The notes under the pieces: model-generated
Seen by the model: only the letters and a program-made list of their open reading frames with translations
Databases searched by the model: none
Told to the model about the DNA's origin: nothing
Shown: positions 1 to 64,000 of the stretch, one piece after another
Layout: each line of letters starts with the position of its first letter
How positions within the stretch are numbered: position 1 is the first letter of the stretch
Position numbers and translations under genes: made by a program
Assembly (NCBI RefSeq): GCF_001183985.1
Contig: NZ_LFZW01000001.1
Coordinates: 1,942,373 to 2,006,372 of the forward strand
Length of the DNA stretch: 64,000 nucleotides
Direction of reading: 5' to 3'
Origin: Peribacillus loiseleuriae
GTDB taxonomy: Bacteria; Bacillota; Bacilli; Bacillales; DSM-1321

Positions 1-372
1 GCCCTACCGGTCTTTTCTTCTTATAGAAGAGTATGGTGTACAAGCGATAATAAGCAAGGAAGCCAAATGCCGTTGTAGGGAGTCGGATAGCAGCGTAGTA
101 CCAATGAAGTTGGGTAATGCCGATGGAGGAAAGGCTGCTACCAAGTTATCACCCTTACTAGGGACACATTTACTACACGCAGAGGTAGGGATAATAAATG
201 GACACAAAACTATTAAGGATAGCAGAATTAGCAAAATCTGAGCGAAAGAGATTAGCTATATTTTGTGAATGGTGACTAGGAGGAGCCGTGTGCGTAAATA
301 GCGCAAGCACGGTTCTGTGAGGGGGGAGGAACACAATCTACCGCAAGGTAGAGAGGTTCCCTTCTACTCGAC
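1..372 (+). mobile_element. Group II intron, 3' half, with gutted maturase ORF
   Basis: The 3' part of a bacterial group II intron. Positions 85-150 read as the domain III motif (GTAGTACCAATGAAG, then GGGTAATGCC). Positions 283-317 form a domain V hairpin (AGCCGTG pairing with CACGGTTCT), and 319-360 a domain VI hairpin (GGAAC pairing with GTTCC), so the 3' splice end lies near 370. Domain IV should hold a reverse transcriptase of roughly 400-600 residues. Instead a frame opens at 198 with the typical maturase start MDTKLLRIAELAKS and stops at 273-275 after 25 codons, immediately before domain V. The enzyme has therefore been deleted internally. Domain I lies left of the window. Such an RNA could still splice if a maturase is supplied in trans. 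The exact 3' boundary is uncertain. Confidence 0.75.
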
Positions 373-376
373 TAGT

Positions 377-414
377 AAAAAACAGACTTATCTATGGAAT
401 GAAGAGATAAGTCT
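377..414 (-). terminator. Rho-independent terminator of the recombinase pseudogene
   Basis: Ten-base arms AGACTTATCT (384-393) and AGATAAGTCT (405-414). On the minus strand they are followed by G and six Ts (377-382). It lies 46 bases beyond the recombinase stop and close to the 3' end of the group II intron. Confidence 0.8.
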
Positions 415-459
415 AGACTTTTATGTTGAGAAACTTACGCATGTTCCTGAAGTTACCCC

Positions 460-998
460 TTATAAAGAGAAATCCTTTAGTGTTTCGTCGATTTCGTCTT
501 GCGTAATCCCGATATATCGTTTGGTGATCGACGGGGCGGCATGGTTAAAAATATTTTGCAGGAATGCCAAGTCTTTCGTTCTCCGATAATACGCATATCC
601 GAATGTCTTACGTATCGTATGCGTGCCGATGTCATCCCTGACCTAGCACTTCGCTGGCCCTCACCAGCGCTCTGTAGGCTTGTGTGGCCATTGTTCCGGC
701 TTAGAAACAGGTACTCTCCGTCGCTCATATGAGCTGTATAATCTTCGATTTCTTCCCGCAGCTTAATTGGCAACATAAATCGCTTCGTTTTATTCGTTTT
801 TTTCTCCCGAATCACCACATGACTTTTATCACGAACATCTCCAACGGTCAACGGCACAATATCACTGACCCGAAGCCCGGTATTAATCCCAAAGACAAAC
901 AAAAAATAGTCCCGTTCGGAACCATATCACCGCAACGCCCATTTCATATCCTCAATTTCTTTGACCGTTCGCAACGGCTGCACGTTCTTTTCTTTCAT
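460..998 (-). pseudogene. Tyrosine recombinase (phage-integrase family), decayed
   Basis: Site-specific recombinase catalytic domain, broken twice. Reading from the ATG at 998, a TGA at 927-929 interrupts the frame where the family has Arg (CGA to TGA), before FVFGINTGLRVSDIV. A frameshift near 640-680 then moves the C-terminal half into another frame. That frame still reads HTIRKTFGYAYY, an intact FNHAAPSITKRYIG with the catalytic Tyr, and ends DETLKDFSL at 460. The Arg-His-Tyr catalytic pattern is thus recognisable, but no single frame encodes it. The length (about 180 codons) matches small Bacillus recombinases lacking an arm-binding domain. Confidence 0.85.
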
Positions 999-1116
999 GA
1001 TTTTTCTCCGATATCGTACATTCAACGTATGATATTGGTGGTTTATCAAAAGGACCCACTGTTATCAAGGATTTGAATGTACGAAAATATATAAAATAAA
1101 TATATTTATAATTGTG

Positions 1117-1290
1117 TAAAAATGCTCTGGGGATGAGATGCTCTCCAGAGTCTTTTCTATTTAAATAAGTATTTTTTCTATTTTTTTCAATAGATATGAA
1201 TTTGTAATAACCCTTGCAGGGATACATAATCCAATCATAAACTGTCTCGTGATGAACGGGCAGTCATGGGGGCTACATAAAACCTCTTAC
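1117..1290 (+). repeat. Copy 1 of the HU-gene downstream region
   Basis: Close copy of the sequence downstream of the HU fragment (56285-56480). Both begin with the stem-loop GCTCTGGGGATGAGAT or its variant (here 1124-1151) followed by TTTTCTATTTAAATA. Both continue through AATAGATATGAATTTG and end with CTGTCTCGTG and GATGAACGGGCAG. No HU coding sequence remains upstream of this copy, where the recombinase pseudogene begins instead. The ORF-like stretch at 1249-1437 shows no family signal. Confidence 0.7.
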
Positions 1291-1296
1291 TTCATT

Positions 1297-1322
1297 TTCC
1301 ACAATAGCGCCCTACAATGGAA
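1297..1322. repeat. Small interspersed palindrome, family 2
   Basis: TTCCA and TGGAA arms around a GCGCCC core. Related copies lie at 1712-1734, 24835-24858, 44407-44428, 49471-49497 and 50039-50065. See the finding on REP-like elements. Confidence 0.5.
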
Positions 1323-1483
1323 GTCCTGTGTTGATATGCAGGATTTTTTCTTGTTCCACAAACGGTCCATTTTCTTGAACAAAAGTTTTAGTTTAGAAGA
1401 AGTTCGAAGAATTGTCCTGAAATTAGAAAAGCATTAGTGAAAGAAGATATTAATATAGTTTAGTTATTTTAGATAACATAAAA

Positions 1484-1519
1484 TAAGAGCAGTGGTGAAA
1501 AATGACCCACTGCTCTTAT
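1484..1519. terminator. Bidirectional terminator hairpin
   Basis: Perfect 13-base arms (1484-1496 and 1507-1519) with a 10-base loop, A/T-rich on both sides. It lies just beyond the end of the minus-strand transporter remnant. Confidence 0.8.
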
Positions 1520-1521
1520 CA

Positions 1522-1653
1522 CTATTTCGATAAAATTTTTGTTCTCTGTTTTGATAATCTAATAAATTTAGTTTCACTAACAAATGTAGAGCCCAAAAGG
1601 AGTGCTCCACCTAGCATTTGAATAATAGTCATTTCTTCTTCAACGAAAGGTGG
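1522..1653 (-). pseudogene. C-terminal tail of an EamA/DMT-family transporter
   Basis: Minus-strand codons read PPFVEEEMTIIQMLGGALL, then LLGSTFVSETKFIRLS, and stop at 1522-1524. This resembles the last transmembrane helix and tail of drug/metabolite (EamA) transporters, where a P..EE..T.. helix followed by GG.L...G.. is usual. The rest of the gene is missing: upstream sequence (1660 onward) has no continuing frame. The strong terminator at 1484-1519 is its original 3' end. Family assignment rests on about 40 residues. Confidence 0.6.
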
Positions 1654-1791
1654 TCTTGATTGAAGTTCCAATTTAAATGTTAGATGACCATTTTCTAATA
1701 ACGATGCTCAAGAATCGGGCGCGATTGTGGAAGATCATATTTACAAATGATCAATCTTTTTTATAAAAGCCAGACTTAAATCTGCTGGTTA

Positions 1792-1835
1792 AGACTCCAT
1801 TTTGATCAATATTTTTTCAGAATGGAGTCTTTTTA
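1792..1835 (+). terminator. Terminator-like hairpin, repeated elsewhere
   Basis: Arms AGACTCCATT (1792-1801) and AATGGAGTCT (1821-1830), then TTTTT. The same design, including the inner TTTGATCA, ends the mannosidase operon at 44170-44215, so this is probably a stranded terminator of a lost gene. Confidence 0.6.
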
Positions 1836-2180
1836 TTTATCATAAAATATGGATTTGTGAGGTATTTTTGATCAACTTTTATTTTAAAGCTACAATTAAT
1901 CCTTTTTCAAAATGGAGCTTTTTTATTTGCTATAAACTTAGGGTTAAGGAGAGGTTTTTAGTTTAACTTTATTATAAATCTACACTTTTTTTATTTATAT
2001 TAAAACGATTCAAAAGAAAGCAATCATAAATGTAAATTCCACTTTATCTCCATTATGAATAGTGACCTAGACCTTTTACATTACTATATACGAGAAGAGG
2101 GGAGAGGTATTCCATTGAATAATTAATCATTTCATCCCCGGAACCTGTAAAGAATCCCTCCAGAATTTGACCGATATAGA

Positions 2181-2256
2181 TACATAAACAAGATGAAACT
2201 ATAAACCACTACATAAACGGGATTAAGAGTGTCCAATATGACTATATAAACTGGAT
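2181..2256 (+). repeat. Three iteron-like direct repeats
   Basis: TACATAAACAAGAT (2181-2194), TACATAAACGGGAT (2210-2223) and TATATAAACTGGAT (2243-2256), spaced 29 and 33 bases. No replication gene is adjacent, so the role is unknown. Confidence 0.35.
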
Positions 2257-2554
2257 CATATTAAAAATAAATTTACTATATCTGTTTCATTATAAATTAA
2301 TAATAAGATTCTCACTCTCATTCACCCATTTGTGGAAAAAAAAGAATGTTTATTGTAAATTACCGGGTATAAATATGCTTTTCTCCGTTGTTTTTTCTTT
2401 ATTATCCCGTTTATGTAAGCTCTTATCCCGAAAACGTAGCTTAATAGAGCTTAAACTATTTGCTCAATCAAAATTTATCAAAACATTCTTATCTATTTGC
2501 CCGTGTATCACGTTAACTCGCATTATTTTGATTAAACTTTTTTTCAACGCTACA

Positions 2555-2745
2555 CCACGGTGTTGTTAAGATAGTTCACTTGCCCTTATTTGGATGCATT
2601 CTGGCATCTCATTTTCTTCTTTTAACTCCTGAATTGAGAAATGAATACGCTTGATTTTTATCAATAGTAATGACATGAGGAGTGGATACATGTGAAAAAG
2701 CCAAGACTTTTTTTAAAAAGCGCTTGCCGGATTTGACGTTTCTAA
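2555..2745 (-). pseudogene. Remnant of an IS6-family (IS240-like) transposase
   Basis: Minus-strand sequence reads GKRFLKKVLAFSHVS, then VITIDKNQAY, and after a frameshift IQELKEENEMPECIQI. This matches the middle of the transposases at 11538 and 17350 (RFFKKALAFSHVSKPRVITI). About 60 codons survive, including the second catalytic Asp (TIDKN). Neither terminal repeat is left. It is an older, more diverged insertion than the other two copies. Confidence 0.85.
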
Positions 2746-2971
2746 TTCTACTTAAGGGGTAGGGCCTGATCAAAAAGTAAAACTTATATTCAAAATTGAT
2801 TTTTGTTGTGGGATAATACGATAACATAAATGATAAACAACATTGATAGGATATATATATTCATACTTATATTAAAAATGAATAAAAGATATTTACAAGT
2901 GGATAAAAATAAATTATGATGTATTTACCGTCGACGATAAACGATCATGATCTATACACAGGGGGTTAATA

Positions 2972-4378
2972 ATGAATAACGAAGAAATGCGTCGCAGAGT
3001 TGCAAGGTGTATGCCTTGGATATTGTTATTTGAATTTTTCTTTGTATTTAATGAAAACGTATTCAACTTGATTACTCCAAATCTTGTAGAAGAATTTGCA
3101 GTATCACCTTCAACAGTTAGTTTAGTGGTTACAGTAGGTAAATTGTCCTTTGGAATTGCCTCGATAGTTTTTGCAGCCTTGTCTGATTTCATTAGTATAA
3201 GGAAATTAATATTATTTACATGTTGTTCTTTTCCTTTAGTAACTTTAATGGGAGTATTTTCTGATTATAGTTTCTCGTTATTAGTCATTTTTCGAATTTT
3301 GTTCTGTATTACAATTGCAGCCCCTGTGGCTTTGCAAATTATTATGGCTTTGAAGTATTTTGACAAGTTGACTGCGGCAAAATACTTTGGTTACAATACG
3401 GCCATATTCCAACTCGCTTCTTCAAGCGGTAACTTATTTGGAGGATACATTACTGAATATTTACATTGGAACATGGTGTTCCTGATTCCAGCACTAACAT
3501 TTATAGGAATTCCGATCTTGATAAAAAATTTACCTAAAGAGGAAAGTAAAAAGGGTTCATTTGATTTTATAGGTATAATTTTAGTAACGGCGATTACTTC
3601 ATTTTTCATTACATTTATGACTTTTAAAATGCAATACCCAGTACTTCTCATTTTAGCACTAATTAGTACTGCAGTATTTGTCGCCTATACGTTAAAAAGT
3701 AAAGATCCTTTAATCAAACCCGAGTTATTTAAGATTAAAGGGGTTGTGTGGTCTTTAATAGTGTGTGCGTTGTTTTATGGAACGCAAGTGGGCTTTTCTT
3801 TTATATTCCCATTCATCATAACCGAGACATATGGAATGTCAGTTAGTACAATGGGTGTCTTTTTTACCATTACAAACATAGCAGCTTTTATCACTGGTAT
3901 GCAGACCGGCCGTATTATTAGATATAGTGGTTATCGTAACATTACACTATTAGGCGGGGGATTGATCTTTTCTGGATTAGCAATTGTTGCATTTTTAGTC
4001 GGTTATTCGGTTGTATTTGTATTCCTAGGTATGGGTCTTTTTAACATTGGTTATACACTCTTCTTTTCAGGGTACCTGACGAATTACACTCAGTTGTTGC
4101 CGGAAGAACAGCGCGGTGTAGGTATTGGATTAGAGAAATTAGTTCTTAATATTGGAAGTTCGTTAGGTGGAGCGTTTATTGCCATGCTATATGGACAATC
4201 CTTTATGAATAATAAGATATTAGATTTCTCCGGGAATGAGCATACCGCACAATTCAGTAACTCTGCTTTTATTCTGATGATTTTAATTGCAGTAGCTACA
4301 TTAATCTTTGTAAAAGTATTTGATAAAAGATTCAATCAGGTGGGTAAAGTTAAGGTTTTAAGTGAAGAAGTAATTTAG
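2972..4378 (+). CDS. MFS transporter (TetA(L)/DHA2-like)
   Basis: A 468-residue major facilitator membrane protein with about 14 hydrophobic segments and no signal peptide. The N-terminal half has the family loop AALSDFISIRKLIL between helices 2 and 3, and LVEEFAVSPSTVSLVVTVGKLSFG, typical of the 14-helix drug/H+ antiporter branch that includes Tet(L). The start ATG follows GGGGG with short spacing. It lies just before a convergent ROK repressor and upstream of a sulfatase/nucleoside operon. In that context it may import the sulfated substrate or export a product rather than confer drug resistance; that is inference. A strong terminator follows at 4382. Confidence 0.85.
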   Translation: MNNEEMRRRVARCMPWILLFEFFFVFNENVFNLITPNLVEEFAVSPSTVSLVVTVGKLSFGIASIVFAALSDFISIRKLILFTCCSFPLVTLMGVFSDYSFSLLVIFRILFCITIAAPVALQIIMALKYFDKLTAAKYFGYNTAIFQLASSSGNLFGGYITEYLHWNMVFLIPALTFIGIPILIKNLPKEESKKGSFDFIGIILVTAITSFFITFMTFKMQYPVLLILALISTAVFVAYTLKSKDPLIKPELFKIKGVVWSLIVCALFYGTQVGFSFIFPFIITETYGMSVSTMGVFFTITNIAAFITGMQTGRIIRYSGYRNITLLGGGLIFSGLAIVAFLVGYSVVFVFLGMGLFNIGYTLFFSGYLTNYTQLLPEEQRGVGIGLEKLVLNIGSSLGGAFIAMLYGQSFMNNKILDFSGNEHTAQFSNSAFILMILIAVATLIFVKVFDKRFNQVGKVKVLSEEVI

Positions 4379-4381
4379 AGG

Positions 4382-4423
4382 AAAAAATGGTAAGGAACAC
4401 TCACAAGTTCCTTACCATTTTTT
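4382..4423. terminator. Terminator between the MFS and ROK genes
   Basis: Perfect 17-base arms (4382-4398 and 4407-4423) that end in six Ts on either strand, placed between convergent genes. Confidence 0.9.
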
Positions 4424-4483
4424 AATGAAATGTTTTCTCATATATAAAATTTCAAATTCTATTTTCTCAATTTGGAGTGATTA

Positions 4484-5704
4484 TCATATCTCACCATTTG
4501 TCTCCACATAATAATCTAAAATCATACATCCTGCACCAACAGCTACAACGTTATACCCTGTAGACGGTGTGCAAAATTCTACTTCGAATTCGGGATAATA
4601 TTGGACTCTTTGCTTTGCTGTTTTAGTTGCCATTTCATAAAAAATTGGATGAGAAGCTAAAGCTCCACCAATTATAACTACATCTGGACGAACCAGATAA
4701 ATTAGGTTTGAAAGACCTATACCGTAAAAATAGGCTGCATCTTGAATGATACTACAACAAAGCGGATCATTTTGGTCTAAGGCATCTAAAATGTGATCCA
4801 AACGAATATCTTCAATATTAATAATCATATCTCTAATTATTGACTCTTTGCCACGTTTCAGCTGACGAATCAATTCTTCTTGAACATAAGGAAGAGTACA
4901 ATATACATTCAGACATCCATATGATCCACATGAGCACTTACGTCCGTGTATGTCCACTATGATATGCCCAAATGAACCCTCCAAATCAACTTTACCACCA
5001 ACCAACTTCTCTTCAGATACGATCCCACACCTAATTCCAATTCCGGACATGGTATAGACAAGGCTGTCTACCTTTTTCCAATATTTACTTCTATATTCAC
5101 CTAGAGCCGCCAAGTTGGCGCCGTTATCCAAAATAACAAGTGTATTAAACCGCCGCTGTAGTAGCTCGGTTATGTTGACATTGATCCATTCATCAGACAT
5201 GAATCGTTCTGGAGAAAGGATGATTCCCTTGGCACGATCCAATTGTCCAAATGATCCAACACCAATCCCGAGAAGTTTTTCAGTTTGTACATGGTGATCT
5301 CTCATCATCTGTTCGATTTTTTGATATATAAACTCCAGAACATCATCAGGTGTATACTGATCGCTCATCTCTAACTTTGCAACCTCCAAAATAGTAAGGT
5401 TTAAATCAAGAAGTATTACCCTTGTAAATGCTCCAGCGATATCAACGCCGATTAAATAGTATGTATCTGGTTTGATAACATACATGGATGGTCTTCTCCC
5501 ACCACTGGATTCTCCTAATCCACTTTCATAAATGAGGTTTGCTTGGAGTAACTCCTCTATTAAACGAGCGCATGTAGACTGTTTGTACCCAGATAATTCA
5601 ACTAATTGGTTTTTGTCTACAGGACCAAATTTTCGGATTAATTGGTATATACTTTTTAAACCTTTCATTCTAGGGGACATTAGCCCTGTAAATTGTTTTA
5701 ACAT
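4484..5704 (-). CDS. ROK-family (NagC/XylR-type) transcriptional repressor
   Basis: A repressor of 406 residues, taking the ATG at 5704, which follows GGAGG by 6 bases (an in-frame upstream ATG at 5728 lacks this). The N-terminal winged helix (about 10-75) contains LVELSGYKQSTCARLIEELL. The ROK fold follows, with phosphate-loop-like GVDIAGAFTRVILLD and the zinc motif CSCGSYGC. The sugar-contacting Glu of ROK kinases (usually GExGH) is replaced (EGSFGH), which fits a sensor without kinase activity. It is divergent from the nucleoside phosphorylase operon and probably represses it, and perhaps itself, through the inverted repeat at 5831-5854. The ligand is unknown: ROK repressors sense sugars, so ribose, ribose 1-phosphate or the intact glycoside are candidates. 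Confidence 0.9.
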   Translation of the reverse strand: MLKQFTGLMSPRMKGLKSIYQLIRKFGPVDKNQLVELSGYKQSTCARLIEELLQANLIYESGLGESSGGRRPSMYVIKPDTYYLIGVDIAGAFTRVILLDLNLTILEVAKLEMSDQYTPDDVLEFIYQKIEQMMRDHHVQTEKLLGIGVGSFGQLDRAKGIILSPERFMSDEWINVNITELLQRRFNTLVILDNGANLAALGEYRSKYWKKVDSLVYTMSGIGIRCGIVSEEKLVGGKVDLEGSFGHIIVDIHGRKCSCGSYGCLNVYCTLPYVQEELIRQLKRGKESIIRDMIINIEDIRLDHILDALDQNDPLCCSIIQDAAYFYGIGLSNLIYLVRPDVVIIGGALASHPIFYEMATKTAKQRVQYYPEFEVEFCTPSTGYNVVAVGAGCMILDYYVETNGEI

Positions 5705-5830
5705 AATTACCTCCACAAAAATAAACAACTATTATTAAAGTTTAAACGATATGTGATTATGGAACAAGAATAAGAAAAAATTAATACAAATATTCAATTT
5801 CGATATAAGTATAAGAATGCGTTGCTTAAA

Positions 5831-5854
5831 AACTAAAAATATTTGTTTTTAGTT
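5831..5854. promoter_or_regulatory. Candidate ROK-repressor operator
   Basis: Perfect inverted repeat AACTAAAAA (5831-5839), 6-base spacer, TTTTTAGTT (5846-5854), in the divergent region between the ROK gene and the phosphorylase operon. XylR-type ROK operators have this TTAGTTT-like design. A second palindrome GTTTAAAC (5740-5747) sits next to the repressor start. Confidence 0.6.
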
Positions 5855-6034
5855 ACTTTTTACATGTTATTTTCATTACTTCTATTCAATTTTGATAAAA
5901 GGTTATTTACATAACTTACTTATTACTTTAAAATAAAATATAGACATACCCATTTTTGAATAATATATCGCAGTATCATTTAGAAAAAGTTATTTTGATT
6001 TTTGGAAAGTCGACATTAGAAAGGGGTAAATATA

Positions 6035-6856
6035 GTGAGAGATATTAAAGCACACATTCAGGAATCAACTTCATTCATTCAAAATATAATTGGATTTCGA
6101 CCAGAAATAGGTCTAGTTCTTGGATCGGGTCTAGGGGTTTTAGCGGATTTAATTGAAAATTCGAAAGTGATTCCTTATGAAACCATTCCACACTTTCCTT
6201 CTTCGACAGTAGAAGGACATGCAGGTGAACTGGTAGCAGGTGAAATTAAGGGGAAAGGTGTTGTAATGTTAAAAGGTCGTTTCCACTTATATGAAGGTTA
6301 TGAGGGACAGGCTGTTACTTTTCCTGTCCGTGTGCTAAAAGCACTTGGAGTGGAAAAGCTCATTGTCACCAATGCTGCTGGGGCGGTAAACATGAATTTT
6401 CAAGTCGGAGAATTAATGCTAATTACTGATCACATTAACAATATGGGAAGAAATCCGTTGATTGGCCCAAATGATTCAAATTTCGGGGTCAGATTTCCAG
6501 ATATGTCGGAAGCTTATAGTAGACGTTTTTTAGGAGTAGCAAAAAGAGTAGCTTCAAAGCAAAATTTCAATCTAAGAGAAGGAGTTTACATGGCTAATCT
6601 AGGACCGACATATGAAACTCCTGCCGAAGTTCGAATTGCTCGAATTTTAGGAGCTGATGCTGTTGGAATGTCTACAGTTCCAGAAGTAATTGTTGCAAAG
6701 CACGCAGATATCGAAGTACTTGGAATTTCTTGTATAACGAATATGGCTGCCGGTATCTTGGAACAACCACTATCCCACCATGAAGTAATGGAAGCTGCTG
6801 AAAATGTAAAGGGAAAATTTCTTAATCTTGTTGTGGGGATTATTGACGAAATCTAA
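6035..6856 (+). CDS. punA: Purine nucleoside phosphorylase, trimeric type I
   Basis: Cleaves 6-oxopurine (deoxy)ribonucleosides with phosphate to the base plus (deoxy)ribose 1-phosphate. At 273 residues it matches family length. Visible motifs: phosphate loop LGSGLG, SSTVEGHAGELV, GRFHLYEG, VTNAAGA, then LGPTYETPAE with the purine-binding Glu, VGMSTVPE, and ITNMAAG. The Asn in the last motif is the residue that, in type I enzymes, selects guanosine/inosine over adenosine. The start is GTG after AAAGGGG. It heads a four-gene unit with sulfatase, purine permease and sulfatase-activating enzyme, so it likely serves catabolism of an imported nucleoside rather than general salvage. Confidence 0.93.
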   Translation: MRDIKAHIQESTSFIQNIIGFRPEIGLVLGSGLGVLADLIENSKVIPYETIPHFPSSTVEGHAGELVAGEIKGKGVVMLKGRFHLYEGYEGQAVTFPVRVLKALGVEKLIVTNAAGAVNMNFQVGELMLITDHINNMGRNPLIGPNDSNFGVRFPDMSEAYSRRFLGVAKRVASKQNFNLREGVYMANLGPTYETPAEVRIARILGADAVGMSTVPEVIVAKHADIEVLGISCITNMAAGILEQPLSHHEVMEAAENVKGKFLNLVVGIIDEI

Positions 6857-6951
6857 TTCAATGATACTTTTGAGCAAGTAAGTAGGTTTCTAACGTTATA
6901 TACCATTAATAATTATTTGTTTAACTAACAAAATAAATAAGAGAATGGATT

Positions 6952-8403
6952 GTGTTAAACATGACAAACCTTAACAAAGACAAACCCAATATAATTTTTA
7001 TACTGACAGATGATCAGGGTCCTTGGGCCCTTGGTTGTGCTGGAAATCATGAAATTAAAACTCCTAATTTGGATCGGTTGGCTGAAGAAGGAATGCGCTT
7101 TGAAAACTTTTTTTGTACATCACCAGTTTGTTCACCCGCGCGTGCTTCTATACTTACTGGAAAAATACCTTCACAACATGGGATACATGATTTTATAAGA
7201 GAGAACGATAATCCACATCTTCCATATTTGAATGAGCATGTATCTTACACTGAATTACTTGCAAAGGAAGGGTATGTTTGCGGAATAAGTGGAAAGTGGG
7301 GCCTTGGAAACGACTATGAACCCCAAAAAGGGTTCAGTCACTGGTATGTAAATCTTTATGATGGAGGGCATTATTTTAATCCAAAGATGGTACGTAATGG
7401 GGAAGTCGTTAATGGAACGGGGTATTTAACTGATCTTATCACGCAAGATGCACTTACCTTCTTAGAAGAGGGTTCAAATAATGATCAGCCGTTCTATCTA
7501 AGCGTTCATTATACAGCTCCTCATCATTTGTGGGTGGGAGAACACCCGCAAGAATATGTGGATATGTATGATGATTGTTCTTTTGAATCATGTCCACAAG
7601 AAACTGAACACCCTTGGTTTTTACCATTGTCAAATCCTTCTAATGTTCGTGACAACCCTCGAGAAAACCTTAAGGGATACTTTGCTGCTGTAACAGCTAT
7701 GGATTACAATGTGGGCTTGATTATAGATAAATTAAATAAACTCGGGGTACGTGAAAATACACTGATATGCTTTATGAGTGATAATGGATTTAGCTGTGGT
7801 CAAAACGGAATTTGGGGAAAAGGCAACGGAACATATCCACAAAACATGTTTGATAACTCGGTTAAAGTACCAGCAATATTTAGTCAACCTGGCAGAATAC
7901 CAACAGGTCAGATTCACGATGCTTTACTTAGTCAATATGATATCATGCCAACACTGCTCGACTATCTTCATATTGACAACCCAGAGTCCAATGAATTACC
8001 AGGATCAAGCTTTGTATCGATATTAGAAGGAAAAGCAGATGATGAAAGAAAGCATGTAGTCGTCTATGATGAATACGGACCTGTTCGCATGATTCGTACG
8101 AAATCTTACAAATATATTCATCGCTATCCGTTTGGCCCATTTGAGTTCTATGATCTGATAAAAGACCAGCAGGAAGGTAATAATTTATACGATGATCCTG
8201 ACTATCAGGATCAAATTCGAGTTTTACGAAGTGAGTTAGATAGGTGGTTTTTACAATATGTTGATCCTCGGATTGATGGGGCTCGACAGCCAGTAACAGG
8301 AACAGGACAAAGTAATTTAGTGAATCCAAGTAATGAGGACAAACCTACTTTTAACCAAGAAGGAAGGTTGTTTAAGGTGGGTCAAACATCCAAAAATTCG
8401 TGA
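6952..8403 (+). CDS. Type I sulfatase, cytoplasmic, Cys-type
   Basis: Hydrolyses a sulfate ester. It has 483 residues from the GTG at 6952; an ATG at 6961 is also possible and neither has a strong ribosome binding site. Metal-binding Asps lie in ILTDDQ (20-21). The sulfatase signature CSPARASILTG has the Cys (residue 60) that must be converted to formylglycine. GKWGLG and MSDNG provide further active-site residues. No signal peptide or membrane helix is present, so it acts in the cytoplasm and its substrate must be imported. The C-terminal half carries the family's VPAIFSQPG and YDIMPTLLDYL segments. Its position between a nucleoside phosphorylase and a purine permease suggests a sulfated nucleoside substrate, but sequence alone does not prove this. 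Confidence 0.92.
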   Translation: MLNMTNLNKDKPNIIFILTDDQGPWALGCAGNHEIKTPNLDRLAEEGMRFENFFCTSPVCSPARASILTGKIPSQHGIHDFIRENDNPHLPYLNEHVSYTELLAKEGYVCGISGKWGLGNDYEPQKGFSHWYVNLYDGGHYFNPKMVRNGEVVNGTGYLTDLITQDALTFLEEGSNNDQPFYLSVHYTAPHHLWVGEHPQEYVDMYDDCSFESCPQETEHPWFLPLSNPSNVRDNPRENLKGYFAAVTAMDYNVGLIIDKLNKLGVRENTLICFMSDNGFSCGQNGIWGKGNGTYPQNMFDNSVKVPAIFSQPGRIPTGQIHDALLSQYDIMPTLLDYLHIDNPESNELPGSSFVSILEGKADDERKHVVVYDEYGPVRMIRTKSYKYIHRYPFGPFEFYDLIKDQQEGNNLYDDPDYQDQIRVLRSELDRWFLQYVDPRIDGARQPVTGTGQSNLVNPSNEDKPTFNQEGRLFKVGQTSKNS

Positions 8404-8446
8404 TTTTAAAGCACTTTTGAAAGAGGACAATTAAAAAGAAAGAAAT

Positions 8447-8485
8447 TTGGTGATTTATAAAAAAAATTGGTGATTTATAAAAAAA
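8447..8485 (+). repeat. 20-bp tandem duplication before the permease gene
   Basis: The unit TTGGTGATTTATAAAAAAAA occurs at 8447-8466 and again, one base shorter, at 8467-8485, directly before the permease start. Confidence 0.8.
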
Positions 8486-8491
8486 TCACGG

Positions 8492-9808
8492 GTGGGAGAG
8501 GGTATTTTTGAAAGCAGTGATTCTTTCTTGGACAAATTTATGCAAAGATGGTTTGATATACAAGACCATGAGACAACATTAAAAAAGGAAGCTATTGCCG
8601 GAATAACTTCTTTTATCACAGTATCCTATATTATCATTGTTAACGCTTCATTTTTAGAACAAGCGGGTATCCCGTATAATGCTGCGGTTATGGCAACCAT
8701 TATTACTTCTTTTGTTGGTTGTATGATTATGGGATTCTGGGCAAATGCACCTATTGTACTTGCTCCTGGTATGGGAATAAACGCATTCTTCTCTTATTCC
8801 ATGGTTCAGTCGATGGGGCTATCTTGGCAAGAAGCGTTAGCGGTAGTGTTTACGTCCGGTATTATTTTTGCATTGATAGCATTTTCACCTTTGGCATTGG
8901 TTCTTTCCCGTGCGGTACCGCAATCGTTAAAAGAAGCCATTGTTGTGGGTTTAGGTTTTTTTCTAACCTTTATAGGCCTTCAAAAGGGTGGAATTGTTAC
9001 GGCAAGTGATACAACTTTTGTAAAGCTTGGTGATTTAAGCAATCCTCATACAATCGTCACTTTTTTAACGTTAACTATTACTGTTATTTTGTTTAGTCGT
9101 AATGTAAAAGGGAGTTTTCTTCTAAGTATTGTAGTAGGGTCGGTCATATCCGCACTATTTGGTTTAGTTGATTTAAACGATGTTAAATATTCAGAAGTTT
9201 CATTTGGTAGTTATAAGTCTGTGTTAGGTGCAATGTCTTTTGAAAGTATAACATCGTTAGCATTCTGGATTGCGACCTTTTCTTTAACGATGGTAATTGT
9301 TTTTGAGAATATGGGGGCTCTATATGGGTTATTACAACAACCCGTTAAGTTTAGACGCTCATATAAGGTAAGTGCGGTTTCGACCATTACTGCAGGTATA
9401 TTCGGGACAAGCCCTACCATTGCAACTGTAGAAAGTGCTGCAGGTATTGCTGTAGGCGGGAAAACAGGAATTACAGCAATTGTTGCAGGTATTTTATTCT
9501 TACCAGCCATATTGTTTATTCCAGTATTAAAAATAATACCGGAAAACGTAATTGCACCTGTGCTCATCGTTGTTGGCAGCTTAATGATTCAAAATATACA
9601 AAAGATTGAATTGAAAGATTTTTCAGAAGCATTTCCTGCCTTTTTAATTATAGCTCTAATTCCATTGTCTTATAGTATTGTTGACGGAATCGCATTTGGT
9701 TTTATTGCTTACCCTCTTCTTAAATTAGCTTTAGGAAGAAAAAATGAAGTAAGCTTTCCGCTAGTTTTGATAGCATTCCTATTTTTACTGAATTTTGTTT
9801 TAAGCTAA
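8492..9808 (+). CDS. Purine permease, NCS2 AzgA/PbuG type
   Basis: Proton-coupled purine base transporter of 438 residues with about 12-14 membrane segments. The AzgA-branch signature LAPGMGINAFFSYSM is present, with GITSFITVSYIIIVN in the first segment and SPTIATVESAAGIAVGGKTG in the second half. In B. subtilis this branch (PbuG, PbuO) carries guanine and hypoxanthine, which matches the 6-oxopurine preference expected of the upstream phosphorylase. It could take up purines or export the base freed from a nucleoside. The start is uncertain: GTG at 8492 has no clear ribosome binding site, a GGGAGAGGG tract lies just inside the frame, and an ATG occurs at 8540. A terminator follows at 9819. Confidence 0.88.
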   Translation: MGEGIFESSDSFLDKFMQRWFDIQDHETTLKKEAIAGITSFITVSYIIIVNASFLEQAGIPYNAAVMATIITSFVGCMIMGFWANAPIVLAPGMGINAFFSYSMVQSMGLSWQEALAVVFTSGIIFALIAFSPLALVLSRAVPQSLKEAIVVGLGFFLTFIGLQKGGIVTASDTTFVKLGDLSNPHTIVTFLTLTITVILFSRNVKGSFLLSIVVGSVISALFGLVDLNDVKYSEVSFGSYKSVLGAMSFESITSLAFWIATFSLTMVIVFENMGALYGLLQQPVKFRRSYKVSAVSTITAGIFGTSPTIATVESAAGIAVGGKTGITAIVAGILFLPAILFIPVLKIIPENVIAPVLIVVGSLMIQNIQKIELKDFSEAFPAFLIIALIPLSYSIVDGIAFGFIAYPLLKLALGRKNEVSFPLVLIAFLFLLNFVLS

Positions 9809-9818
9809 AATGATTTTC

Positions 9819-9857
9819 AAGAAACAGCCTGTTTCTATATAGAGCAGGCTGTTTCTT
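9819..9857 (+). terminator. Terminator after the purine permease
   Basis: Thirteen-base arms AAGAAACAGCCTG (9819-9831) and its complement (9845-9857), then an A/T-rich tail. The next gene may therefore have its own promoter. Confidence 0.7.
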
Positions 9858-9968
9858 ATAAATTTTGCATCCTTTAAAGTTTCCAATATGAATTAATATC
9901 CACGTTTGATACCAGCTTATAAAAATAAAAATCTCTATTATTGAACAAAATGAAAAAGGTGGGAGGGA

Positions 9969-10934
9969 TTGAAAGTGGAAGGTAAAATAAAAAGAGCTTG
10001 TTGTGCCGCCAGTAGGCCAAAGTCAACCAAAATTCCAGAGTTGGATCAACATATAAGAAAGCAATCTAGCAGATCATTAAGAGACGAAATGATTTACCTA
10101 CCAGGTGGAGAGTTTCTTATGGGTACCGATAGTATTGAAGGGTTTCCCGCAGATGGTGAGGGACCAGTAAGGAAAATTAAGTTGGATCCTTTTTATATCG
10201 ATTCTTGTACAGTTTCTAACGCTCAATTTGAAGCATTCGTAAAAGATACTGGGTATAAGACAGAAGCGGAGTTGTACGGATGGTCTTTTGTTTTTTATCA
10301 TTTTGTATCTAAAGAAACAAAAAAACACGTAAAACAATTTGTTCAACAAACCCCTTGGTGGTGGGCTGTGGAGGGAGCTTATTGGAGAAATCCCGAAGGA
10401 CCTGATTCGATGATTGAAGATCGGATGGATCACCCGGTTGTTCATGTTTCATGGCACGATGCAAGCGCGTATTGTAAATGGGCAGGGAAACGATTACCAA
10501 CCGAAGCTGAATGGGAGTATGCCGCTCGAGGGGGACTTGAACAAAAAACATATCCATGGGGTGATGATTTAACCCCAAATGGGAAACATTACTGCAATAT
10601 TTGGCAAGGGGAATTCCCAGAAAGAAACAATGGATCTGATGGATATTTAAGTACTGCTCCAGTAAAATCCTTTCCACCAAATGGATATGGACTTTATAAC
10701 GTAGCAGGAAACGTGTGGGAATGGTGCTCTGATTGGTTTAGTGCTACATTTCAAACTTATGAAAGTCATGTTAATCCGAAAGGACCAGCGACAGGAGAAG
10801 CTAAGGTAATTCGTGGAGGATCTTATCTTTGTCATAAGTCTTACTGCAACCGTTATAGAGTAGCAGCACGCAGTTCCAATACTCCAGACAGCACAACAAG
10901 TCATATGGGATTTCGTTGTGCTGCTAATTATTAA
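9969..10934 (+). CDS. Formylglycine-generating enzyme (sulfatase maturase)
   Basis: Copper-dependent, oxygen-using oxidase that turns the Cys of the CxPxR sulfatase motif into formylglycine. It has 321 residues from a TTG preceded by AGGTGGGAGGG; a GTG at 9975 is also possible. The FGE-sulfatase domain spans about 40-321: MIYLPGGEFLMGTD, HPVVHVSWHDASAYCKWAGK, RLPTEAEWEYAARGG, NVAGNVWEWCSDWF. Both catalytic cysteines are present in GGSYLCHKSYCNRYR (288 and 293), aligning with human SUMF1 Cys336 and Cys341, so this is a true FGE and not a diverged relative. The only sulfatase in view, at 6952, carries CSPAR and is the obvious client. Because FGE needs oxygen, the pathway should work aerobically. 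Confidence 0.95.
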   Translation: MKVEGKIKRACCAASRPKSTKIPELDQHIRKQSSRSLRDEMIYLPGGEFLMGTDSIEGFPADGEGPVRKIKLDPFYIDSCTVSNAQFEAFVKDTGYKTEAELYGWSFVFYHFVSKETKKHVKQFVQQTPWWWAVEGAYWRNPEGPDSMIEDRMDHPVVHVSWHDASAYCKWAGKRLPTEAEWEYAARGGLEQKTYPWGDDLTPNGKHYCNIWQGEFPERNNGSDGYLSTAPVKSFPPNGYGLYNVAGNVWEWCSDWFSATFQTYESHVNPKGPATGEAKVIRGGSYLCHKSYCNRYRVAARSSNTPDSTTSHMGFRCAANY

Positions 10935-11038
10935 CTTTTATACCTATTAGAACAAAGTGCTGAAATGTTTTCAGGAGTATTAGTCACATTTGCATTGTTT
11001 CTTTATTAAAGTTGATTAATATTGGGGGATTACAATTC

Positions 11039-11434
11039 ATGGAAGCTTTAAGTAAAAAGAAAGAAGTACCGGGAGAAAGTGTAATATATGCACAACAACA
11101 TTTAGCTAACGAAAGAACTTATTTAGCCTGGGTACGGACGGCTGTATCTATTGTAGGGGTAGGCTTTTTGACAACTTCATTGCATTTTACTATTAAACTT
11201 AGCTTTAATCAGCATATTAATACTTTAGCTATATTCCTAGGAATCTTTGCATGTATTGTTGGTTTTATAACAGGAATATTGTCAACTCTTCAATATTCAA
11301 AGAAAAGAAGAGAAATTCAAGAAGGTATTTTTATTCCTTCTAACCATTCTATTGTTTTTGTATCTACCCTAATTTCCTTTTTAATTTTCATTATTTTTAT
11401 GTATCTCTCTTTCTTATTATTGTCGAAGTCCTGA
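11039..11434 (+). CDS. DUF202/YidH-family membrane protein
   Basis: A 131-residue protein. The start ATG at 11039 is preceded by GGGGG at about 10 bases. It begins with a polar stretch, then the family signature LANERTYLAWVRTAVSIVG at the edge of the first helix; three transmembrane helices are visible. DUF202 proteins are small inner-membrane proteins without an established biochemical role. Its frame ends 12 bases before the IS6 copy A. It lies after the sulfatase cluster, but the spacing of 104 bases gives no firm operon link. Confidence 0.8.
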   Translation: MEALSKKKEVPGESVIYAQQHLANERTYLAWVRTAVSIVGVGFLTTSLHFTIKLSFNQHINTLAIFLGIFACIVGFITGILSTLQYSKKRREIQEGIFIPSNHSIVFVSTLISFLIFIIFMYLSFLLLSKS

Positions 11435-11446
11435 GTTAGATAAGAA

Positions 11447-12308
11447 GGTTCTGGTGCAAAAATTTCAGCTAACTTGAAACTAATCTCTAAATCTCGGACA
11501 TACGGATACTACTAAACTAAAAAGGACGTGTATCGGTATGAAAAAACCAGTAGAATTCAAATGGAAACATTATCAGCCTGACATTATTTTATTAACGGTT
11601 AGATGGTACCTACGGTACAGCCTCAGCTTTCGTGATTTGGTGGAATTGATGGAGGAACGAGGCTTATCCATGGCTCACACAACGATTATGCGTTGGGTAC
11701 ATCAATACGGGCCTGAATTAGATGAAAGAGTACGGCGTCATCTTAAGTCAACCAATGACTCCTGGAGAGTAGATGAAACCTATGTGAAAGTCAAAGGTCA
11801 ATGGATGTATCTGTATCGTGCCGTTGATTCAGAAGGGAATACCATTGATTTTTGTCTAAGCGAATCAAGAGATAAACAAGCAGCCAAACGCTTTTTTAAG
11901 AAAGCCTTGGCTTTTTCGCACGTTTCTAAGCCTCGTGTGATAACAATAGACAAAAACCCAGCTTATCCAATAGCTATCCAAGAGTTAAAAGAAGAAAAGC
12001 AGATGCCTGAAGGCATCCAACTAAGGCAAGTTAAATATCTCAACAATATCGTGGAGCAGGATCATCGCTTTATTAAAAAATGAATTCGCCCGATGCTTGG
12101 ATTAAAGTCTTTACGGACTGCCAAACGAATTATTGCGGGGATAGAGGCTATGCACATGATCAAAAAAGGACAGACTCTCCAAAGGGAGAAGTCTGTCCAA
12201 AATCAAAAAGAATTCATCCATCAACTGTTTGGACTAATTGCTTAGGATCAGGGGTCACTAGAAAACTTTCGCTTTTTTATATTTTCTTCAAGTATTTGCA
12301 CCAGAACC
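11447..12308 (+). mobile_element. IS6-family (IS240-like) insertion sequence, copy A
   Basis: 862-bp element bounded by inverted ends GGTTCTGGTGCAAA (from 11447) and TTTGCACCAGAACC (to 12308). Flanking 8-mers (GATAAGAA left, CAAATAAG right) do not match, so no target duplication is visible. Copy B at 17287-18149 is in the opposite orientation. Missing duplications at both copies fit past recombination or replicon fusion. Confidence 0.92.
11538..12245 (+). pseudogene. IS6-family transposase with one nonsense codon
   Basis: DDE transposase. It matches copy B nearly residue for residue until FIKK, where CGA has become TGA at 12081-12083; the frame then continues to the normal TAG at 12243-12245. 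The truncated product (181 residues) still contains WRVDETYVKV, VITIDKN and NIVEQDH, the three DDE positions, but lacks the last 54 residues. Readthrough or complementation by copy B could still move this element. Confidence 0.9.
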
Positions 12309-12329
12309 CAAATAAGTGTTTCTTTTTGT

Positions 12330-12357
12330 AAGAATAATTTTTAAAAAAATTATTCTT
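12330..12357. terminator. AT-rich hairpin upstream of licT
   Basis: Perfect 13-base arms AAGAATAATTTTT and AAAAATTATTCTT with a 2-base loop, just inside the IS right end. It could insulate the bgl promoter from IS transcription. Confidence 0.5.
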
Positions 12358-12358
12358 C

Positions 12359-12408
12359 GTCAACCGTTTACATTTTTTATTTACAAATCGTAATTGTCGC
12401 ATTATAAT
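12359..12408 (+). promoter_or_regulatory. licT promoter with degenerate cre-like site
   Basis: TTTACA (12380-12385), 17-base spacer, perfect TATAAT (12403-12408). Just upstream, the reverse strand of 12359-12374 reads ATGTAAACGGTTGACG. It shares the TGTAAnCGnT half of a CcpA cre site but not the second half. Catabolite control is thus possible, not shown. Confidence 0.65.
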
Positions 12409-12535
12409 AACTTACATCAACATTAGTATTCCTTTTGTTATAATGAGAAGGGAAAAATGATGAATGAATTCGTAATTTATCCATTTTTGAAGAGCTTTTA
12501 TATCCTTCTCCAAGTCAATGATTGGAGGTTTAAAA

Positions 12536-13381
12536 GTGATAGTAAAAAAGGTGTTCAACAATAATGTTGTACTAGTAGTGAATGATACATCTACGGAAGA
12601 AATAGTAATGGGAAAAGGTATAGGTTTTAATAAGTTCCCTGGGGATGTTATTGATTCAGAACTAGTTGAGAAACAATTTATTTTTCAAGGACAGGATGAT
12701 GTTAACCGATTTTATCAGATGGTAGGGAGAATTCCTTTACATGATGTGGAATTGGCAAGTGAAATTGTGGAAATGGGTAAGCAGGATTTATTAGTTCCAT
12801 TGAGCGATTGTATTCTTATAACGTTATCTGATCATATTAGTCATATGCTTGAAAGGGTCAAAAGAGGTCTTTTTTTCAACAGTCCATTACAATGGGAAAT
12901 CAAGCACATATACCCAAAAGAATACGCTTTTGGTGAAAAAGCTGTGGAATTTTTGAAAGATAAAACCGGGCTTGAGATTCCAATTTCAGAGGCAGCTTTC
13001 ATTTCCTTGCATTTTGCGAATGCCCATTTGGAAATGAAAGGAATGGAAGAAACCATGTTGTTGACCAAGATTATTGATCAAATTTTAGACGTTGTGAAAT
13101 ACCATTATAGTATAGAGCTAGATGGTAAATCATATGATTTTTCAAGGTTCATAACTCATCTTAGATATTTTGTAAAAAGGCAATTGAAGAACGAAGAGAA
13201 TAAAGTCGATTCATCTTTTTTATCCTTGATCAAATTACAGTATCCATATGATTTCAAATGTGGTGAAAAGATTAAAAAGTTTTTAGAAACAACTTATCGT
13301 TGGGAAATTAGTGAAGACGAATTACTTTATTTAACTATACATTTGAATAGACTGAATCGACATAGGATCGTTACTGGTTAG
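12536..13381 (+). CDS. licT: LicT/BglG-type RNA antiterminator
   Basis: Transcription antiterminator that binds the RAT hairpin and stops terminator formation when a beta-glucoside is present. The GTG at 12536 is chosen because GGAGG (12524-12528) lies 7 bases upstream. The N-terminal RNA-binding domain reads VIVKKVFNNNVVLVV and MGKGIGFNKFPGD (1-55). PRD1 (about 65-170) and PRD2 (about 172-280) each hold a phosphorylatable His (SDHISHML, ISLHFANAH; LRYFVKR, LTIHLNRLN). It is the first gene before the bglP-bglH operon; the first RAT overlaps its stop codon. Its own promoter has no RAT, so it should be made constitutively or under catabolite control. Confidence 0.93.
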   Translation: MIVKKVFNNNVVLVVNDTSTEEIVMGKGIGFNKFPGDVIDSELVEKQFIFQGQDDVNRFYQMVGRIPLHDVELASEIVEMGKQDLLVPLSDCILITLSDHISHMLERVKRGLFFNSPLQWEIKHIYPKEYAFGEKAVEFLKDKTGLEIPISEAAFISLHFANAHLEMKGMEETMLLTKIIDQILDVVKYHYSIELDGKSYDFSRFITHLRYFVKRQLKNEENKVDSSFLSLIKLQYPYDFKCGEKIKKFLETTYRWEISEDELLYLTIHLNRLNRHRIVTG

Positions 13382-13467
13382 CAGGCGTGACCTAAGTCAA
13401 TAAAGGAGAAATAAATAGAATGGAATCTATCTATATCTATTTATTCTTTATTGGCTTAGGTTTTTTT
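13364..13467 (+). promoter_or_regulatory. RAT antiterminator 1 and terminator 1
   Basis: RAT element at 13364-13393 (GGATCGTTACTG, loop, GCAGGCGTGACCT), overlapping the licT stop codon. Its last bases are also the first bases of the terminator stem CCTAAGTCAATAAAG (13391-13405), which pairs with CTTTATTGGCTTAGG (13446-13460) and is followed by T7. This mutually exclusive overlap is the classic LicT switch. Confidence 0.92.
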
Positions 13468-13494
13468 ATGTATAGTGCCAAAAAAATAATAGTG

Positions 13495-13743
13495 TAATGG
13501 AAGAAACTATGTTGTTGACCAAAATTATTGATCAAATTTTGAACGTTGTGAAATACCATTATTGTATAGAGCTAGATGGTAAATCATATGATTTTTCAAG
13601 GTTCATATCTTATCTTAGATATTTTGTAAAAAGATTAAAAAGTTTTTAGAGACAACTTATCGTTGGGAAATTAATAAAGACGAATTAATTTAGTTAACTA
13701 TACAATTGAATAGACTGAATCGATATAGGATCGTTACTGGTTA
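13495..13743 (+). pseudogene. Tandem duplicate of the licT 3' end
   Basis: Repeats licT sequence from about 13047 to its stop: GAAGAAACTATGTTGTTGAC, the PRD2 region and the ending ATCGATATAGGATCG. About 85 bases are deleted inside, with the join at a short AAAAG repeat near 13630, and substitutions have added stops. It cannot make protein. It arose with the second RAT/terminator as one tandem duplication of roughly 450 bp. Confidence 0.9.
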
Positions 13744-13830
13744 GCAGGCGTGACCTAAGTCAATAAAGGAGAAATAAATAGAATGGAATTTATCCATATC
13801 TGTTTCTTCTTTATTGGCTTAGGTCTTTTT
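13727..13830 (+). promoter_or_regulatory. RAT antiterminator 2 and terminator 2
   Basis: Second switch: an identical RAT at 13727-13756 and stem CCTAAGTCAATAAAG (13754-13768) with CTTTATTGGCTTAGG (13809-13823). The T-run is broken (TCTTTTT), so this terminator may be weaker than the first. It is the one adjacent to bglP. Confidence 0.9.
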
Positions 13831-13871
13831 ATGTATAGTGCCAAAAAATAAGAAGTGTAGAGGTGGAGAAT

Positions 13872-17194
<3,323 letters not shown>

Positions 17195-17225
17195 TGTATC
17201 ATGTATGAAAAGAAAACTACTAATG

Positions 17226-17263
17226 AAGCTCGCTAATTCCAATGCATTGGAATTAGCGAGCTT
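17226..17263. terminator. Terminator of the bgl operon
   Basis: A 38-base perfect palindrome centred on AATGCATT, followed by TTTT-rich sequence. Confidence 0.85.
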
Positions 17264-17286
17264 TTGGATTATAAGGTATTCTGTTC

Positions 17287-18149
17287 GGTTCTGGTGCAAA
17301 TACTTGAAGAAAATATAAAAAAGCGAAAGTTTTCTAGTGACCCCTGATCCTAAGCAATTAGTCCAAACAGTTGATGGATGAATTCTTTTTGATTTTGGAC
17401 AGACTTCTCCCTTTGGAGAGTCTGTCCTTTTTTGATCATGTGCATAGCCTCTATCCCCGCAATAATTCGTTTGGCAGTCCGTAAGGACTTTAATCCAAGC
17501 ATCGGGCGAATTCGTTTTTTAATAAAGCGATGATCCTGCTCCACGATATTGTTGAGATATTTAACTTGCCTTAGTTGGATGCCTTCAGGCATCTGCTTTT
17601 CTTCTTGTAACTCTTGGATAGCGATTGGATAAGCCGGGTTTTTGTCTACTGTTATCACACGAGGCTTAGAAACGTGCGAAAAAGCCAAGGCTTTCTTAAA
17701 AAAGCATTTGGCTGCTTGTTTATCTCTTGATTCGCTTAGACAAAAATCAATGGTATTCCCTTCTGAATCAACGGCACGATACAGATACATCCATTGACCT
17801 TTGACTTTCACATAGGTTTCATCTACTCTCCAGGAGTCATTGGTTGACTTAAGATGACGCCGTACTCTTTCATCTAATTCAGGTCCATATTGATGTACCC
17901 AACGCATAATCGTTGTGTGAGCCATGGATAAGCCACGTTCCTCCATCATTTCCACCAAATCACGAAAACTTAAGTTGTACCGTAGGTACCACCTTACTGT
18001 TAACAAAATAATGTCAGGCTGATAGTGCTTCCATTTGAACAAATCTTCCTTTTCCATACCGATCACACACCTTTTTTAGAGTAATAGTATCAGTATGTCC
18101 AAGATTTAGAGATTCATTGCAATTTTCTTGGAATTCTTGCACCAGAACC
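17287..18149 (-). mobile_element. IS6-family (IS240-like) insertion sequence, copy B
   Basis: 863-bp element with ends GGTTCTGGTGCAAA (17287) and TTGCACCAGAACC (to 18149). It is inverted relative to copy A, and together they bracket the bgl operon. No 8-bp target duplication: the left flank is TTCTGTTC, the right flank GCATTTCT. Its right edge lies inside a VanZ-family gene. Confidence 0.92.
17350..18057 (-). CDS. IS6-family transposase, intact
   Basis: DDE transposase of 235 residues. Start at the ATG at 18057 by alignment with copy A and an AAGGTG site upstream; an in-frame ATG three codons earlier is less likely. HTH-like LVEMMEERGLSMAHTTIMRW lies near the N-terminus. The catalytic acids sit in WRVDETY, VDKNPAY and NIVEQDH. 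The C-terminal region IRPMLGLKSLRTAKRIIAGI, lost in copy A, is present. Probably functional. Confidence 0.93.
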   Translation of the reverse strand: MEKEDLFKWKHYQPDIILLTVRWYLRYNLSFRDLVEMMEERGLSMAHTTIMRWVHQYGPELDERVRRHLKSTNDSWRVDETYVKVKGQWMYLYRAVDSEGNTIDFCLSESRDKQAAKCFFKKALAFSHVSKPRVITVDKNPAYPIAIQELQEEKQMPEGIQLRQVKYLNNIVEQDHRFIKKRIRPMLGLKSLRTAKRIIAGIEAMHMIKKGQTLQREKSVQNQKEFIHQLFGLIA

Positions 18150-19265
18150 GCATTTCTTACATTTATTCTATTGGGCTTTTTTCTTATTATCCCTTGGCTA
18201 ATTTACAGTTATAGAAAATATGGTTATTTAAGTCTTTGGGCTTCAATAGTGGCTTATTCCTTTATTTTCTATATGTTATCGGCTTTATTTTTAGTTCTTT
18301 TGCCACTTCCGGATACTCGAAATACTTGTGCTTTGCAATCACCTGATACGGTGCATTATTCACTTGTCCCGTTTTATTTTATCTGGGATGTTATTAATAG
18401 TAGTTCAGTTGTTTGGTCACAACCATCTACCTATATTCAAATATTTAAACAAAGCGCATTTTTGCAAGCGGCATTCAATTTCCTATTATTGCTGCCTCTT
18501 GGTGTTTATCTAAGGTATTTTTTCCAACACAAACGATTTTGGAAGAAAGCACTTGGTTTGGGATTTGCGTTATCCCTTTTTTTTGAGACAACACAAATAA
18601 CAGGTATTTATGGGATCTATAATTGCCCATATCGTATCTTTGATGTGGATGATCTTTTATTAAATAGTACTAGTGCTTTGTTTGGATTCATCATTGCCCC
18701 TGTCATACTTGCTCTGTTTCCGTCTCGAAACAACCTTATTGCTAAGGGAGAAAAAATGCAAGAAAGTCCTTTGGTACCTCCGTTGTCGCAATTATTGGCT
18801 GTGTTTATAGACTATCTATTGATTAAGATTAGTTGGACCCTTACAGTTGGACTCTTTACAACAAGCGGATTCGCAGAATTTGTTTATAAAACGATTTGCT
18901 TTTTTATTCTTTTCTATGTAGTTCCATTTATTTGGGATGGAAAAACAATTGGAACAAATATACTGCGTTTTAAACTAATTAATGTTGATGGAGAAGTACC
19001 TATGTGGCAGTACTTGCTAAAAAGATTCTTTGCGCTATATTTACCTTTGGCAACATCATGGTTCCTAACGATATTCGCCGGCATTGAGTTAGATATAACT
19101 TCAAATCTTTATCCTTATCATGTATGGATCACTGTGACTATATTTGCATTTCTCATCATTATGTGGGCCGTATTATTTATCCATACTATGTTCATCCTAA
19201 TTAAAAGAGGGAAACGGAACTTTTACTTTGACTATGTAGCGGATTTAGTACCAAGGAAAAAATAA
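18150..19265 (+). pseudogene. VanZ/RDD-domain membrane protein, 5' end cut by IS
   Basis: Membrane protein with an N-terminal VanZ domain (motif ETTQITGIYG, then RIFDVDDLLLNSTSA) and a C-terminal RDD domain (about 220-370: LAVFIDYLLIKISW, WDGKTIGTNILRFKLIN). The frame runs out of IS copy B: the first 11 codons of the longest frame (TTG at 18117) are IS sequence with no ribosome binding site, so the native start has been lost. VanZ proteins are linked to low-level glycopeptide and lipoglycopeptide tolerance. It precedes a peptide-antibiotic ABC module, which may be why it sat here. The remainder is intact and could be expressed from an outward IS promoter. Confidence 0.82.
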
Positions 19266-19276
19266 ATATTATCCAA

Positions 19277-19312
19277 AACAGCAAATCCCACTTCGGGGTT
19301 TGCTGTTATTTT
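19277..19312 (+). terminator. Terminator after the VanZ gene
   Basis: Arms AACAGCAAA (19277-19285) and TTTGCTGTT (19299-19307), extended by CCC/GGG, followed by ATTTTT. Confidence 0.8.
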
Positions 19313-19365
19313 TAAGGTTTATGTAAGGTTTATATTAAAATGATGTAAGGTTTAGGGCATATAAT
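19312..19365 (+). promoter_or_regulatory. Promoter with phased response-regulator repeats
   Basis: ATGTAAGGTTTA occurs twice (19321-19332 and 19343-19354), and TTTAAGGTTT precedes them (19311-19320). The AAGGTTT cores start at 19314, 19325 and 19347, i.e. 11 and 22 bases apart and so on one helix face. A TATAAT follows at 19360-19365 with no good -35. This is the layout of an OmpR-family activator site, presumably for the regulator at 22594. Confidence 0.65.
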
Positions 19366-19395
19366 CATCTTTGTAGTTACGGGGAGGATTCATCA

Positions 19396-20151
19396 ATGAC
19401 AATTATTTTACAAGCAAAAAATGTTCAAAAAGTATTTGGTACAAAGGGAAATGTTTATAAAGCATTAGAAGATATTAATTTGGAGATTAAAGAAGGAGAA
19501 TTTATCGGAATCATGGGGCCTTCGGGTGCTGGGAAATCGACATTATTAAATGTTTTATCTACTATAGACACACCATCGTCAGGGGATATTACTATCAACG
19601 GCCAACATATTGTAGGCATGAAAGAAAAACAACTGGCCGACTTCCGCCGAAATCAGCTAGGCTTTATATTTCAAGATTATAACCTTCTTGATACGTTAAC
19701 GGTTAAAGAAAATATTTTACTTCCACTTGCATTATCAAAAGTTTCGACTAGTGAGATTGAAAAACGTGTTGAAAGAATCGCGGGGACATTTGGAATAAGT
19801 GAATTACTTGATAAATATCCATATCACATATCAGGTGGTCAAAAACAGCGAACAGCAGCTTCTCGGGCGATTATTACTAATCCAAGCCTAATATTGGCGG
19901 ACGAACCAACAGGTGCGTTAGACTCCAAATCCGCAACCAGTTTACTTGAAAGCTTATCTATGTTAAACGAGCAGAATAACTCTACCATCATGATGGTTAC
20001 ACATGATGCTTTTGCTGCAAGCTTTTGTAAACGAATATTATTTATTAAAGATGGTAGGATTGATGCTGAAATTCATAAATTGCAACAAACTCGTAAGGAG
20101 TTCTTTCAAAAAATATTAGATGTTCTTGCTTCACTTGGAGGTGGGAATTAA
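19396..20151 (+). CDS. ABC transporter ATPase, BceA/YxdL type
   Basis: ATPase of a peptide-antibiotic sensing and detoxifying ABC transporter. 251 residues: Walker A GPSGAGKST, Q-loop FIFQDYNLL, signature SGGQKQR, Walker B LILADEPTGALDS, H-loop VTHD. It ends exactly one base before the permease start, so the two are translationally linked. The order ATPase, permease, YxeA, regulator, kinase uses the same parts as the B. subtilis yxd locus (induced by LL-37) but with the two-component genes placed last. Confidence 0.92.
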   Translation: MTIILQAKNVQKVFGTKGNVYKALEDINLEIKEGEFIGIMGPSGAGKSTLLNVLSTIDTPSSGDITINGQHIVGMKEKQLADFRRNQLGFIFQDYNLLDTLTVKENILLPLALSKVSTSEIEKRVERIAGTFGISELLDKYPYHISGGQKQRTAASRAIITNPSLILADEPTGALDSKSATSLLESLSMLNEQNNSTIMMVTHDAFAASFCKRILFIKDGRIDAEIHKLQQTRKEFFQKILDVLASLGGGN

Positions 20152-22074
20152 ATGACACTGTTCGGCATTGCTAGGAAAAATATAAGGAAAAATTTTACCA
20201 ATTACTTTTTATATTTTTCTTCCATGATTTTTAGTATTGTGATTTACTTTACATTCGTTTCTTTAAAATATGATGAAATGATCGCTGCTACAACGGAATC
20301 CTCAACAAGAATTAGCTCTGTTTTCAATGCTGCATCGTTCGTCTTGATCATCTTTGTAGCCATTTTTATTTGGTATTCAAACTCTTTTTTTACAAGGAAA
20401 CGAAAAAAGGAGATCGGACTTTATTCATTACTAGGTGTACGTAAGAAACAAATAGGCCGATTGCTATTTTATGAAAACTTTTTAATGGGGATTATAGCCC
20501 TTTTTATTGGTATTTTACTTGGTTCTGTTTTATCAAAGTTTTTTGTAACCATTTTGATGAAGGTGATGGGCTATGATGTGATTGCAAATTTTGCCGTTTC
20601 ATCTGCTGCAATTATAAACACCATTATTGTATTCATACTTATTACAGTCATTACCTCGTTTCATGGATATAGATTAATTTATCGTTTTAAACTGATTGAT
20701 TTATTTCAAGCAGACAAAGAGGGAGAAGAGCTAGGAGCTTCTTTTTTCATTGCAGTATTATCCATTATCTTTATAGGGATTGGTTATTGGCTTGCACTTC
20801 AAAATATATTGGAGTCAGAAGCTTGGAGAAAAATCGGTATCATGCTAACACCACTTGTTATCATCGTATCCGTTATTCTGGGTACTTATTTATTATTTAA
20901 TACTTTAATTGTCTATCTTTTGAAGCTTTCAAAAAAGAATAAAAGAAAGCTTTGGAAAGGGATTAACTTAATAAGTACATCTCAACTTCTGTATCGTATG
21001 AAAGGAAATGCGCGAACCTTAACCATCATTGCCATTCTTAGTGCTACCACATTGACAGCTGTCGGGGCATCTTATAGTTTGTATTATAACAATAAAAGTA
21101 ATGCCGAGTTGGCAAATCCAAATAGCATCATGTTTATTAATCATGACGAACATATAGCGAATAAGGTGAATGATAAGATTTTACAAGAAGGAAACCATGA
21201 GATCATCTATCATAAAACGATACCGACAATGCAAATAAAGGTGGATACATCTAGTTTAAATAGCAAAATGGGCGAAATCATACAGGAATATACAATCATC
21301 TCTACTAAAACATTCAATGAAATGGCAGGACTTCAAGAGAGAAAAGATCATCTTTCACTGGAAGGCAATAATGCAGCTGTACTAGATGCAGGCTACTATG
21401 AAGGATTGTCACCAGAATATGTAGGTTCTAGCATTCCATTGCACGTAGATATTCTAGCGGAAGACATTACGTTTAAAAAATTGATGAAATATAACGTTCT
21501 TAATCCCAAGACAGCAAATATTACTGTGGTGATAGGTGATGAGTTATTTTCTAAGTTGGAAAAAGAAACAGACCATGTAAACATGGAAGCCTACAAATTT
21601 ACGAACGAAAGTTATGCCGAAATAATAAATAAGGAAATTGAATCTATTCTACCTGATAATGCAAGCTTTTCTAGCTTTTACAATGATTATGCTCTAGGAA
21701 TGGAGACAGCAGGGTTAATTATCTTTATCGGTGCCTTCTTGGGATTAGTATTCCTTGCTGCAACAGGGAGCATCATCTACTTTAAACAGTTGACAGAAGC
21801 AAATTCTGATAAAGAGCGTTATGTCATTCTACACAAAATCGGTGTGAATAAAAAGGAAGTAAGAAAATCAATTGCTAAACAGGTATTCTTTATATTTGCC
21901 TTACCATTATTAGCTGGTATAGCACATTCCGCAGTGGCTTTAACTGCCTTATCTAGGCTATTGCAAACAAACCTAGTGATTCCTGTATTCATATGTATAG
22001 GCATATATATTTTAATCTATGTGATCTATTACTTCTTAACAGTGCGTACCTACTATAAAATTGTAACCAAATGA
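20152..22074 (+). CDS. ABC transporter permease, BceB/YxdM type
   Basis: FtsX-like permease of 640 residues. About ten transmembrane helices are visible, with a long extracytoplasmic segment of about 200 residues (near 315-510) between helices 7 and 8, the hallmark of BceB proteins and the part implicated in antibiotic recognition. KRKKEIGLYSLLGVRKKQI is the conserved cytoplasmic loop. It works with the ATPase at 19396. The family normally also forms a sensory complex with its histidine kinase; the kinase here is not the usual partner type (see 23305). Confidence 0.92.
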   Translation: MTLFGIARKNIRKNFTNYFLYFSSMIFSIVIYFTFVSLKYDEMIAATTESSTRISSVFNAASFVLIIFVAIFIWYSNSFFTRKRKKEIGLYSLLGVRKKQIGRLLFYENFLMGIIALFIGILLGSVLSKFFVTILMKVMGYDVIANFAVSSAAIINTIIVFILITVITSFHGYRLIYRFKLIDLFQADKEGEELGASFFIAVLSIIFIGIGYWLALQNILESEAWRKIGIMLTPLVIIVSVILGTYLLFNTLIVYLLKLSKKNKRKLWKGINLISTSQLLYRMKGNARTLTIIAILSATTLTAVGASYSLYYNNKSNAELANPNSIMFINHDEHIANKVNDKILQEGNHEIIYHKTIPTMQIKVDTSSLNSKMGEIIQEYTIISTKTFNEMAGLQERKDHLSLEGNNAAVLDAGYYEGLSPEYVGSSIPLHVDILAEDITFKKLMKYNVLNPKTANITVVIGDELFSKLEKETDHVNMEAYKFTNESYAEIINKEIESILPDNASFSSFYNDYALGMETAGLIIFIGAFLGLVFLAATGSIIYFKQLTEANSDKERYVILHKIGVNKKEVRKSIAKQVFFIFALPLLAGIAHSAVALTALSRLLQTNLVIPVFICIGIYILIYVIYYFLTVRTYYKIVTK

Positions 22075-22095
22075 AATAGAGTGAGGAGTATATGA

Positions 22096-22455
22096 ATGAA
22101 AAAATCAATGATAGTTATTGGAATAGTATTAGTGATTTTAGTTGTTGGTTTAATTTTTATGCAAAATGTAAATTTTAATCGGTTAGGTGCTAATGAATAT
22201 TACACACAAATAAATGGGGAAGGAACTAAAATAGAGGAGAAAGGGAGCGGTGGAACGATTTTTATAAGATATGAATATGAATTACCAGCTTATGATAAAG
22301 ATGGCAACCAAAAAACATTCACATTTACTGCTGGCAAACAGCTTCGAGAAAATGCGTATTTACTCCTGTTTGTGAAAGATGGAAAAGGAGTTACATCTTA
22401 TCAGGAAGTGACTTCTGATGAATTACCTGGAAAAGCCGTTGAAATGTTGGACTAA
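22096..22455 (+). CDS. yxeA: YxeA-family (DUF1093) secreted or anchored protein
   Basis: 119 residues: an N-terminal signal or anchor helix (4-23), then a small domain with RYEYELPAYDKDGNQKTFTF and the end DELPGKAVEML, characteristic of the YxeA family. Such genes follow yxdLM-type transporters in Bacillus and are coexpressed with them; the molecular role is not established. The gene follows the permease by 21 bases and a terminator follows it. Confidence 0.85.
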   Translation: MKKSMIVIGIVLVILVVGLIFMQNVNFNRLGANEYYTQINGEGTKIEEKGSGGTIFIRYEYELPAYDKDGNQKTFTFTAGKQLRENAYLLLFVKDGKGVTSYQEVTSDELPGKAVEMLD

Positions 22456-22477
22456 CATTTTGCCAATACCAATTTGT

Positions 22478-22507
22478 AAGAATCCTTGACCGAAAGGGTT
22501 CTTTTTT
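22478..22507 (+). terminator. Terminator after the yxeA-like gene
   Basis: Arms AGAATCCTT and AAGGGTTCT with a short loop, ending in TTTTTT. It separates the transporter genes from the two-component genes. Confidence 0.8.
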
Positions 22508-22593
22508 GCGTACAAATGATGATAAATATTATGATGGGTTTTGGATTTATTTCCTTTATAATAAGGACACTGAAGGTATGGAGGTAGTGATGA

Positions 22594-23301
22594 ATGACTC
22601 TGAACAAAAAAGTATTAATTATTGACGATGAGGAAGATATTTTGAGAATTATTAAAACAGTCTTGGTAAAAGAAGGAATTGAAAAAGTTGTCACATCTAC
22701 TACTGCAAAAGAAGGATTCGCAGAATTCCAACAAACACAACCAGATCTTGTTCTATTAGACATTATGTTACCAGATGGTGAAGGTTATGATGTATGTAAA
22801 CAAATAAGGAATATCTCGAATGTGCCGATTTTATTTATATCAGCGAAAACGGAGGAATTAGATAAGATTTTAGGCTTTGCTATAGGTGGTGATGATTATA
22901 TAACAAAGCCATTTAGTCCTAAAGAGGTTGCTTATCGAGTAAAAGCGCAGTTGCGAAGAGCAGACTATATGCAGACGAGTGACAAGACAGACTCTATTAT
23001 AAAAGCCGGCCCCTTTGAATTAAACGAGCAAAAAGCGGAATTATTAAAGCATGGGGAATTCATTGAATTAAAGCCAAAAGAAATAGGATTAATAAAGTAT
23101 TTCCTCCAAAATACTAAAAAGGTGACTAGTAAAGAAAAGCTATATGATACAGTCTGGGGTGAGGAATATTTTGGCTCTGATAATACGGTAATGGTTCATA
23201 TCCGGCGACTGAGAGAAAAAATTGAAGCAGATCCCTCTCACCCAAAATTTTTAATTACCGTAAAAGGCTTGGGCTATAAATTCACTGTAGAGGATGAATA
23301 G
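22594..23301 (+). CDS. OmpR-family response regulator
   Basis: 235-residue DNA-binding response regulator. The receiver domain (1-120) has acidic DDEED, phospho-acceptor Asp in LLDIMLP and Lys in ITKPFS. The winged-helix output domain (about 135-233) contains SKEKLYDTVWGEEYFGSDNTVMVHIRRLREK. GGAGGTAG precedes the ATG. It is followed by its kinase after 3 bases. Likely target: the phased AAGGTTT repeats upstream of the ABC genes. Confidence 0.93.
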   Translation: MTLNKKVLIIDDEEDILRIIKTVLVKEGIEKVVTSTTAKEGFAEFQQTQPDLVLLDIMLPDGEGYDVCKQIRNISNVPILFISAKTEELDKILGFAIGGDDYITKPFSPKEVAYRVKAQLRRADYMQTSDKTDSIIKAGPFELNEQKAELLKHGEFIELKPKEIGLIKYFLQNTKKVTSKEKLYDTVWGEEYFGSDNTVMVHIRRLREKIEADPSHPKFLITVKGLGYKFTVEDE

Positions 23302-23304
23302 TTC

Positions 23305-24711
23305 GTGAAGTGGAAGCTAACTGGAAGATATATACTTTCCATCGTCTTAGTCGTTATCCTAGTTGTTTTCATAAACATTTTTATTATGTTTGCTTTATTA
23401 ATAGCCCAGTCTATTTTTAACATGCAAATATTTCAAGGAAACAAAACATCTCCTGAACATTTTGCAAGACAATTTCAAGATAATATAAATATAACAAGTA
23501 ATTATGTGACTATTACCGAATCAGGAAAAAAAGCATTAATTAAAAAGAATGCATGGATACAAATTTTAGACGAAAATGGTATGGTAGTCTATAGCTTTAG
23601 AGCACCTGTGGGAATAAAGGAAAAATACACGCCATCAGAAATAGTTCAAACGTATAAGTATAAGGAAATTAATGCGGACACGACGGTTTTTGTCGGTGAG
23701 AAAAAGGAAAGAGCCAACAATTACAGTTATTTTATAGGGATCGAGAACCCAAATTTAAATCGCTATTTTATTTCTTATAATAATCGAGACATATATCAAG
23801 TGATTAAGGTTGTTGGCATTGTTTTTATAATAGACATATTCATCGCCTTACTAATTGGCTACTTTTTTAGTAAACGACTAACACAACCCTTACAAATACT
23901 CATTAATGGGATCAAGAGATTGGCAAATAAAGATTATACTGTCAATTATGAGTCTAAAGGAGTTTATAAAGATGTCTTTAATAATGTCAATTTTTTATCC
24001 AATCAGCTAACAGCCAATGAAAAGGAAAGAAAGAAATTGGAGATGATGAGAGAGGATTGGATAGGAAACATTTCCCATGATATAAAAACACCACTAGCAT
24101 CTATACAAGGATATGCTGAATTGATTAAAGATCCAGATTATCATTTTTCTTTAGAAGAAATAAGGGAGTACGCTGAAATTATTGAACAAAAGTCATTATA
24201 TATAAAAGAAGTTATGGAAGATTTAAATTTAACCACAAGATTGAAAAATAAAGCACTATCGTTAAACAAAAAAACTGTTAATATTGTTGCTTTATTAAGA
24301 AATATTGTGATTGATATATTAAATGATCCTAAATATTCTAATCGTAATATCGTATTTCATGTAAATCAGGAGAAGATTCCTGTAGCAATTGATGAAATTC
24401 TATTTCGAAGAGCAATAAATAATTTAATTTATAATGCAATTGTTCACAATGATGAAAATGTGAAAATAAATGTAAGGATAGAAAAAAATAAACGAACACA
24501 TATAACCATAAAAGATGATGGAAAAGGCATAAAGAAAGAAGAACTCGATAGAATTTTTGACCGTTACTATCGAGGAACAAACACTGGAGATGCACATAGA
24601 GGTTCTGGACTAGGAATGGCCATAGCCAAAGATATTATTCAGGAACATAATGGAGAGCTTACGATTAACAGTGAGATTGGTCATGGAACTACGATTGATA
24701 TTAAATTTTGA
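23305..24711 (+). CDS. Sensor histidine kinase
   Basis: 468 residues from a GTG start. Two membrane helices (about 8-35 and 168-190) enclose an extracytoplasmic sensor segment of about 130 residues, followed by HAMP (190-240), HisKA with the phospho-His in NISHDIKTPLASIQGYAEL, and an ATPase domain with N, G1 and G2 boxes (NNLIYNAIVHN, DDGKGIKKEEL, GSGLGMAIAKDI). BceS-type kinases that partner such transporters have almost no extracytoplasmic domain. This one looks able to sense a ligand itself, so signalling may not depend on the transporter. Confidence 0.92.
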   Translation: MKWKLTGRYILSIVLVVILVVFINIFIMFALLIAQSIFNMQIFQGNKTSPEHFARQFQDNINITSNYVTITESGKKALIKKNAWIQILDENGMVVYSFRAPVGIKEKYTPSEIVQTYKYKEINADTTVFVGEKKERANNYSYFIGIENPNLNRYFISYNNRDIYQVIKVVGIVFIIDIFIALLIGYFFSKRLTQPLQILINGIKRLANKDYTVNYESKGVYKDVFNNVNFLSNQLTANEKERKKLEMMREDWIGNISHDIKTPLASIQGYAELIKDPDYHFSLEEIREYAEIIEQKSLYIKEVMEDLNLTTRLKNKALSLNKKTVNIVALLRNIVIDILNDPKYSNRNIVFHVNQEKIPVAIDEILFRRAINNLIYNAIVHNDENVKINVRIEKNKRTHITIKDDGKGIKKEELDRIFDRYYRGTNTGDAHRGSGLGMAIAKDIIQEHNGELTINSEIGHGTTIDIKF

Positions 24712-25039
24712 AGACCCCTAGTAAAACGAAAGCATTGCCAAAACTGTTGAGTTTTAAAATTACTTTAATGAATTATTTCGAAAACAAAACCTGATGTACA
24801 ATTTGCAGAAATTGTGAAAATGACCATTGAATTATAGGGCGCCTTTCTTGAATAAGGAAGCGCTCATTTTCCATTTAATAGGGATTTATCTACAGTTGGG
24901 GATTATTGCAGGATTATTAGTTTGTTTAATTGTAGAAGTTAAAAAACTTAATTCGAGTACTAAAAATAATAAGTAAAAGTAATTTATATTTTTATACATC
25001 TTTCTTCTTAAAGCACCTTCTGGAGTTAGTATAGTTTCT
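24712..25039 (+). other. Intergenic; family-2 palindrome and a possible 42-aa ORF
   Basis: Holds a palindrome with a GGGCGC/GCGC core (24835-24858). A frame from TTG 24848 to TAA 24974-24976 would encode a 42-residue hydrophobic peptide (IGIYLQLGIIAGLLVCLIVE, then a polar tail). It has no ribosome binding site and is more likely the tail of a lost gene. Confidence 0.35.
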
Positions 25040-25094
25040 TGGACACGGTTTAGTTAACTCTCTATGATAAAAAATAAGAGGGGAAGTGTCCGGC

Positions 25095-25367
25095 ATGGAA
25101 TCAATAAACAAGCGTAATTATAACGATGATTTTAAGAAAATGGTGGTGGAACTTTATCACACTGGTAGCTCGGTGAGTACGTTAAGCAGCGAATATGGTG
25201 TATCTGAAGTCACAATTTATAAATGGATTAAAGCTCTTACTCCAGTGAATGGAGAGGAAAATAGTCTAACACCACAGGATATAACTGAAATCCAAAAAGA
25301 GAATCTTCGAATGAAACAGGAAATTGAAATCTTAAAAAAGGCTATGGCCATATTCGCCAGAAAGTAA
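25095..25367 (+). CDS. IS3-family OrfA (helix-turn-helix)
   Basis: About 90 residues; the HTH includes VSTLSSEYGVSEVTIYKWIK, followed by a leucine-zipper-like stretch ITEIQKENLRMKQEIEILKK. The ATG at 25095 follows GGGGAAG. Near the end lies A6G (about 25332-25338), a likely -1 slippage site producing the OrfAB fusion transposase, as is normal in this family. Confidence 0.9.
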   Translation: MESINKRNYNDDFKKMVVELYHTGSSVSTLSSEYGVSEVTIYKWIKALTPVNGEENSLTPQDITEIQKENLRMKQEIEILKKAMAIFARK

Positions 25368-25387
25368 CCGATACCGAGCTAACAAAC

Positions 25388-26242
25388 TTGATTCACGATC
25401 AAAAAGAAGTGTTCCCCATCCAGTTCATGTGTGAAGTGTTGGATATGCCAAGAAGCACTTACTATCAGTCCTTGATTAAAACAGAATCAGCACGTGACCG
25501 GGAAAACCGACTGCTTCTTGAACAGATTCAGTTGATCCACATCAAGAGTAAAGGCCGATATGGAGCACCTAAGATTCATTTCCTTCTATTAAAAGCAGGG
25601 TTTTCGGTTAGTCTTAAACGAGTTCAACGAATCATGAGAAAGGCGGGAATCTATTCGATTACGATTAAAAAATTTCGTCCACAAACAAATAGAAAACCGA
25701 TTGAGGCACGTGAGAACGTGCTACAACAGGATTTTTCCACGTCTAAATTGAACGAAAAATGGGTGGCCGATATCACCTATATCCACACTTTGCGAGATGG
25801 CTGGTGTTATTTAGCGACGGTCTTAGATCTGTATTCTAAAAAAATCATTGGGTATTCTTTCTCTCGTTCCATGACGACTGAACTTGTTTTGCATGCTTTA
25901 AACAATGCCGTTTCTATCCAACAGCCAACGCCTGGCCTCATTTTGCATACAGATCTTGGCTCGCAATACACAAGTGAAGGTTTTAGCCAAGCGCTTAAAG
26001 AACAGAAAATTATTCCATCTTTTAGTCGCAAAGGTTGCCCATACGATAATGCATGTATTGAATCTTTTCATTCCATTTTAAAGAAGGAAGAAGTCCATCA
26101 CGTAACCTATTTAAATTTCGAATCGGCGAACGCAGCCTTGTTTCAGTTTATTGAAGGCTGGTATAATCGTCGCCGTATTCACGGCCAATTAAACTTTCAT
26201 ACGCCGCAAGAAGTTGAAAATCAGTTCCATCAATCAGCATGA
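25388..26242 (+). CDS. IS3-family OrfB (DDE integrase domain)
   Basis: About 284 residues in the -1 frame relative to OrfA. HTH_21 region QIQLIHIKSKGRYGAPKI; catalytic acids in WVADITYIHTL, LHTDLGSQYTS and ESFHSILKKEE (D,D35E spacing). Probably made mainly as an OrfAB fusion by frameshifting; the TTG at 25388 is only the first possible independent start. Apparently intact. Confidence 0.92.
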   Translation: MIHDQKEVFPIQFMCEVLDMPRSTYYQSLIKTESARDRENRLLLEQIQLIHIKSKGRYGAPKIHFLLLKAGFSVSLKRVQRIMRKAGIYSITIKKFRPQTNRKPIEARENVLQQDFSTSKLNEKWVADITYIHTLRDGWCYLATVLDLYSKKIIGYSFSRSMTTELVLHALNNAVSIQQPTPGLILHTDLGSQYTSEGFSQALKEQKIIPSFSRKGCPYDNACIESFHSILKKEEVHHVTYLNFESANAALFQFIEGWYNRRRIHGQLNFHTPQEVENQFHQSA

Positions 26243-26295
26243 AAAGTTAACTTATTTGTGTCCAGGATATTGACCTAGATCCATTCTTCTTCTTC

Positions 26296-26325
26296 AAGTA
26301 ACGGGGCAGTTTAGTTAAATAAGGC
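26296..26325 (+). repeat. Small interspersed palindrome, family 1
   Basis: GTAACGGGGCAGTTTAGTT and then AAATAAGG. Same family as 27377-27396 (split by the IS110), 29064-29096, 34687-34717, 44444-44476 and 45147-45166. Confidence 0.6.
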
Positions 26326-26482
26326 AGAAATCGAAAATAAGTTTATTTAACAAAATAGTACAGGGGTTAACTATTGCTTAATAACGAGTTCCTTGTTCAT
26401 ATCTACTATGGCAAATGTGCAGAAATTTAAGAAGATATTGTGGTACACTTAAATAACAAAAAAATCTGAAGTGAGGAATTAT

Positions 26483-27355
26483 ATGAGTACAAACAAGAAG
26501 CAAAAGACCAATAAACTAAGAATGATTTTACGAGGATTATTAGTCATTATGGGGGGATTTATAGCTGCATATGGACTAGAAACAGTATTAATCCCAAACA
26601 ACGTATCAGATGGAGGTGTGACCGGACTAAGCATTGTTGGTTCTCAATTATTTGGACTACCATTAGGAGCTCTTATTGCTATAATAAATATCCCATTTAT
26701 CTGGTTAGGTTATCAACAAATTGGAAAGACCTTCGCATTTTTTTCGATTATCGGAATTGTTTCACTAGCTGTTGGTACAATTTTATTTCACCATACTCCA
26801 GCGATTATTAAAGGGGATTCTTTGTTAATTACTATTGTTGGTGGTATTATCCTTGGTTTTGGGATGGGATTAGCTTTGCGTAATGGTGGTGCATTAGATG
26901 GAATTGATATGCTTGCCGTACTACTATCTCGAAAATTACCATTTGGGACAAGTGATTTCATTCTTTTCTTAAATGTATTTGTGTTTATGATCGTTTCAAT
27001 CGTGTTCGGTCTTCAAGGGGCAATTCTTTCGGCAATTGCTTACTTTATTGCTTCTAAAGTAATTCACATTGTAGAAGAAGGTTTAAGTGGTTCTAAAACC
27101 TTTAAAATTATCACAACTCAACCTGAACTAATGGTTGAAACTATACGTGACCGCTTAGGTCGAAGTGCAACGTTCAATGAAGTTTATGGAGGGTTTTCCC
27201 GCGAAAAGTTTAAAGAAATCACCTGTGTCATTAATCGTTTAGAAGAAACTAAACTAAAGGAAATTATAAATGATATTGACCCAAAATCTTTTGTTACAGT
27301 TTATGAAGTAGCAGAAGTAAAGGGCGGTAATTTTAGAAAAAATAATATTCATTAG
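26483..27355 (+). CDS. YitT-family membrane protein
   Basis: 290 residues from the ATG at 26483, which has AGTGAGG 7 bases upstream. YitT_membrane domain with five to six helices, including GLETVLIPNNVSDGGVTGLS and RNGGALDGIDMLA, then a cytoplasmic DUF2179 domain (about 215-285: SKTFKIITTQPELMVETIRD, VYGGFSREKFKEITCVI). Bacillus genomes carry several such paralogues; no transport substrate is established. The gene stands alone between the IS3 and IS110 elements. Confidence 0.9.
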   Translation: MSTNKKQKTNKLRMILRGLLVIMGGFIAAYGLETVLIPNNVSDGGVTGLSIVGSQLFGLPLGALIAIINIPFIWLGYQQIGKTFAFFSIIGIVSLAVGTILFHHTPAIIKGDSLLITIVGGIILGFGMGLALRNGGALDGIDMLAVLLSRKLPFGTSDFILFLNVFVFMIVSIVFGLQGAILSAIAYFIASKVIHIVEEGLSGSKTFKIITTQPELMVETIRDRLGRSATFNEVYGGFSREKFKEITCVINRLEETKLKEIINDIDPKSFVTVYEVAEVKGGNFRKNNIH

Positions 27356-27439
27356 ATAAAACTTTGTGAACCATTACACTTAAACTAACGGGTGCTTCGT
27401 ATTATAAGGTTAACCAGTAAAAATTACTGGTTGACCTTT

Positions 27440-27643
27440 TTTTAATAGAATCTATTATATCAGTAGCCAGGGTAGGACGTACGGGTGCGTGGGACATGAT
27501 CCCGTGAGCTAAACTGTCCGCGCCCCCTACTTGTACAAACATGTTTGAGGCTGGTTGGGACGTAGATCTCGTATAACAAGCGAAGCTATGACACTATATG
27601 GAGGACTAGGGGTACTGGTTAGTACGTAGAGGAGGAAAAAACG
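27440..27643 (+). ncRNA. IS110 bridge RNA / seekRNA region
   Basis: Non-coding end expected to specify the IS110 guide RNA. A target-binding-loop structure is visible: outer stem GGAC (27475-27478) with GTCC (27516-27519), 12-base left loop (27479-27490) containing ACGGGTGC, inner hairpin GGGA/TCCC (27491-27503), and 12-base right loop (27504-27515) containing GCTAAACT. The left loop equals the left flank of the element, and the right loop is complementary to the right flank. The homologous region at 44820-45000 folds identically with different loops and a compensated stem. Exact RNA ends and the donor loop were not resolved. Confidence 0.8.
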
Positions 27644-28846
27644 ATGAATCCAGTAGTTGGTCTGGATGTGGCAAAGGGAGAGAGCCAAGTTCAGGCCTTT
27701 TTAAATAAATCAAAACCGTATGGAAAGAGCTTTTCAATAAAGCATACTAGAGAGGAATTAGATCATTTTATAGGATTTTTAAAAGAGATCGAAGAGGTGA
27801 CAGGGAAAATGCCTATGATCATTTTAGAATCTACAGGGCATTACCATACTCCCGTTATTCAATACTTGGAGGAACAAGGGGTTCTATATATCTTACTAAA
27901 TCCCATTATTTCTTAAAAGGCAAAGAAGTCTAGTTTACGAAAGGTAAAAACAGACGCAATCGATGCGTACCAGTTGTGCGTGTTGTATTACAAAGAGGAT
28001 TTTGAACCTCATAAAATTAGAGGGATTCAGCTTTTAGACCTTCGGAATTTGTCAAGACAACAGGAAATCGTAATGAATATGTATGTGGAAGCTAAACTTC
28101 AGTTTCATACTATTTTAGATCAAGTGTTTCCTGAATACCGAAAGGTTTTTGGCGATTTATTTTCAAAGGTTTCATTATTGATGTTAAAAGAATACCCTAC
28201 TTCAGAGGCAGTATTAACAGTCGGGGAAAGTAAACTAGCAGAGAGTGTAATGGAGTTCTGTCCTAGCCGATCTGGTCAATGGGCATGGGAAAAAGCCAAA
28301 AAAATAATGGATTCCGCATCTCGAAATCCATTTCGAACAAGCGTGTATCAAAGTCACTTAATTAATCTGCGTATGTATATTGATCTGCTTTTTCATTACC
28401 AGGGACACCTTTCTGATTTGGAAGAACGTATCGTTGCCTTGACAAATGAAGTGGAGGAATACAAGATCATCCAATCGATTCCGGGAATCGGAGAAAAAAT
28501 CGCTGCCATGATTATCTCTGAGATTGGTGAAATCGATCGGTTTAATCATCCGAAAAAACTCGTTGCCTACGCTGGAATCGACCCTAGTGTTCACTCATCA
28601 GGTAAATTTACGGCAACCATCAATCGTATTACTAAAAGAGGTTCGAGCAGACTACGTCATTCCCTGTATCTTGCCGTTTTATACGGGATAAGGAGTTCAA
28701 GAAACAAAAAGCTTAAAGCTTTCTATGATAAGAAAAAATCAGAAGGAGAGCCAGCCAAAGTGGCAATCGATGCCTGTATTAATAAGCTTCTTCATTGGAT
28801 TTACGCTTTATTAAAGAGAAAAGAAATGTTCCTAGATTTAACCTAA
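27644..28846 (+). pseudogene. IS110-family transposase with one in-frame stop
   Basis: DEDD (RuvC-like) recombinase of 400 codons. MNPVVGLDVAKG holds the first catalytic Asp, ILESTGHYH the Glu, and KVKTDAIDA the later Asps. The C-terminal transposase-20 domain has IPGIGEKIAAMIISEIG and AGIDPSVHSSGKF with the nucleophilic Ser. A single TAA (27914-27916, codon 91) interrupts the frame after NPIIS. Both halves stay in the same frame and otherwise look intact, so inactivation is probably recent. GGAGG precedes the ATG. Confidence 0.9.
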
Positions 28847-28987
28847 TTAACGGTTTTGTGAAACAGAGAAAAATCCTTCCAAAAGGGTTTTGGAGGGTTA
28901 TTTGTCATGACTAAAAATAGTATATCATAAGGGAAATGAAAATTTTAGAGAAAGATATTGGCTTCCTATTAGCTGGTTTAGTTAAAC

Positions 28988-29015
28988 AAGACCATCATTA
29001 CGATGGTCTATTTTT
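28988..29015 (+). terminator. Terminator, repeated at 34587
   Basis: AGACCATC and GATGGTCT arms followed by ATTTTT. The same hairpin followed by a family-1 palindrome occurs at 34587-34613, so hairpin plus palindrome form a composite repeat. Confidence 0.75.
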
Positions 29016-29063
29016 ACGTCCAAAACATCAAGAGTGATTTCACCGATACAATGTGAAATGTTA

Positions 29064-29096
29064 CACTTAAACTAACGGGGCAATTAGTTGAATAAG
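29064..29096 (+). repeat. Small interspersed palindrome, family 1 (uninterrupted)
   Basis: CACTTAAACTAACGGGGC followed by AATTAGTTGAATAAG. This is an intact example of the sequence that the IS110 has split at 27396/28975. Confidence 0.65.
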
Positions 29097-29165
29097 CAAT
29101 GAGAAAAAATTATATATTATGTGTCGATGTAGAACTATAATATACAAAAATCAGGAGGTGATTAT

Positions 29166-29425
29166 ATGGTAAAATATATAAATTATACGACAGAACCCCT
29201 AATAACTTTGACCAATTGCTAACCCTATATGAATCATTAGGATGGAATTCACTTAAATTAACAAATAATGATTTGGAACGAATGTGCAATCAAAGTTGGT
29301 ACGCCATTTACGCATTTGATGAAAAACAATTAGTGGGTATGGGACGTGTTAGTTCAGATGGTATAATTACTGGAGTAGTTTGTGGAATATGTGTTCTACC
29401 AAGCTATCAGTCCGAAGGAATCGGG
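29166..29425 (+). pseudogene. GNAT acetyltransferase, frameshifted and truncated
   Basis: ATG 29166 has an ideal AGGAGGTGAT site but its frame stops after 18 codons. The next frame reads GKIYKLYDRTPNNFDQLL, YESLGWNSLKLTNNDLERM, and AFDEKQLVGMGRVSSDG, then VLPSYQSEGIG, the start of a GNAT acetyl-CoA-binding motif. One lost base (ATGGGT to ATGGT) explains the shift. The gene is cut at 29425, where IS4-type sequence begins, before the rest of the RxxGxG/A motif. No function remains. Confidence 0.85.
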
Positions 29426-29427
29426 TG

Positions 29428-29778
29428 TTGTAACCAGTTTGATGGACGTAACAGTAGAAGAAATCGCCGCTATGCACAAATCGAGCTGGGCCATTGAGTC
29501 ATTTTTCCGCTGGATTAAGCAGAATTTGAACGTTTCCGTATTGTTTGGCACAGGCACAACATCCAATGCGTTGTTCAATTAGTTATTCACAGCTATGATT
29601 GCCTATGTTTTGCTGGAATTTCTTCATGTACAAGGCCAGAAGAAAAAACAAAAGAAAACGCTTGTCATTTGCAGGTTTCACACGCCTGTTTCTTTGTGAT
29701 GCCCTGTCGATTGAGTGGCAAATTAGTTTGAAAGAAACACTGGAATTTTACAGGTCGATAAATCAAGAAACTGTATAA
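29428..29778 (+). pseudogene. C-terminal remnant of an IS4-family transposase
   Basis: Codons read DVTVEEIAAMHKSSWAIESF, FRWIKQNLNVSVLFGT, a stop at 29579-29581, then AMIAYVLLEFL and, after a frameshift, LSIEWQISLKETLEF. SSWAIESFFRWIKQ is the catalytic-Glu region (YREK-like) of IS4 transposases. Only the 3' third is left. Its less AT-rich composition matches the following two-component genes, so it may have come with them. Confidence 0.85.
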
Positions 29779-29854
29779 CTTTGGTTAATCAACATACGTG
29801 TTAATTTATAGTATAATGATTACTTGAAATAATGCGATGGAAAAGAGGGAACCG

Positions 29855-30529
29855 ATGCCTACTATACTGGTTGCTGACGACGATGCGAACATTCGCGAAC
29901 TCGTCTGTTTATTTCTACGCAAAGACGGATTCGCAACAGCCGAAGCCGCGGACGGCAAGGAAGCACTGGCCGTCTACACTTCAACGCATGTCGATCTTGT
30001 CGTGCTCGACATTATGATGCCGATTATGGATGGTTGGACGTTATGCAAGGAGCTCCGAAGAGCCAATCCTGATCTTCCTTTACTTATGCTGACTGCGAGA
30101 GGAGAAACATGGGAGAAAGTGAAAGGTTTCGAACTTGGGACGGACGATTATTTAACGAAACCATTCGATCCGTTAGAATTGACGGTTCGTGTTAGGGCAC
30201 TACTCAAACGATACAAGATTGGCTCCACGCAGACGATCCATTTCGGGAACGTCATCCTTGATCGACAGACCTATAAGGTGATGAGTGGGACGGAGTCGCT
30301 TACGTTGCCGCTAAAGGAGTTCGAATTGCTGTATAAGCTCGCTGGAACACCCGGACAAGTCTATACGCGCGAGCAGTTGATCGATCAGATTTGGGGTATC
30401 GATTACGCCGGAGATGATCGAACGGTAGACGTACATATTAAACGCCTGCGTGAACGGTTCGCGACGACACCCGATTTTCGGATCGAAACGGTGCGCGGGC
30501 TTGGGTATCGGCTTGAGGTTTACGAATGA
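29855..30529 (+). CDS. OmpR-family response regulator
   Basis: 224 residues from the ATG at 29855, which has AAGAGGGA 6 bases upstream; the upstream ATG at 29837 lacks a site. The receiver has DDD near residue 10, VVLDIMMP for phosphorylation and LTKPFDP. The winged-helix domain includes TREQLIDQIWGIDYAGDD and VDVHIKRLRERF. Its 3' end overlaps the kinase start (ATGA at 30526). A promoter TCAACA-17-TATAAT ends at 29817. Codon use is visibly richer in G and C than the neighbourhood. The repeated GTTCATATT boxes downstream are its best candidate sites. Confidence 0.92.
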   Translation: MPTILVADDDANIRELVCLFLRKDGFATAEAADGKEALAVYTSTHVDLVVLDIMMPIMDGWTLCKELRRANPDLPLLMLTARGETWEKVKGFELGTDDYLTKPFDPLELTVRVRALLKRYKIGSTQTIHFGNVILDRQTYKVMSGTESLTLPLKEFELLYKLAGTPGQVYTREQLIDQIWGIDYAGDDRTVDVHIKRLRERFATTPDFRIETVRGLGYRLEVYE

Positions 30530-31893
30530 TCAGATCCTTATATATACGTGTTGTCCTGACATTTCTAGTCTCCGTCATCGGGGGCACGATCATTTCTTTT
30601 TTTGTGTCAACTTGGATATTCGAAGATAAATTGAACGAAAGCGCTCAAATCAACTTACGTAACTTTGGCCAAGACATCGTCCGGATTTACAAGACCCTTC
30701 CGTTACGTGAAGCGGACTCGTTCGTAAGTGAAATGAAGCAGCTCGATTCCTATTATATTCGAATTTACGAAGCAACGGGTCAGTTCCAGTCTTACGGAAA
30801 ACTTTACGGACACAAACTTGCGCCTGTGACGATGGAGCAACTAAAGAAAGTATTAGATGGAGGCGTTGTTCAGGACACTCCGAATGGTATTGCTACGGTC
30901 CTCTTAGGGTTGCCGTTGAAAACGGAAATGGGAACGAAAGCGATGTTTTTGGAAACGCTCGCCCCCCCTTCTGCCTCTTTTGTCACAAAGTGGGCATTGA
31001 TCTTTGCAACCTGTTCGTTGATTGCAGGAAGCTTATTGATTCTAGTTGCCTCTGTATTCCTGGTAAGACCGATCAAAAAGCTGACAAAAGCGACCAAGCG
31101 GATAGCATCTGGAGATTTCAACGTCAAGCTGAATATTAAGCAAACGAGTGAGCTGGGTACTTTGGCTCGCAGCTTCGAAGAAATGATGCACGATCTGCAG
31201 CAACTTGAGCAGATGCGCAGGGAATTCGTAACGAACGTGTCGCACGAGGTTCAGTCTCCGCTCACTTCGATATCCGGTTATGCTCTAGCGCTTAAGCAAG
31301 TTGACCTCTCTGATCACGAACGAAGCCGTTATCTTGATATTATCATCGCTGAAGCTAAAAGGATGTCCAAAATGAGCGATAGCCTGCTAAAGCTGAGTAT
31401 GCTTGAATCGCAGTCAAAGCAACTGCGGCTCGTCACGCTCAGCCTCGATGAACAAATCCGACGGGTAATCGTGGCGCTCCAGCCGCAATGGTCTGCTCGC
31501 AACATACATTTCGAGCTTGATTTACAGACAGTTAAAGTAACGGCTGATCATGACCAGTTAAATCAGGTATGGACGAATATCCTCAGAAATAGTATCAAAT
31601 TTTCCGAGGATGGCGGCATGATTAACGTAAGCTTCAAACAAGATATCAAAAACGCGATAGTCCGAATATCCGACACTGGCATTGGTATTCCCCTTGAGGA
31701 CCAGAAGCGTATATTCGAGCGGTTTTTTAAGGCCGATCGTTCCCACAGTCGTAAGTATGACGGTAGTGGTATGGGACTCGCCATCGTTAAACAGATCGTA
31801 TCGCTTCATCAAGGTGACATCCGAGTGGAAAGTGAACCTGGTCAAGGAACGACCCTCATTGTCACCTTGCCAATCACTACGCCAACAGATTAG
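30526..31893 (+). CDS. Sensor histidine kinase
   Basis: 455 residues: helix 1 (about 8-30), extracytoplasmic segment (about 31-160), helix 2 (about 163-185), HAMP (RPIKKLTKATKRIASGDFNV), HisKA with phospho-His in FVTNVSHEVQSPLTSISGYA, and the ATPase domain with WTNILRNSIKFS, ISDTGIGIPLEDQ and GSGMGLAIVKQI. The usual Glu-Leu after the phospho-His is Glu-Val here (HEVQSP). Translationally coupled to its regulator. A 21-base-arm terminator follows at 31909. Confidence 0.92.
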   Translation: MIRSLYIRVVLTFLVSVIGGTIISFFVSTWIFEDKLNESAQINLRNFGQDIVRIYKTLPLREADSFVSEMKQLDSYYIRIYEATGQFQSYGKLYGHKLAPVTMEQLKKVLDGGVVQDTPNGIATVLLGLPLKTEMGTKAMFLETLAPPSASFVTKWALIFATCSLIAGSLLILVASVFLVRPIKKLTKATKRIASGDFNVKLNIKQTSELGTLARSFEEMMHDLQQLEQMRREFVTNVSHEVQSPLTSISGYALALKQVDLSDHERSRYLDIIIAEAKRMSKMSDSLLKLSMLESQSKQLRLVTLSLDEQIRRVIVALQPQWSARNIHFELDLQTVKVTADHDQLNQVWTNILRNSIKFSEDGGMINVSFKQDIKNAIVRISDTGIGIPLEDQKRIFERFFKADRSHSRKYDGSGMGLAIVKQIVSLHQGDIRVESEPGQGTTLIVTLPITTPTD

Positions 31894-31908
31894 TTAGATT
31901 CATTCTCT

Positions 31909-31960
31909 ATGCTACGGCTCATATGCAAGCTTCCTTGCATATGAGCCGTAGCATTTTTTT
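31909..31960 (+). terminator. Strong terminator after the two-component genes
   Basis: Perfect 21-base arms (31909-31929 and 31934-31954), a 4-base loop and T7. A near-identical hairpin precedes the second hydrolase (33386-33437). Confidence 0.95.
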
Positions 31961-31984
31961 GACAGTTCATATTCAGTTCATATT
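31959..31984 (+). promoter_or_regulatory. Phased repeat operator for hydrolase 1
   Basis: GTTCATATT at 31965-31973 and 31976-31984, exactly 11 bases apart, beside TTGACA (31959-31964). The same pair occurs before hydrolase 2. This fits an OmpR-family regulator site. Confidence 0.65.
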
Positions 31985-32072
31985 GTTGTCATGGGGAGTA
32001 CATCTTTGTTGGTTAAACTTTCATTAGTCGCACCGTTAAGGTAGCTGAATAAACAGATTAGGACAGGAGAAG

Positions 32073-33059
32073 ATGAGAGTGACACAAACAGAGGAGATGA
32101 AAACGAGGAATGGAACGAAATCAAAGAAAGTACGAAGCATTTTGCTTGGAATCATAGGAGCAATCGTTCTAGCAATTGTTCTTTTTCTAGGCAGTGTTTA
32201 TACCGTTAATGTGATCAGCAATCATTCGGAGCAAAAAAGAATAGAGTCCTATGGTCAGCACGTATCTGTAGACGGGAAAAATATGAATGTTACAATTCAA
32301 GGAAAAGGCGAAGAAACCGTCGTGCTACTACCAGGGTATGGAACGGCAGCACCAGCTCTTGATTTTGAGCCGTTGGTGAAAGAGTTGTCTCTTTATTACA
32401 AGGTCGTCGTGATCGAGCCTTTTGGTTATGGACTAAGTGATGTAACGGAAAAGGAACGAACCATGGACAATATGGTAAATGAAATACATGAAGCATTGCA
32501 GAGTCTGAACATTGACCGATATATTCTAATGGGTCACTCCATTTCAGGCATTTACGGACTGGATTATGTGAACAAATATGAAAACGAAGTAAGTGCATTT
32601 GTCGGGATCGATAGCAGTGTTCCAACGCAGGGTGGTACGGATGATCCATTTCCATCAGGAACATATAAACTGCTCAAAAAATCAGGTTTCTCCCGATTGT
32701 TAATGAAACTGACCCCTGACCAATTGGTTGCACCAACCGTAGATGATGAAACAAGAGAACAAATCAGAATCCTCACGCTCAAAAACATGTTTAATCCGAA
32801 CATCCTAAGTGAAGGCGGACATTTTAGCCCTAATTTTAAAGCTGCTGAAAACTTGACCTTCCCCAAGAATCTTCCTGTTATTTTCTTTTTACAAGCGAAT
32901 GATACCGAAACGGAAGGATGGATACCACTGCATGAAGAGCAAGTCAAAGATTCTGTACATGGAAAAGTGATGACATTTGAAGGAGGACATTATTTACACC
33001 ATACCAGATCAAAGGAAATCGTTGAAAACTTCAGGGCGTATATGGAAGGAATAAAATAA
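32073..33059 (+). CDS. Membrane-anchored alpha/beta hydrolase 1
   Basis: 328 residues. A cytoplasmic basic N-terminus and one membrane helix (about 21-45) anchor the enzyme with the catalytic domain outside. Oxyanion region LLPGYGTAA (86-93), nucleophile Ser156 in GHSISG, and a C-terminal His in EGGHYLHH. The natural substrate is unknown; esterase or peptide/lactone hydrolase are possible. The start may be ATG 32073 or GTG 32079, the latter better spaced from AGGAGA. It follows the two-component genes and their terminator, behind the GTTCATATT pair, so it is likely in that regulon. Confidence 0.85.
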   Translation: MRVTQTEEMKTRNGTKSKKVRSILLGIIGAIVLAIVLFLGSVYTVNVISNHSEQKRIESYGQHVSVDGKNMNVTIQGKGEETVVLLPGYGTAAPALDFEPLVKELSLYYKVVVIEPFGYGLSDVTEKERTMDNMVNEIHEALQSLNIDRYILMGHSISGIYGLDYVNKYENEVSAFVGIDSSVPTQGGTDDPFPSGTYKLLKKSGFSRLLMKLTPDQLVAPTVDDETREQIRILTLKNMFNPNILSEGGHFSPNFKAAENLTFPKNLPVIFFLQANDTETEGWIPLHEEQVKDSVHGKVMTFEGGHYLHHTRSKEIVENFRAYMEGIK

Positions 33060-33108
33060 GTGCATTGAAAAAGGTCCCTCCACGATTTTGTACATGATCA
33101 TAAGTGAC

Positions 33109-33136
33109 AAAAAACCGCCCTTTAGGACGGTTTTTT
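33109..33136 (+). terminator. Terminator after hydrolase 1
   Basis: AAAAAACCG and CGGTTTTTT arms around CCCTTTAGGA. Confidence 0.8.
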
Positions 33137-33247
33137 CACTTGTTCATACTGTCCATCTTCATCGTATAGGCTTTCCTTAGGGACCGTTAAGGTAGCCCAA
33201 TAAACAGATAATGATAGGAGAAGATACGAATGAAAATATGAGAGGTA

Positions 33248-33421
33248 ATGAAAATGAGGATGTGCACGAGAACAGGTAGAAAACGAACTTCAATAATCGC
33301 AGTAACCCTCGTGCTAACGATGCTAGCTCCAATGTCTACCATGGCCACCAATAACAGCAGTCATCTTACATTTCCGACATTCTCTATGCTACGGCTCACA
33401 TGCAAGCTTTCTTGTATGTGA
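33248..33421 (+). pseudogene. Signal-peptide remnant of a third gene
   Basis: ATG 33248 after GAGAGGTA opens 57 codons: KMRMCTRTGRKRTSIIAV followed by TLVLTMLAPMSTMATNN, a textbook Sec signal peptide with an AxA-like cleavage site. The frame then runs into the terminator hairpin at 33386 and stops at 33419. Its leader (CCGTTAAGGTAG, AATAAACAGAT, AGGAGAAGAT) matches the leaders of both hydrolases, so an exported protein gene once stood in the same repeated context and was deleted. Confidence 0.7.
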
Positions 33422-33437
33422 GCCGTAGTATTTTTTT
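33386..33437 (+). terminator. Duplicate of the 31909 terminator
   Basis: Arms 33386-33406 and 33411-33431 with T7. It differs from 31909-31960 by a few bases, several of them paired. Confidence 0.85.
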
Positions 33438-33441
33438 GCTT

Positions 33442-33461
33442 GTTCATATTCAGTTCATATT
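33442..33461 (+). promoter_or_regulatory. Phased repeat operator for hydrolase 2
   Basis: GTTCATATT at 33442-33450 and 33453-33461, 11 bases apart. Together with the preceding terminator and the following GTCATGGGGAGTA it duplicates 31909-32000. Confidence 0.65.
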
Positions 33462-33548
33462 GTCGTCATGGGGAGTATATCTTCATTAGTTAAGATTTCA
33501 TTAGCGGCACATGAAGGAAGCCAAACAAACAGATCAGGACAGGAGAAG

Positions 33549-34535
33549 ATGACAGTGACACAACAAGAGGAAAAGAAAACGGGGAGTGGAACGAAAATAA
33601 AGAAAGTGCGAAACATCTTACTTAAAATCATAGGAGCAATCGTTATAGCCATTGTTCTTTTTCTAGGTATTGTTTATATCGCTAATGTGATGAGTAGTCA
33701 TTCGGAGCAAAAACGAATAGTGCCCTACGGTCAGCACGTATCTATAGACGGGAAAAATATGAATGTGTTAATTCAAGGTGAGGGCGAGGAAACGATCGTG
33801 CTCCTGCCTGGTTATGGAACAGCTACACCAGGGCTTGATTTTAAGCTTCTTATCGATGAATTATCTCCATTTTACAAAGTTGTTGCGGTAGAGCCTTTCG
33901 GTTATGGATTAAGTGATGAAACTGAAAAAGAGCGAACCACGGAGAATATGGTAAGTGAAGTTCATGAAGTTCTACAGCAGCTTAATATTAACAGATACAT
34001 GCTCATGGGCCATTCCATTACAGGTATTTACGGAATTGATTATGTGAACAAATATCCAAACGAGGTGACTGCATTTGTCGGAATCGATAGCAGTGTTGCA
34101 ACACAACCGGGTATGGATATCAAATTCCCATTAAAAACGTTTGCATTTCTCAAAAAATCAGGTCTCTTAAGATTGACCATGAAAATAAGTGCTGACCCCT
34201 ATGCTGGACTGGCATTTGATGAAAAAACCGTAGAGCAAATGAAAATGATTTCGAATAAAAACATGTATAATGACACTACCTTGAATGAGATGGACCATAT
34301 TTCGTCTAATTTTAAAGGGGCTCGAGGTTTAACCTTCCCTAAAGATCTTCCACTTCTTCTCTTTGTACAAGCGAATAATGAAGGTGTAGCAGGATGGATA
34401 CCTCTGCATGAAGGGCAGATCAAAGACTCGGTACATGGAAAAGTAGTAACCATGGATGGATCACATTATTTACACCATACCAAATTCAAAGAAATCACTG
34501 AAAACGTTAGAGTATTTATGAAAGAAGTAAAGTAA
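33549..34535 (+). CDS. Membrane-anchored alpha/beta hydrolase 2
   Basis: 328 residues from ATG 33549 (GTG 33555 is an alternative; both near AGGAGAAG). Paralogue of the gene at 32073, most similar in the N-terminal anchor, LLPGYGTATPGLDF, nucleophile GHSITG and C-terminal GSHYLHH, with divergence in the middle cap region, which may alter substrate range. One membrane helix (about 25-47). The same upstream operator suggests coregulation by the 29855/30526 pair. The duplication included the terminator, operator and leader. Confidence 0.85.
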   Translation: MTVTQQEEKKTGSGTKIKKVRNILLKIIGAIVIAIVLFLGIVYIANVMSSHSEQKRIVPYGQHVSIDGKNMNVLIQGEGEETIVLLPGYGTATPGLDFKLLIDELSPFYKVVAVEPFGYGLSDETEKERTTENMVSEVHEVLQQLNINRYMLMGHSITGIYGIDYVNKYPNEVTAFVGIDSSVATQPGMDIKFPLKTFAFLKKSGLLRLTMKISADPYAGLAFDEKTVEQMKMISNKNMYNDTTLNEMDHISSNFKGARGLTFPKDLPLLLFVQANNEGVAGWIPLHEGQIKDSVHGKVVTMDGSHYLHHTKFKEITENVRVFMKEVK

Positions 34536-34586
34536 GTGTACAGAGAAAGGTTCATCCTCTATTTTAAGCATTTGTCTACAGTCTGC

Positions 34587-34613
34587 AAGACCATCATTTC
34601 GATGGTCTTTTTT
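34587..34613 (+). terminator. Terminator after hydrolase 2
   Basis: AAGACCATC and GATGGTCTT arms followed by TTTT; same hairpin as 28988-29015. Confidence 0.8.
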
Positions 34614-34686
34614 ATGCCCAAACAGTTGTATATTTCCAAACTAAGATTATACTGTCGCCTGAAAGACATTGGGTTTCATTTTCATA

Positions 34687-34717
34687 TTCAACTAACGGGG
34701 CAGTTTAGTTCAATAAG
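34687..34717 (+). repeat. Small interspersed palindrome, family 1
   Basis: AACTAACGGGGCAGTTTAGTT followed by CAATAAG, then a run of eight AT dinucleotides (about 34724-34740). Confidence 0.6.
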
Positions 34718-34810
34718 AATCCATATATATATATATATATTGGTAATATTTGTTATAATAAAACAGGGAATTGTCGTTAGGAAAATTGCAGTTCAAGGGG
34801 GAGCATAGAC

Positions 34811-34948
34811 ATGAAATCTAAAAAGACATTAGTGATTATTGCTTTCGGTATAATATGTATAGCTATCATAATAAATCTATTAAAGAAGGACTTATGGGAT
34901 GTAAACGAAGAGTTGTTAAAAGAAGAAGTATTATCAATAGGACATTAA
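34811..34948 (+). CDS. Small membrane protein, possibly truncated
   Basis: 45 residues. ATG after AAGGGGGAG with good spacing and a TATAAT at 34754-34759. One helix (LVIIAFGIICIAIIINLL), then an acidic tail LWDVNEELLKEEV. The stop codon lies exactly where IS3-type sequence begins (34949), so the native protein was probably longer and has been cut by the insertion. Family not recognised. Confidence 0.5.
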   Translation: MKSKKTLVIIAFGIICIAIIINLLKKDLWDVNEELLKEEVLSIGH

Positions 34949-35106
34949 TGCATGTATTGAGTCTTTTCATGCCATTTTAAAGAAGGAAGAAGTCCAACAC
35001 GTAACCTATTTAAATTTCGAATCAGCGAACGTAGCCTTGTTTCAGTTTATTGAAGGCTGGTATAATCGTCGACGTATTCACGGCCAATTAAACTTTCATA
35101 CGCCGC
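34949..35106 (+). pseudogene. Fragment of a second IS3-family OrfB
   Basis: Nearly identical to 26049-26206 of the intact element: it begins in the ACIESFHSILKKEE region and runs through WYNRRRIHGQLNFHTP. It starts just after the small membrane-protein frame, and both IS ends are missing. Confidence 0.9.
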
Positions 35107-35454
35107 TAGCTAATAGTTTGTTAAACTCCAAACTTAAGTATAAGATGCTTTTATGATAGGGAATTGGTACGGTATCTTATTTCTTATCTAGCAGGATAGC
35201 ATCTCTATATAGCTTTAAAACTTAACTTTGATAAAAAAAGACCCCTCCTTTAGATGAGAGTACACACAAACTCAACACTCATCTAAAGGAGAAAGCTCTA
35301 TTATAAAGTATAAAATGTAACTTAAAAAATTAACCTTTTCGACAAAATTCGACAATATTAGATAACAAATGGCCAATACCAGATTGATTTCTTCTCAATC
35401 ATTTATAATGCCTTCACTGTTTCTTATTATTTTGTATTTCTATCCATATATCCA
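35107..35454. other. Intergenic with the manA terminator
   Basis: No gene seen. Contains the minus-strand terminator at 35233-35291 and otherwise AT-rich spacer. Confidence 0.6.
35233..35291 (-). terminator. Terminator of the manA operon
   Basis: Fourteen-base arms CTCCTTTAGATGAG (35245-35258) and the complement (35278-35291). On the minus strand seven Ts follow (35233-35239). Confidence 0.88.
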
Positions 35455-36402
35455 TTAAACATGAGATACTATGAGTTCCATCATTCCCTTTAATTGAAAC
35501 TCATTAAAACCATGTGGTAATAGAAAATGTGTTCCTTTTGTTAGAGAATGAACCTTTTCATTTTTTATCAATAATCCTTCGCCTTCAATAACACTACATA
35601 ACAAAAATGGAAATTCCTGATTAATGGTTTCTTTCCCATCCAGTACCCACTTATATACAGTGAAATAATCGCCATTTAAAAATGTAGTAATTTTCATTGT
35701 ATCAGTAGTTTTATCTTGAAATATTATTTTTTCATCATGATATGGTACTGTTATCACTTCTTTTGATTTTTCAAGGTGCAAATCACGCATGTTCCCATCT
35801 TCGCCTTTTCTGTTGTAGTCATATAATCGATAGGTTGTGTCAGAATTTTGCTGTATTTCAAGTACTAGGGTACCTTTGCAAAGTGCGTGTACAGTCCCAC
35901 TAGGGACACTGATAAAGTCACCTTTTTTGATTCTTACTCGACGTAGAAATGTGTCCCAACTTCCTTCATCAATCATTTTCACTAACTCTTCTTTAGACTG
36001 TGCATAATGGCCGAAAATAAGTTCTGCATCTTTTTCACAATCTATAATATACCAACATTCTGTTTTACCAAGTTCTCCATTTTCATGTTGATTTGCATAC
36101 ATATCATTAGGGTGAACTTGAACTGATAGATCATCATTCGCATCTAAAATTTTTATTAATAGAGGAAATTTATCTCCAATAATACTACCAAAAAGCTCTT
36201 TTTTACCTTCCCATAACTCTCCTAAGGTAAGACCCTTATATAAGCCATCTCGAATCACGGATTGGCCATTCGGATGAGCAGAAATAGCCCAACATTCTCC
36301 AATATTATTGGAATGGATATTATAATTAAATTCTGTTTTTAGTTTATATCCACCCCATAATCTTTCGTGGAAAACTGGGGAAAAAAAGATTGGTTCTTTC
36401 AT
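35455..36402 (-). CDS. manA: Mannose-6-phosphate isomerase, class I
   Basis: Interconverts mannose 6-phosphate and fructose 6-phosphate. 315 residues from the ATG at 36402, preceded by GAGGTG; the GTG at 36411 overlaps that site. Zinc ligands are all visible: QVHP (Gln95, His97), KTECWY (Glu115) and SGTVHAL (His172). The catalytic Arg region is TTYRLYDYNR. It lies divergent from a PTS/mannosidase operon whose expected product is mannose 6-phosphate, and downstream of a sugar transporter in the same direction, so it feeds that pathway into glycolysis. Confidence 0.95.
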   Translation of the reverse strand: MKEPIFFSPVFHERLWGGYKLKTEFNYNIHSNNIGECWAISAHPNGQSVIRDGLYKGLTLGELWEGKKELFGSIIGDKFPLLIKILDANDDLSVQVHPNDMYANQHENGELGKTECWYIIDCEKDAELIFGHYAQSKEELVKMIDEGSWDTFLRRVRIKKGDFISVPSGTVHALCKGTLVLEIQQNSDTTYRLYDYNRKGEDGNMRDLHLEKSKEVITVPYHDEKIIFQDKTTDTMKITTFLNGDYFTVYKWVLDGKETINQEFPFLLCSVIEGEGLLIKNEKVHSLTKGTHFLLPHGFNEFQLKGMMELIVSHV

Positions 36403-36522
36403 GTTGTTCACCTCATTTTTAATTGTTTTAGTAAGTGGTTTTTATATAAAAACTACCTTTCATTATTGGTATATTGTATAAAAAGAGTTGGTGGAGCTTA
36501 TTGATTCTTTCTTTAAATACTT

Positions 36523-37383
36523 TTACTTTAGTAAACTGAGTAAAGTTACCCCTAACATAATGAGAGATATTCCTGATAAAATGATAATCCATTCTAATCT
36601 TTGTTTCTTTTCTTTAAAGATAAGGATACCTCCAATTGTTGCTACAATGACACATGCTTGTGAAATGGAGAAACTGGTAGCAACTCCTAGTTGAATTGAG
36701 GTTAAGAACATACCAAGATTTGCAAAAGACCAAACAAATCCAGTTATAAAATTAAATGAAATATTCTGGATATTACTAGGCCCTTTATGAGTGAATTTAT
36801 AAATTAGTAAAGCTGAACATAGCATTCCAATCGATTGAGGAAGTATGATAGCAAAGCCACTTACAGAAAATAATTGATTTATTACTACATAAAGAGATAA
36901 AAATAGTGACGAGAAGCTAAGAATAAGGTAGATACTGAGTGTTGGGCTTGTTGTAATTTTTGATTGCTTTTTCTGATAACTAGTGAGTGTAATGCCAATG
37001 ATAATAATTAGTATTGCCATGATCCCAATCAACATCATATTTACAGTTTTCCACTCATTAAAAATTAGGACAGCAAACAGGGTTGTAAAAGTTAGTTGAG
37101 TTCCATTAGAAACAGGCATAGCTTTAGACACGCTTGATAATCGAATGCCTGTAAATTGTAATAGTTGACCAATACTCCAAAACCCACCAGAGATAAAGCT
37201 GACACAAAAAGATATCCCAGAAATTTCCGGTTTTATGATTATAAATAAAACAACCGAAAAAAGAAGTGCACTTATCGATGTGCCAAGTAACTGTTCTTCA
37301 GGATTACTCTTTTTTAAATTGGCAATAATAGGCATCAATCCCCATCCAAGAACAGGAAGTAATGCGATGAGATACATTAGCAT
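36523..37383 (-). CDS. GRP-family sugar transporter (GlcU/RbsU-like)
   Basis: 286 residues with ten hydrophobic helices and the GRP features LLPVLGWGLMPIIANL at the start and VSKAMPVSNGTQLTFTTLFAVL in the middle. GlcU relatives are proton-coupled glucose or ribose importers. It lies upstream of manA in the same direction and divergent from the regulator at 37547. The most likely role here is uptake of free mannose or glucose; the specificity cannot be read from sequence. Confidence 0.85.
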   Translation of the reverse strand: MLMYLIALLPVLGWGLMPIIANLKKSNPEEQLLGTSISALLFSVVLFIIIKPEISGISFCVSFISGGFWSIGQLLQFTGIRLSSVSKAMPVSNGTQLTFTTLFAVLIFNEWKTVNMMLIGIMAILIIIIGITLTSYQKKQSKITTSPTLSIYLILSFSSLFLSLYVVINQLFSVSGFAIILPQSIGMLCSALLIYKFTHKGPSNIQNISFNFITGFVWSFANLGMFLTSIQLGVATSFSISQACVIVATIGGILIFKEKKQRLEWIIILSGISLIMLGVTLLSLLK

Positions 37384-37458
37384 AGTTGGTTACCTTTCTA
37401 TAAGTTGTTCAATCTATTTTTTAATCTATCATCGTCATCTAATTACTGGCAATACACC

Positions 37459-37487
37459 AAAATTACCGTAATAAATACCGTAATTTT
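37459..37487. promoter_or_regulatory. Candidate operator in the divergent control region
   Basis: Inverted arms AAAATTAC (37459-37466) and GTAATTTT (37480-37487), which also contain the direct repeat ATTACCGTAAT / ATACCGTAAT. It lies between the transporter and the PRD regulator and is probably bound by that regulator. Confidence 0.5.
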
Positions 37488-37546
37488 GATTGTTTTCAGT
37501 GGTACTTGTGTGCACTAGAATAAGGACTAAGGAAAGGAAAATAAAA

Positions 37547-39520
37547 ATGAAAGCGGTAGCAAATATGATTCAAAATCGTGAAAAGAAAATTATTCATTTT
37601 ATTCTTAAAGAAGGGAATACACGAATAAAGAAAATTGCAGAATATATGCGGATATCTGAGAAAACTGTTTCAAATTCCTTAAAAACGATCGATTCTTTCC
37701 TTAATGAATATAATATGGCTGTTATCCGTAAACCAAAAGTTGGAGTTTATATTGATGGGAATTCAGAAGATGTGTATCATGTCTTACGAATTTTGGACAA
37801 TACTCGAATCATTCCAGTAGAAAAAGAAGATCGAGTCATTTATATATTCTTATGTTTGCTAAAAACAGGTGGTTATTTAACCATTCAACAGCTTTCTGAT
37901 GAGTTATTTATTAGTCGTGGCACAATTGAAAAAGATCTACAGGAGGTTGAACTATTATTAAAGAAAGAAGGAGTTTTACTTCATAAGAAACCAAGTAAAG
38001 GTATCAAATTACAAATAAGTGAGAGAAAAAAGAGAGCATTGATGTCTATATTCATTCAAAACTTTTGGGGGAATAATTGGTATCTAAAACAAGAAGGGAA
38101 TAGATTATTTCAGTCATTTGATGAGATTCAAATTGATGTAAAAGGACTATTTCTGGAAGAGGGATTTAAAGAGATCATTGACCTAGTTAGGGAATTTAGT
38201 GAATTACAAGACTTCCATTTTACGGATTATTCTTTTCAATCTATTGTCATTCATTTAGCTATCGCAGTTGAAAGAATTAGGAAAGGAAAATATGTAGAAG
38301 TTGAAGATACTCACAGGTCCAATGAGATATATCGAAAAGTAGAAGAGGATACGTCAATACTAATTCAAATGTTAGAGAAACAATTAGATATAGTTATTCC
38401 AAAATTTGAAAAGGGCTATATCAATGTTCATTTAGCAGCTGCCTACAATCAATTGAATGATAATCTTGTTAAGAAGCCCAATAATTTTTCTTTGAATCAA
38501 CATATGGATGAGTTATCACAATTTATAGAAGAGTGCCTAAAAACCATTTCTTATGATCTATTATTGGTTGAAGGGCTTACAACTCATATGCAGTCAGCAA
38601 TTAATAGGCTTAAATTGGGAATGAATATAAAAAATCCTTTTACTGAAAAAATTAAGAGGAATTTTAAGAGATCATTCGAACAAGCTCTATATGTGAAAGA
38701 AAAGGTGGAGGAACAGTTTAACATCTCAATTGACGATAATGAAACAGCATATATCGCTCTGCATTTTGAAGCTTATTATGAGAGGTTACGTGGTTTACCC
38801 AATGAAATTAGTGCGATTCTCGTATGTAGTACGGGTTTAGGATCATCAAGATTATTAGCTGCACGAATTAATAAGTACTTTCCTACAATAAAAATTGAAA
38901 AAATATTGTCTGTCCAGGAATTAATGGTTGAAGAAGTAAAAGCTGATATAGTGATTAGCACTATCCATCTTGAGTTAACATCTATTCCGACAATAATTGT
39001 AAGTCCAATGATGACTCAAGAAGATATCCAATTATTGGAAAGGAGAATCTTAATAAATCCTAAAGAACAAAAAAAATTGGGGCAATCATTTGTTGATCTA
39101 TTCGATGAAAGTAATATCCTATTGCAATTAGATGTAGCATCCATGGATGAAGTTATCACTATCCTTGGAAATCATTTGATTCAAAATGAGTATGGCAAAG
39201 TAGGTGTTGTAGAAAGCGCACTAAGAAGAGAAGAATTATCTTTTACTTCTTTTAAAGATATTGCGACACCGCATGCCAATAGTGAATTCATCAAAAAGTC
39301 TACGATTCTCGTGTCAACACTGAAAAAACCTATTCAATGGGGGAAACACAAAGTAGATAAAGTTTTTTTCATAGCTTTGCAAGAGGAACATTCATTAAAA
39401 TTAGATGAAATTTATGATGGTTTCTTTGATTATCTTGAGAGTAAAAAAATGATGGATCTTCTTAAACAAGCGGAAACACCAAGTGATGTAACCAAGAGTA
39501 TAGAAAAGGGTGAACTTTAA
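37547..39520 (+). CDS. PRD-containing transcriptional activator (LicR/MtlR type)
   Basis: 657 residues from the ATG at 37547 (AAGGAAAGG upstream; longer frame unsupported). Two N-terminal HTH domains (IKKIAEYMRISEKTVSNSLK and IQQLSDELFISRGTIEKDLQ), PRD1 and PRD2 (about 190-400), an EIIB-like domain with phospho-Cys in AILVCSTGLGSSRLL, and a C-terminal EIIA-like domain with IATPHANSEF. Such proteins activate their operon when PTS phosphorylation shows substrate is present. It leads the operon of EIIA, EIIB, EIIC and mannosidase and overlaps the EIIA start by one base. Confidence 0.93.
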   Translation: MKAVANMIQNREKKIIHFILKEGNTRIKKIAEYMRISEKTVSNSLKTIDSFLNEYNMAVIRKPKVGVYIDGNSEDVYHVLRILDNTRIIPVEKEDRVIYIFLCLLKTGGYLTIQQLSDELFISRGTIEKDLQEVELLLKKEGVLLHKKPSKGIKLQISERKKRALMSIFIQNFWGNNWYLKQEGNRLFQSFDEIQIDVKGLFLEEGFKEIIDLVREFSELQDFHFTDYSFQSIVIHLAIAVERIRKGKYVEVEDTHRSNEIYRKVEEDTSILIQMLEKQLDIVIPKFEKGYINVHLAAAYNQLNDNLVKKPNNFSLNQHMDELSQFIEECLKTISYDLLLVEGLTTHMQSAINRLKLGMNIKNPFTEKIKRNFKRSFEQALYVKEKVEEQFNISIDDNETAYIALHFEAYYERLRGLPNEISAILVCSTGLGSSRLLAARINKYFPTIKIEKILSVQELMVEEVKADIVISTIHLELTSIPTIIVSPMMTQEDIQLLERRILINPKEQKKLGQSFVDLFDESNILLQLDVASMDEVITILGNHLIQNEYGKVGVVESALRREELSFTSFKDIATPHANSEFIKKSTILVSTLKKPIQWGKHKVDKVFFIALQEEHSLKLDEIYDGFFDYLESKKMMDLLKQAETPSDVTKSIEKGEL

Positions 39521-39984
39521 TGGAAGTAAAAGATGTTTTATCAAAGGATCGAATAATTTTTAATCTTGATAGTGATACGAAAGAAAAAGCTATAGTGGAA
39601 TTAAGTAATATATTAATGGAACAAGGTTTTTTATTAAATAAAGATGAGTATATTAAGGCAGTATTGCAAAGAGAAAATCATTCCACGACTGGAATTGGAA
39701 ATAATATTGCTATTCCACATGGTAAGAGCAATTCAGTGACTAAATCAGCCATTGTATTCGCAAAAACCAAAAAAGATATTGAATGGGAATCGCTTGATGA
39801 AAAACCAGTAAATCTTATATTTTTATTAGCCATTAGTGAACTAGATCAAACAAATGGTCATTTGAGACTATTGTCTCAAATTGCTTCGAAGTTAATGGAC
39901 GATGACATTGTTTTAGGTCTTCAAAAAACTCAAACAGCTGATGAAGTTATTAAAATATTTAATGAGGGAGATATTGAATTATGA
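39520..39984 (+). CDS. PTS fructose-type EIIA
   Basis: 154-residue soluble phosphocarrier; phospho-His in IAIPHGKSN. Receives phosphate from HPr and passes it to the EIIB at 39981. TAATG overlap with the regulator and ATGA overlap with EIIB show tight coupling. In E. coli MngA these domains are one polypeptide; here they are separate genes. Confidence 0.92.
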   Translation: MEVKDVLSKDRIIFNLDSDTKEKAIVELSNILMEQGFLLNKDEYIKAVLQRENHSTTGIGNNIAIPHGKSNSVTKSAIVFAKTKKDIEWESLDEKPVNLIFLLAISELDQTNGHLRLLSQIASKLMDDDIVLGLQKTQTADEVIKIFNEGDIEL

Positions 39985-40301
39985 AAAGAAAAATAATTGC
40001 AGTTACAGCGTGTGCTACAGGTGTTGCCCATACATTTATGGCAGCTTCAGCTTTAAAAAAAGGTGCTAAATTGATGGGGAATTTAATTAAGGTAGAAACA
40101 CAGGGAGCTACAGGAGTAGAAAATGAGTTAACTGAAAAAGATGTAAACATTGCTGAAGTAGTAATTTTCGCAGTCGATACAAAAGTGAGGAATAAAGGTC
40201 GCTTTGATGGGAAAATCATTTTAGAAGTCCCTGTTAATGCACCCATTAAAAATGCAGAAAAAGTAATTAGTGACGCACTTAGATTAATAGATGAAAAGTG
40301 A
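39981..40301 (+). CDS. PTS fructose-type EIIB
   Basis: 106 residues; phospho-Cys in VTACATGVAHTFMAA at the N-terminus, the signature of fructose-family EIIB. Transfers phosphate from EIIA to the sugar taken up by EIIC. Overlaps EIIA by four bases and precedes EIIC by 14. Confidence 0.93.
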   Translation: MKRKIIAVTACATGVAHTFMAASALKKGAKLMGNLIKVETQGATGVENELTEKDVNIAEVVIFAVDTKVRNKGRFDGKIILEVPVNAPIKNAEKVISDALRLIDEK

Positions 40302-40315
40302 GAAGAGGGATGTAG

Positions 40316-41416
40316 ATGGTTAAGAAAATTGGTAGTGAATTAAAGAAACATGTCCTAACAGGAATTTCTTATATGATTCCACTCGTAATTGCTGGGGCTG
40401 TTATTATGGCCATCGCACGAGTTGGTGGATCGTTCTATGGTATTACTGATATATGGGATTCAAATTATGCGGAAAATTCAAACGGAATTATTAAACTATT
40501 GCACAGTTTAGATGGTTTTGGTGGTATAGCTCTTGGACTTATGTTTCCGGTCATCGCTGCATTTATTGGCTACTCAATTGCGGATAAATTAGCTATTGCC
40601 CCTGCACTTGTTGGTGGATTGTTAGCAAAAGATATTGGGTCAGGATTTTTAGGAGCTTTAGCTGCTGGATTGATAGCTGGTTATGCCTGTCTATTAATAA
40701 AGAAACATATTAAATTACCTAAAGCTGCTGCATCGATTGTCCCTGTATTTTTAGTTCCGGTTTTAGGAACATTAATTACTGTTTTATTAATTAACTATGT
40801 CATTGGAATACCGTTTGCAAATCTTAATTTTGGACTTGAAAATTGGCTAAATGGATTATCAGGATCGAACCAAATATTAATGGCAGCAATAATTGGAGCA
40901 ATGGTGGGATTTGATTTAGGTGGACCTGTTAATAAAGCTGCCGTAACAACTGCAATGGCACTATTAGCAAGTGGAATATACGCCCCAAACACTGCAGCTC
41001 AAGTAGCTATTATTATTCCTCCTTTAGGTTTAGGACTGGCAACTGTGTTGGCTAAGAGAAAATATAATACGGAACTTCGTGAAGCTGGGAAATCTTCTCT
41101 TGTAATGGGACTAGTAGGGATTAGTGAAGGGGCCATACCGTTTGCAGTGGAATCCCCACTTAAGGTCATTCCAGCTACTGTTCTAGGTTCCGCGGCAGGT
41201 GGAGCTCTAGCGGTAGGATTAGGATCTATTAATCAAGCACCTATAAGTGGGTTTTACGGTTGGTTTACAATTATACAATGGCCCTTGTATATCCTCTCAA
41301 TATTAATAGGAACACTCATAGTTGCAGGTTTAAGTATACTTTTACGTGGAAATCCACTGGTAGTAGAAGATAAAGTGGAAGAAGATGATTTTGACGAAGC
41401 AGAATGGGAAGCGTAA
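40316..41416 (+). CDS. PTS fructose-type EIIC
   Basis: 366-residue membrane channel with about nine to ten helices; conserved HVLTGISYMIPLVIAGA near the start and GISEGAIPFAVESPLKVIP in the substrate loop. With the downstream alpha-mannosidase it most likely imports an alpha-mannosylated compound, by analogy to MngA, such as 2-O-alpha-mannosylglycerate. Confidence 0.92.
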   Translation: MVKKIGSELKKHVLTGISYMIPLVIAGAVIMAIARVGGSFYGITDIWDSNYAENSNGIIKLLHSLDGFGGIALGLMFPVIAAFIGYSIADKLAIAPALVGGLLAKDIGSGFLGALAAGLIAGYACLLIKKHIKLPKAAASIVPVFLVPVLGTLITVLLINYVIGIPFANLNFGLENWLNGLSGSNQILMAAIIGAMVGFDLGGPVNKAAVTTAMALLASGIYAPNTAAQVAIIIPPLGLGLATVLAKRKYNTELREAGKSSLVMGLVGISEGAIPFAVESPLKVIPATVLGSAAGGALAVGLGSINQAPISGFYGWFTIIQWPLYILSILIGTLIVAGLSILLRGNPLVVEDKVEEDDFDEAEWEA

Positions 41417-41443
41417 GAATATTGGTCTGAGGAGGAGGTTGTG

Positions 41444-44047
41444 ATGGTTAAAGCACATATCGTAAATCACACGCATTGGGATAGAGAATGGTACTTTACA
41501 TCAGCAGATGCATTAGTATTAAGTGAACAACTCTTTACAGAAGTAATTGATGAATTAATTGATCATCCAGAAGCAAACTTTGTTCTGGATGGACAAATGT
41601 CTATACTAGATGATTATGTAAATCTTTATCCTGAGAAATTATCCGACATTAAACAATTAGTAGAAGAAAAACGACTTTTTATTGGTCCTTGGTATACACA
41701 AACCGATGCTTTCTTTACTCAAGGTGAATCAGTCTTACGAAATGCAATGATTGGCATCTTTGATAGTAAACGCTTTGGACAATACATGCCTATTGGGTAC
41801 TTGCCTGACACATTTGGTTTTAATGCACAAATGCCTACATTATTAAGACAAGCTGGATTTGATAATATTGTATTTTGGAGAGGGATTCATTTAGGAAAAC
41901 ATGTTCAATCTACGTATTTTAAATGGCGTGGACTTGGTGGTGAGAAAGAAGTTTACGCAATAAATATGCCACAAGGTTATGGTACCGGAATGTTATTGGA
42001 ACCAACAAGTGCCTATGTAGACGGCCGTTTAGATCCAGCTATTGATTTCATAGAAAAACATAGTAATACAGAGGAAGTACTAATCCCATCAGGAAACGAT
42101 CAGTTAAACATAATACATGATTTTTCTTCTAAGTTAAAAACAATTAATGAGATGGGGAAACATCAGTATGAAATAAGTACGTATACTACATTCCTTGAAT
42201 ATATAAAATCATTAGATAACCTTGAAATATATCAAGGTGAATTCCGCGAACCTGTATTAGCAAGAGTTCATAAAACCATCGGATCCAGTCGTATGAATAT
42301 TAAATTAGCTAATGATCGTTTAGAGCAGATCTTATTAAAACGGGTTGAACCTCTAATGGTCATTGCCCAAGAAAATGGAATATTTATCAGCGTAAGATTA
42401 TTAATGCAGACATGGAAAAAAGTATTAGAAGGACAAGCACATGATAGTTTAGCAGGATGTGTTTCTGATACCGTTGCGGACGATATTCTTCATCGAATGA
42501 AAGAAGCAGAAGAAATGGCAGCTAGTATAGAAAATACGATTGTCAAAAAAATTGCAGATGGCTTAAGATTAACTGATCAAGAAATAATTGTTTTTAATAC
42601 AGAGCTACATCCTTTTATTGGATTTAAAGATATTCAAGTAGTTACAAAAGATAAGAATATTTATTTTCCTGGGTATCCCAATGTAACGGTTTTGGAAGAA
42701 AAATACATTGAATCTCGAGAAAATATCTTACAAGAAACATCTGCAGGAAATATCTTTATCGAGGAATCGGGATACTTCATTTTGAAGGTAAGAATAGAGA
42801 TACAGCTACCAGGATTAGGATATAAGGTAATTTCATTTTCTAAATGTGAAGAGCCTCTAGAACAAATGAGGCAAAAAAATTGTGTTTCTATTGAAAATGC
42901 TTTTTATAAAATATTGTTCGAGAATCAAGATGTTGTATTAGTGAAACCAAATGGTGAGAAGGTACCATCATTTATACAACTAGAAAATATATCTAATGCT
43001 GGTGACACATACGACTTTTCTCCGCTTCCAAATGATAAGCCAAGATTTCTATCATTTGAGCATGCATATGCAGAAACCTCTAATACAACAGAGTGTTTGA
43101 TATTAGAAGGAAAATTTAAATTACCTCTTGAATTAGAAGATCGACAAAAAGAAACTAATTATGGGTACTTAAAAGCAAAATTATTTATTACGCTTCAGAA
43201 AGCAAATGAGTTAATAGAGTGTCGTTTAGAAGTTGATAACCAGATCTTTAGCCATAGACTACGTATACATGTTAAATCAGGTATCCACACTAATTTCAAT
43301 ATAGCATCCTTGCCATTTGGCTATATCAAGCGAGAGAATCAATGTCGAAAAAATTGGTCAGAAACATATATTGAAATGCCTGTAGATATCGAACCATTAG
43401 TACAAAATGTATCTATTACATCTTCAAATGAGTGTTGTACAGTTTTTACAAAAGGCATAAAAGAGTATCAACATGTGCAAGATACGATTGCTATTACGTT
43501 ATTAGCTACTACAGGTCAATTAGGAAAACCAGATTTATTATATCGTCCAGGTCGTGCATCTGGTGATACTACAAAAAAAGGGCATGTTTTAATTCCAACA
43601 CCTAAAGCACAGTTAATTGGAAAACACGAATTTATGTTTGCTGTTTTTGTAGGGGATATAGAGTTTAATGAGCATGAAACTGCTGTTCGAAATAGTCAAT
43701 ATATATATGCAAATATTGATTACCAATTACAAGCATATAATTATTTTTTACATCGTATTGACAATAAAATTCAGAAATCTGAAAAAAATCTTAAAGTGAG
43801 TAAAGAATTTGAAATGCTGAAATTACCTGAAGAATATCTTGTAACGGCATGCCATCCTTCATTTTATGATAAGAATAAGTTTCTAATTAGGATACAAAAC
43901 CCCACATCTAACCCTATTAGATTAGATGAGATATATTTTAATGGCCGAAATCCAGAAATAGTTAATGCTATTGAAGAAGTTCAGTATAATGAAAAATATA
44001 TTATACCTGCCTACGATGTCCTTTCTATTCGTCTATCAATAAAATAG
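41444..44047 (+). CDS. mngB: GH38 alpha-mannosidase (MngB-like)
   Basis: 867 residues from the ATG at 41444, after GAGGAGG. GH38 catalytic domain at the N-terminus: zinc ligands in NHTHWDREWY (His11, Asp13), nucleophile Asp122 in YLPDTFGFN, further zinc His in GQAHDSLAGC. No signal peptide, so it is cytoplasmic. Length and N-terminus resemble E. coli MngB (about 877 residues), which cleaves 6-phosphomannosylglycerate into mannose 6-phosphate and glycerate. Genetic linkage to a PTS and manA supports that reaction; other phosphorylated mannosides cannot be excluded. A terminator follows at 44170. Confidence 0.92.
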   Translation: MVKAHIVNHTHWDREWYFTSADALVLSEQLFTEVIDELIDHPEANFVLDGQMSILDDYVNLYPEKLSDIKQLVEEKRLFIGPWYTQTDAFFTQGESVLRNAMIGIFDSKRFGQYMPIGYLPDTFGFNAQMPTLLRQAGFDNIVFWRGIHLGKHVQSTYFKWRGLGGEKEVYAINMPQGYGTGMLLEPTSAYVDGRLDPAIDFIEKHSNTEEVLIPSGNDQLNIIHDFSSKLKTINEMGKHQYEISTYTTFLEYIKSLDNLEIYQGEFREPVLARVHKTIGSSRMNIKLANDRLEQILLKRVEPLMVIAQENGIFISVRLLMQTWKKVLEGQAHDSLAGCVSDTVADDILHRMKEAEEMAASIENTIVKKIADGLRLTDQEIIVFNTELHPFIGFKDIQVVTKDKNIYFPGYPNVTVLEEKYIESRENILQETSAGNIFIEESGYFILKVRIEIQLPGLGYKVISFSKCEEPLEQMRQKNCVSIENAFYKILFENQDVVLVKPNGEKVPSFIQLENISNAGDTYDFSPLPNDKPRFLSFEHAYAETSNTTECLILEGKFKLPLELEDRQKETNYGYLKAKLFITLQKANELIECRLEVDNQIFSHRLRIHVKSGIHTNFNIASLPFGYIKRENQCRKNWSETYIEMPVDIEPLVQNVSITSSNECCTVFTKGIKEYQHVQDTIAITLLATTGQLGKPDLLYRPGRASGDTTKKGHVLIPTPKAQLIGKHEFMFAVFVGDIEFNEHETAVRNSQYIYANIDYQLQAYNYFLHRIDNKIQKSEKNLKVSKEFEMLKLPEEYLVTACHPSFYDKNKFLIRIQNPTSNPIRLDEIYFNGRNPEIVNAIEEVQYNEKYIIPAYDVLSIRLSIK

Positions 44048-44169
44048 TATCTTAATTAAAGTATCATGGCATGGTAATCATCACTTAGTTCATATGAAAA
44101 ATGCTTTAAAATAATTTAACAGTTTTATTAAACTTTTTAATAAAAAATTTGATTTTTCCTTGAATATCT

Positions 44170-44215
44170 AGAATCCATTTTGATCATTCTTTACTCAAAA
44201 TGGATTCTTTTTATT
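44170..44215 (+). terminator. Terminator of the mannoside operon
   Basis: AGAATCCATTTTG and CAAAATGGATTCT arms, then TTTTTATTT. Its twin is at 1792-1835. Confidence 0.88.
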
Positions 44216-44243
44216 TATTGTTGAGTATTAGTTCGCACGATAT

Positions 44244-44312
44244 TGTGGACTGACAATAAAGTTGTTTGATTACAAATAAAGTCATTTAATTTACAATAAA
44301 GATGTTTAAAAT
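44244..44312 (+). mobile_element. Solo Tn7-like transposon end
   Basis: Begins TGTGGACTGACAATAAAG; the end of Tn7 begins TGTGGGCGGACAATAAAG (15 of 18 identical). Three TnsB-site-like repeats follow at 19 and 21 base spacing: ACAATAAAGTTGTTT (44253), ACAAATAAAGTCATTT (44272) and ACAATAAAGATGTTT (44293). The 3-site spacing is the same as in the mini-element end at 49389. No matching opposite end with flank GATAT was found in the window. Confidence 0.7.
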
Positions 44313-44349
44313 GTCACTTTAGGAGTTATTTTGCAGTATAAGTAAATAT

Positions 44350-44392
44350 AAAAAGCCCAATTTCTCAACATTAAAATTAAGAAATTGGACTT
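44350..44392 (-). terminator. Terminator downstream of the tetR fragment
   Basis: CCAATTTCT (44357-44365) and AGAAATTGG (44380-44388) arms; T-rich on the minus strand. Confidence 0.65.
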
Positions 44393-44406
44393 CTATCATT
44401 ACTTCG

Positions 44407-44476
44407 GAGTAGCGCCCAATTATGGAAGATTATAAGTATATGTCTTGTTAAACTAACGCACCCGTTTGTTTAAGTG
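44407..44476. repeat. Adjacent family-2 and family-1 palindromes
   Basis: Family 2 at 44407-44428 (AGCGCCCAATTATGGAAG). Family 1 on the minus strand at 44444-44476 (CACTTAAACAAACGGGTGC, then GTTAGTTTAAC), a nearly perfect palindrome that shows the arms and loop of the family clearly. Confidence 0.6.
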
Positions 44477-44520
44477 TATTCCTCCACAATCTTCGTTGTA
44501 TATGATAAACTATTCACTAA

Positions 44521-44750
44521 CTATAAATTCCTATCTAACAAAATCCCCACTTGTTCTGCCACGACTCGAGTTGGTTCAGATATTCCATTGGTGATCCACG
44601 CTTCTACTAACTCTACGATGGCAGCTCCAAAAAATATAAGAATTAAATCTTTACTTAATCCCTGATTTTTTCCTTCGGTTACATCTACTTCACCCTCCAA
44701 CTCCTCGATGATAAATTCTAGGAAATGACTACGAAAAGCAGGGGCTCCTT
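44521..44750 (-). pseudogene. C-terminal fragment of a TetR-family regulator
   Basis: Minus-strand frame reads SHFLEFIIEELEGEVDV, then IFFGAAIVELVEAWITNGI, VAEQVGILLDRNL and stop at 44521. The aliphatic helix with EAWITNG followed by the E(Q) helix and LLDRNL resembles the ligand-binding end of TetR/AcrR regulators. The DNA-binding N-terminus is gone; upstream sequence is the start of an IS110 transposase. Confidence 0.65.
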
Positions 44751-45035
44751 TCACCTTTTGGCACATCCAGACCAATGACTGGAATCATTTCTATCTCCCC
44801 CTTGAAAATTATTAACCGGTAACCCCTATTCCTCCATGTAGTGTCATAGCTTCGCTTGTTATACGAGATCTAAGTCCCAACCAGCCTCAATCATGTTTCT
44901 ACAAGTAGGGGGCGAACTGTTTAATGGACGGGATCAAGTCCCAAGGGCGCTTACGTTCTACCCCGGCGACGGTTAGCATATATCGATATAAAAAAAGGTC
45001 AACCAGAAATATCTTCTGGCTGACCTTATAATACG
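44750..45035 (-). mobile_element. IS110 5' end remnant (second copy)
   Basis: Reading on the minus strand from 45035: terminator hairpin (CAGCCAGAAG with CTTTTTTT tail), guide-RNA region, then AAGGGGGAGATAGAA before an ATG opening MIPVIGLDVPKGE, cognate to MNPVVGLDVAKGE of the full copy. The transposase breaks off after about 14 codons at the tetR fragment. About 250 bases align with 27397-27685. Confidence 0.88.
44820..45000 (-). ncRNA. Second IS110 bridge RNA / seekRNA region
   Basis: Same fold as 27475-27519. Outer stem GAAC (minus strand, 44955-44958) with GTTC (44914-44917), compared with GGAC/GTCC in copy 1, so both strands changed together. Left 12-base loop (44943-44954) contains AAGCGCCCTT, equal to the flank of this copy (45036-45045). 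Inner hairpin GGGA/TCCC is conserved. Right loop (44918-44929) reads GTCCATTAAACA. Confidence 0.8.
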
Positions 45036-45166
45036 AAGGGCGCTTTTCTGTAACAAGCAACAGCGCTTATTTCCATTATAGGTCCAGATTGTTGAGGATC
45101 GCTATCACGTATAACGTTAGAATAATAATTGATATTGTGAAGAGTCTCACTTAAACTACGAAGCAG

Positions 45167-45470
45167 GTGTGCGGCCGAGCCTAGGTCGTATCATATAGCG
45201 GGTGGGATTCCCGTCGAGAAAGAACTAGCCATTCACTCGTAGCGAGTTTTGGAGGGCTAATGGTAACATTAGCCTTTAAGCGTAGACAGTTAGGTGGCGG
45301 GCCGAAAGCCAAACGGTTGAAGGGATTGAGCTCTATAATGTTAGTAAATCGAGAGGGCTGATGCCTTCAGCACAGCAGAAAGCTACATTTTATCCATCGT
45401 TAAAGGCAAGAAGGATAAAACCTCTCTGGAGTCAGAGACCTTGGCACGTCACACATTGATATGATACGGC
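45167..45470 (+). mobile_element. Group II intron, 5' domain I fragment
   Basis: Starts with the intron 5' consensus GTGTG/GTGCG (45167-45173), continues with GGGTGGGATTCCCGTC, GTAGACAGTTAGGTGGCGGG and GGTTGAAGGGATTGAGCTC, typical of the folded 5' domain of bacterial group II introns. No maturase, domain V or domain VI follows. It interrupts a family-1 palindrome whose left half is at 45147-45166. It may be the missing 5' half type of the intron at position 1, but identity of the two cannot be shown here. Confidence 0.55.
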
Positions 45471-45625
45471 AAAATGAAAATTATTTCACAAACAAACATT
45501 TATAGGTTTTGCCTGTTCTGGCTTCAGTTCGAATATTGGTGATGCTATTATAGTTATTTTTAAATATTCTCATTTGGCTTTATATTTTCTGCTTTTGCAA
45601 GATAGAAAGTATAATCTAATCCTTT

Positions 45626-45811
45626 TTATTTTTGGGCTATGACAGTAAATTCAATGATGTCACCAAAGTTAAAATTAGGAACCTTTCCACTTCCAAAAAA
45701 TTTACGGACCTCACCATTAACTTGAATATTTAAAACTCTCATTTTCTTATTGTTTTTCTTTGTATTAAAATGTCCACAAGAAATGACACGTCCTTTACCA
45801 TTTAAAAACAT
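45626..45811 (-). CDS. Hypothetical small protein
   Basis: 61 residues; ATG at 45811 with GGAG 8 bases upstream (an overlapping GTG at 45820 is less likely). Contains FLNGKGRVISCGHFNTK and FGSGKVPNFNFGDIIEFTV, a compact basic, aromatic-rich sequence with no membrane helix. The family is not recognised. An ideal start site and coherent composition argue that it is real. It is followed leftwards by intron and IS110 debris. Confidence 0.5.
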   Translation of the reverse strand: MFLNGKGRVISCGHFNTKKNNKKMRVLNIQVNGEVRKFFGSGKVPNFNFGDIIEFTVIAQK

Positions 45812-45997
45812 ATAAATCACTCCATCCCTCTAAAATACAATTAAATGATAATACATTACTTCAATTTGTGTGAAAATAGGGGGATATTTATGAATTTGTG
45901 AAAAATTGTATTTTGGTAAATGGTGTAGATATATTTACAGAATAACGTTAGAAAATGGGTAATATTAATTGGAAAGCAATTTATTAACTACACAATA

Positions 45998-46396
45998 TTG
46001 GCTCTAATATTTACTGGTGGAATAATGTTCTTCTCATTTTGCTTTACGGGTTTAATAGACATTCTCTCAAATATATTCATCTCTATTGTTGGGTTATTTT
46101 TTTCATCTGTATTTTTAGGGTATTCCTTTTATCTCTTAAGAAAAAGAAGAGAGGGTAAGGGGTTTTATTGGAATGATGAAGGGATTGTAATTGACCTACA
46201 AGGGAATAAAGTCTACTGGAATGAGATTGAAAGTATTCAATAATCCAATGTAAAAGGTATGAAGTCCACCGTGATTTATCCACACTATACAAATCACGAA
46301 AAGATTAGAATCCGTCGTAAGAAATGGATGCCAACAACTGCCCATTCAATCGATTGGTTTTATATTGAAAAACCGCAGATTTTACTCTGCGGCTAA
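45998..46396 (+). pseudogene. Membrane/PH-like protein with in-frame stop
   Basis: Two helices (LIFTGGIMFFSFCFTGLI and IFISIVGLFFSSVFLGYSF) then RKRREGKGFYWNDEGIVIDL and VYWNEIESIQ, resembling STM3941-like two-helix proteins with a PH-like domain. TAA at 46241-46243 breaks the frame; it resumes as KGMKSTVIYPHYTNHEKI, RRKKWMPTTAHSIDWFYIEK and ends inside a hairpin (46373-46392), so the native C-terminus is also replaced. No good start: open codons extend upstream of TTG 45998 without ATG. Confidence 0.6.
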
Positions 46397-46656
46397 TCCT
46401 CTAATGGTGAAGATAAGTGTATAGTAAAATAAAATCAAATATTAGGAATAGAAAAGAAACTGCTTGAACAGTTGATTTTAGCCTATTCCATTTGATATTA
46501 TTTCCTCTTCTCAAGTAATATTTATGCCACCGATTGTGTGACATCAGATAATCCGAACAACATCACCTTTTTCACAAATTTGCAATTTATTATATACCTT
46601 ACGTATTTTATTTACCAATAAAGTAATAAGAAAAACTAGATATAAAATCATTTCTA
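46397..46656. other. Intergenic, nothing recognised
   Basis: AT-rich spacer between the PH-like pseudogene and the blaR1 stop. No hairpin with a T-run and no coding signal seen. Confidence 0.5.
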
Positions 46657-48462
46657 TCATGAGAAAATAGATTGATAAATACCTTCCTTCTCCAAAATGG
46701 AAAGTACTATCTTGGATAAGGTGCTTCCACCTGCCTGCTTTTCACCTTGACTATGAACAGCAAAGAAAAAAGTATTATCTACAGTTTCTACATAACCTAC
46801 AAACCAACCTTCAATATTTTCCCCGTTTAAAACTGTGGTTCCCGTTTTTCCAGATAAACGATTACCATTTGATTCTTCTAGAAGTAAGGAGTCTTTCACA
46901 GTTTGAATACTAGATTGTTCAAAAGCGAATTCATTATCATAAAACTTTTTCAAAATATCTACCTGTTCAACAGGAGAAATTTTTAGAGAGTCATTTAGCC
47001 AATAATTAGTGATATTGCCCGATAAATCGCCGTTTCCATAATTTATTTGTTCGTAGTAGTTCTGCAATTTCTTCTTGCCCATCTGTTGATCAAGATTTTG
47101 AAAATACCATGAGGCGGAGCTTTCCATAGCAGAGAATAAATCTTGATCTTGATTCCATTCCTCATATGGATAGAGAGTTCCATCCCAAGTCATTTGAGAA
47201 TTGTCCCTTGTAATAATCCCAGATTCTAGAGCAAACAATGCATTGAATATTTTATAAGTGGAAGCAGGTGCGAATCTAGTAGTACTTTCTTCCTTATTGT
47301 ATATAGTATACTGTTTCATTTTTAAATCATACAGTACAGCACTCCCTGAAAGTTCATCAAAAAAGCTACTGTAATCTTTGTACACTACATTGGTATTAGA
47401 AAAAGGATGTGATTCTTTGTTCACAGCCAATATAGATATAGAAGGAATACTAATCAAAATGATCGCAAGAACAATGATGAATACTAGAGCACTTTTCATT
47501 TTTAACAGATGTGATTCTACTTGGAAATTTACGATTGTAACAATACGCCTTTTTACTTGTTTGTAAGAGCTACTGATATCTGAAGCAGCTAACAAAGATG
47601 ATGTTCGTTGCGAAATAGAAGCAAATTTTAAAATAACCTCACTATATTTAAGGTGTGATTCCTTATCTAGCGTTTTTAAAACTGCATAATCGCAAGAAAT
47701 CTCCATCTCTGTTTTCATTTCCTTTAAGAAATACCATACGAGAGGATTAAACCAATAAACAGTTCTAGACAGACACATGAAGTAGTTTACTAGCATATCT
47801 CTACGTTTACAATGGTATAACTCGTGAAGCAATACACATTTCATCTCGTTAGTAGAAAGCGTGGAAATATCTTTTGGTATGACAATATATGGATAGATAA
47901 TTCCGAAGGTAATGGGTGATTTTATCAATGAGGAATATCCTAAAACAACCATTTTATGAAAATGGACTTCCTCTTTACATGTATAAAAAAGTGTTGATAA
48001 CTCTTTGTTTTCAACTACTTGTAGGCTTTTTTTTATTTTGACGATTCTTAGATTGCTATATAAAGTAGCCATAAGGATAACAATCATTCCTAATATCCAC
48101 ACTATGAAAAAGACAGAATCCATCATTCCGAAAGACGATTGCTCAATTGACATAGAAAAGTCTTGTAGCCAATTTGCATTTTGGTTAATTGTTTCTGTAG
48201 TTTTACCTGCAGAACGGATATCAGATAATTTTGAATTACTTGCTCCAAAGTTTATCATCCAGTCAAAAAAAGAGTTTATTTTTAGAAAATGAAAGGGGAT
48301 AAAAGGAGCAATCAATGTCAAAAGAGAAATCACACTGATATGATATTGGGTGTTTACAGTTATTTGGGCCTTTAATAATTTTTTTATGAGTATGATGATG
48401 CAAAAAATCACAGATAATATGATATTACTAATGAGAAAGAGAGTAAAGAAAGAATTGCCCAT
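46657..48462 (-). CDS. blaR1: BlaR1/MecR1-type beta-lactam sensor protease
   Basis: 601 residues. N-terminal M56 metalloprotease in the membrane: about four helices, zinc motif HELYH (213-217) and the downstream Glu region EMEISCDYA. A juxtamembrane KRRIVTIVNF segment (about 304-313) resembles the autocleavage region of BlaR1. The C-terminal class D-like penicillin sensor (about 365-601) has STYK (401-404) with the acylated Ser and SGKTGTT. Binding of a beta-lactam outside should activate the protease and lead to BlaI removal. The gene follows blaI with one base between. Confidence 0.95.
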   Translation of the reverse strand: MGNSFFTLFLISNIILSVIFCIIILIKKLLKAQITVNTQYHISVISLLTLIAPFIPFHFLKINSFFDWMINFGASNSKLSDIRSAGKTTETINQNANWLQDFSMSIEQSSFGMMDSVFFIVWILGMIVILMATLYSNLRIVKIKKSLQVVENKELSTLFYTCKEEVHFHKMVVLGYSSLIKSPITFGIIYPYIVIPKDISTLSTNEMKCVLLHELYHCKRRDMLVNYFMCLSRTVYWFNPLVWYFLKEMKTEMEISCDYAVLKTLDKESHLKYSEVILKFASISQRTSSLLAASDISSSYKQVKRRIVTIVNFQVESHLLKMKSALVFIIVLAIILISIPSISILAVNKESHPFSNTNVVYKDYSSFFDELSGSAVLYDLKMKQYTIYNKEESTTRFAPASTYKIFNALFALESGIITRDNSQMTWDGTLYPYEEWNQDQDLFSAMESSASWYFQNLDQQMGKKKLQNYYEQINYGNGDLSGNITNYWLNDSLKISPVEQVDILKKFYDNEFAFEQSSIQTVKDSLLLEESNGNRLSGKTGTTVLNGENIEGWFVGYVETVDNTFFFAVHSQGEKQAGGSTLSKIVLSILEKEGIYQSIFS

Positions 48463-48463
48463 G

Positions 48464-48850
48464 TTATTCCTTCTTTCTGTTCTTGCGTTCTTCTAAAATT
48501 TGATACAACTCATTAATTTCATCATCTGATAGCTTATCTTGTTCCAAAAAGTTTAATACCATAGAATTAAGAGTACCATTATAAAAACGATTTAAAAAAC
48601 TATGACTCTCAATTTCTACGTAATCAATTTCAGCTACATTTGGTGTATAAACAAATACACGACTTTCCTTATAATGATTCAGTGCTCCTTTTTTTATTAG
48701 CCGTAACAACATTGTTTGAATTGTTTTAGGGCTCCAATTACTAGTTTTGGCCAACTTTTCAATAACCTCATTGGTATTGATAGAAGGGTGTTTCCAGATT
48801 ACTTTCATAACTTCTAATTCTGCTTCTGAAATTTGAGGTAATTTTTTCAT
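48464..48850 (-). CDS. blaI: BlaI/MecI-type repressor
   Basis: 128 residues from the ATG at 48850 (MKKLPQISEAELEVMKVIW, the usual BlaI/MecI start; an in-frame ATG three codons upstream is less likely). Winged helix (1-75) includes NTNEVIEKL and WSPKTIQTMLLRLIKKGAL, then the dimerisation helices. BlaI relatives are cleaved around an Asn-Phe pair in this C-terminal region; the corresponding stretch here reads SHSFLNRFYNG. Operators lie just upstream (48868-48976) and before two PBP genes. Confidence 0.95.
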   Translation of the reverse strand: MKKLPQISEAELEVMKVIWKHPSINTNEVIEKLAKTSNWSPKTIQTMLLRLIKKGALNHYKESRVFVYTPNVAEIDYVEIESHSFLNRFYNGTLNSMVLNFLEQDKLSDDEINELYQILEERKNRKKE

Positions 48851-48867
48851 ATAAACCATCCTTAAAC

Positions 48868-48976
48868 TTACGATTGTAATATTTTTATTATATTGTTCTT
48901 ATCTTAAGTAGTCAATTGAACAATAGGATAAAGAAAAAACATTGGTCTTAAATATTAGGTTTGTAATATTTAAGAC
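48868..48976. promoter_or_regulatory. BlaI operators upstream of blaI
   Basis: TTACGATTGTAA (48868-48879), 17 bases from the blaI start, and TTAGGTTTGTAA (48955-48966) at the centre of a larger palindrome with perfect 13-base arms (48945-48957 and 48964-48976). The shape matches TACA..TGTA operators of BlaI/MecI. Confidence 0.75.
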
Positions 48977-49470
48977 GCTACATTTCAGTAGATTGAATGA
49001 AAAAATGGTAGGAGAAACAAAGAAATGTCGGAAAAATATCGTTCTCGTATAGAGAAAAAATAAAAGAACAAAAAAGGATTTGGCGTGGTTGTTCTTGGAA
49101 CCAAAAAAGATTAGGGAATGACAATTGTGGATTAAATTAAGATTATATTTTTAATAAAGTGCAACTAGGAGGAAATCAAGTGCATGATGTAATACTTAGA
49201 ATTGATAAAGGACAGGGTTTTTCAGAAACGAATCCTTATATTTCGAGAAGACATGCGGTCTTTCAATATCAAAATGACTACTACACAATAATAGATTTAA
49301 AAAGCAAACATGGGATTGAAATAAATGGCTTAAGCTTATAACATAACCAGCCATTTCCTCTTAATCATAAAGATTCTATTACTTTTGCTGTTAAATAACA
49401 ATAAAGGTGTTTAATTACAAATAAAGTCGTTTAGTTTACAATAAAGTTGTTTAAAAACTTCAATCTCTTA

Positions 49471-49497
49471 TTCCATTAAAGGGCCAAATTGTGGAAT
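49471..49497. repeat. Family-2 palindrome upstream of the GNAT cargo
   Basis: TTATTCCATTAAAGGGCC, then AAATTGTGGAATAAG: inverted arms TTATTCCA/TGTGGAATAA. The matching copy downstream of the gene is at 50039-50065, so the gene is bracketed by direct copies. Confidence 0.55.
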
Positions 49498-49585
49498 AAG
49501 GAGGTTAAATAAGAATGTCGAAGTAGTGATCAAACAGTGTTATTAATTATCTAATAGGAAAGTTAAATGGTGAGGTGTAAAGAAA

Positions 49586-50038
49586 ATGAAACTCATTTCT
49601 GTAAAAGAAAATCCTAAATTTATGGATAGAGCAATTAGATATTTTCAAAGTAAATGGGCAAGCGAACAAAGTATGATGGTATATGAGGACTGTATAACCC
49701 ATTGTACTAACCCCTCTAATCCTTTGCCACAATGGTATTTGTTGATGGACGATGATAAAATAATTGGTTGTGCGGGTCTTGTTACAAATGATTTTATTAG
49801 CCGAATGGACTTATATCCTTGGGTGTGCGTCTTATATATTGAAGAGGAATACAGAGGAAATGCTTATGGTACCATTTTATTGGAGAAAACGAAGAAAAAC
49901 GCAAAAGAAGGCGGTTTTAACTATTTATGCCTCTGTACAGATCATATCGGTTATTATGAAAAATATGGATTTGAATATATCGGTACAAGTTATCATCCGT
50001 GGGGTGATAATTCCCGTATTTATAAAACAACTTTATGA
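49586..50038 (+). CDS. GNAT-family N-acetyltransferase
   Basis: 150 residues, complete. AGGTGTAAAGAAA precedes the ATG. Acetyl-CoA-binding motif A is VCVLYIEEEYRGNAYGTILL (RGNAYG fits Q/RxxGxG/A), followed by LCTDHIGYYEKYGFEYIG and a C-terminal HPWGDNSRIYK. The substrate is unknown; GNATs acetylate amino groups of antibiotics, peptides or metabolites. It is the only cargo of the mini Tn7-like element and sits between two family-2 palindromes; a terminator-like hairpin (50151-50178) follows. Confidence 0.88.
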   Translation: MKLISVKENPKFMDRAIRYFQSKWASEQSMMVYEDCITHCTNPSNPLPQWYLLMDDDKIIGCAGLVTNDFISRMDLYPWVCVLYIEEEYRGNAYGTILLEKTKKNAKEGGFNYLCLCTDHIGYYEKYGFEYIGTSYHPWGDNSRIYKTTL

Positions 50039-50065
50039 TATTCCATTAAAGGGTGAAATTGTAGG
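50039..50065. repeat. Family-2 palindrome downstream of the GNAT cargo
   Basis: TATTCCATTAAAGGGTG, then AAATTGTAGGATAA; degraded relative of 49471-49497. Confidence 0.5.
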
Positions 50066-50403
50066 ATAAATCCTTAGATTTAAACGATTTTATTGTTATA
50101 TTTTTAAGTGCGACAAAATTATTTACATCAAAAATTAAACAATTAATTTTAACCCCGACCTAAAAGAAGAACGGGGTTATACGTGTTTGAGGTTTTAAAA
50201 TTAAATAACTTTATTGTCACTTTACACTTGCTAGAGGGGGTGTCCAACTAACGTTGATCAATCAAAATGAAAGTGAATGGGAACAAACGAAGGAATTTGT
50301 TGTCCCGATTGAAGAGCAAATCATAAAACAACAAGAATTGGTCATACATAAAGAAAGACTGAAAGTCATTATTGATGGCAAACCGCTAATAGTAAATGGA
50401 TAA

Positions 50404-50949
50404 TATTTCAAATTTCTAATCTGTTTATATGAGAATAGCAATCAAGCTGTAAGTCACTAATCATAAAAAATTCCCCAGTTTTCAGCATCGTCTCGAACAC
50501 TCCAATCCTATTAAGTGATGAGAAGAGTATCTGTTATTTTTTAGGAATTTTAAACCGTTGATATTGGGTATTTTAGCACCGATGATGACAGTTGATGTCA
50601 GTTCTTTGAATAGATTCAAAGAAAACAATGGAAGAAGCACAAAGTATTCCTATTGAAAAAGATACTTTAGAATTTAGAATTTCAACAAATACCAGTTAAT
50701 TATAATCCTATATCTCTTTTTTTCTGATGCGTCATCCTTCACAACTTGTTTACCAAACTTGGCTAATACTTCATCTGTGGTGTTTGGCTCAATCATCACA
50801 ACGAAAGCTCGATCGTCACAAAAAAATTAGCGTTATTGGTTTTTTACATTAATTTTTCTATTATTGACTCTATTTTTGGTTGTAACTTCATTTCATGCTA
50901 CTTACTACTATTTGCTTTTAAAAAAGATTCAGTAGACTGCAATTGTCCT
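50404..50949. other. Debris with an unassigned minus-strand coding remnant
   Basis: On the minus strand 50674-50830 is open and protein-like (DDRAFVVMIEPNTTDEVLA, then FGKQVVKDDASEKKRYRII) but has no proper start and no family I can name. The rest shows no gene. Confidence 0.4.
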
Positions 50950-50956
50950 AAAAACC

Positions 50957-51055
50957 TACAGTTGTAAGAATTTAAAATATATGGTTATTAATTTAAGTAA
51001 AAAAATATTGAATTTAAATATTACATGTGTAATACTTTTAAAAACTACAATTGAA
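50957..51055 (+). promoter_or_regulatory. BlaI-type operator array before the first PBP gene
   Basis: TACAGTTGTA (50957-50966), TTACATGTGTAA (51021-51032) and TACAATTGAA (51046-51055). The array and the sequence between (ATTGAATTTAAAT) are repeated at 53449-53548. Confidence 0.7.
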
Positions 51056-51084
51056 AGTTTTGTTTTCTATCACTACATTTCTGA

Positions 51085-51236
51085 AGATTGAATGAAAAAA
51101 GGGTTTGGCGTGGTTGTTCTTGGAACCATAAAAGATTATGAGAATGATAATTGTGTATTAATATCATATTTTTAATAAAGTCCCTAGGAGGAAATCGAGT
51201 GCACTGATGTAATACTTAGAATTGATAAAGGACAGG
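51085..51236 (+). repeat. Duplicate of the FHA gene 5' region
   Basis: Matches about 48990-49224: GATTGAATGAAAAAA, TTTGGCGTGGTTGTTCTTGG, TTTTTAATAAAGT, CTAGGAGGAAATC and ATTGATAAAGGACAGGG. It is broken off where the PBP leader starts. Together with the operator array this shows that a control region was copied to a new gene. Confidence 0.8.
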
Positions 51237-51286
51237 GTGTATATTCATTGTTTACTATGAATTAAATATTGAAAGGAGATAAAGAT

Positions 51287-53386
51287 GTGACAGAGGATGG
51301 GGAAAGTAGTAAAGAACAACGCAAGCTGAGAAAAACAATACGTATTCGCTTTAATGTCTTCTTTTTTGTTGTATTTTTATTGTTTGTCGCTCTAATTTTA
51401 AGACTTGTAATTCTCCAAGTCGTTTATGGAGAGGATTACAAAAAGGAAGTTGGAAGAACAAAGGATGGGGTCGTCAGCACGCCGGTTCCTCGTGGGGTAA
51501 TTTATGACCGCAACGAGGAAGTCATTGTTGGCAATGTTCCTGTCAATGCAATCACGTATACTAGGCTACAGGGGACAACTTCAGAAGAAATGGTTGAAAC
51601 CGCAAAGAAGCTTGCGCAAATAATCGACGTTGAAGCAGAAGAAATTAAACCGCGGGATTTAAAGGATTATTGGATCGTCACTAGACCAGATGAGGCGAAA
51701 AAGAAAATAAAAGAAAGTGAATTAAAAGATGAAGAGTTAACGAATAAGGATCGGTATGATCGGCAAATCGAACGAATTACGTCTAATGACTTAAAAGAAA
51801 TTACTAAAGAAGAGCTAAAAGTTGCGAAGCTATTTAGGAACATGAATAGTGGCTATGCTCTCACTCCACAAGTCATCAAGAGAAATGCGACTGAAGAGGA
51901 ATTCGCAATCGTAGCTGAGCATTTAGCAGATTTGCCGAATGTTGATATTTCAACTGATTGGGATCGTCACTATCCGCACGAAAGCATTTTCCGTTCTGTA
52001 ATAGGGAATGTGACATCGTCAAAAGAAGGTTTGCCAAGCTCTAACTTAGATTACTTTTTATCTAGAGGATATAACAAAAACGACCGTGTTGGAAAAAGTC
52101 AGCTAGAATTATATTATGAAGATGTGCTGCATGGTCAAAAAGCAAAGATGAAAAATGTTACGGATAAAGGCGGCAACCTTTTAGAAACAGAGATCATCTC
52201 TGAAGGCCAAAAAGGGAAAGATCTAGTCCTATCGATTGATTTTGACCTGCAGGAGGCAGTAGAACAAGTAATTCAAGATGAGCTTCGCAGAACGAAGGGA
52301 AGAAATAGATTTTTAGACCGTGCCTTTGTCGTCATGATGGACCCTAATACTGGGGAAGTTCTTTCAATGGCGGGGAAACAACTTGTTCGCGAAAACGGCA
52401 AATATGTTTTTAATGATTATGCATTAGGAACAATTAATTCACAGTATGAAATGGGTTCTGTAGTAAAAGGTGCGACCATTTTAGCTGGATTAGAATCAGG
52501 TGCAATTTCAACTGGAACTACCTTTAGTGATGAAAAATTAAATTTAAAAGGTACACCACTTAAAGGATCGTATTCGACCTCATTAGGTACTAATGGAATT
52601 GTAGATGCATTAAAAAAGTCTTCGAATGTTTATATGTTTAAAACAGTCATCCAAATGATGGGGAAAGAATACCACTCTGGAATGTCACTTCCTAGAACGC
52701 CTGATGCTGTACAAGATTTCCGAAATTCATTTGGTCAGTTCGGTTTAGGAATTAAAACGGGAATCGACCTTCCGAATGAATCGGAGGGGTTGTTAGGTAA
52801 AGAAGCATATAATAAACCTGGTTTATTCCTTGACCTTTCAATAGGCCAGTACGATAATTATACAACGATGCAATTAGCACAGTATGTATCAACAATCGCA
52901 AATGGCGGCTACAGACTTGAGCCTCATTTGGTGAAAGAAATTCATGAACCCTCAAATACTGATGAAATAGGGGCAGTATATACACAATTTCAACCAGAAG
53001 TTTTAAATATAATAACAATGAATGATGCGTACTTACGTAATGTGCAAGAAGGATTTAGACAAGTGTACCAAAGTCCTGGTGGGACTGCTTATAAATATTT
53101 TGGAGGGGATAGTAGGTTCCGAGGATTTCAAGCAGCAGGAAAAACAGGGACAGCAGAGTCTTTTTATCAAGATCCAAATACGAAAAAAACTCATTCCACT
53201 TACAATTTAACACTTGTCGGCTATGCTCCGTACAATAATCCAGAGGTTGCATTCTCGATTGCGGTTCCATATTTAGATACAGATTCAGATCCAGTTAATA
53301 AATATATCGGTCAAAAAATCTTAAAAGCATATTTTGATTTAAAGGAACATCGGCAATCAAATCAAAGTTTTAATAATGAAGAATAA
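51287..53386 (+). CDS. Class B penicillin-binding protein (PbpA/PbpH-like)
   Basis: Transpeptidase for peptidoglycan crosslinking, 699 residues. GTG at 51287 with AAAGGAG 8 bases upstream. One membrane anchor (about 23-45), a pedestal domain, then the transpeptidase: SVVK (391-394) with the acyl-enzyme Ser, SSN (445-447) and KTG (619-621). PRGVIYDRNEEVIVGN is the usual class B start of the pedestal. It resembles the B. subtilis elongation PBPs PbpA/PbpH. BlaI-type operators upstream suggest induction by beta-lactams, unusual for a housekeeping-type PBP. Confidence 0.93.
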   Translation: MTEDGESSKEQRKLRKTIRIRFNVFFFVVFLLFVALILRLVILQVVYGEDYKKEVGRTKDGVVSTPVPRGVIYDRNEEVIVGNVPVNAITYTRLQGTTSEEMVETAKKLAQIIDVEAEEIKPRDLKDYWIVTRPDEAKKKIKESELKDEELTNKDRYDRQIERITSNDLKEITKEELKVAKLFRNMNSGYALTPQVIKRNATEEEFAIVAEHLADLPNVDISTDWDRHYPHESIFRSVIGNVTSSKEGLPSSNLDYFLSRGYNKNDRVGKSQLELYYEDVLHGQKAKMKNVTDKGGNLLETEIISEGQKGKDLVLSIDFDLQEAVEQVIQDELRRTKGRNRFLDRAFVVMMDPNTGEVLSMAGKQLVRENGKYVFNDYALGTINSQYEMGSVVKGATILAGLESGAISTGTTFSDEKLNLKGTPLKGSYSTSLGTNGIVDALKKSSNVYMFKTVIQMMGKEYHSGMSLPRTPDAVQDFRNSFGQFGLGIKTGIDLPNESEGLLGKEAYNKPGLFLDLSIGQYDNYTTMQLAQYVSTIANGGYRLEPHLVKEIHEPSNTDEIGAVYTQFQPEVLNIITMNDAYLRNVQEGFRQVYQSPGGTAYKYFGGDSRFRGFQAAGKTGTAESFYQDPNTKKTHSTYNLTLVGYAPYNNPEVAFSIAVPYLDTDSDPVNKYIGQKILKAYFDLKEHRQSNQSFNNEE

Positions 53387-53448
53387 TAGCAAAAAGTAGG
53401 ATATTTTTAAAATATTCTATTAGTATACTACTCTTCACCTTCTAAAAC

Positions 53449-53548
53449 TTACATTTGTAATATTTTAAGTATATAGTTATCAATTTAAGAAAAAAGGTAT
53501 TGAATTTAAATCTTACAAGTATAATGTTCTTAAAACTTACACTTGTAA
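53449..53548 (+). promoter_or_regulatory. BlaI-type operator array before the MecA-like gene
   Basis: TTACATTTGTAA (53449-53460), TTACAAGTATAA (53513-53524) and TTACACTTGTAA (53537-53548), same order and spacing as 50957-51055. The rest of 53549-53768 has no gene. Confidence 0.75.
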
Positions 53549-53768
53549 GTTTTATTATTCGAATAAGTGGTAGATAGGGGATATAGCATAATAGATGGGA
53601 GAAACTAATGTCATAGAAAAGTTAAAGCCTTAAATAATGACGAAGTAGGATACAATCTCTCAAAAGCTTAACAAAGTCAGCACATTTAGTGGAATAAGAT
53701 AATAAATTAACCTTAAAAAATTCATGGAATGGAGAGAGTTAACAAGTTGTTTTTTAGGAGGTAACGTA

Positions 53769-55787
53769 ATGAAAAAAAATAAACTGTTTATGATGATGAT
53801 TTTATGCTTCTTATTTATATCTGGATGCTCAAAAGAGAGTAAACAAGAAGAGATATTTGAGGGCTTTTCTGAAATGTTAACGAAACAAGATTACGGTAAG
53901 CTGTATGCTTTATTATCGAAAGAATCAAAAGAATACATAACAGAGGAAGACTTTGTGACAAGATATACAAATATTTACTCTGGTATTCAAGCCATTGATA
54001 TAAACTTAGAAAAGGAAATAGATAATGAAGATAATGTGATTCCATTCTCTATAGGAATGGAAACTGTAGCAGGCAAGGTTAATATATCGGATTATCAGTT
54101 AAAGTTAGTAAAGGAAGAGAAAGAATGGAAAATCCAATGGGATGAGAGCTTGATTTTCCCTAATATGAAAAAAGGAGATAAGGTCAAGGTAGATATTGAT
54201 AAAGCAATAAGAGGCAGTATTCTTGATAGAGATGGAAATCCACTTGCTAAAGATGGAGTAATCAAAACAGTTGGAATAAATCCAGAGGTGTTTGATCAAA
54301 GCAATCAAGAAGAGAAAATAAAAGAAATGGCAACTATTTTAGACATAAGTGAAGAAAATATTATGAAAAAACTAGATGATAATACAAAACCAAATTACTT
54401 TGTTCCAATTGTCGATATTCTATCCGATGATGAAAAACTAAGAAAGTTACAAGATAGAGGAGATGACGGAATTTTCGTAAACAGTAAAGATTCAAGGGGA
54501 TATATGAATCATGAAGCTTTCGGAAGACTTCTTGGATACGTAGGAAGTATTACTGCTGAGGAAATGGAAAAGAACAAAGAAAAAGGATATAGTACTACTT
54601 CACTCATTGGAAAAGCGGGTCTTGAGCAGGTATATGAAGATACATTAAGAGGAATAGATGGAGCAGAGATTTATATTGAAAGAGACGAAGAAAAGGTAGA
54701 AACAATTGCAAAACATGAACCACAAAAGGGTCAGGATATTAAATTGTCAATTGACTCTGATTTACAAGCTAAAATTTATGATGAAATGAATGGCGGGAAA
54801 GGTTCAGCAACAGCTGTTAATCCAAAAACTGGAGAAATTCTTGCTCTTGTTAGTTCTCCTTCTTATAATTCTAATCGCTACACAACATATGTAACGAGAG
54901 AAGAACAACAAAAGCGTGAAGAAAGTGATTTTGCTGATCAAGTAAATAGATTTAGTAAACTGTACTCACCAGGTTCTGTCTTTAAATTAATTACTGCTGC
55001 AACTGGACTTGAAAAAGGAACAATTGATCCAGAGAAGCAAATTTCCATCAATGGTCGTTCATGGAAAAAAGATAGTTCCTGGGGGAACTATAGTATTACA
55101 AGGGTGAATGATCAATCATCTGTCAACTTAAAAGGTGCAGTGAAATACTCGGATAATATCTATTTCGCCATGAGTGCTCTTGATCTGGGAAATGATGATT
55201 TTATTGCTGGAGCGAAAAAATTTGGAATTGGGGAAGAATTAGAAATTGGTTATCCTTTAGGCAATAGCCAAATCTCAAATGATGGAAGCATTGGTCGTGA
55301 TATTCTTCTTGCTGATTCAGGATACGGACAAGGAGAAGTCATGGTTACATCCTTAAATATGGCTCTTGCTTATAGTGCATTATCAAATGATGGAAATATA
55401 ATGGTACCATCACTTATTCAAACAGAAGATCAGGAAGTAGAGATTTGGAAAGAATCAGCCATATCACCTGAGCATCTATCTACATTGCAAAGTGCATTTA
55501 CTGCTGTAATTCATGAAGAAGGTGGAACAGCAACTGCTTCAAAAATCTCAGGAGTTCAATTAGCTGGAAAAACAGGAACAGCTGAAATAAAAGTATCTCA
55601 AGATGATGAAGATGGAAGTGAAGATGGCTGGTTCATTGTAACAGATTTAGATTCTTCTAAAATATCTCTTGCAATAGTGCTTGAAGATGTGAAAAAGAAA
55701 GGTGGCAGCAGGGCTGCTATACCAATTGGCAAAAATACATTGTCTGATTACTTACAAAAAATAAAGATAATTTCTGTTGGAGATTAA
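53769..55787 (+). CDS. MecA-like penicillin-binding protein (PBP2a/PBP3 type)
   Basis: 672 residues; ATG at 53769 after an ideal AGGAGGTAACGTA (an upstream in-frame ATG at 53724 lacks one). Lipoprotein signal with lipobox FISGC (Cys20), NTF2-like MecA N-domain (about 25-140), dimerisation domain with RGSILDRDGNPLAKDG, and transpeptidase with SVFK (403-406), SDN (461-463) and KTG (601-603). The active Ser is at 403, as in S. aureus PBP2a. This family (including B. subtilis PbpC) has low beta-lactam affinity. With blaR1-blaI nearby and operators in front, it forms a mec-like inducible resistance module. Confidence 0.93.
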   Translation: MKKNKLFMMMILCFLFISGCSKESKQEEIFEGFSEMLTKQDYGKLYALLSKESKEYITEEDFVTRYTNIYSGIQAIDINLEKEIDNEDNVIPFSIGMETVAGKVNISDYQLKLVKEEKEWKIQWDESLIFPNMKKGDKVKVDIDKAIRGSILDRDGNPLAKDGVIKTVGINPEVFDQSNQEEKIKEMATILDISEENIMKKLDDNTKPNYFVPIVDILSDDEKLRKLQDRGDDGIFVNSKDSRGYMNHEAFGRLLGYVGSITAEEMEKNKEKGYSTTSLIGKAGLEQVYEDTLRGIDGAEIYIERDEEKVETIAKHEPQKGQDIKLSIDSDLQAKIYDEMNGGKGSATAVNPKTGEILALVSSPSYNSNRYTTYVTREEQQKREESDFADQVNRFSKLYSPGSVFKLITAATGLEKGTIDPEKQISINGRSWKKDSSWGNYSITRVNDQSSVNLKGAVKYSDNIYFAMSALDLGNDDFIAGAKKFGIGEELEIGYPLGNSQISNDGSIGRDILLADSGYGQGEVMVTSLNMALAYSALSNDGNIMVPSLIQTEDQEVEIWKESAISPEHLSTLQSAFTAVIHEEGGTATASKISGVQLAGKTGTAEIKVSQDDEDGSEDGWFIVTDLDSSKISLAIVLEDVKKKGGSRAAIPIGKNTLSDYLQKIKIISVGD

Positions 55788-55800
55788 TAGAACAGAATAG

Positions 55801-56019
55801 GCTCAATTTATTAATGTTGTTGAAGATATTAATAAAAATATTGAAGAGGTATCACTATATAACTTCACGAATCTTAGTAAAACACCTAAGATGCAAGACT
55901 CTAAATTTCTAGAACCTTTAAAAGCTATAGCTGAAAAACGTACTATAATTAGAGATATTAGACATAATAAAACTCATAAAGCTGAATCAGAACTTATTCG
56001 AAATAAAGATCACATCTAA
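55801..56019 (+). other. Coding remnant without start, unknown family
   Basis: 72 open codons after a stop at 55798: AQFINVVEDINKNIEEVSLY, NLSKTPKMQDSKFLEPLKAI and RHNKTHKAESELIRNKDHI, then TAA. Charged and protein-like, with no start codon or family that I recognise. It continues in frame beyond the stop into the HU fragment. Confidence 0.4.
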
Positions 56020-56055
56020 GAAGAATCTATTGGTGATAAACCTACGAAATTTATT

Positions 56056-56259
56056 ATGCACGCTGCATTGATTGAAACAATCTCAAATACGCTTGCTAAA
56101 GAAGAGAAAATTCAATTAATTGGATTTGGCACATTTGAAGTACGTGAACGGGCAGCTCGAACAGGTAGAAATCCACAAACAGGAGAAGAGATGCAAATTG
56201 CTGCTTCTAAAGTACCTGCTTTTAAACCAGGTAAGGAATTAAAAGAGGCTGTAAAATAA
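56056..56259 (+). pseudogene. hup: HU-family DNA-binding protein, N-terminus missing
   Basis: 67 residues: [55 protein letters not shown]. Complete HU has about 90 residues; the first helix-turn-helix segment (typically MNKTELI..A) is absent, replaced by foreign in-frame codons, and there is no ribosome binding site at ATG 56056. The beta-arm with the DNA-intercalating Pro region (RNPQTG) is intact. Probably non-functional. Confidence 0.88.
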
Positions 56260-56284
56260 TATAAATAGATCTATTAAATAGAAA

Positions 56285-56480
56285 ATACTCTGGGGATGAG
56301 ATATTCTCCAGAGTATTTTCTATTTAAATATGTATCAATTTTGTTTTTTTAATAGATATGAATTTGAAAAAAATCTTGATTGTTTGTAGTTTGTATCCTG
56401 CATGCAGGCATAGGTAATTCAATCATAGACTGTCTCGTGTGATGAACGGGCAGACATGAAGGTACATATAATGGGTTAAC
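56285..56480 (+). repeat. Copy 2 of the HU-gene downstream region
   Basis: Terminator hairpin ACTCTGGGGATGAGAT..CCAGAGT with TTTTCTATTTAAATA, followed by the stretch shared with 1117-1290. In this copy it is still attached to the HU fragment. Confidence 0.75.
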
Positions 56481-56620
56481 CTTCACTAATATTGGCTGCC
56501 CTTTATGAGTAGCCTTTTTTGTGGGCCTATCATGAAGGGTTAGGTAAAAATTGGTGTTAATAAATTGAGAGCAGGATTAGTGAAGGATTGACCTGTTAAT
56601 AGAGCCAATTAGCTCTTTTA

Positions 56621-56815
56621 GTGACCTCTCAGCATATTCGTTGGATTAAATTAGTGGTTTCATTTATCGCGGATGAAGATAGAGAAGTATTTCTTGTGAT
56701 GATGCTCAACACCAAAAATCAGGTTATAGGGATTCATAGAGCACATGTAGGGAGTCTGAATGCAAGCATAGTCCATCCGCCCGATGTCATAAAAAAGCGC
56801 TATTCTAAATAATGC
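56621..56815 (+). pseudogene. RadC/JAB-domain fragment 1
   Basis: Reads VVSFIADEDREVFLVMMLNT, KNQVIGIHRAHVGSLNASIV and HPPDVIKKRYSK. An extra A in AAAAAA shifts the frame where fragment 2 continues as SAILNNAASIIVSH. The metal-binding HNHPSGD motif that should follow is absent. The N-terminus is also missing. Confidence 0.8.
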
Positions 56816-57048
56816 CGTATATTTCCAATACAGAATCGTCCAGTAAGGAAGTGTCAATCACTACCCAGGATGTTAAAGCTACATGAAAACAGTCTAAAAA
56901 CACTTAGTGATTTTGTGTAATACTGGGATATATTGGTGATGAGAGTAGATTCATATACCATCTTTACTATCAGTCACATATCTATTATCTTGTATAGTAT
57001 AAAATAAGAACACACCTTGAATTTGTGTATTAGAAATTTAATTCATAC
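56816..57048. other. Intergenic, nothing recognised
   Basis: AT-rich sequence between radC fragment 1 and the riboswitch promoter; no coding signal. Confidence 0.5.
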
Positions 57049-57077
57049 TTGACTTATGTGTTTTGTTTGATTAAGAT
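57049..57077 (+). promoter_or_regulatory. Promoter of the SAM riboswitch transcript
   Basis: TTGACT (57049-57054), 17-base spacer, TAAGAT (57072-57077). A 12-base direct repeat GTATATAATTAT (57079-57090, 57094-57105) spans the start region. It is AT-rich and could be a Fur-like or other operator, not established. Confidence 0.6.
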
Positions 57078-57127
57078 AGTATATAATTATAATGTATATA
57101 ATTATTCAGATCAATATCATACAGAAA

Positions 57128-57286
57128 CTTATCCAGAGAGGTGGAGGGAATGGCCCATTGAAACCTCAGCAACAGCTTCTTTTTAGAAGACTGTGCTAAC
57201 TCCAACAAGCTTAACCGCTTGGAAGATAAGTTGAGGCGGTCCCACTCATTTGGAAACCCTCTTCTTATCTTTAAGAAGGAGGGTTT
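57128..57286 (+). promoter_or_regulatory. SAM-I (S-box) riboswitch with terminator
   Basis: Aptamer 57128-57230: P1 CTTATC with GATAAG, AGAGAGGTGGAGGGA, TGGCCC, GAAACCTCAGCAACAG, CTGTGCTAACTCCAAC and CGCTTGG. These are the conserved S-box segments in order. The expression platform is the hairpin AACCCTC..GAGGGTT with TTTT (57255-57286). SAM binding should favour termination before the fbpA-like gene 44 bases downstream. Confidence 0.95.
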
Positions 57287-57330
57287 TTATTTATTTCATT
57301 TAGATGAATCTATAAAAAGGAGGGGTTCGA

Positions 57331-57531
57331 ATGAGCCAACGGAAAACTGTGGAGGATCGACGCAAAATATTAATAAATAAACTGATTGCTTTTCATGTAT
57401 ATAAAAAAGAAGATAAGCATCTTTTGGAGTTAACACTAACAGAACTAGAAAATGAATATAGAATATTTCAAGCACATAGTCACCCTCATGGTGATTTGGG
57501 GTCCATACAATGGACTAGTAAAAAACCATGA
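57331..57531 (+). CDS. FbpA-family (Fur-regulated basic protein-like)
   Basis: 66 residues; AAAGGAGGGG precedes the ATG. VEDRRKILINKLIAFHVYKK and LLELTLTELENEYRIF match the FbpA-type helical hairpin of Bacillus, small proteins linked to the iron-sparing response. B. subtilis fbpA is controlled by Fur; here the visible control is a SAM riboswitch. A chaperone or RNA-linked role is suggested for the family but is not certain. The C-terminal His-rich HSHPHGD is unusual. Confidence 0.75.
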   Translation: MSQRKTVEDRRKILINKLIAFHVYKKEDKHLLELTLTELENEYRIFQAHSHPHGDLGSIQWTSKKP

Positions 57532-57672
57532 TTTGTAAGCAGTAGTCCTTCGCTCAGTTATTCCAATCTTTATAGGGTATTTCCTTCAGAATAGATGGAA
57601 AAACGTGATAATTTCATCCAATGGTTAAAAATGGTGATCAGTATATGAGAGGCATCTGAAAGGGGAATCTTC

Positions 57673-57795
57673 ATGAACAGTAAAGAGCACCAATTGTCGG
57701 TAAATGATTATTTAGATTTGTACCTGTATGCAGAAAGGATGGACGATCCATTGTGGCAACAAGAAATTATAGAAAAACTACAAAATTTCCATTAG
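57673..57795 (+). CDS. Small conserved-looking protein, 40 residues
   Basis: ATG with AAAGGGGAATC upstream; MNSKEHQLSVNDYLDLYLYA, then ERMDDPLWQQEIIEKLQNFH. Acidic, helical and soluble. It ends in TAGGAGGTG, which provides the next ribosome binding site, so it is cotranslated with what follows. Function unknown. Confidence 0.55.
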   Translation: MNSKEHQLSVNDYLDLYLYAERMDDPLWQQEIIEKLQNFH

Positions 57796-57813
57796 GAGGT
57801 GGGACAAGCCCAA

Positions 57814-57879
57814 ATGGCCAGACCGAAAATCATTGGAACAGAAATGTACAAAATCACAACCACAAAGGAGTGTTTTTAA
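57814..57879 (+). CDS. Possible 21-residue peptide
   Basis: ATG 57814, MARPKIIGTEMYKITTTKEC plus a final Phe, ending TAATG that overlaps the radC start. AGGAGGTG lies rather far (about 14 bases) upstream. It could be a leader peptide or the remainder of a gene. Confidence 0.3.
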   Translation: MARPKIIGTEMYKITTTKECF

Positions 57880-58197
57880 TGGAATTAAACCCAATTTTTG
57901 AAGTGGTACGAATTAAACAGGAAGTCAGGGAAACGTCAGAGCCATTTTCATCCTATCGGATTGCATCACCAGGCGATGCGCAAGAATTAGCGGTTTCAAT
58001 TATCGCGGATGAAGATAGAGAAGTATTTTTTGTGATGACTCAACACCAAAAATCAGGTTATAGGGCTTCATAGAGCAAATGTAGGGAGTTTGAATGCAAG
58101 CATAGTCCATTCGCGCGATGTCATGAAAAGCGCTATTCTAAATAATGCCGCATCCATTATTGTCAGCCATATTTCTTTTATTTTCAAACAAATATAA
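57879..58197 (+). pseudogene. RadC/JAB-domain fragment 2
   Basis: Good start (AAAGGAG, ATG 57879): MELNPIFEVVRIKQEVRETS, SPGDAQELAVSIIADEDREV, FFVMT, then a frameshift (bases lost near 58040) into LNTKNQVIGLHRANVGSLNA and MKSAILNNAASIIVSH. It ends ISFIFKQI at 58197, exactly where the catalytic HNHPSGD should begin. Both copies in this window thus lack the metal site. The first 60 residues look intact. Confidence 0.82.
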
Positions 58198-58326
58198 AGA
58201 AATTATGCAATATTTTGTAAGGGAGTAACAATTCTTAAAAGAAGCGTTACCTATAGCTCATCAAATGTTATTCACATTGTATACTATAGATTATTCCAGT
58301 TCTGTTTATTCCAAAAAAAAAATATA

Positions 58327-58355
58327 TTGATCATAATTTGAATAGATGGTATCAT
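58327..58355 (+). promoter_or_regulatory. Promoter of the CMD-liv operon
   Basis: TTGATC (58327-58332), exactly 17 bases, TATCAT (58350-58355). The rest of 58198-58516 contains no gene. Confidence 0.6.
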
Positions 58356-58516
58356 GAATTACCTTATAACCAAGTAATCCGATAGATTTAAATGTTTATT
58401 TATTAGTTATTTAAGATTTAAGAGCTAATCAAAAGTCTTAACTCAGGTTTTGGAGGTATAAATTATATTTACATTAAAATTAATAAATACAAAATAACGT
58501 GAATAGAGGTGTTCTT

Positions 58517-59137
58517 ATGAGTAATTATACAGAAATAACAAAAGGGTTGACACAGGTAGCACGTAGTGCATTGGAGCAGCATAGAGCATATAGAGGATTT
58601 TCAGAAACGGTCTGGGCCCAAGGGGTTTTGCCGTCAAAGGAAAAGGAATTAATCGCAGTAGGAGTAGCTCACTCCACAAAATGTCATTATTGCATCACAC
58701 ACCATACACAAAAGGCAAAAAACGAGGGTGCCAGTGTCGATGAAGTCATTGAAGCGGCGATGGTAGCCGTTGCCCTCGAAGGTAACAGCTTTTCTTTAGA
58801 AGAGGCTACAAGCAGGCTGCCGGATTTGGCTGCAAGTCCAGGTTCAGAACAGGATCCTTTTTTACACCATTACGAAAAGCTGTTTGCTCTGACATACAGT
58901 GTGTTCGAACCAAAACATCTATCAGCCAAATTAAAATACTTAATTGCCATTGCAATTTGTTTTACAAACAAATCAACCCATCATCTCGATGAGTTTATCA
59001 GCAAGGCATTGGCAACGGGAGCAAGTCCGGAAGAAATCAAGGAGACCTACTATATCTCAGCACTGATGAAGGCCGGGGGAACAATGAGTTATATATCAGA
59101 AGCAATCAATTCATATCATACCAACTATATCTACTGA
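58517..59137 (+). CDS. Carboxymuconolactone decarboxylase/AhpD-family protein
   Basis: 206 residues from the ATG at 58517 (GAGGTG upstream). Two CMD domains: the first has the AhpD-type redox motif HSTKCHYCITHHTQKA (CxxC followed by His), the second (about 120-200) has the fold but no Cys pair. CxxC members act as alkylhydroperoxidase-like thiol reductants; others are decarboxylases or unknown. It is the first gene of an operon with an amino-acid-type ABC transporter, starting 14 bases before the binding protein, so it probably acts on, or protects from, the imported compound. Confidence 0.85.
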   Translation: MSNYTEITKGLTQVARSALEQHRAYRGFSETVWAQGVLPSKEKELIAVGVAHSTKCHYCITHHTQKAKNEGASVDEVIEAAMVAVALEGNSFSLEEATSRLPDLAASPGSEQDPFLHHYEKLFALTYSVFEPKHLSAKLKYLIAIAICFTNKSTHHLDEFISKALATGASPEEIKETYYISALMKAGGTMSYISEAINSYHTNYIY

Positions 59138-59151
59138 AAGAGGACAAAGAC

Positions 59152-60438
59152 ATGAGAAAAAAAACATTATTTAACTTTATCTTGCCAACTTTACTTGTAT
59201 TATTTTTAGCAGGATGCAGCAATGCTGCCGAGGTGAAAAATGATAGTCCTGAAGAAATCGTCATTGGCGCAATATACCCGTTGACAGGTAATTCAGCAAC
59301 AGTTGGGAACCGCAATAAAGAAGCCTTACAGTTGGCTGAAGATTTAATTAATAAGAAATACGATCTTGACCTGCCGTTTGCGGATACAGAAGGCATTCCG
59401 AACTTTGACGGAGCTAAAATTAGAGTAGTATTGGCCGATTCTCAAGGAAAACCTGAGGTTGCGGCGAGTGAGGCCCAAAGGCTTATCAGCAGGGAAAAGG
59501 CCTCGATTTTGATTGGAGCGTATGCAAGCTCGAATGCAGCGACAATAGCACAGGTAGCGGAACGAAATGAGGTGCCCTTTCTAGTGGCTGACTCAAATTC
59601 ACCTTCTCTGACTGAGCAGGGCTATAAATGGCTATTCCGTACGGTTCCATCTGAAAACAATCATATTACGGATGTATTTACACTTCTCGGTGAAATGAAA
59701 AAGCAGGGGAAAAACATTACCAATATTGCCATCATGAATGAAAATAGTTTGTGGGGATCTGACATTGCCAAGGAGCAACTGGAACAGGCTGAGGAAAAAG
59801 GGTATAACATCGTTTCACATGTAGAATATCCTTCGAACACTACTGACTTGAACAGCGAAGTCCAAAAGATCAAGGCGGCCAAGCCAGATGTGCTATTAAT
59901 ATCGTCCTATACCTCGGATGCGATTTTGTTTATGAAAACGGCGAAGGAATTGAAATTCCAACCACAGGCTATCATCGCTAGCGGTGCAGGCTTTTTAGAT
60001 AATGCCTTTAAAGAGAATATGGGCTCTCAGGCAACGGATATTATCTCCCGTGAACTATGGTCGATTGACCTGGCTGTAGATAAACCCGTCTATCAAGATT
60101 TAAATGAAGAGTATAAGAAAAGAAGTGGCGGTACCGACTTAACCGGAGACCAAGTAAAAGTCATCCAGGGACTTCTTGTGGCGGCTGATGTACTAGATAG
60201 AAGTAAATCGCTTGAAAGTGCCGATCTGCAAGAAGCATTTGTAGCTACTGATATTGCAAGTGAAGATCTTGTATTGCCATGGGACGGTGTGAAGTTTGCC
60301 CCTGATACCCACCAAAATGAAAAAGCGAACGGAATTCTTGTCCAATATCGAAACGATACGTATTCAACGGTATTTCCATTCGAACTTAAGAATGTAGATA
60401 TCAACTGGCCATTTTCATCCTGGGATCAAAAGAATTAA
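59152..60438 (+). CDS. ABC transporter substrate-binding lipoprotein (LivK-like)
   Basis: 428 residues. Lipoprotein signal with lipobox LFLAGCSN. Type I periplasmic-binding fold: IVIGAIYPLTGNSATVGNRN, VVLADSQGKPEVAASEAQRL, LIGAYASSNAATIAQVAERN and AIMNENSLWGSDIAKEQLEQ. It catches the ligand outside the cell. The family covers branched-chain amino acids, urea, amides and aromatic acids; no residue pattern here decides which. RBS AAAGAGG. Confidence 0.9.
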   Translation: MRKKTLFNFILPTLLVLFLAGCSNAAEVKNDSPEEIVIGAIYPLTGNSATVGNRNKEALQLAEDLINKKYDLDLPFADTEGIPNFDGAKIRVVLADSQGKPEVAASEAQRLISREKASILIGAYASSNAATIAQVAERNEVPFLVADSNSPSLTEQGYKWLFRTVPSENNHITDVFTLLGEMKKQGKNITNIAIMNENSLWGSDIAKEQLEQAEEKGYNIVSHVEYPSNTTDLNSEVQKIKAAKPDVLLISSYTSDAILFMKTAKELKFQPQAIIASGAGFLDNAFKENMGSQATDIISRELWSIDLAVDKPVYQDLNEEYKKRSGGTDLTGDQVKVIQGLLVAADVLDRSKSLESADLQEAFVATDIASEDLVLPWDGVKFAPDTHQNEKANGILVQYRNDTYSTVFPFELKNVDINWPFSSWDQKN

Positions 60439-60475
60439 ATAATGAAAAACATCCAGAGATAGAAAGGATTACACT

Positions 60476-61342
60476 ATGGAACTTTTATTTCAAATCATAC
60501 TGAACGGCCTGATTTGGGGTTCAATTTATGCCTTGATTGCCATCGGACTATCCTTGATTTGGGGAGTCATGGACATTGTGAATTTTGCCCATGGGGACTT
60601 TCTGGTCGTCGGTATGTATGTAGCCTACAGCGTGTTTGCTGCGACTCAGCTTGACCCGCTTATTGCCGCTCCCATTGCAGGAATTGTATTATTTGTAGTT
60701 GGAATGCTGACCTATTACCTTATTATCCGCAGGGTGGAGGGGGCAAGCTTATTAATCCAAATCGTTGCCACCTTCGCCGTTGGGCTTTTTTTGAAAAACC
60801 TGATGCAGTTCATTTTCAAAACAGATTATCTATTGATTAAAGATGAGCAACAAAGCTTCTTTAGCGGCAGTGTCACATTGTTTGGTGCCGATATTAATTC
60901 AGCGCAGCTTGCTACGGCCGTGATTTCAATCATTGTTGCCGGAATCTTTTTTGTTTTTGTCTACAATACGAGGACGGGACGCTCGATGCTTGCGGTTTCC
61001 GAAAATCCATACGCAGCAAAATTGATGGGAATTAATATTACCAAAATAAACGTTATTGCCTGGGGGCTTGGCGCAGCCATCGTCGGAATATCAGGCGCCC
61101 TGCTTTCCAAGTTCTATTATATTTTTCCAACAGCAGGGGCCCATTTTGGTTTGCTATCATTCATAATTGTCGCAATGGGTGGATTTAAAAGCATGTGGGG
61201 CGCACTTGTTGCAGGGATAACAGTAGGGGTAGTGGAAGCGTTGGCCAGCTTTGCAAGCAATTCTTCTCTAAAGGTAGCCTTTGTCTTCCTTGTTTATATT
61301 GTAGTAGTGCTCATCAGGCCAAAGGGCTTTTTAGGGAAATAG
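60476..61342 (+). CDS. livH: Branched-chain amino acid-type ABC permease (LivH)
   Basis: 288 residues, about eight helices. ILNGLIWGSIYALIAIGLSL at the start and MDIVNFAHGDFLVVGMYV are LivH hallmarks; the EAA-like loop is VSENPYAAKLMGINITKIN. Pairs with LivM in the membrane. Symbol denotes family, not proven substrate. Confidence 0.92.
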   Translation: MELLFQIILNGLIWGSIYALIAIGLSLIWGVMDIVNFAHGDFLVVGMYVAYSVFAATQLDPLIAAPIAGIVLFVVGMLTYYLIIRRVEGASLLIQIVATFAVGLFLKNLMQFIFKTDYLLIKDEQQSFFSGSVTLFGADINSAQLATAVISIIVAGIFFVFVYNTRTGRSMLAVSENPYAAKLMGINITKINVIAWGLGAAIVGISGALLSKFYYIFPTAGAHFGLLSFIIVAMGGFKSMWGALVAGITVGVVEALASFASNSSLKVAFVFLVYIVVVLIRPKGFLGK

Positions 61343-61356
61343 AAAGGGAGATGGAA

Positions 61357-62361
61357 ATGATGCTTCAAAAGAAAAACCTGCCTTATATGGTCATCCCCCT
61401 GTTAATCATGCTGATTCCGCTGTTTTTGAAGGATGCATACTTTATGCAGATTTTCATTCTTTTCTTTATGTATGTCATACTTGCTACCGGCTGGAATATT
61501 ATTGGCGGTTTTACGGGCCAGGTTTCGTTTGGTCATGGAGTATTCTTTGCAATCGGAGCCTATTCCTCGGCGATGCTCAGCCTGCGCTTCGAACTCTCGC
61601 CCTGGATTGGAATGGTTGTCGGGATGGTGATCTCAGCCTTTGTCGCCCTTGCAATTGGACTACCTTTCTTCCGGCTCTCAGGTCATTATTTTGCTATCGC
61701 CACACTTGCACTGGCAGGCATTGCTTCTGCGTTAAGCCTGAACTGGGATTTCATCGGTGGAAGTACAGGTTTGTATCTTCCTATCAAAGAAAGCGGCTTT
61801 TGGAATCTACAATTTGGTGCTGATAAAATACAGTATTATTATATCGTCTTTTTTTTGGCTATATTAGCTGTCTTGTTCAGTCTTTACTTATCGAGGTCCA
61901 GGGTCGGCTATTACTTCCGAGCAATTAAGGAAAATGGAGAGGCAGCGGCAAGTCTTGGTATCGATGTCTTGAAATATAAGCTTCTGGCCTTTGTTTATAG
62001 TGCCGTGATTGTTTCAATCGGGGGAACCTTTTATTCTCAATATTATCTCTATGTGAATCCCGAAGGAGTATTGAATAGCGACATCGGTATCCAAATGGTT
62101 CTTATGACTGTGCTTGGCGGCGTAGGGACAATTATCGGGCCAATTATCGGGGCGGCCTTTCTTGTCCCTCTCTCTGAATTGATCAGAGGCTATATCGGCG
62201 GCACTTTCACAGGGGTTGACCAAATGATTTATGCATTCATCATCATTCTGGTGGTTACTATGCAACCAACCGGTATTATCGGCTTTTTAAAGAAAAAAAA
62301 CAGAAAGCCAGGCTATTTAAACAAAAAAATTCCAAAAACCGGCGGTGATCTTCATGACTAG
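61357..62361 (+). CDS. livM: Branched-chain amino acid-type ABC permease (LivM)
   Basis: 334 residues from the ATG at 61357, placed 6 bases after GGGAG (ATGs at 61351 and 61360 are alternatives; the longer upstream frame overlaps livH and is not coding). Motifs GFTGQVSFGHGVFFAIGAY, FRLSGHYFAIATLALAGI and REENGEAA-like IKENGEAAASLGIDVLKYK. About ten helices; the basic C-terminal tail overlaps the livG start. Confidence 0.92.
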   Translation: MMLQKKNLPYMVIPLLIMLIPLFLKDAYFMQIFILFFMYVILATGWNIIGGFTGQVSFGHGVFFAIGAYSSAMLSLRFELSPWIGMVVGMVISAFVALAIGLPFFRLSGHYFAIATLALAGIASALSLNWDFIGGSTGLYLPIKESGFWNLQFGADKIQYYYIVFFLAILAVLFSLYLSRSRVGYYFRAIKENGEAAASLGIDVLKYKLLAFVYSAVIVSIGGTFYSQYYLYVNPEGVLNSDIGIQMVLMTVLGGVGTIIGPIIGAAFLVPLSELIRGYIGGTFTGVDQMIYAFIIILVVTMQPTGIIGFLKKKNRKPGYLNKKIPKTGGDLHD

Positions 62362-63088
62362 TCCGAAGTTATTACTGGTAGAGGGACTAAGCAAGAGCTT
62401 TGGCGGTGTTAAAGCAACGGATGATGTTTCTTTTTCAATTGATAAAGGGGAAATTGTCGGGCTGATTGGTCCGAATGGAGCAGGTAAGACGACTTTGTTT
62501 TCGTTAATTTCTGGATTCGTGAAGCCTACTGCAGGTAAGATTCATTTTAATGGAAATGATATCACAAGAAAGAAACCACACGTTATCTGTAATTTAGGTT
62601 TGACAAGAACCTATCAAATTGTTAAGCCGTTCCAGGATATGACGGTACATGAAAACATAATGGTTGGTTCTTTTTCACAAACAGTTAAGACACAACAGGC
62701 GAGGGCAGAAGCAGAGAAGATTATGGAGCTGGCGGGGTTGAAGGAAAAAGCCAAGGTGTTGAGCAAGGAGCTGACCATCGCTGAGAAGAAGAGACTCGAG
62801 CTGGCAAGGGCCCTGGCTACGAAGCCTCAATTACTGCTGCTTGATGAAGTCATGGCTGGATTAAATCCCGTAGAAACGAGTGAAGCAGTCGAGATAGTCC
62901 GATCCATATCAGAACATGTTTCCGTCTTGCTTATTGAGCACAATATGGATGTCATTATGCCTCTTTCGGATAGGGTATTGGTGCTCGACGCTGGAAAAAT
63001 CATCGCAGAAGGCCTCCCCGAAGAAATTAGGGGCAATGACAAAGTAATCAAAGCCTATTTAGGAGAAAAAGCTTATGCTAGAAATTAA
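62354..63088 (+). CDS. livG: ABC ATPase (LivG)
   Basis: 244 residues, ATG 62354 (an overlapping GTG at 62345 is possible). Walker A GPNGAGKTT, Q-loop RTYQIVKPFQ, signature-like LSKELTIAEKKRLELARALA, Walker B LLLLDEVMAGLNP, H-loop LIEHNMDVIM. The classical LSGGQ is replaced by LTIAE, which LivG-type ATPases tolerate. Overlaps livM by eight bases and livF by 14. Confidence 0.92.
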   Translation: MTSPKLLLVEGLSKSFGGVKATDDVSFSIDKGEIVGLIGPNGAGKTTLFSLISGFVKPTAGKIHFNGNDITRKKPHVICNLGLTRTYQIVKPFQDMTVHENIMVGSFSQTVKTQQARAEAEKIMELAGLKEKAKVLSKELTIAEKKRLELARALATKPQLLLLDEVMAGLNPVETSEAVEIVRSISEHVSVLLIEHNMDVIMPLSDRVLVLDAGKIIAEGLPEEIRGNDKVIKAYLGEKAYARN

Positions 63089-63782
63089 TAACTTATGCTC
63101 AGGATACCGTGGTGTCCAGGTATTGAACGAAGTAAGTCTAAATGTACCGAAAGGCGAGATCATAACGCTGATCGGTGCAAATGGGGCTGGAAAAACAACG
63201 ATGATGAGGACGCTGAGCGGTACCGTTGAGACCATGTCAGGTACAATCTTGTTCCAGGGTAAGCCAATTGAGTTCAGGCCTACCCATTACCGAGTGGAAA
63301 AAGGCTTGATTCATTGTCCGGAGGGAAGGGAACTTTTCCCGAATATGACGGTAGAAGAAAACTTGCTTTTAGGAGCTTATACCATCAAAACAAAAGATAA
63401 AATAAGGGAAAACTTTGAAAAAGTATATAACGTCTTTCCAAGACTATATGAAAGAAAAAGCCAGCGAGCCGGCACATTGAGCGGAGGAGAACAGCAAATG
63501 TGCGCCATTGGCAGAGGCGTGATGGCTGATCCAAAACTGTTGATATTGGATGAACCCTCCCTTGGATTATCCCCGAAGCTGACGGAAGAGATGTTTGTGT
63601 TAATTATGCAAATCAACCAGACCCTGAAAACTACGATTCTATTAGTTGAGCAAAAAGTGGCTGATACTTTGGAAATTGCCACATACGGATATGTGCTGCA
63701 AACGGGTAGGATTGTTGCAGAGGGACCTGCTGCTGAATTGAAAAATAATTCGATCATTCATAAGGCCTATCTGGGAATATAA
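63075..63782 (+). CDS. livF: ABC ATPase (LivF)
   Basis: 235 residues; TTAGGAG upstream of the ATG inside livG. Walker A GANGAGKTT, signature LSGGEQQM, Walker B LLILDEPSLGLSP, H-loop LLVEQKV, and the LivF-specific CPEGRELFPNMTVEENL. Completes the LivKHMGF-type transporter. Confidence 0.93.
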   Translation: MLEINNLCSGYRGVQVLNEVSLNVPKGEIITLIGANGAGKTTMMRTLSGTVETMSGTILFQGKPIEFRPTHYRVEKGLIHCPEGRELFPNMTVEENLLLGAYTIKTKDKIRENFEKVYNVFPRLYERKSQRAGTLSGGEQQMCAIGRGVMADPKLLILDEPSLGLSPKLTEEMFVLIMQINQTLKTTILLVEQKVADTLEIATYGYVLQTGRIVAEGPAAELKNNSIIHKAYLGI

Positions 63783-63878
63783 GAAGGCATCTGGTGAAAT
63801 TTGAACTTATAACCAAGATATTGAACATTTTTTAAAAAAAGTACCCCATTGGGGTTGTAGACAATCTAAAAGGAATCT

Positions 63879-63914
63879 AAAAACCTGTGTAGCATTTTTT
63901 CTATACAGGTTTTT
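63879..63914 (+). terminator. Terminator of the liv operon
   Basis: AAAAACCTGTGTAG (63879-63892) and CTATACAGGTTTTT (63901-63914), followed by GAG. The loop is CATTTTTT. Confidence 0.8.
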
Positions 63915-63980
63915 GAGATTGGCGAAATTAATATGATGTGTGGTAAAGGTGAGTGTCTCATCATTATAACTCTCTGTTAG

Positions 63981-64000
63981 TTAAATAACTTTATTTATAT
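63981..64000 (-). repeat. Possible further Tn7-like site at the window edge
   Basis: TTAAATAACTTTATTTATAT at the last bases matches the right-end site of the mini-element (TTAAATAACTTTATT at 50201-50215). The window ends before a terminal ACA could be seen. Confidence 0.35.

Follow-up and report, generated by a model that had tools for sequence, protein, structure and literature searches.

The window, a stretch of 64,000 nucleotides of Peribacillus loiseleuriae DNA, holds an IS110-group element whose left end very probably encodes a bridge RNA that guides the transposase to a REP-like palindrome (probability about 0.93). Behind this reading stand the family of the element, the layout of its RNA, the matching and covariation of guides and flanks, the palindromic target and the presence of uninterrupted sites, all of which were observed. 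A preliminary description of this DNA had proposed that the loop guides the element to REP-like palindromes, and guide-flank covariation among relatives now supports this proposal, with a putative transcript.

The element occupies 27397..28976 on the forward strand and runs from TCGTATTA to TATTAGCTGG, as defined by six near-full copies in the same genome, their aligned ends and an exact junction at L114/L292. Both PF01548 and PF02371 were matched by the window transposase in a protein-domain search, NF033542 was matched by its pieces as well, and the DEDD RuvC-like N-terminal domain and the Transposase_20 C-terminal domain are both present in two pieces that share one frame. Piece 1 (27644..27916, forward; PF01548, DEDD domain) terminates at an in-frame stop, and piece 2 (27974..28846, forward; PF02371) follows it. 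Within its IS110 lineage the window copy is a decayed one, and because of the stop in its reading frame it cannot make a full transposase; the case for guiding therefore comes from its relatives and not from this copy. Two paralogues in the same genome have open reading frames uninterrupted over 401 and 400 codons. The uninterrupted paralogue L006 matches NF033542 (IS110 family RNA-guided transposase) with 232.5 bits, and its best relative of solved structure is IS621 (E 4.4e-24).

By family and way of working the element belongs to the IS110 group. Its non-coding left end of 247 bases (27397-27643) encodes the putative RNA, and the right end past 28846 comes to 130 bases. An architecture of the IS1111 type, with the RNA in a long non-coding right end, was considered and rejected, the RNA sitting in the left end. 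The host genome (G000; 5.43 Mb, 7 contigs) gave 18 matches to the element, six of them near-full, and the left end is present in at least 30 of the 36 genomes of the genus. Eight plasmid records also contain relatives (6 Peribacillus, 1 Sporosarcina and 1 Niallia), 4 of which cover at least 80% of the element. A remnant of the left end of another IS110 element lies on the reverse strand at 44748..45036, with guide AAGCGCCC at 44945-44952 and flank AAGCGCCC at 45038-45045. Together with ACGGGTGC at 27388-27395, the window alone already holds two matched pairs of guide and flank.

The left end is arranged in two loops as in the bridge RNA of IS110 elements, here a putative RNA. Read directly from the window, the target-binding stem-loop (27475..27519, forward) is closed by the stem GGAC (27475-27478)/GTCC (27516-27519) and contains two loops of 12 nt, GTACGGGTGCGT on the left (27479-27490) and GTGAGCTAAACT on the right (27504-27515), on either side of the apical hairpin GGGA (27491-27494)/TCCC (27500-27503). 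Stem, hairpin and loops were thus all found where the preliminary description had put them, and compensatory changes occur in both stem and hairpin. An alignment of 28 sequences, one relative per guide with the window copy included, gave a consensus that keeps the target-binding stem and the apical hairpin; 98.5% of cells are paired, and sliding the pairing partners abolishes the pairing. Changes on both sides were seen in 8 of the 36 pairs (22 cells), against a mean of 4.2 in shuffles, none of 500 being as high, and the further pair types in the same covariation test were not significant (97/500 shuffles). The single-sequence fold of the window RNA was no better than shuffles (z +0.93; 166/200 as good), and the structure rests on covariation over the relatives. 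Rfam models gave no match in a scan of the window element. Among the aligned relatives the first internal loop is hypervariable, and the second hardly varies. The window copy carries two additional bases in the lower stem of the target loop (27519-27522), and these are absent from the other 27 aligned sequences.

A terminator-like hairpin with a T run is found at 27406..27438 (forward; 2 such sites against a shuffle mean of 0.2), and a promoter-like TTGACC-16-TATTAT at 27431..27458 (forward) is, by pattern match, a candidate bridge RNA promoter (2 sites against a shuffle mean of 0.7). The candidate left donor guide GGCTGGTT (27549..27556, forward) contains the donor core TT, agrees at 7/8 positions with the right end of the element plus core, AGCTGGTT (28971-28978), and is almost invariant in the relatives shown. 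A tentative right donor guide, ATAACAAG (27573..27580, forward), would pair discontiguously with TCGTATTA; in relatives with TCGTAATA ends, GTATAAC is replaced by GTTTAAC.

Relatives were gathered from a genome scan (best 80 of 495 confirmed candidates), from the own genome and from the genus, the last as 80 further regions chosen among the matches listed. From 204 parses, 37 were dropped (20 for want of a left-end anchor, 7 for more than 1 mismatch in the anchor, 6 by distance, 3 as short/N and 1 without a core), and removal of 13 duplicates from the remaining 167 rows left 154 distinct insertions. The right end could be located in 110 of these.

The right boundary had earlier been drawn at 28974, with the following GG taken as flank. 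This was off by two bases, and GG (28975-28976) belongs to the element. GG is found at 109 of the 110 located right ends (GGTT in 107, GGAT in 2 and GCTA in 1), a count that leans toward GG in the element because the right-end anchor, for which up to 8 mismatches were allowed, itself contained GG. Independent support comes from L114/L292, where the flanks joined without GG give the exact uninterrupted site: the joined flanks of L114 and the uninterrupted L292 of another genome agree at 92.9% over 212 bp and are identical at the junction. The dinucleotide at the left junction is GT in 80, TT in 29, CT in 17, GA in 13 and AT in 10 of the 154 insertions, with 5 others; it is thus xT in 136/154, while the right one is TT in 107/110, with a one-base ambiguity in the placement of the core. 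On the simplest reading, the target core xT is kept at the left and the donor core TT at the right, the donor junction being ..GCTGG-TT-TCGTATTA... The joining point of the window copy is uncertain by a single T; if this T is counted in, the site is AACTAACGGGTGCTTTAGTT, of which genome G007 has at least 8 uninterrupted occurrences, G008 at least 2 and G009 at least one. The wider window site is 84% identical over 88 columns to a Psychrobacillus locus (L027). An empty orthologue of the window site was not found among five relatives with the neighbouring gene (74-78% identity), which match only to about the end of that gene.

The left target guide (27481..27490, forward) consists of ACGGGTGC and the core GT. 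As had been described, its first eight bases (27481-27488) are identical at 8/8 positions to the left flank (27388-27395, ACGGGTGC). In the window copy guide and site are out of register by a single base, with ACGGGTGC+GT as guide and ACGGGTGC+T as site. It is by the relatives and not by the window alone that the match exceeds chance. Over the 154 insertions the left guide agrees with its own flank at a mean of 7.0/8 positions in the best of three registers, and shuffled guides reach a mean of 4.62 and a maximum of 5.12 (2000 shuffles). At least 6/8 matches are found in 143/154, in register 0 in 99, +1 in 32 and -1 in 12; when the guide was slid along the flank to the other offsets tested, 0 or 1 insertions had at least 6 matches. 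A one-base shift of register is needed in 44/154, the window copy included, and 11 more fall below 6/8. In two of these poor fits (L009 and L166) the flank is separated from the element by a group II intron, and a third, L125, has the flank GGGGTGC and the guide AAGCACCC. Several other poor fits seem to come from decay of the copy or from a misplaced left end. At L125:1478-1510 the palindrome stands in the wrong orientation for guide AAGCACCC.

Guides and flanks change together. Compared with that of the nearest relative to carry another guide, the own guide fits better in 137 of the 154 insertions, with 11 ties and 6 losses, the backbone distances that define the nearest relative including some truncated copies. 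Counted by guide class, 32/33 fit their own flanks better and 1 loses; a change of the loop is accompanied by a change of the flank, which is the covariation that the preliminary description had called for. GGGTGC is present in the flank of 50/57 GGGTGC-guided copies and of 3/90 others. A constant loop beside varying flanks is not what the relatives display, as 54/58 ACGGGTGC-guided copies match their flank at 6/8 or better, 41 of them at 8/8 and 13 at 6-7. The 154 insertions comprise 40 guide-plus-core types, and a tree of 147 rows built without the loop requires a minimum of 32 changes of the guide 6-mer. An independent-pairs test on the tree with four guide classes gave on average 3.1, 3.3, 4.3 and 4.5 pairs for the association and 0, 0.4, 0 and 0 against it; it was significant for no single class (median p 0.06 to 0.25), the pairs being too few. 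Guides are near-identical in close copies, with a mean of 0.01/8 differences at a backbone distance below 0.02 and of 0.08 at 0.02-0.05, distances that again include some truncated copies. A fast turnover of guides was considered and rejected, since close copies conserve them.

The right target guide (27504..27515, forward; reverse complement AG-TT-TAGCTCAC) probably pairs with the right target, with weaker support than for the left guide. Its reverse complement AGTTTAGCT agrees with the flank GGTTTAGTT at 7/9 positions, exactly as claimed before. Over the relatives the fit is 5.62/7, against 5.19 for shuffled guides with a maximum of 5.42, and the own guide does better than that of the nearest differently guided relative in 80 cases, with 21 ties and 8 losses.

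By its sequence the target is a REP-like palindrome of the form AACTAAC-loop-GTTAGTT. In the window its left half (TTGTGAA-N7-ACTTAAACTAACGGGTGCT) lies at 27364..27396 (forward), with the left target ACGGGTG/ACGGGTGC and the junction dinucleotide CT at 27395-27396, and a REP profile trained on motif-selected uninterrupted sites of other genomes matches it at 27374-27397 with 13.2 bits. The donor core TT (28977-28978) and the right half (TAGTTAAACAAG...) follow the element at 28977..28992 (forward). Besides this split copy the profile finds four uninterrupted ones in the window, at 26283..26326 (24.1 bits), 29061..29100 (15.2 bits), 34679..34720 (33.6 bits) and 44441..44474 (20.3 bits; loop GGGTGC/GCACCC), and ten shuffled windows gave one match of 9.1 bits. 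That joining the flanks rebuilds the palindrome, another point of the preliminary description, holds for the window (17.9 bits joined, 11.7 and 0.3 for the halves) as well as for the relatives (mean 17.2 bits, and 6.8 and 1.2 for the halves). At least 20 bits are reached by 45/108 joined flanks, by 0 of either half alone and by 6/108 left halves joined to distal right sequence. An uninterrupted site elsewhere matches 70/109 joined flanks over 15 nt or more to either side of the junction, a few of the 70 being other insertions and not repeats (e.g., L099).

The left flank of the window copy is itself an interspersed repeat with matches in 32/36 genomes of the genus, many of them to only its last 30-40 bases. 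A loose palindrome pattern had little or no excess in the window (34 matches against a shuffle mean of 31.5), and further counts with the loose pattern gave 109+97 against 88+86 for the reversed pattern, again little excess. Summed pattern matches came to 257 forward and 193 reversed, a modest excess with some genomes below the control. Simple pattern counts are thus weak evidence, and the recurrence of specific loops (GGGTGC, CTGCCCC and GGGGCAG) is the evidence for scattered palindromes. The palindrome is often followed by a terminator-like hairpin and then by another palindrome, the whole forming a composite of about 90 bp; one example is L029:4644-4736, and up to 26 scored matches per genome were seen in the genus. 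A text search of the literature for the letters of the repeat gave no title on such a repeat among the matches listed.

It is very unlikely that the transposase protein alone recognises the palindrome and that the likeness of loop and target is due to descent or chance. Protein recognition of palindromes has been suggested for REP-targeting elements by Tobes and Pareja (PMC1525189, the available part), and since right flanks differ little across the clade (RT TAGTT in 56/110), a constant target accounts for some of the signal. However, the part of the target that lies in the loop changes with the guide between relatives, both by insertion and by guide class, and the confinement of GGGTGC largely to the flanks of GGGTGC-guided copies is at odds with recognition by protein alone.

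Even less probable is a reversed order of cause, in which the loop would have been overwritten from the flank after insertion by gene conversion and would record the site instead of choosing it. Such conversion would likewise yield covariation, and there is indeed a resemblance between the guides and parts of the palindrome, but conversion would produce perfect matches, whereas the loop is kept at differing sites (13 of the 58 ACGGGTGC-guided copies match at 6-7 positions) and close copies have near-identical guides. A chance match combined with the shared ancestry of a few lineages is hardly credible: one guide is common to 58/154 insertions and the independent-pairs tests are not significant by themselves, but the number of guide-plus-core types and of guide changes on the tree stands against it, and the shuffles never came near the observed value. 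Guiding by a left-end bridge RNA is therefore preferred.

Following the model of IS621, the left end would encode a bridge RNA transcribed from the promoter-like sequence at 27431-27458. In its first internal loop, the left guide (8 nt and core) and the right guide would each pair with one side of the palindrome's loop region, and the transposase would use the RNA to join a circular junction (..GCTGG-TT-TCGTATTA..) to the palindrome. After joining, the left junction would keep the target dinucleotide and the right junction would read GG-TT. Transcription, the circle, RNA-guided strand exchange and the RNA as the cause of target choice are all taken by analogy from IS621.

Owing to the palindromic arms, what is a GGGTGC loop on one strand is GCACCC on the opposite one, and guide classes exist for both. 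The asymmetric long arm TTGTGAA-N7-ACTTAAA lies to the left of 9/44 GGGTGC-guided copies and to the right of none, and for GCACC-guided copies it lies to the right of 3/15 and to the left of 1 (Fisher p 0.014). In one case (L099:1-130) two IS110 left ends stand back to back in one loop, reading TAATACGA, AAGCACCCGT and TCGTATTA in succession, and their guides read opposite strands of that loop, ACGGGTGC for the left element (opposite strand) and TCGCACCC for the right one.

A group II intron (RF02005, RF00029) inserts at the same nucleotide of the palindrome as the IS110 elements. Copies are found in the window (3' end at 1-372, 5' end at 45169) and at L002, L006, L007, L009 and L031. The left arm of the palindrome precedes the intron in 14/14 distinct upstream exons, in a sample that is biased because about half of its loci were fetched by palindrome searches. 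Among the downstream exons 8/11 begin with TAGT or TACTT and 2/11 are an IS110 left end; at L009 and L166 the intron separates the target core from the left end of the IS110 element. We regard it as an even bet that a Bacillota IS110 lineage has been repeatedly re-addressed along the loop variants of one palindrome family, on both strands, with differently guided elements and the group II intron sharing the same few nucleotides; the palindromes might then serve as a shared landing pad, and the diversity of guides might be driven by that of the loops.

The relatives provide 154 distinct natural pairs of guide and target from one IS110 clade outside Proteobacteria, and they make rules of target choice testable, namely the one-base tolerance of register, the preference for a core and the stringency of the right guide. 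The guide set also offers naturally re-addressed recombinases. REP targeting by IS110 elements extends to palindromes unrelated in sequence to the REPs of E. coli, and one palindrome loop is used from both strands by two elements (L099).

IS621 targets REP palindromes of E. coli, and in its group the first loop is variable and the second conserved, according to the available part of the IS621 paper (PMC11208160). As far as that part goes, the present element resembles IS621 in its transposase domains, its putative left-end RNA, its guides for both sides of the target and the use of REP palindromes as targets, and differs from it in the probable core, donor TT and target xT here and CT for IS621. 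Unlike IS621 of E. coli it has a Bacillota host and a palindrome unrelated in sequence; its transposase is about 400 aa long (328 for the chain of IS621), one clade has many natural guides, and one-base register shifts are common. ISPa11, ISPpu9, ISPpu10 and ISRm19 are likewise IS110/IS1111 elements in REPs, but all belong to Proteobacteria in the available text of PMC1525189 and PMC11187229, whereas the element here is from Bacillota; in the IS1111 group, ISPa11 included, the RNA lies in the right end and not, as here, in the left. The word 'Bacillus' is absent from the main text of PMC11208160, PMC1525189 and PMC11187229, and the openly licensed literature gave no title on IS110 guidance to Bacillus palindromes, which is not proof of absence from print. 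The group II introns beside the palindromes are a parallel RNA-guided case with an unrelated enzyme and RNA, not a relative. The proposed mechanism is that of IS621 and as such already known, and REP targeting by IS621 and its Proteobacterial relatives is in print; new are the many natural guides for one Bacillota palindrome family, the double use of one loop at L099 and the intron at the same nucleotide.
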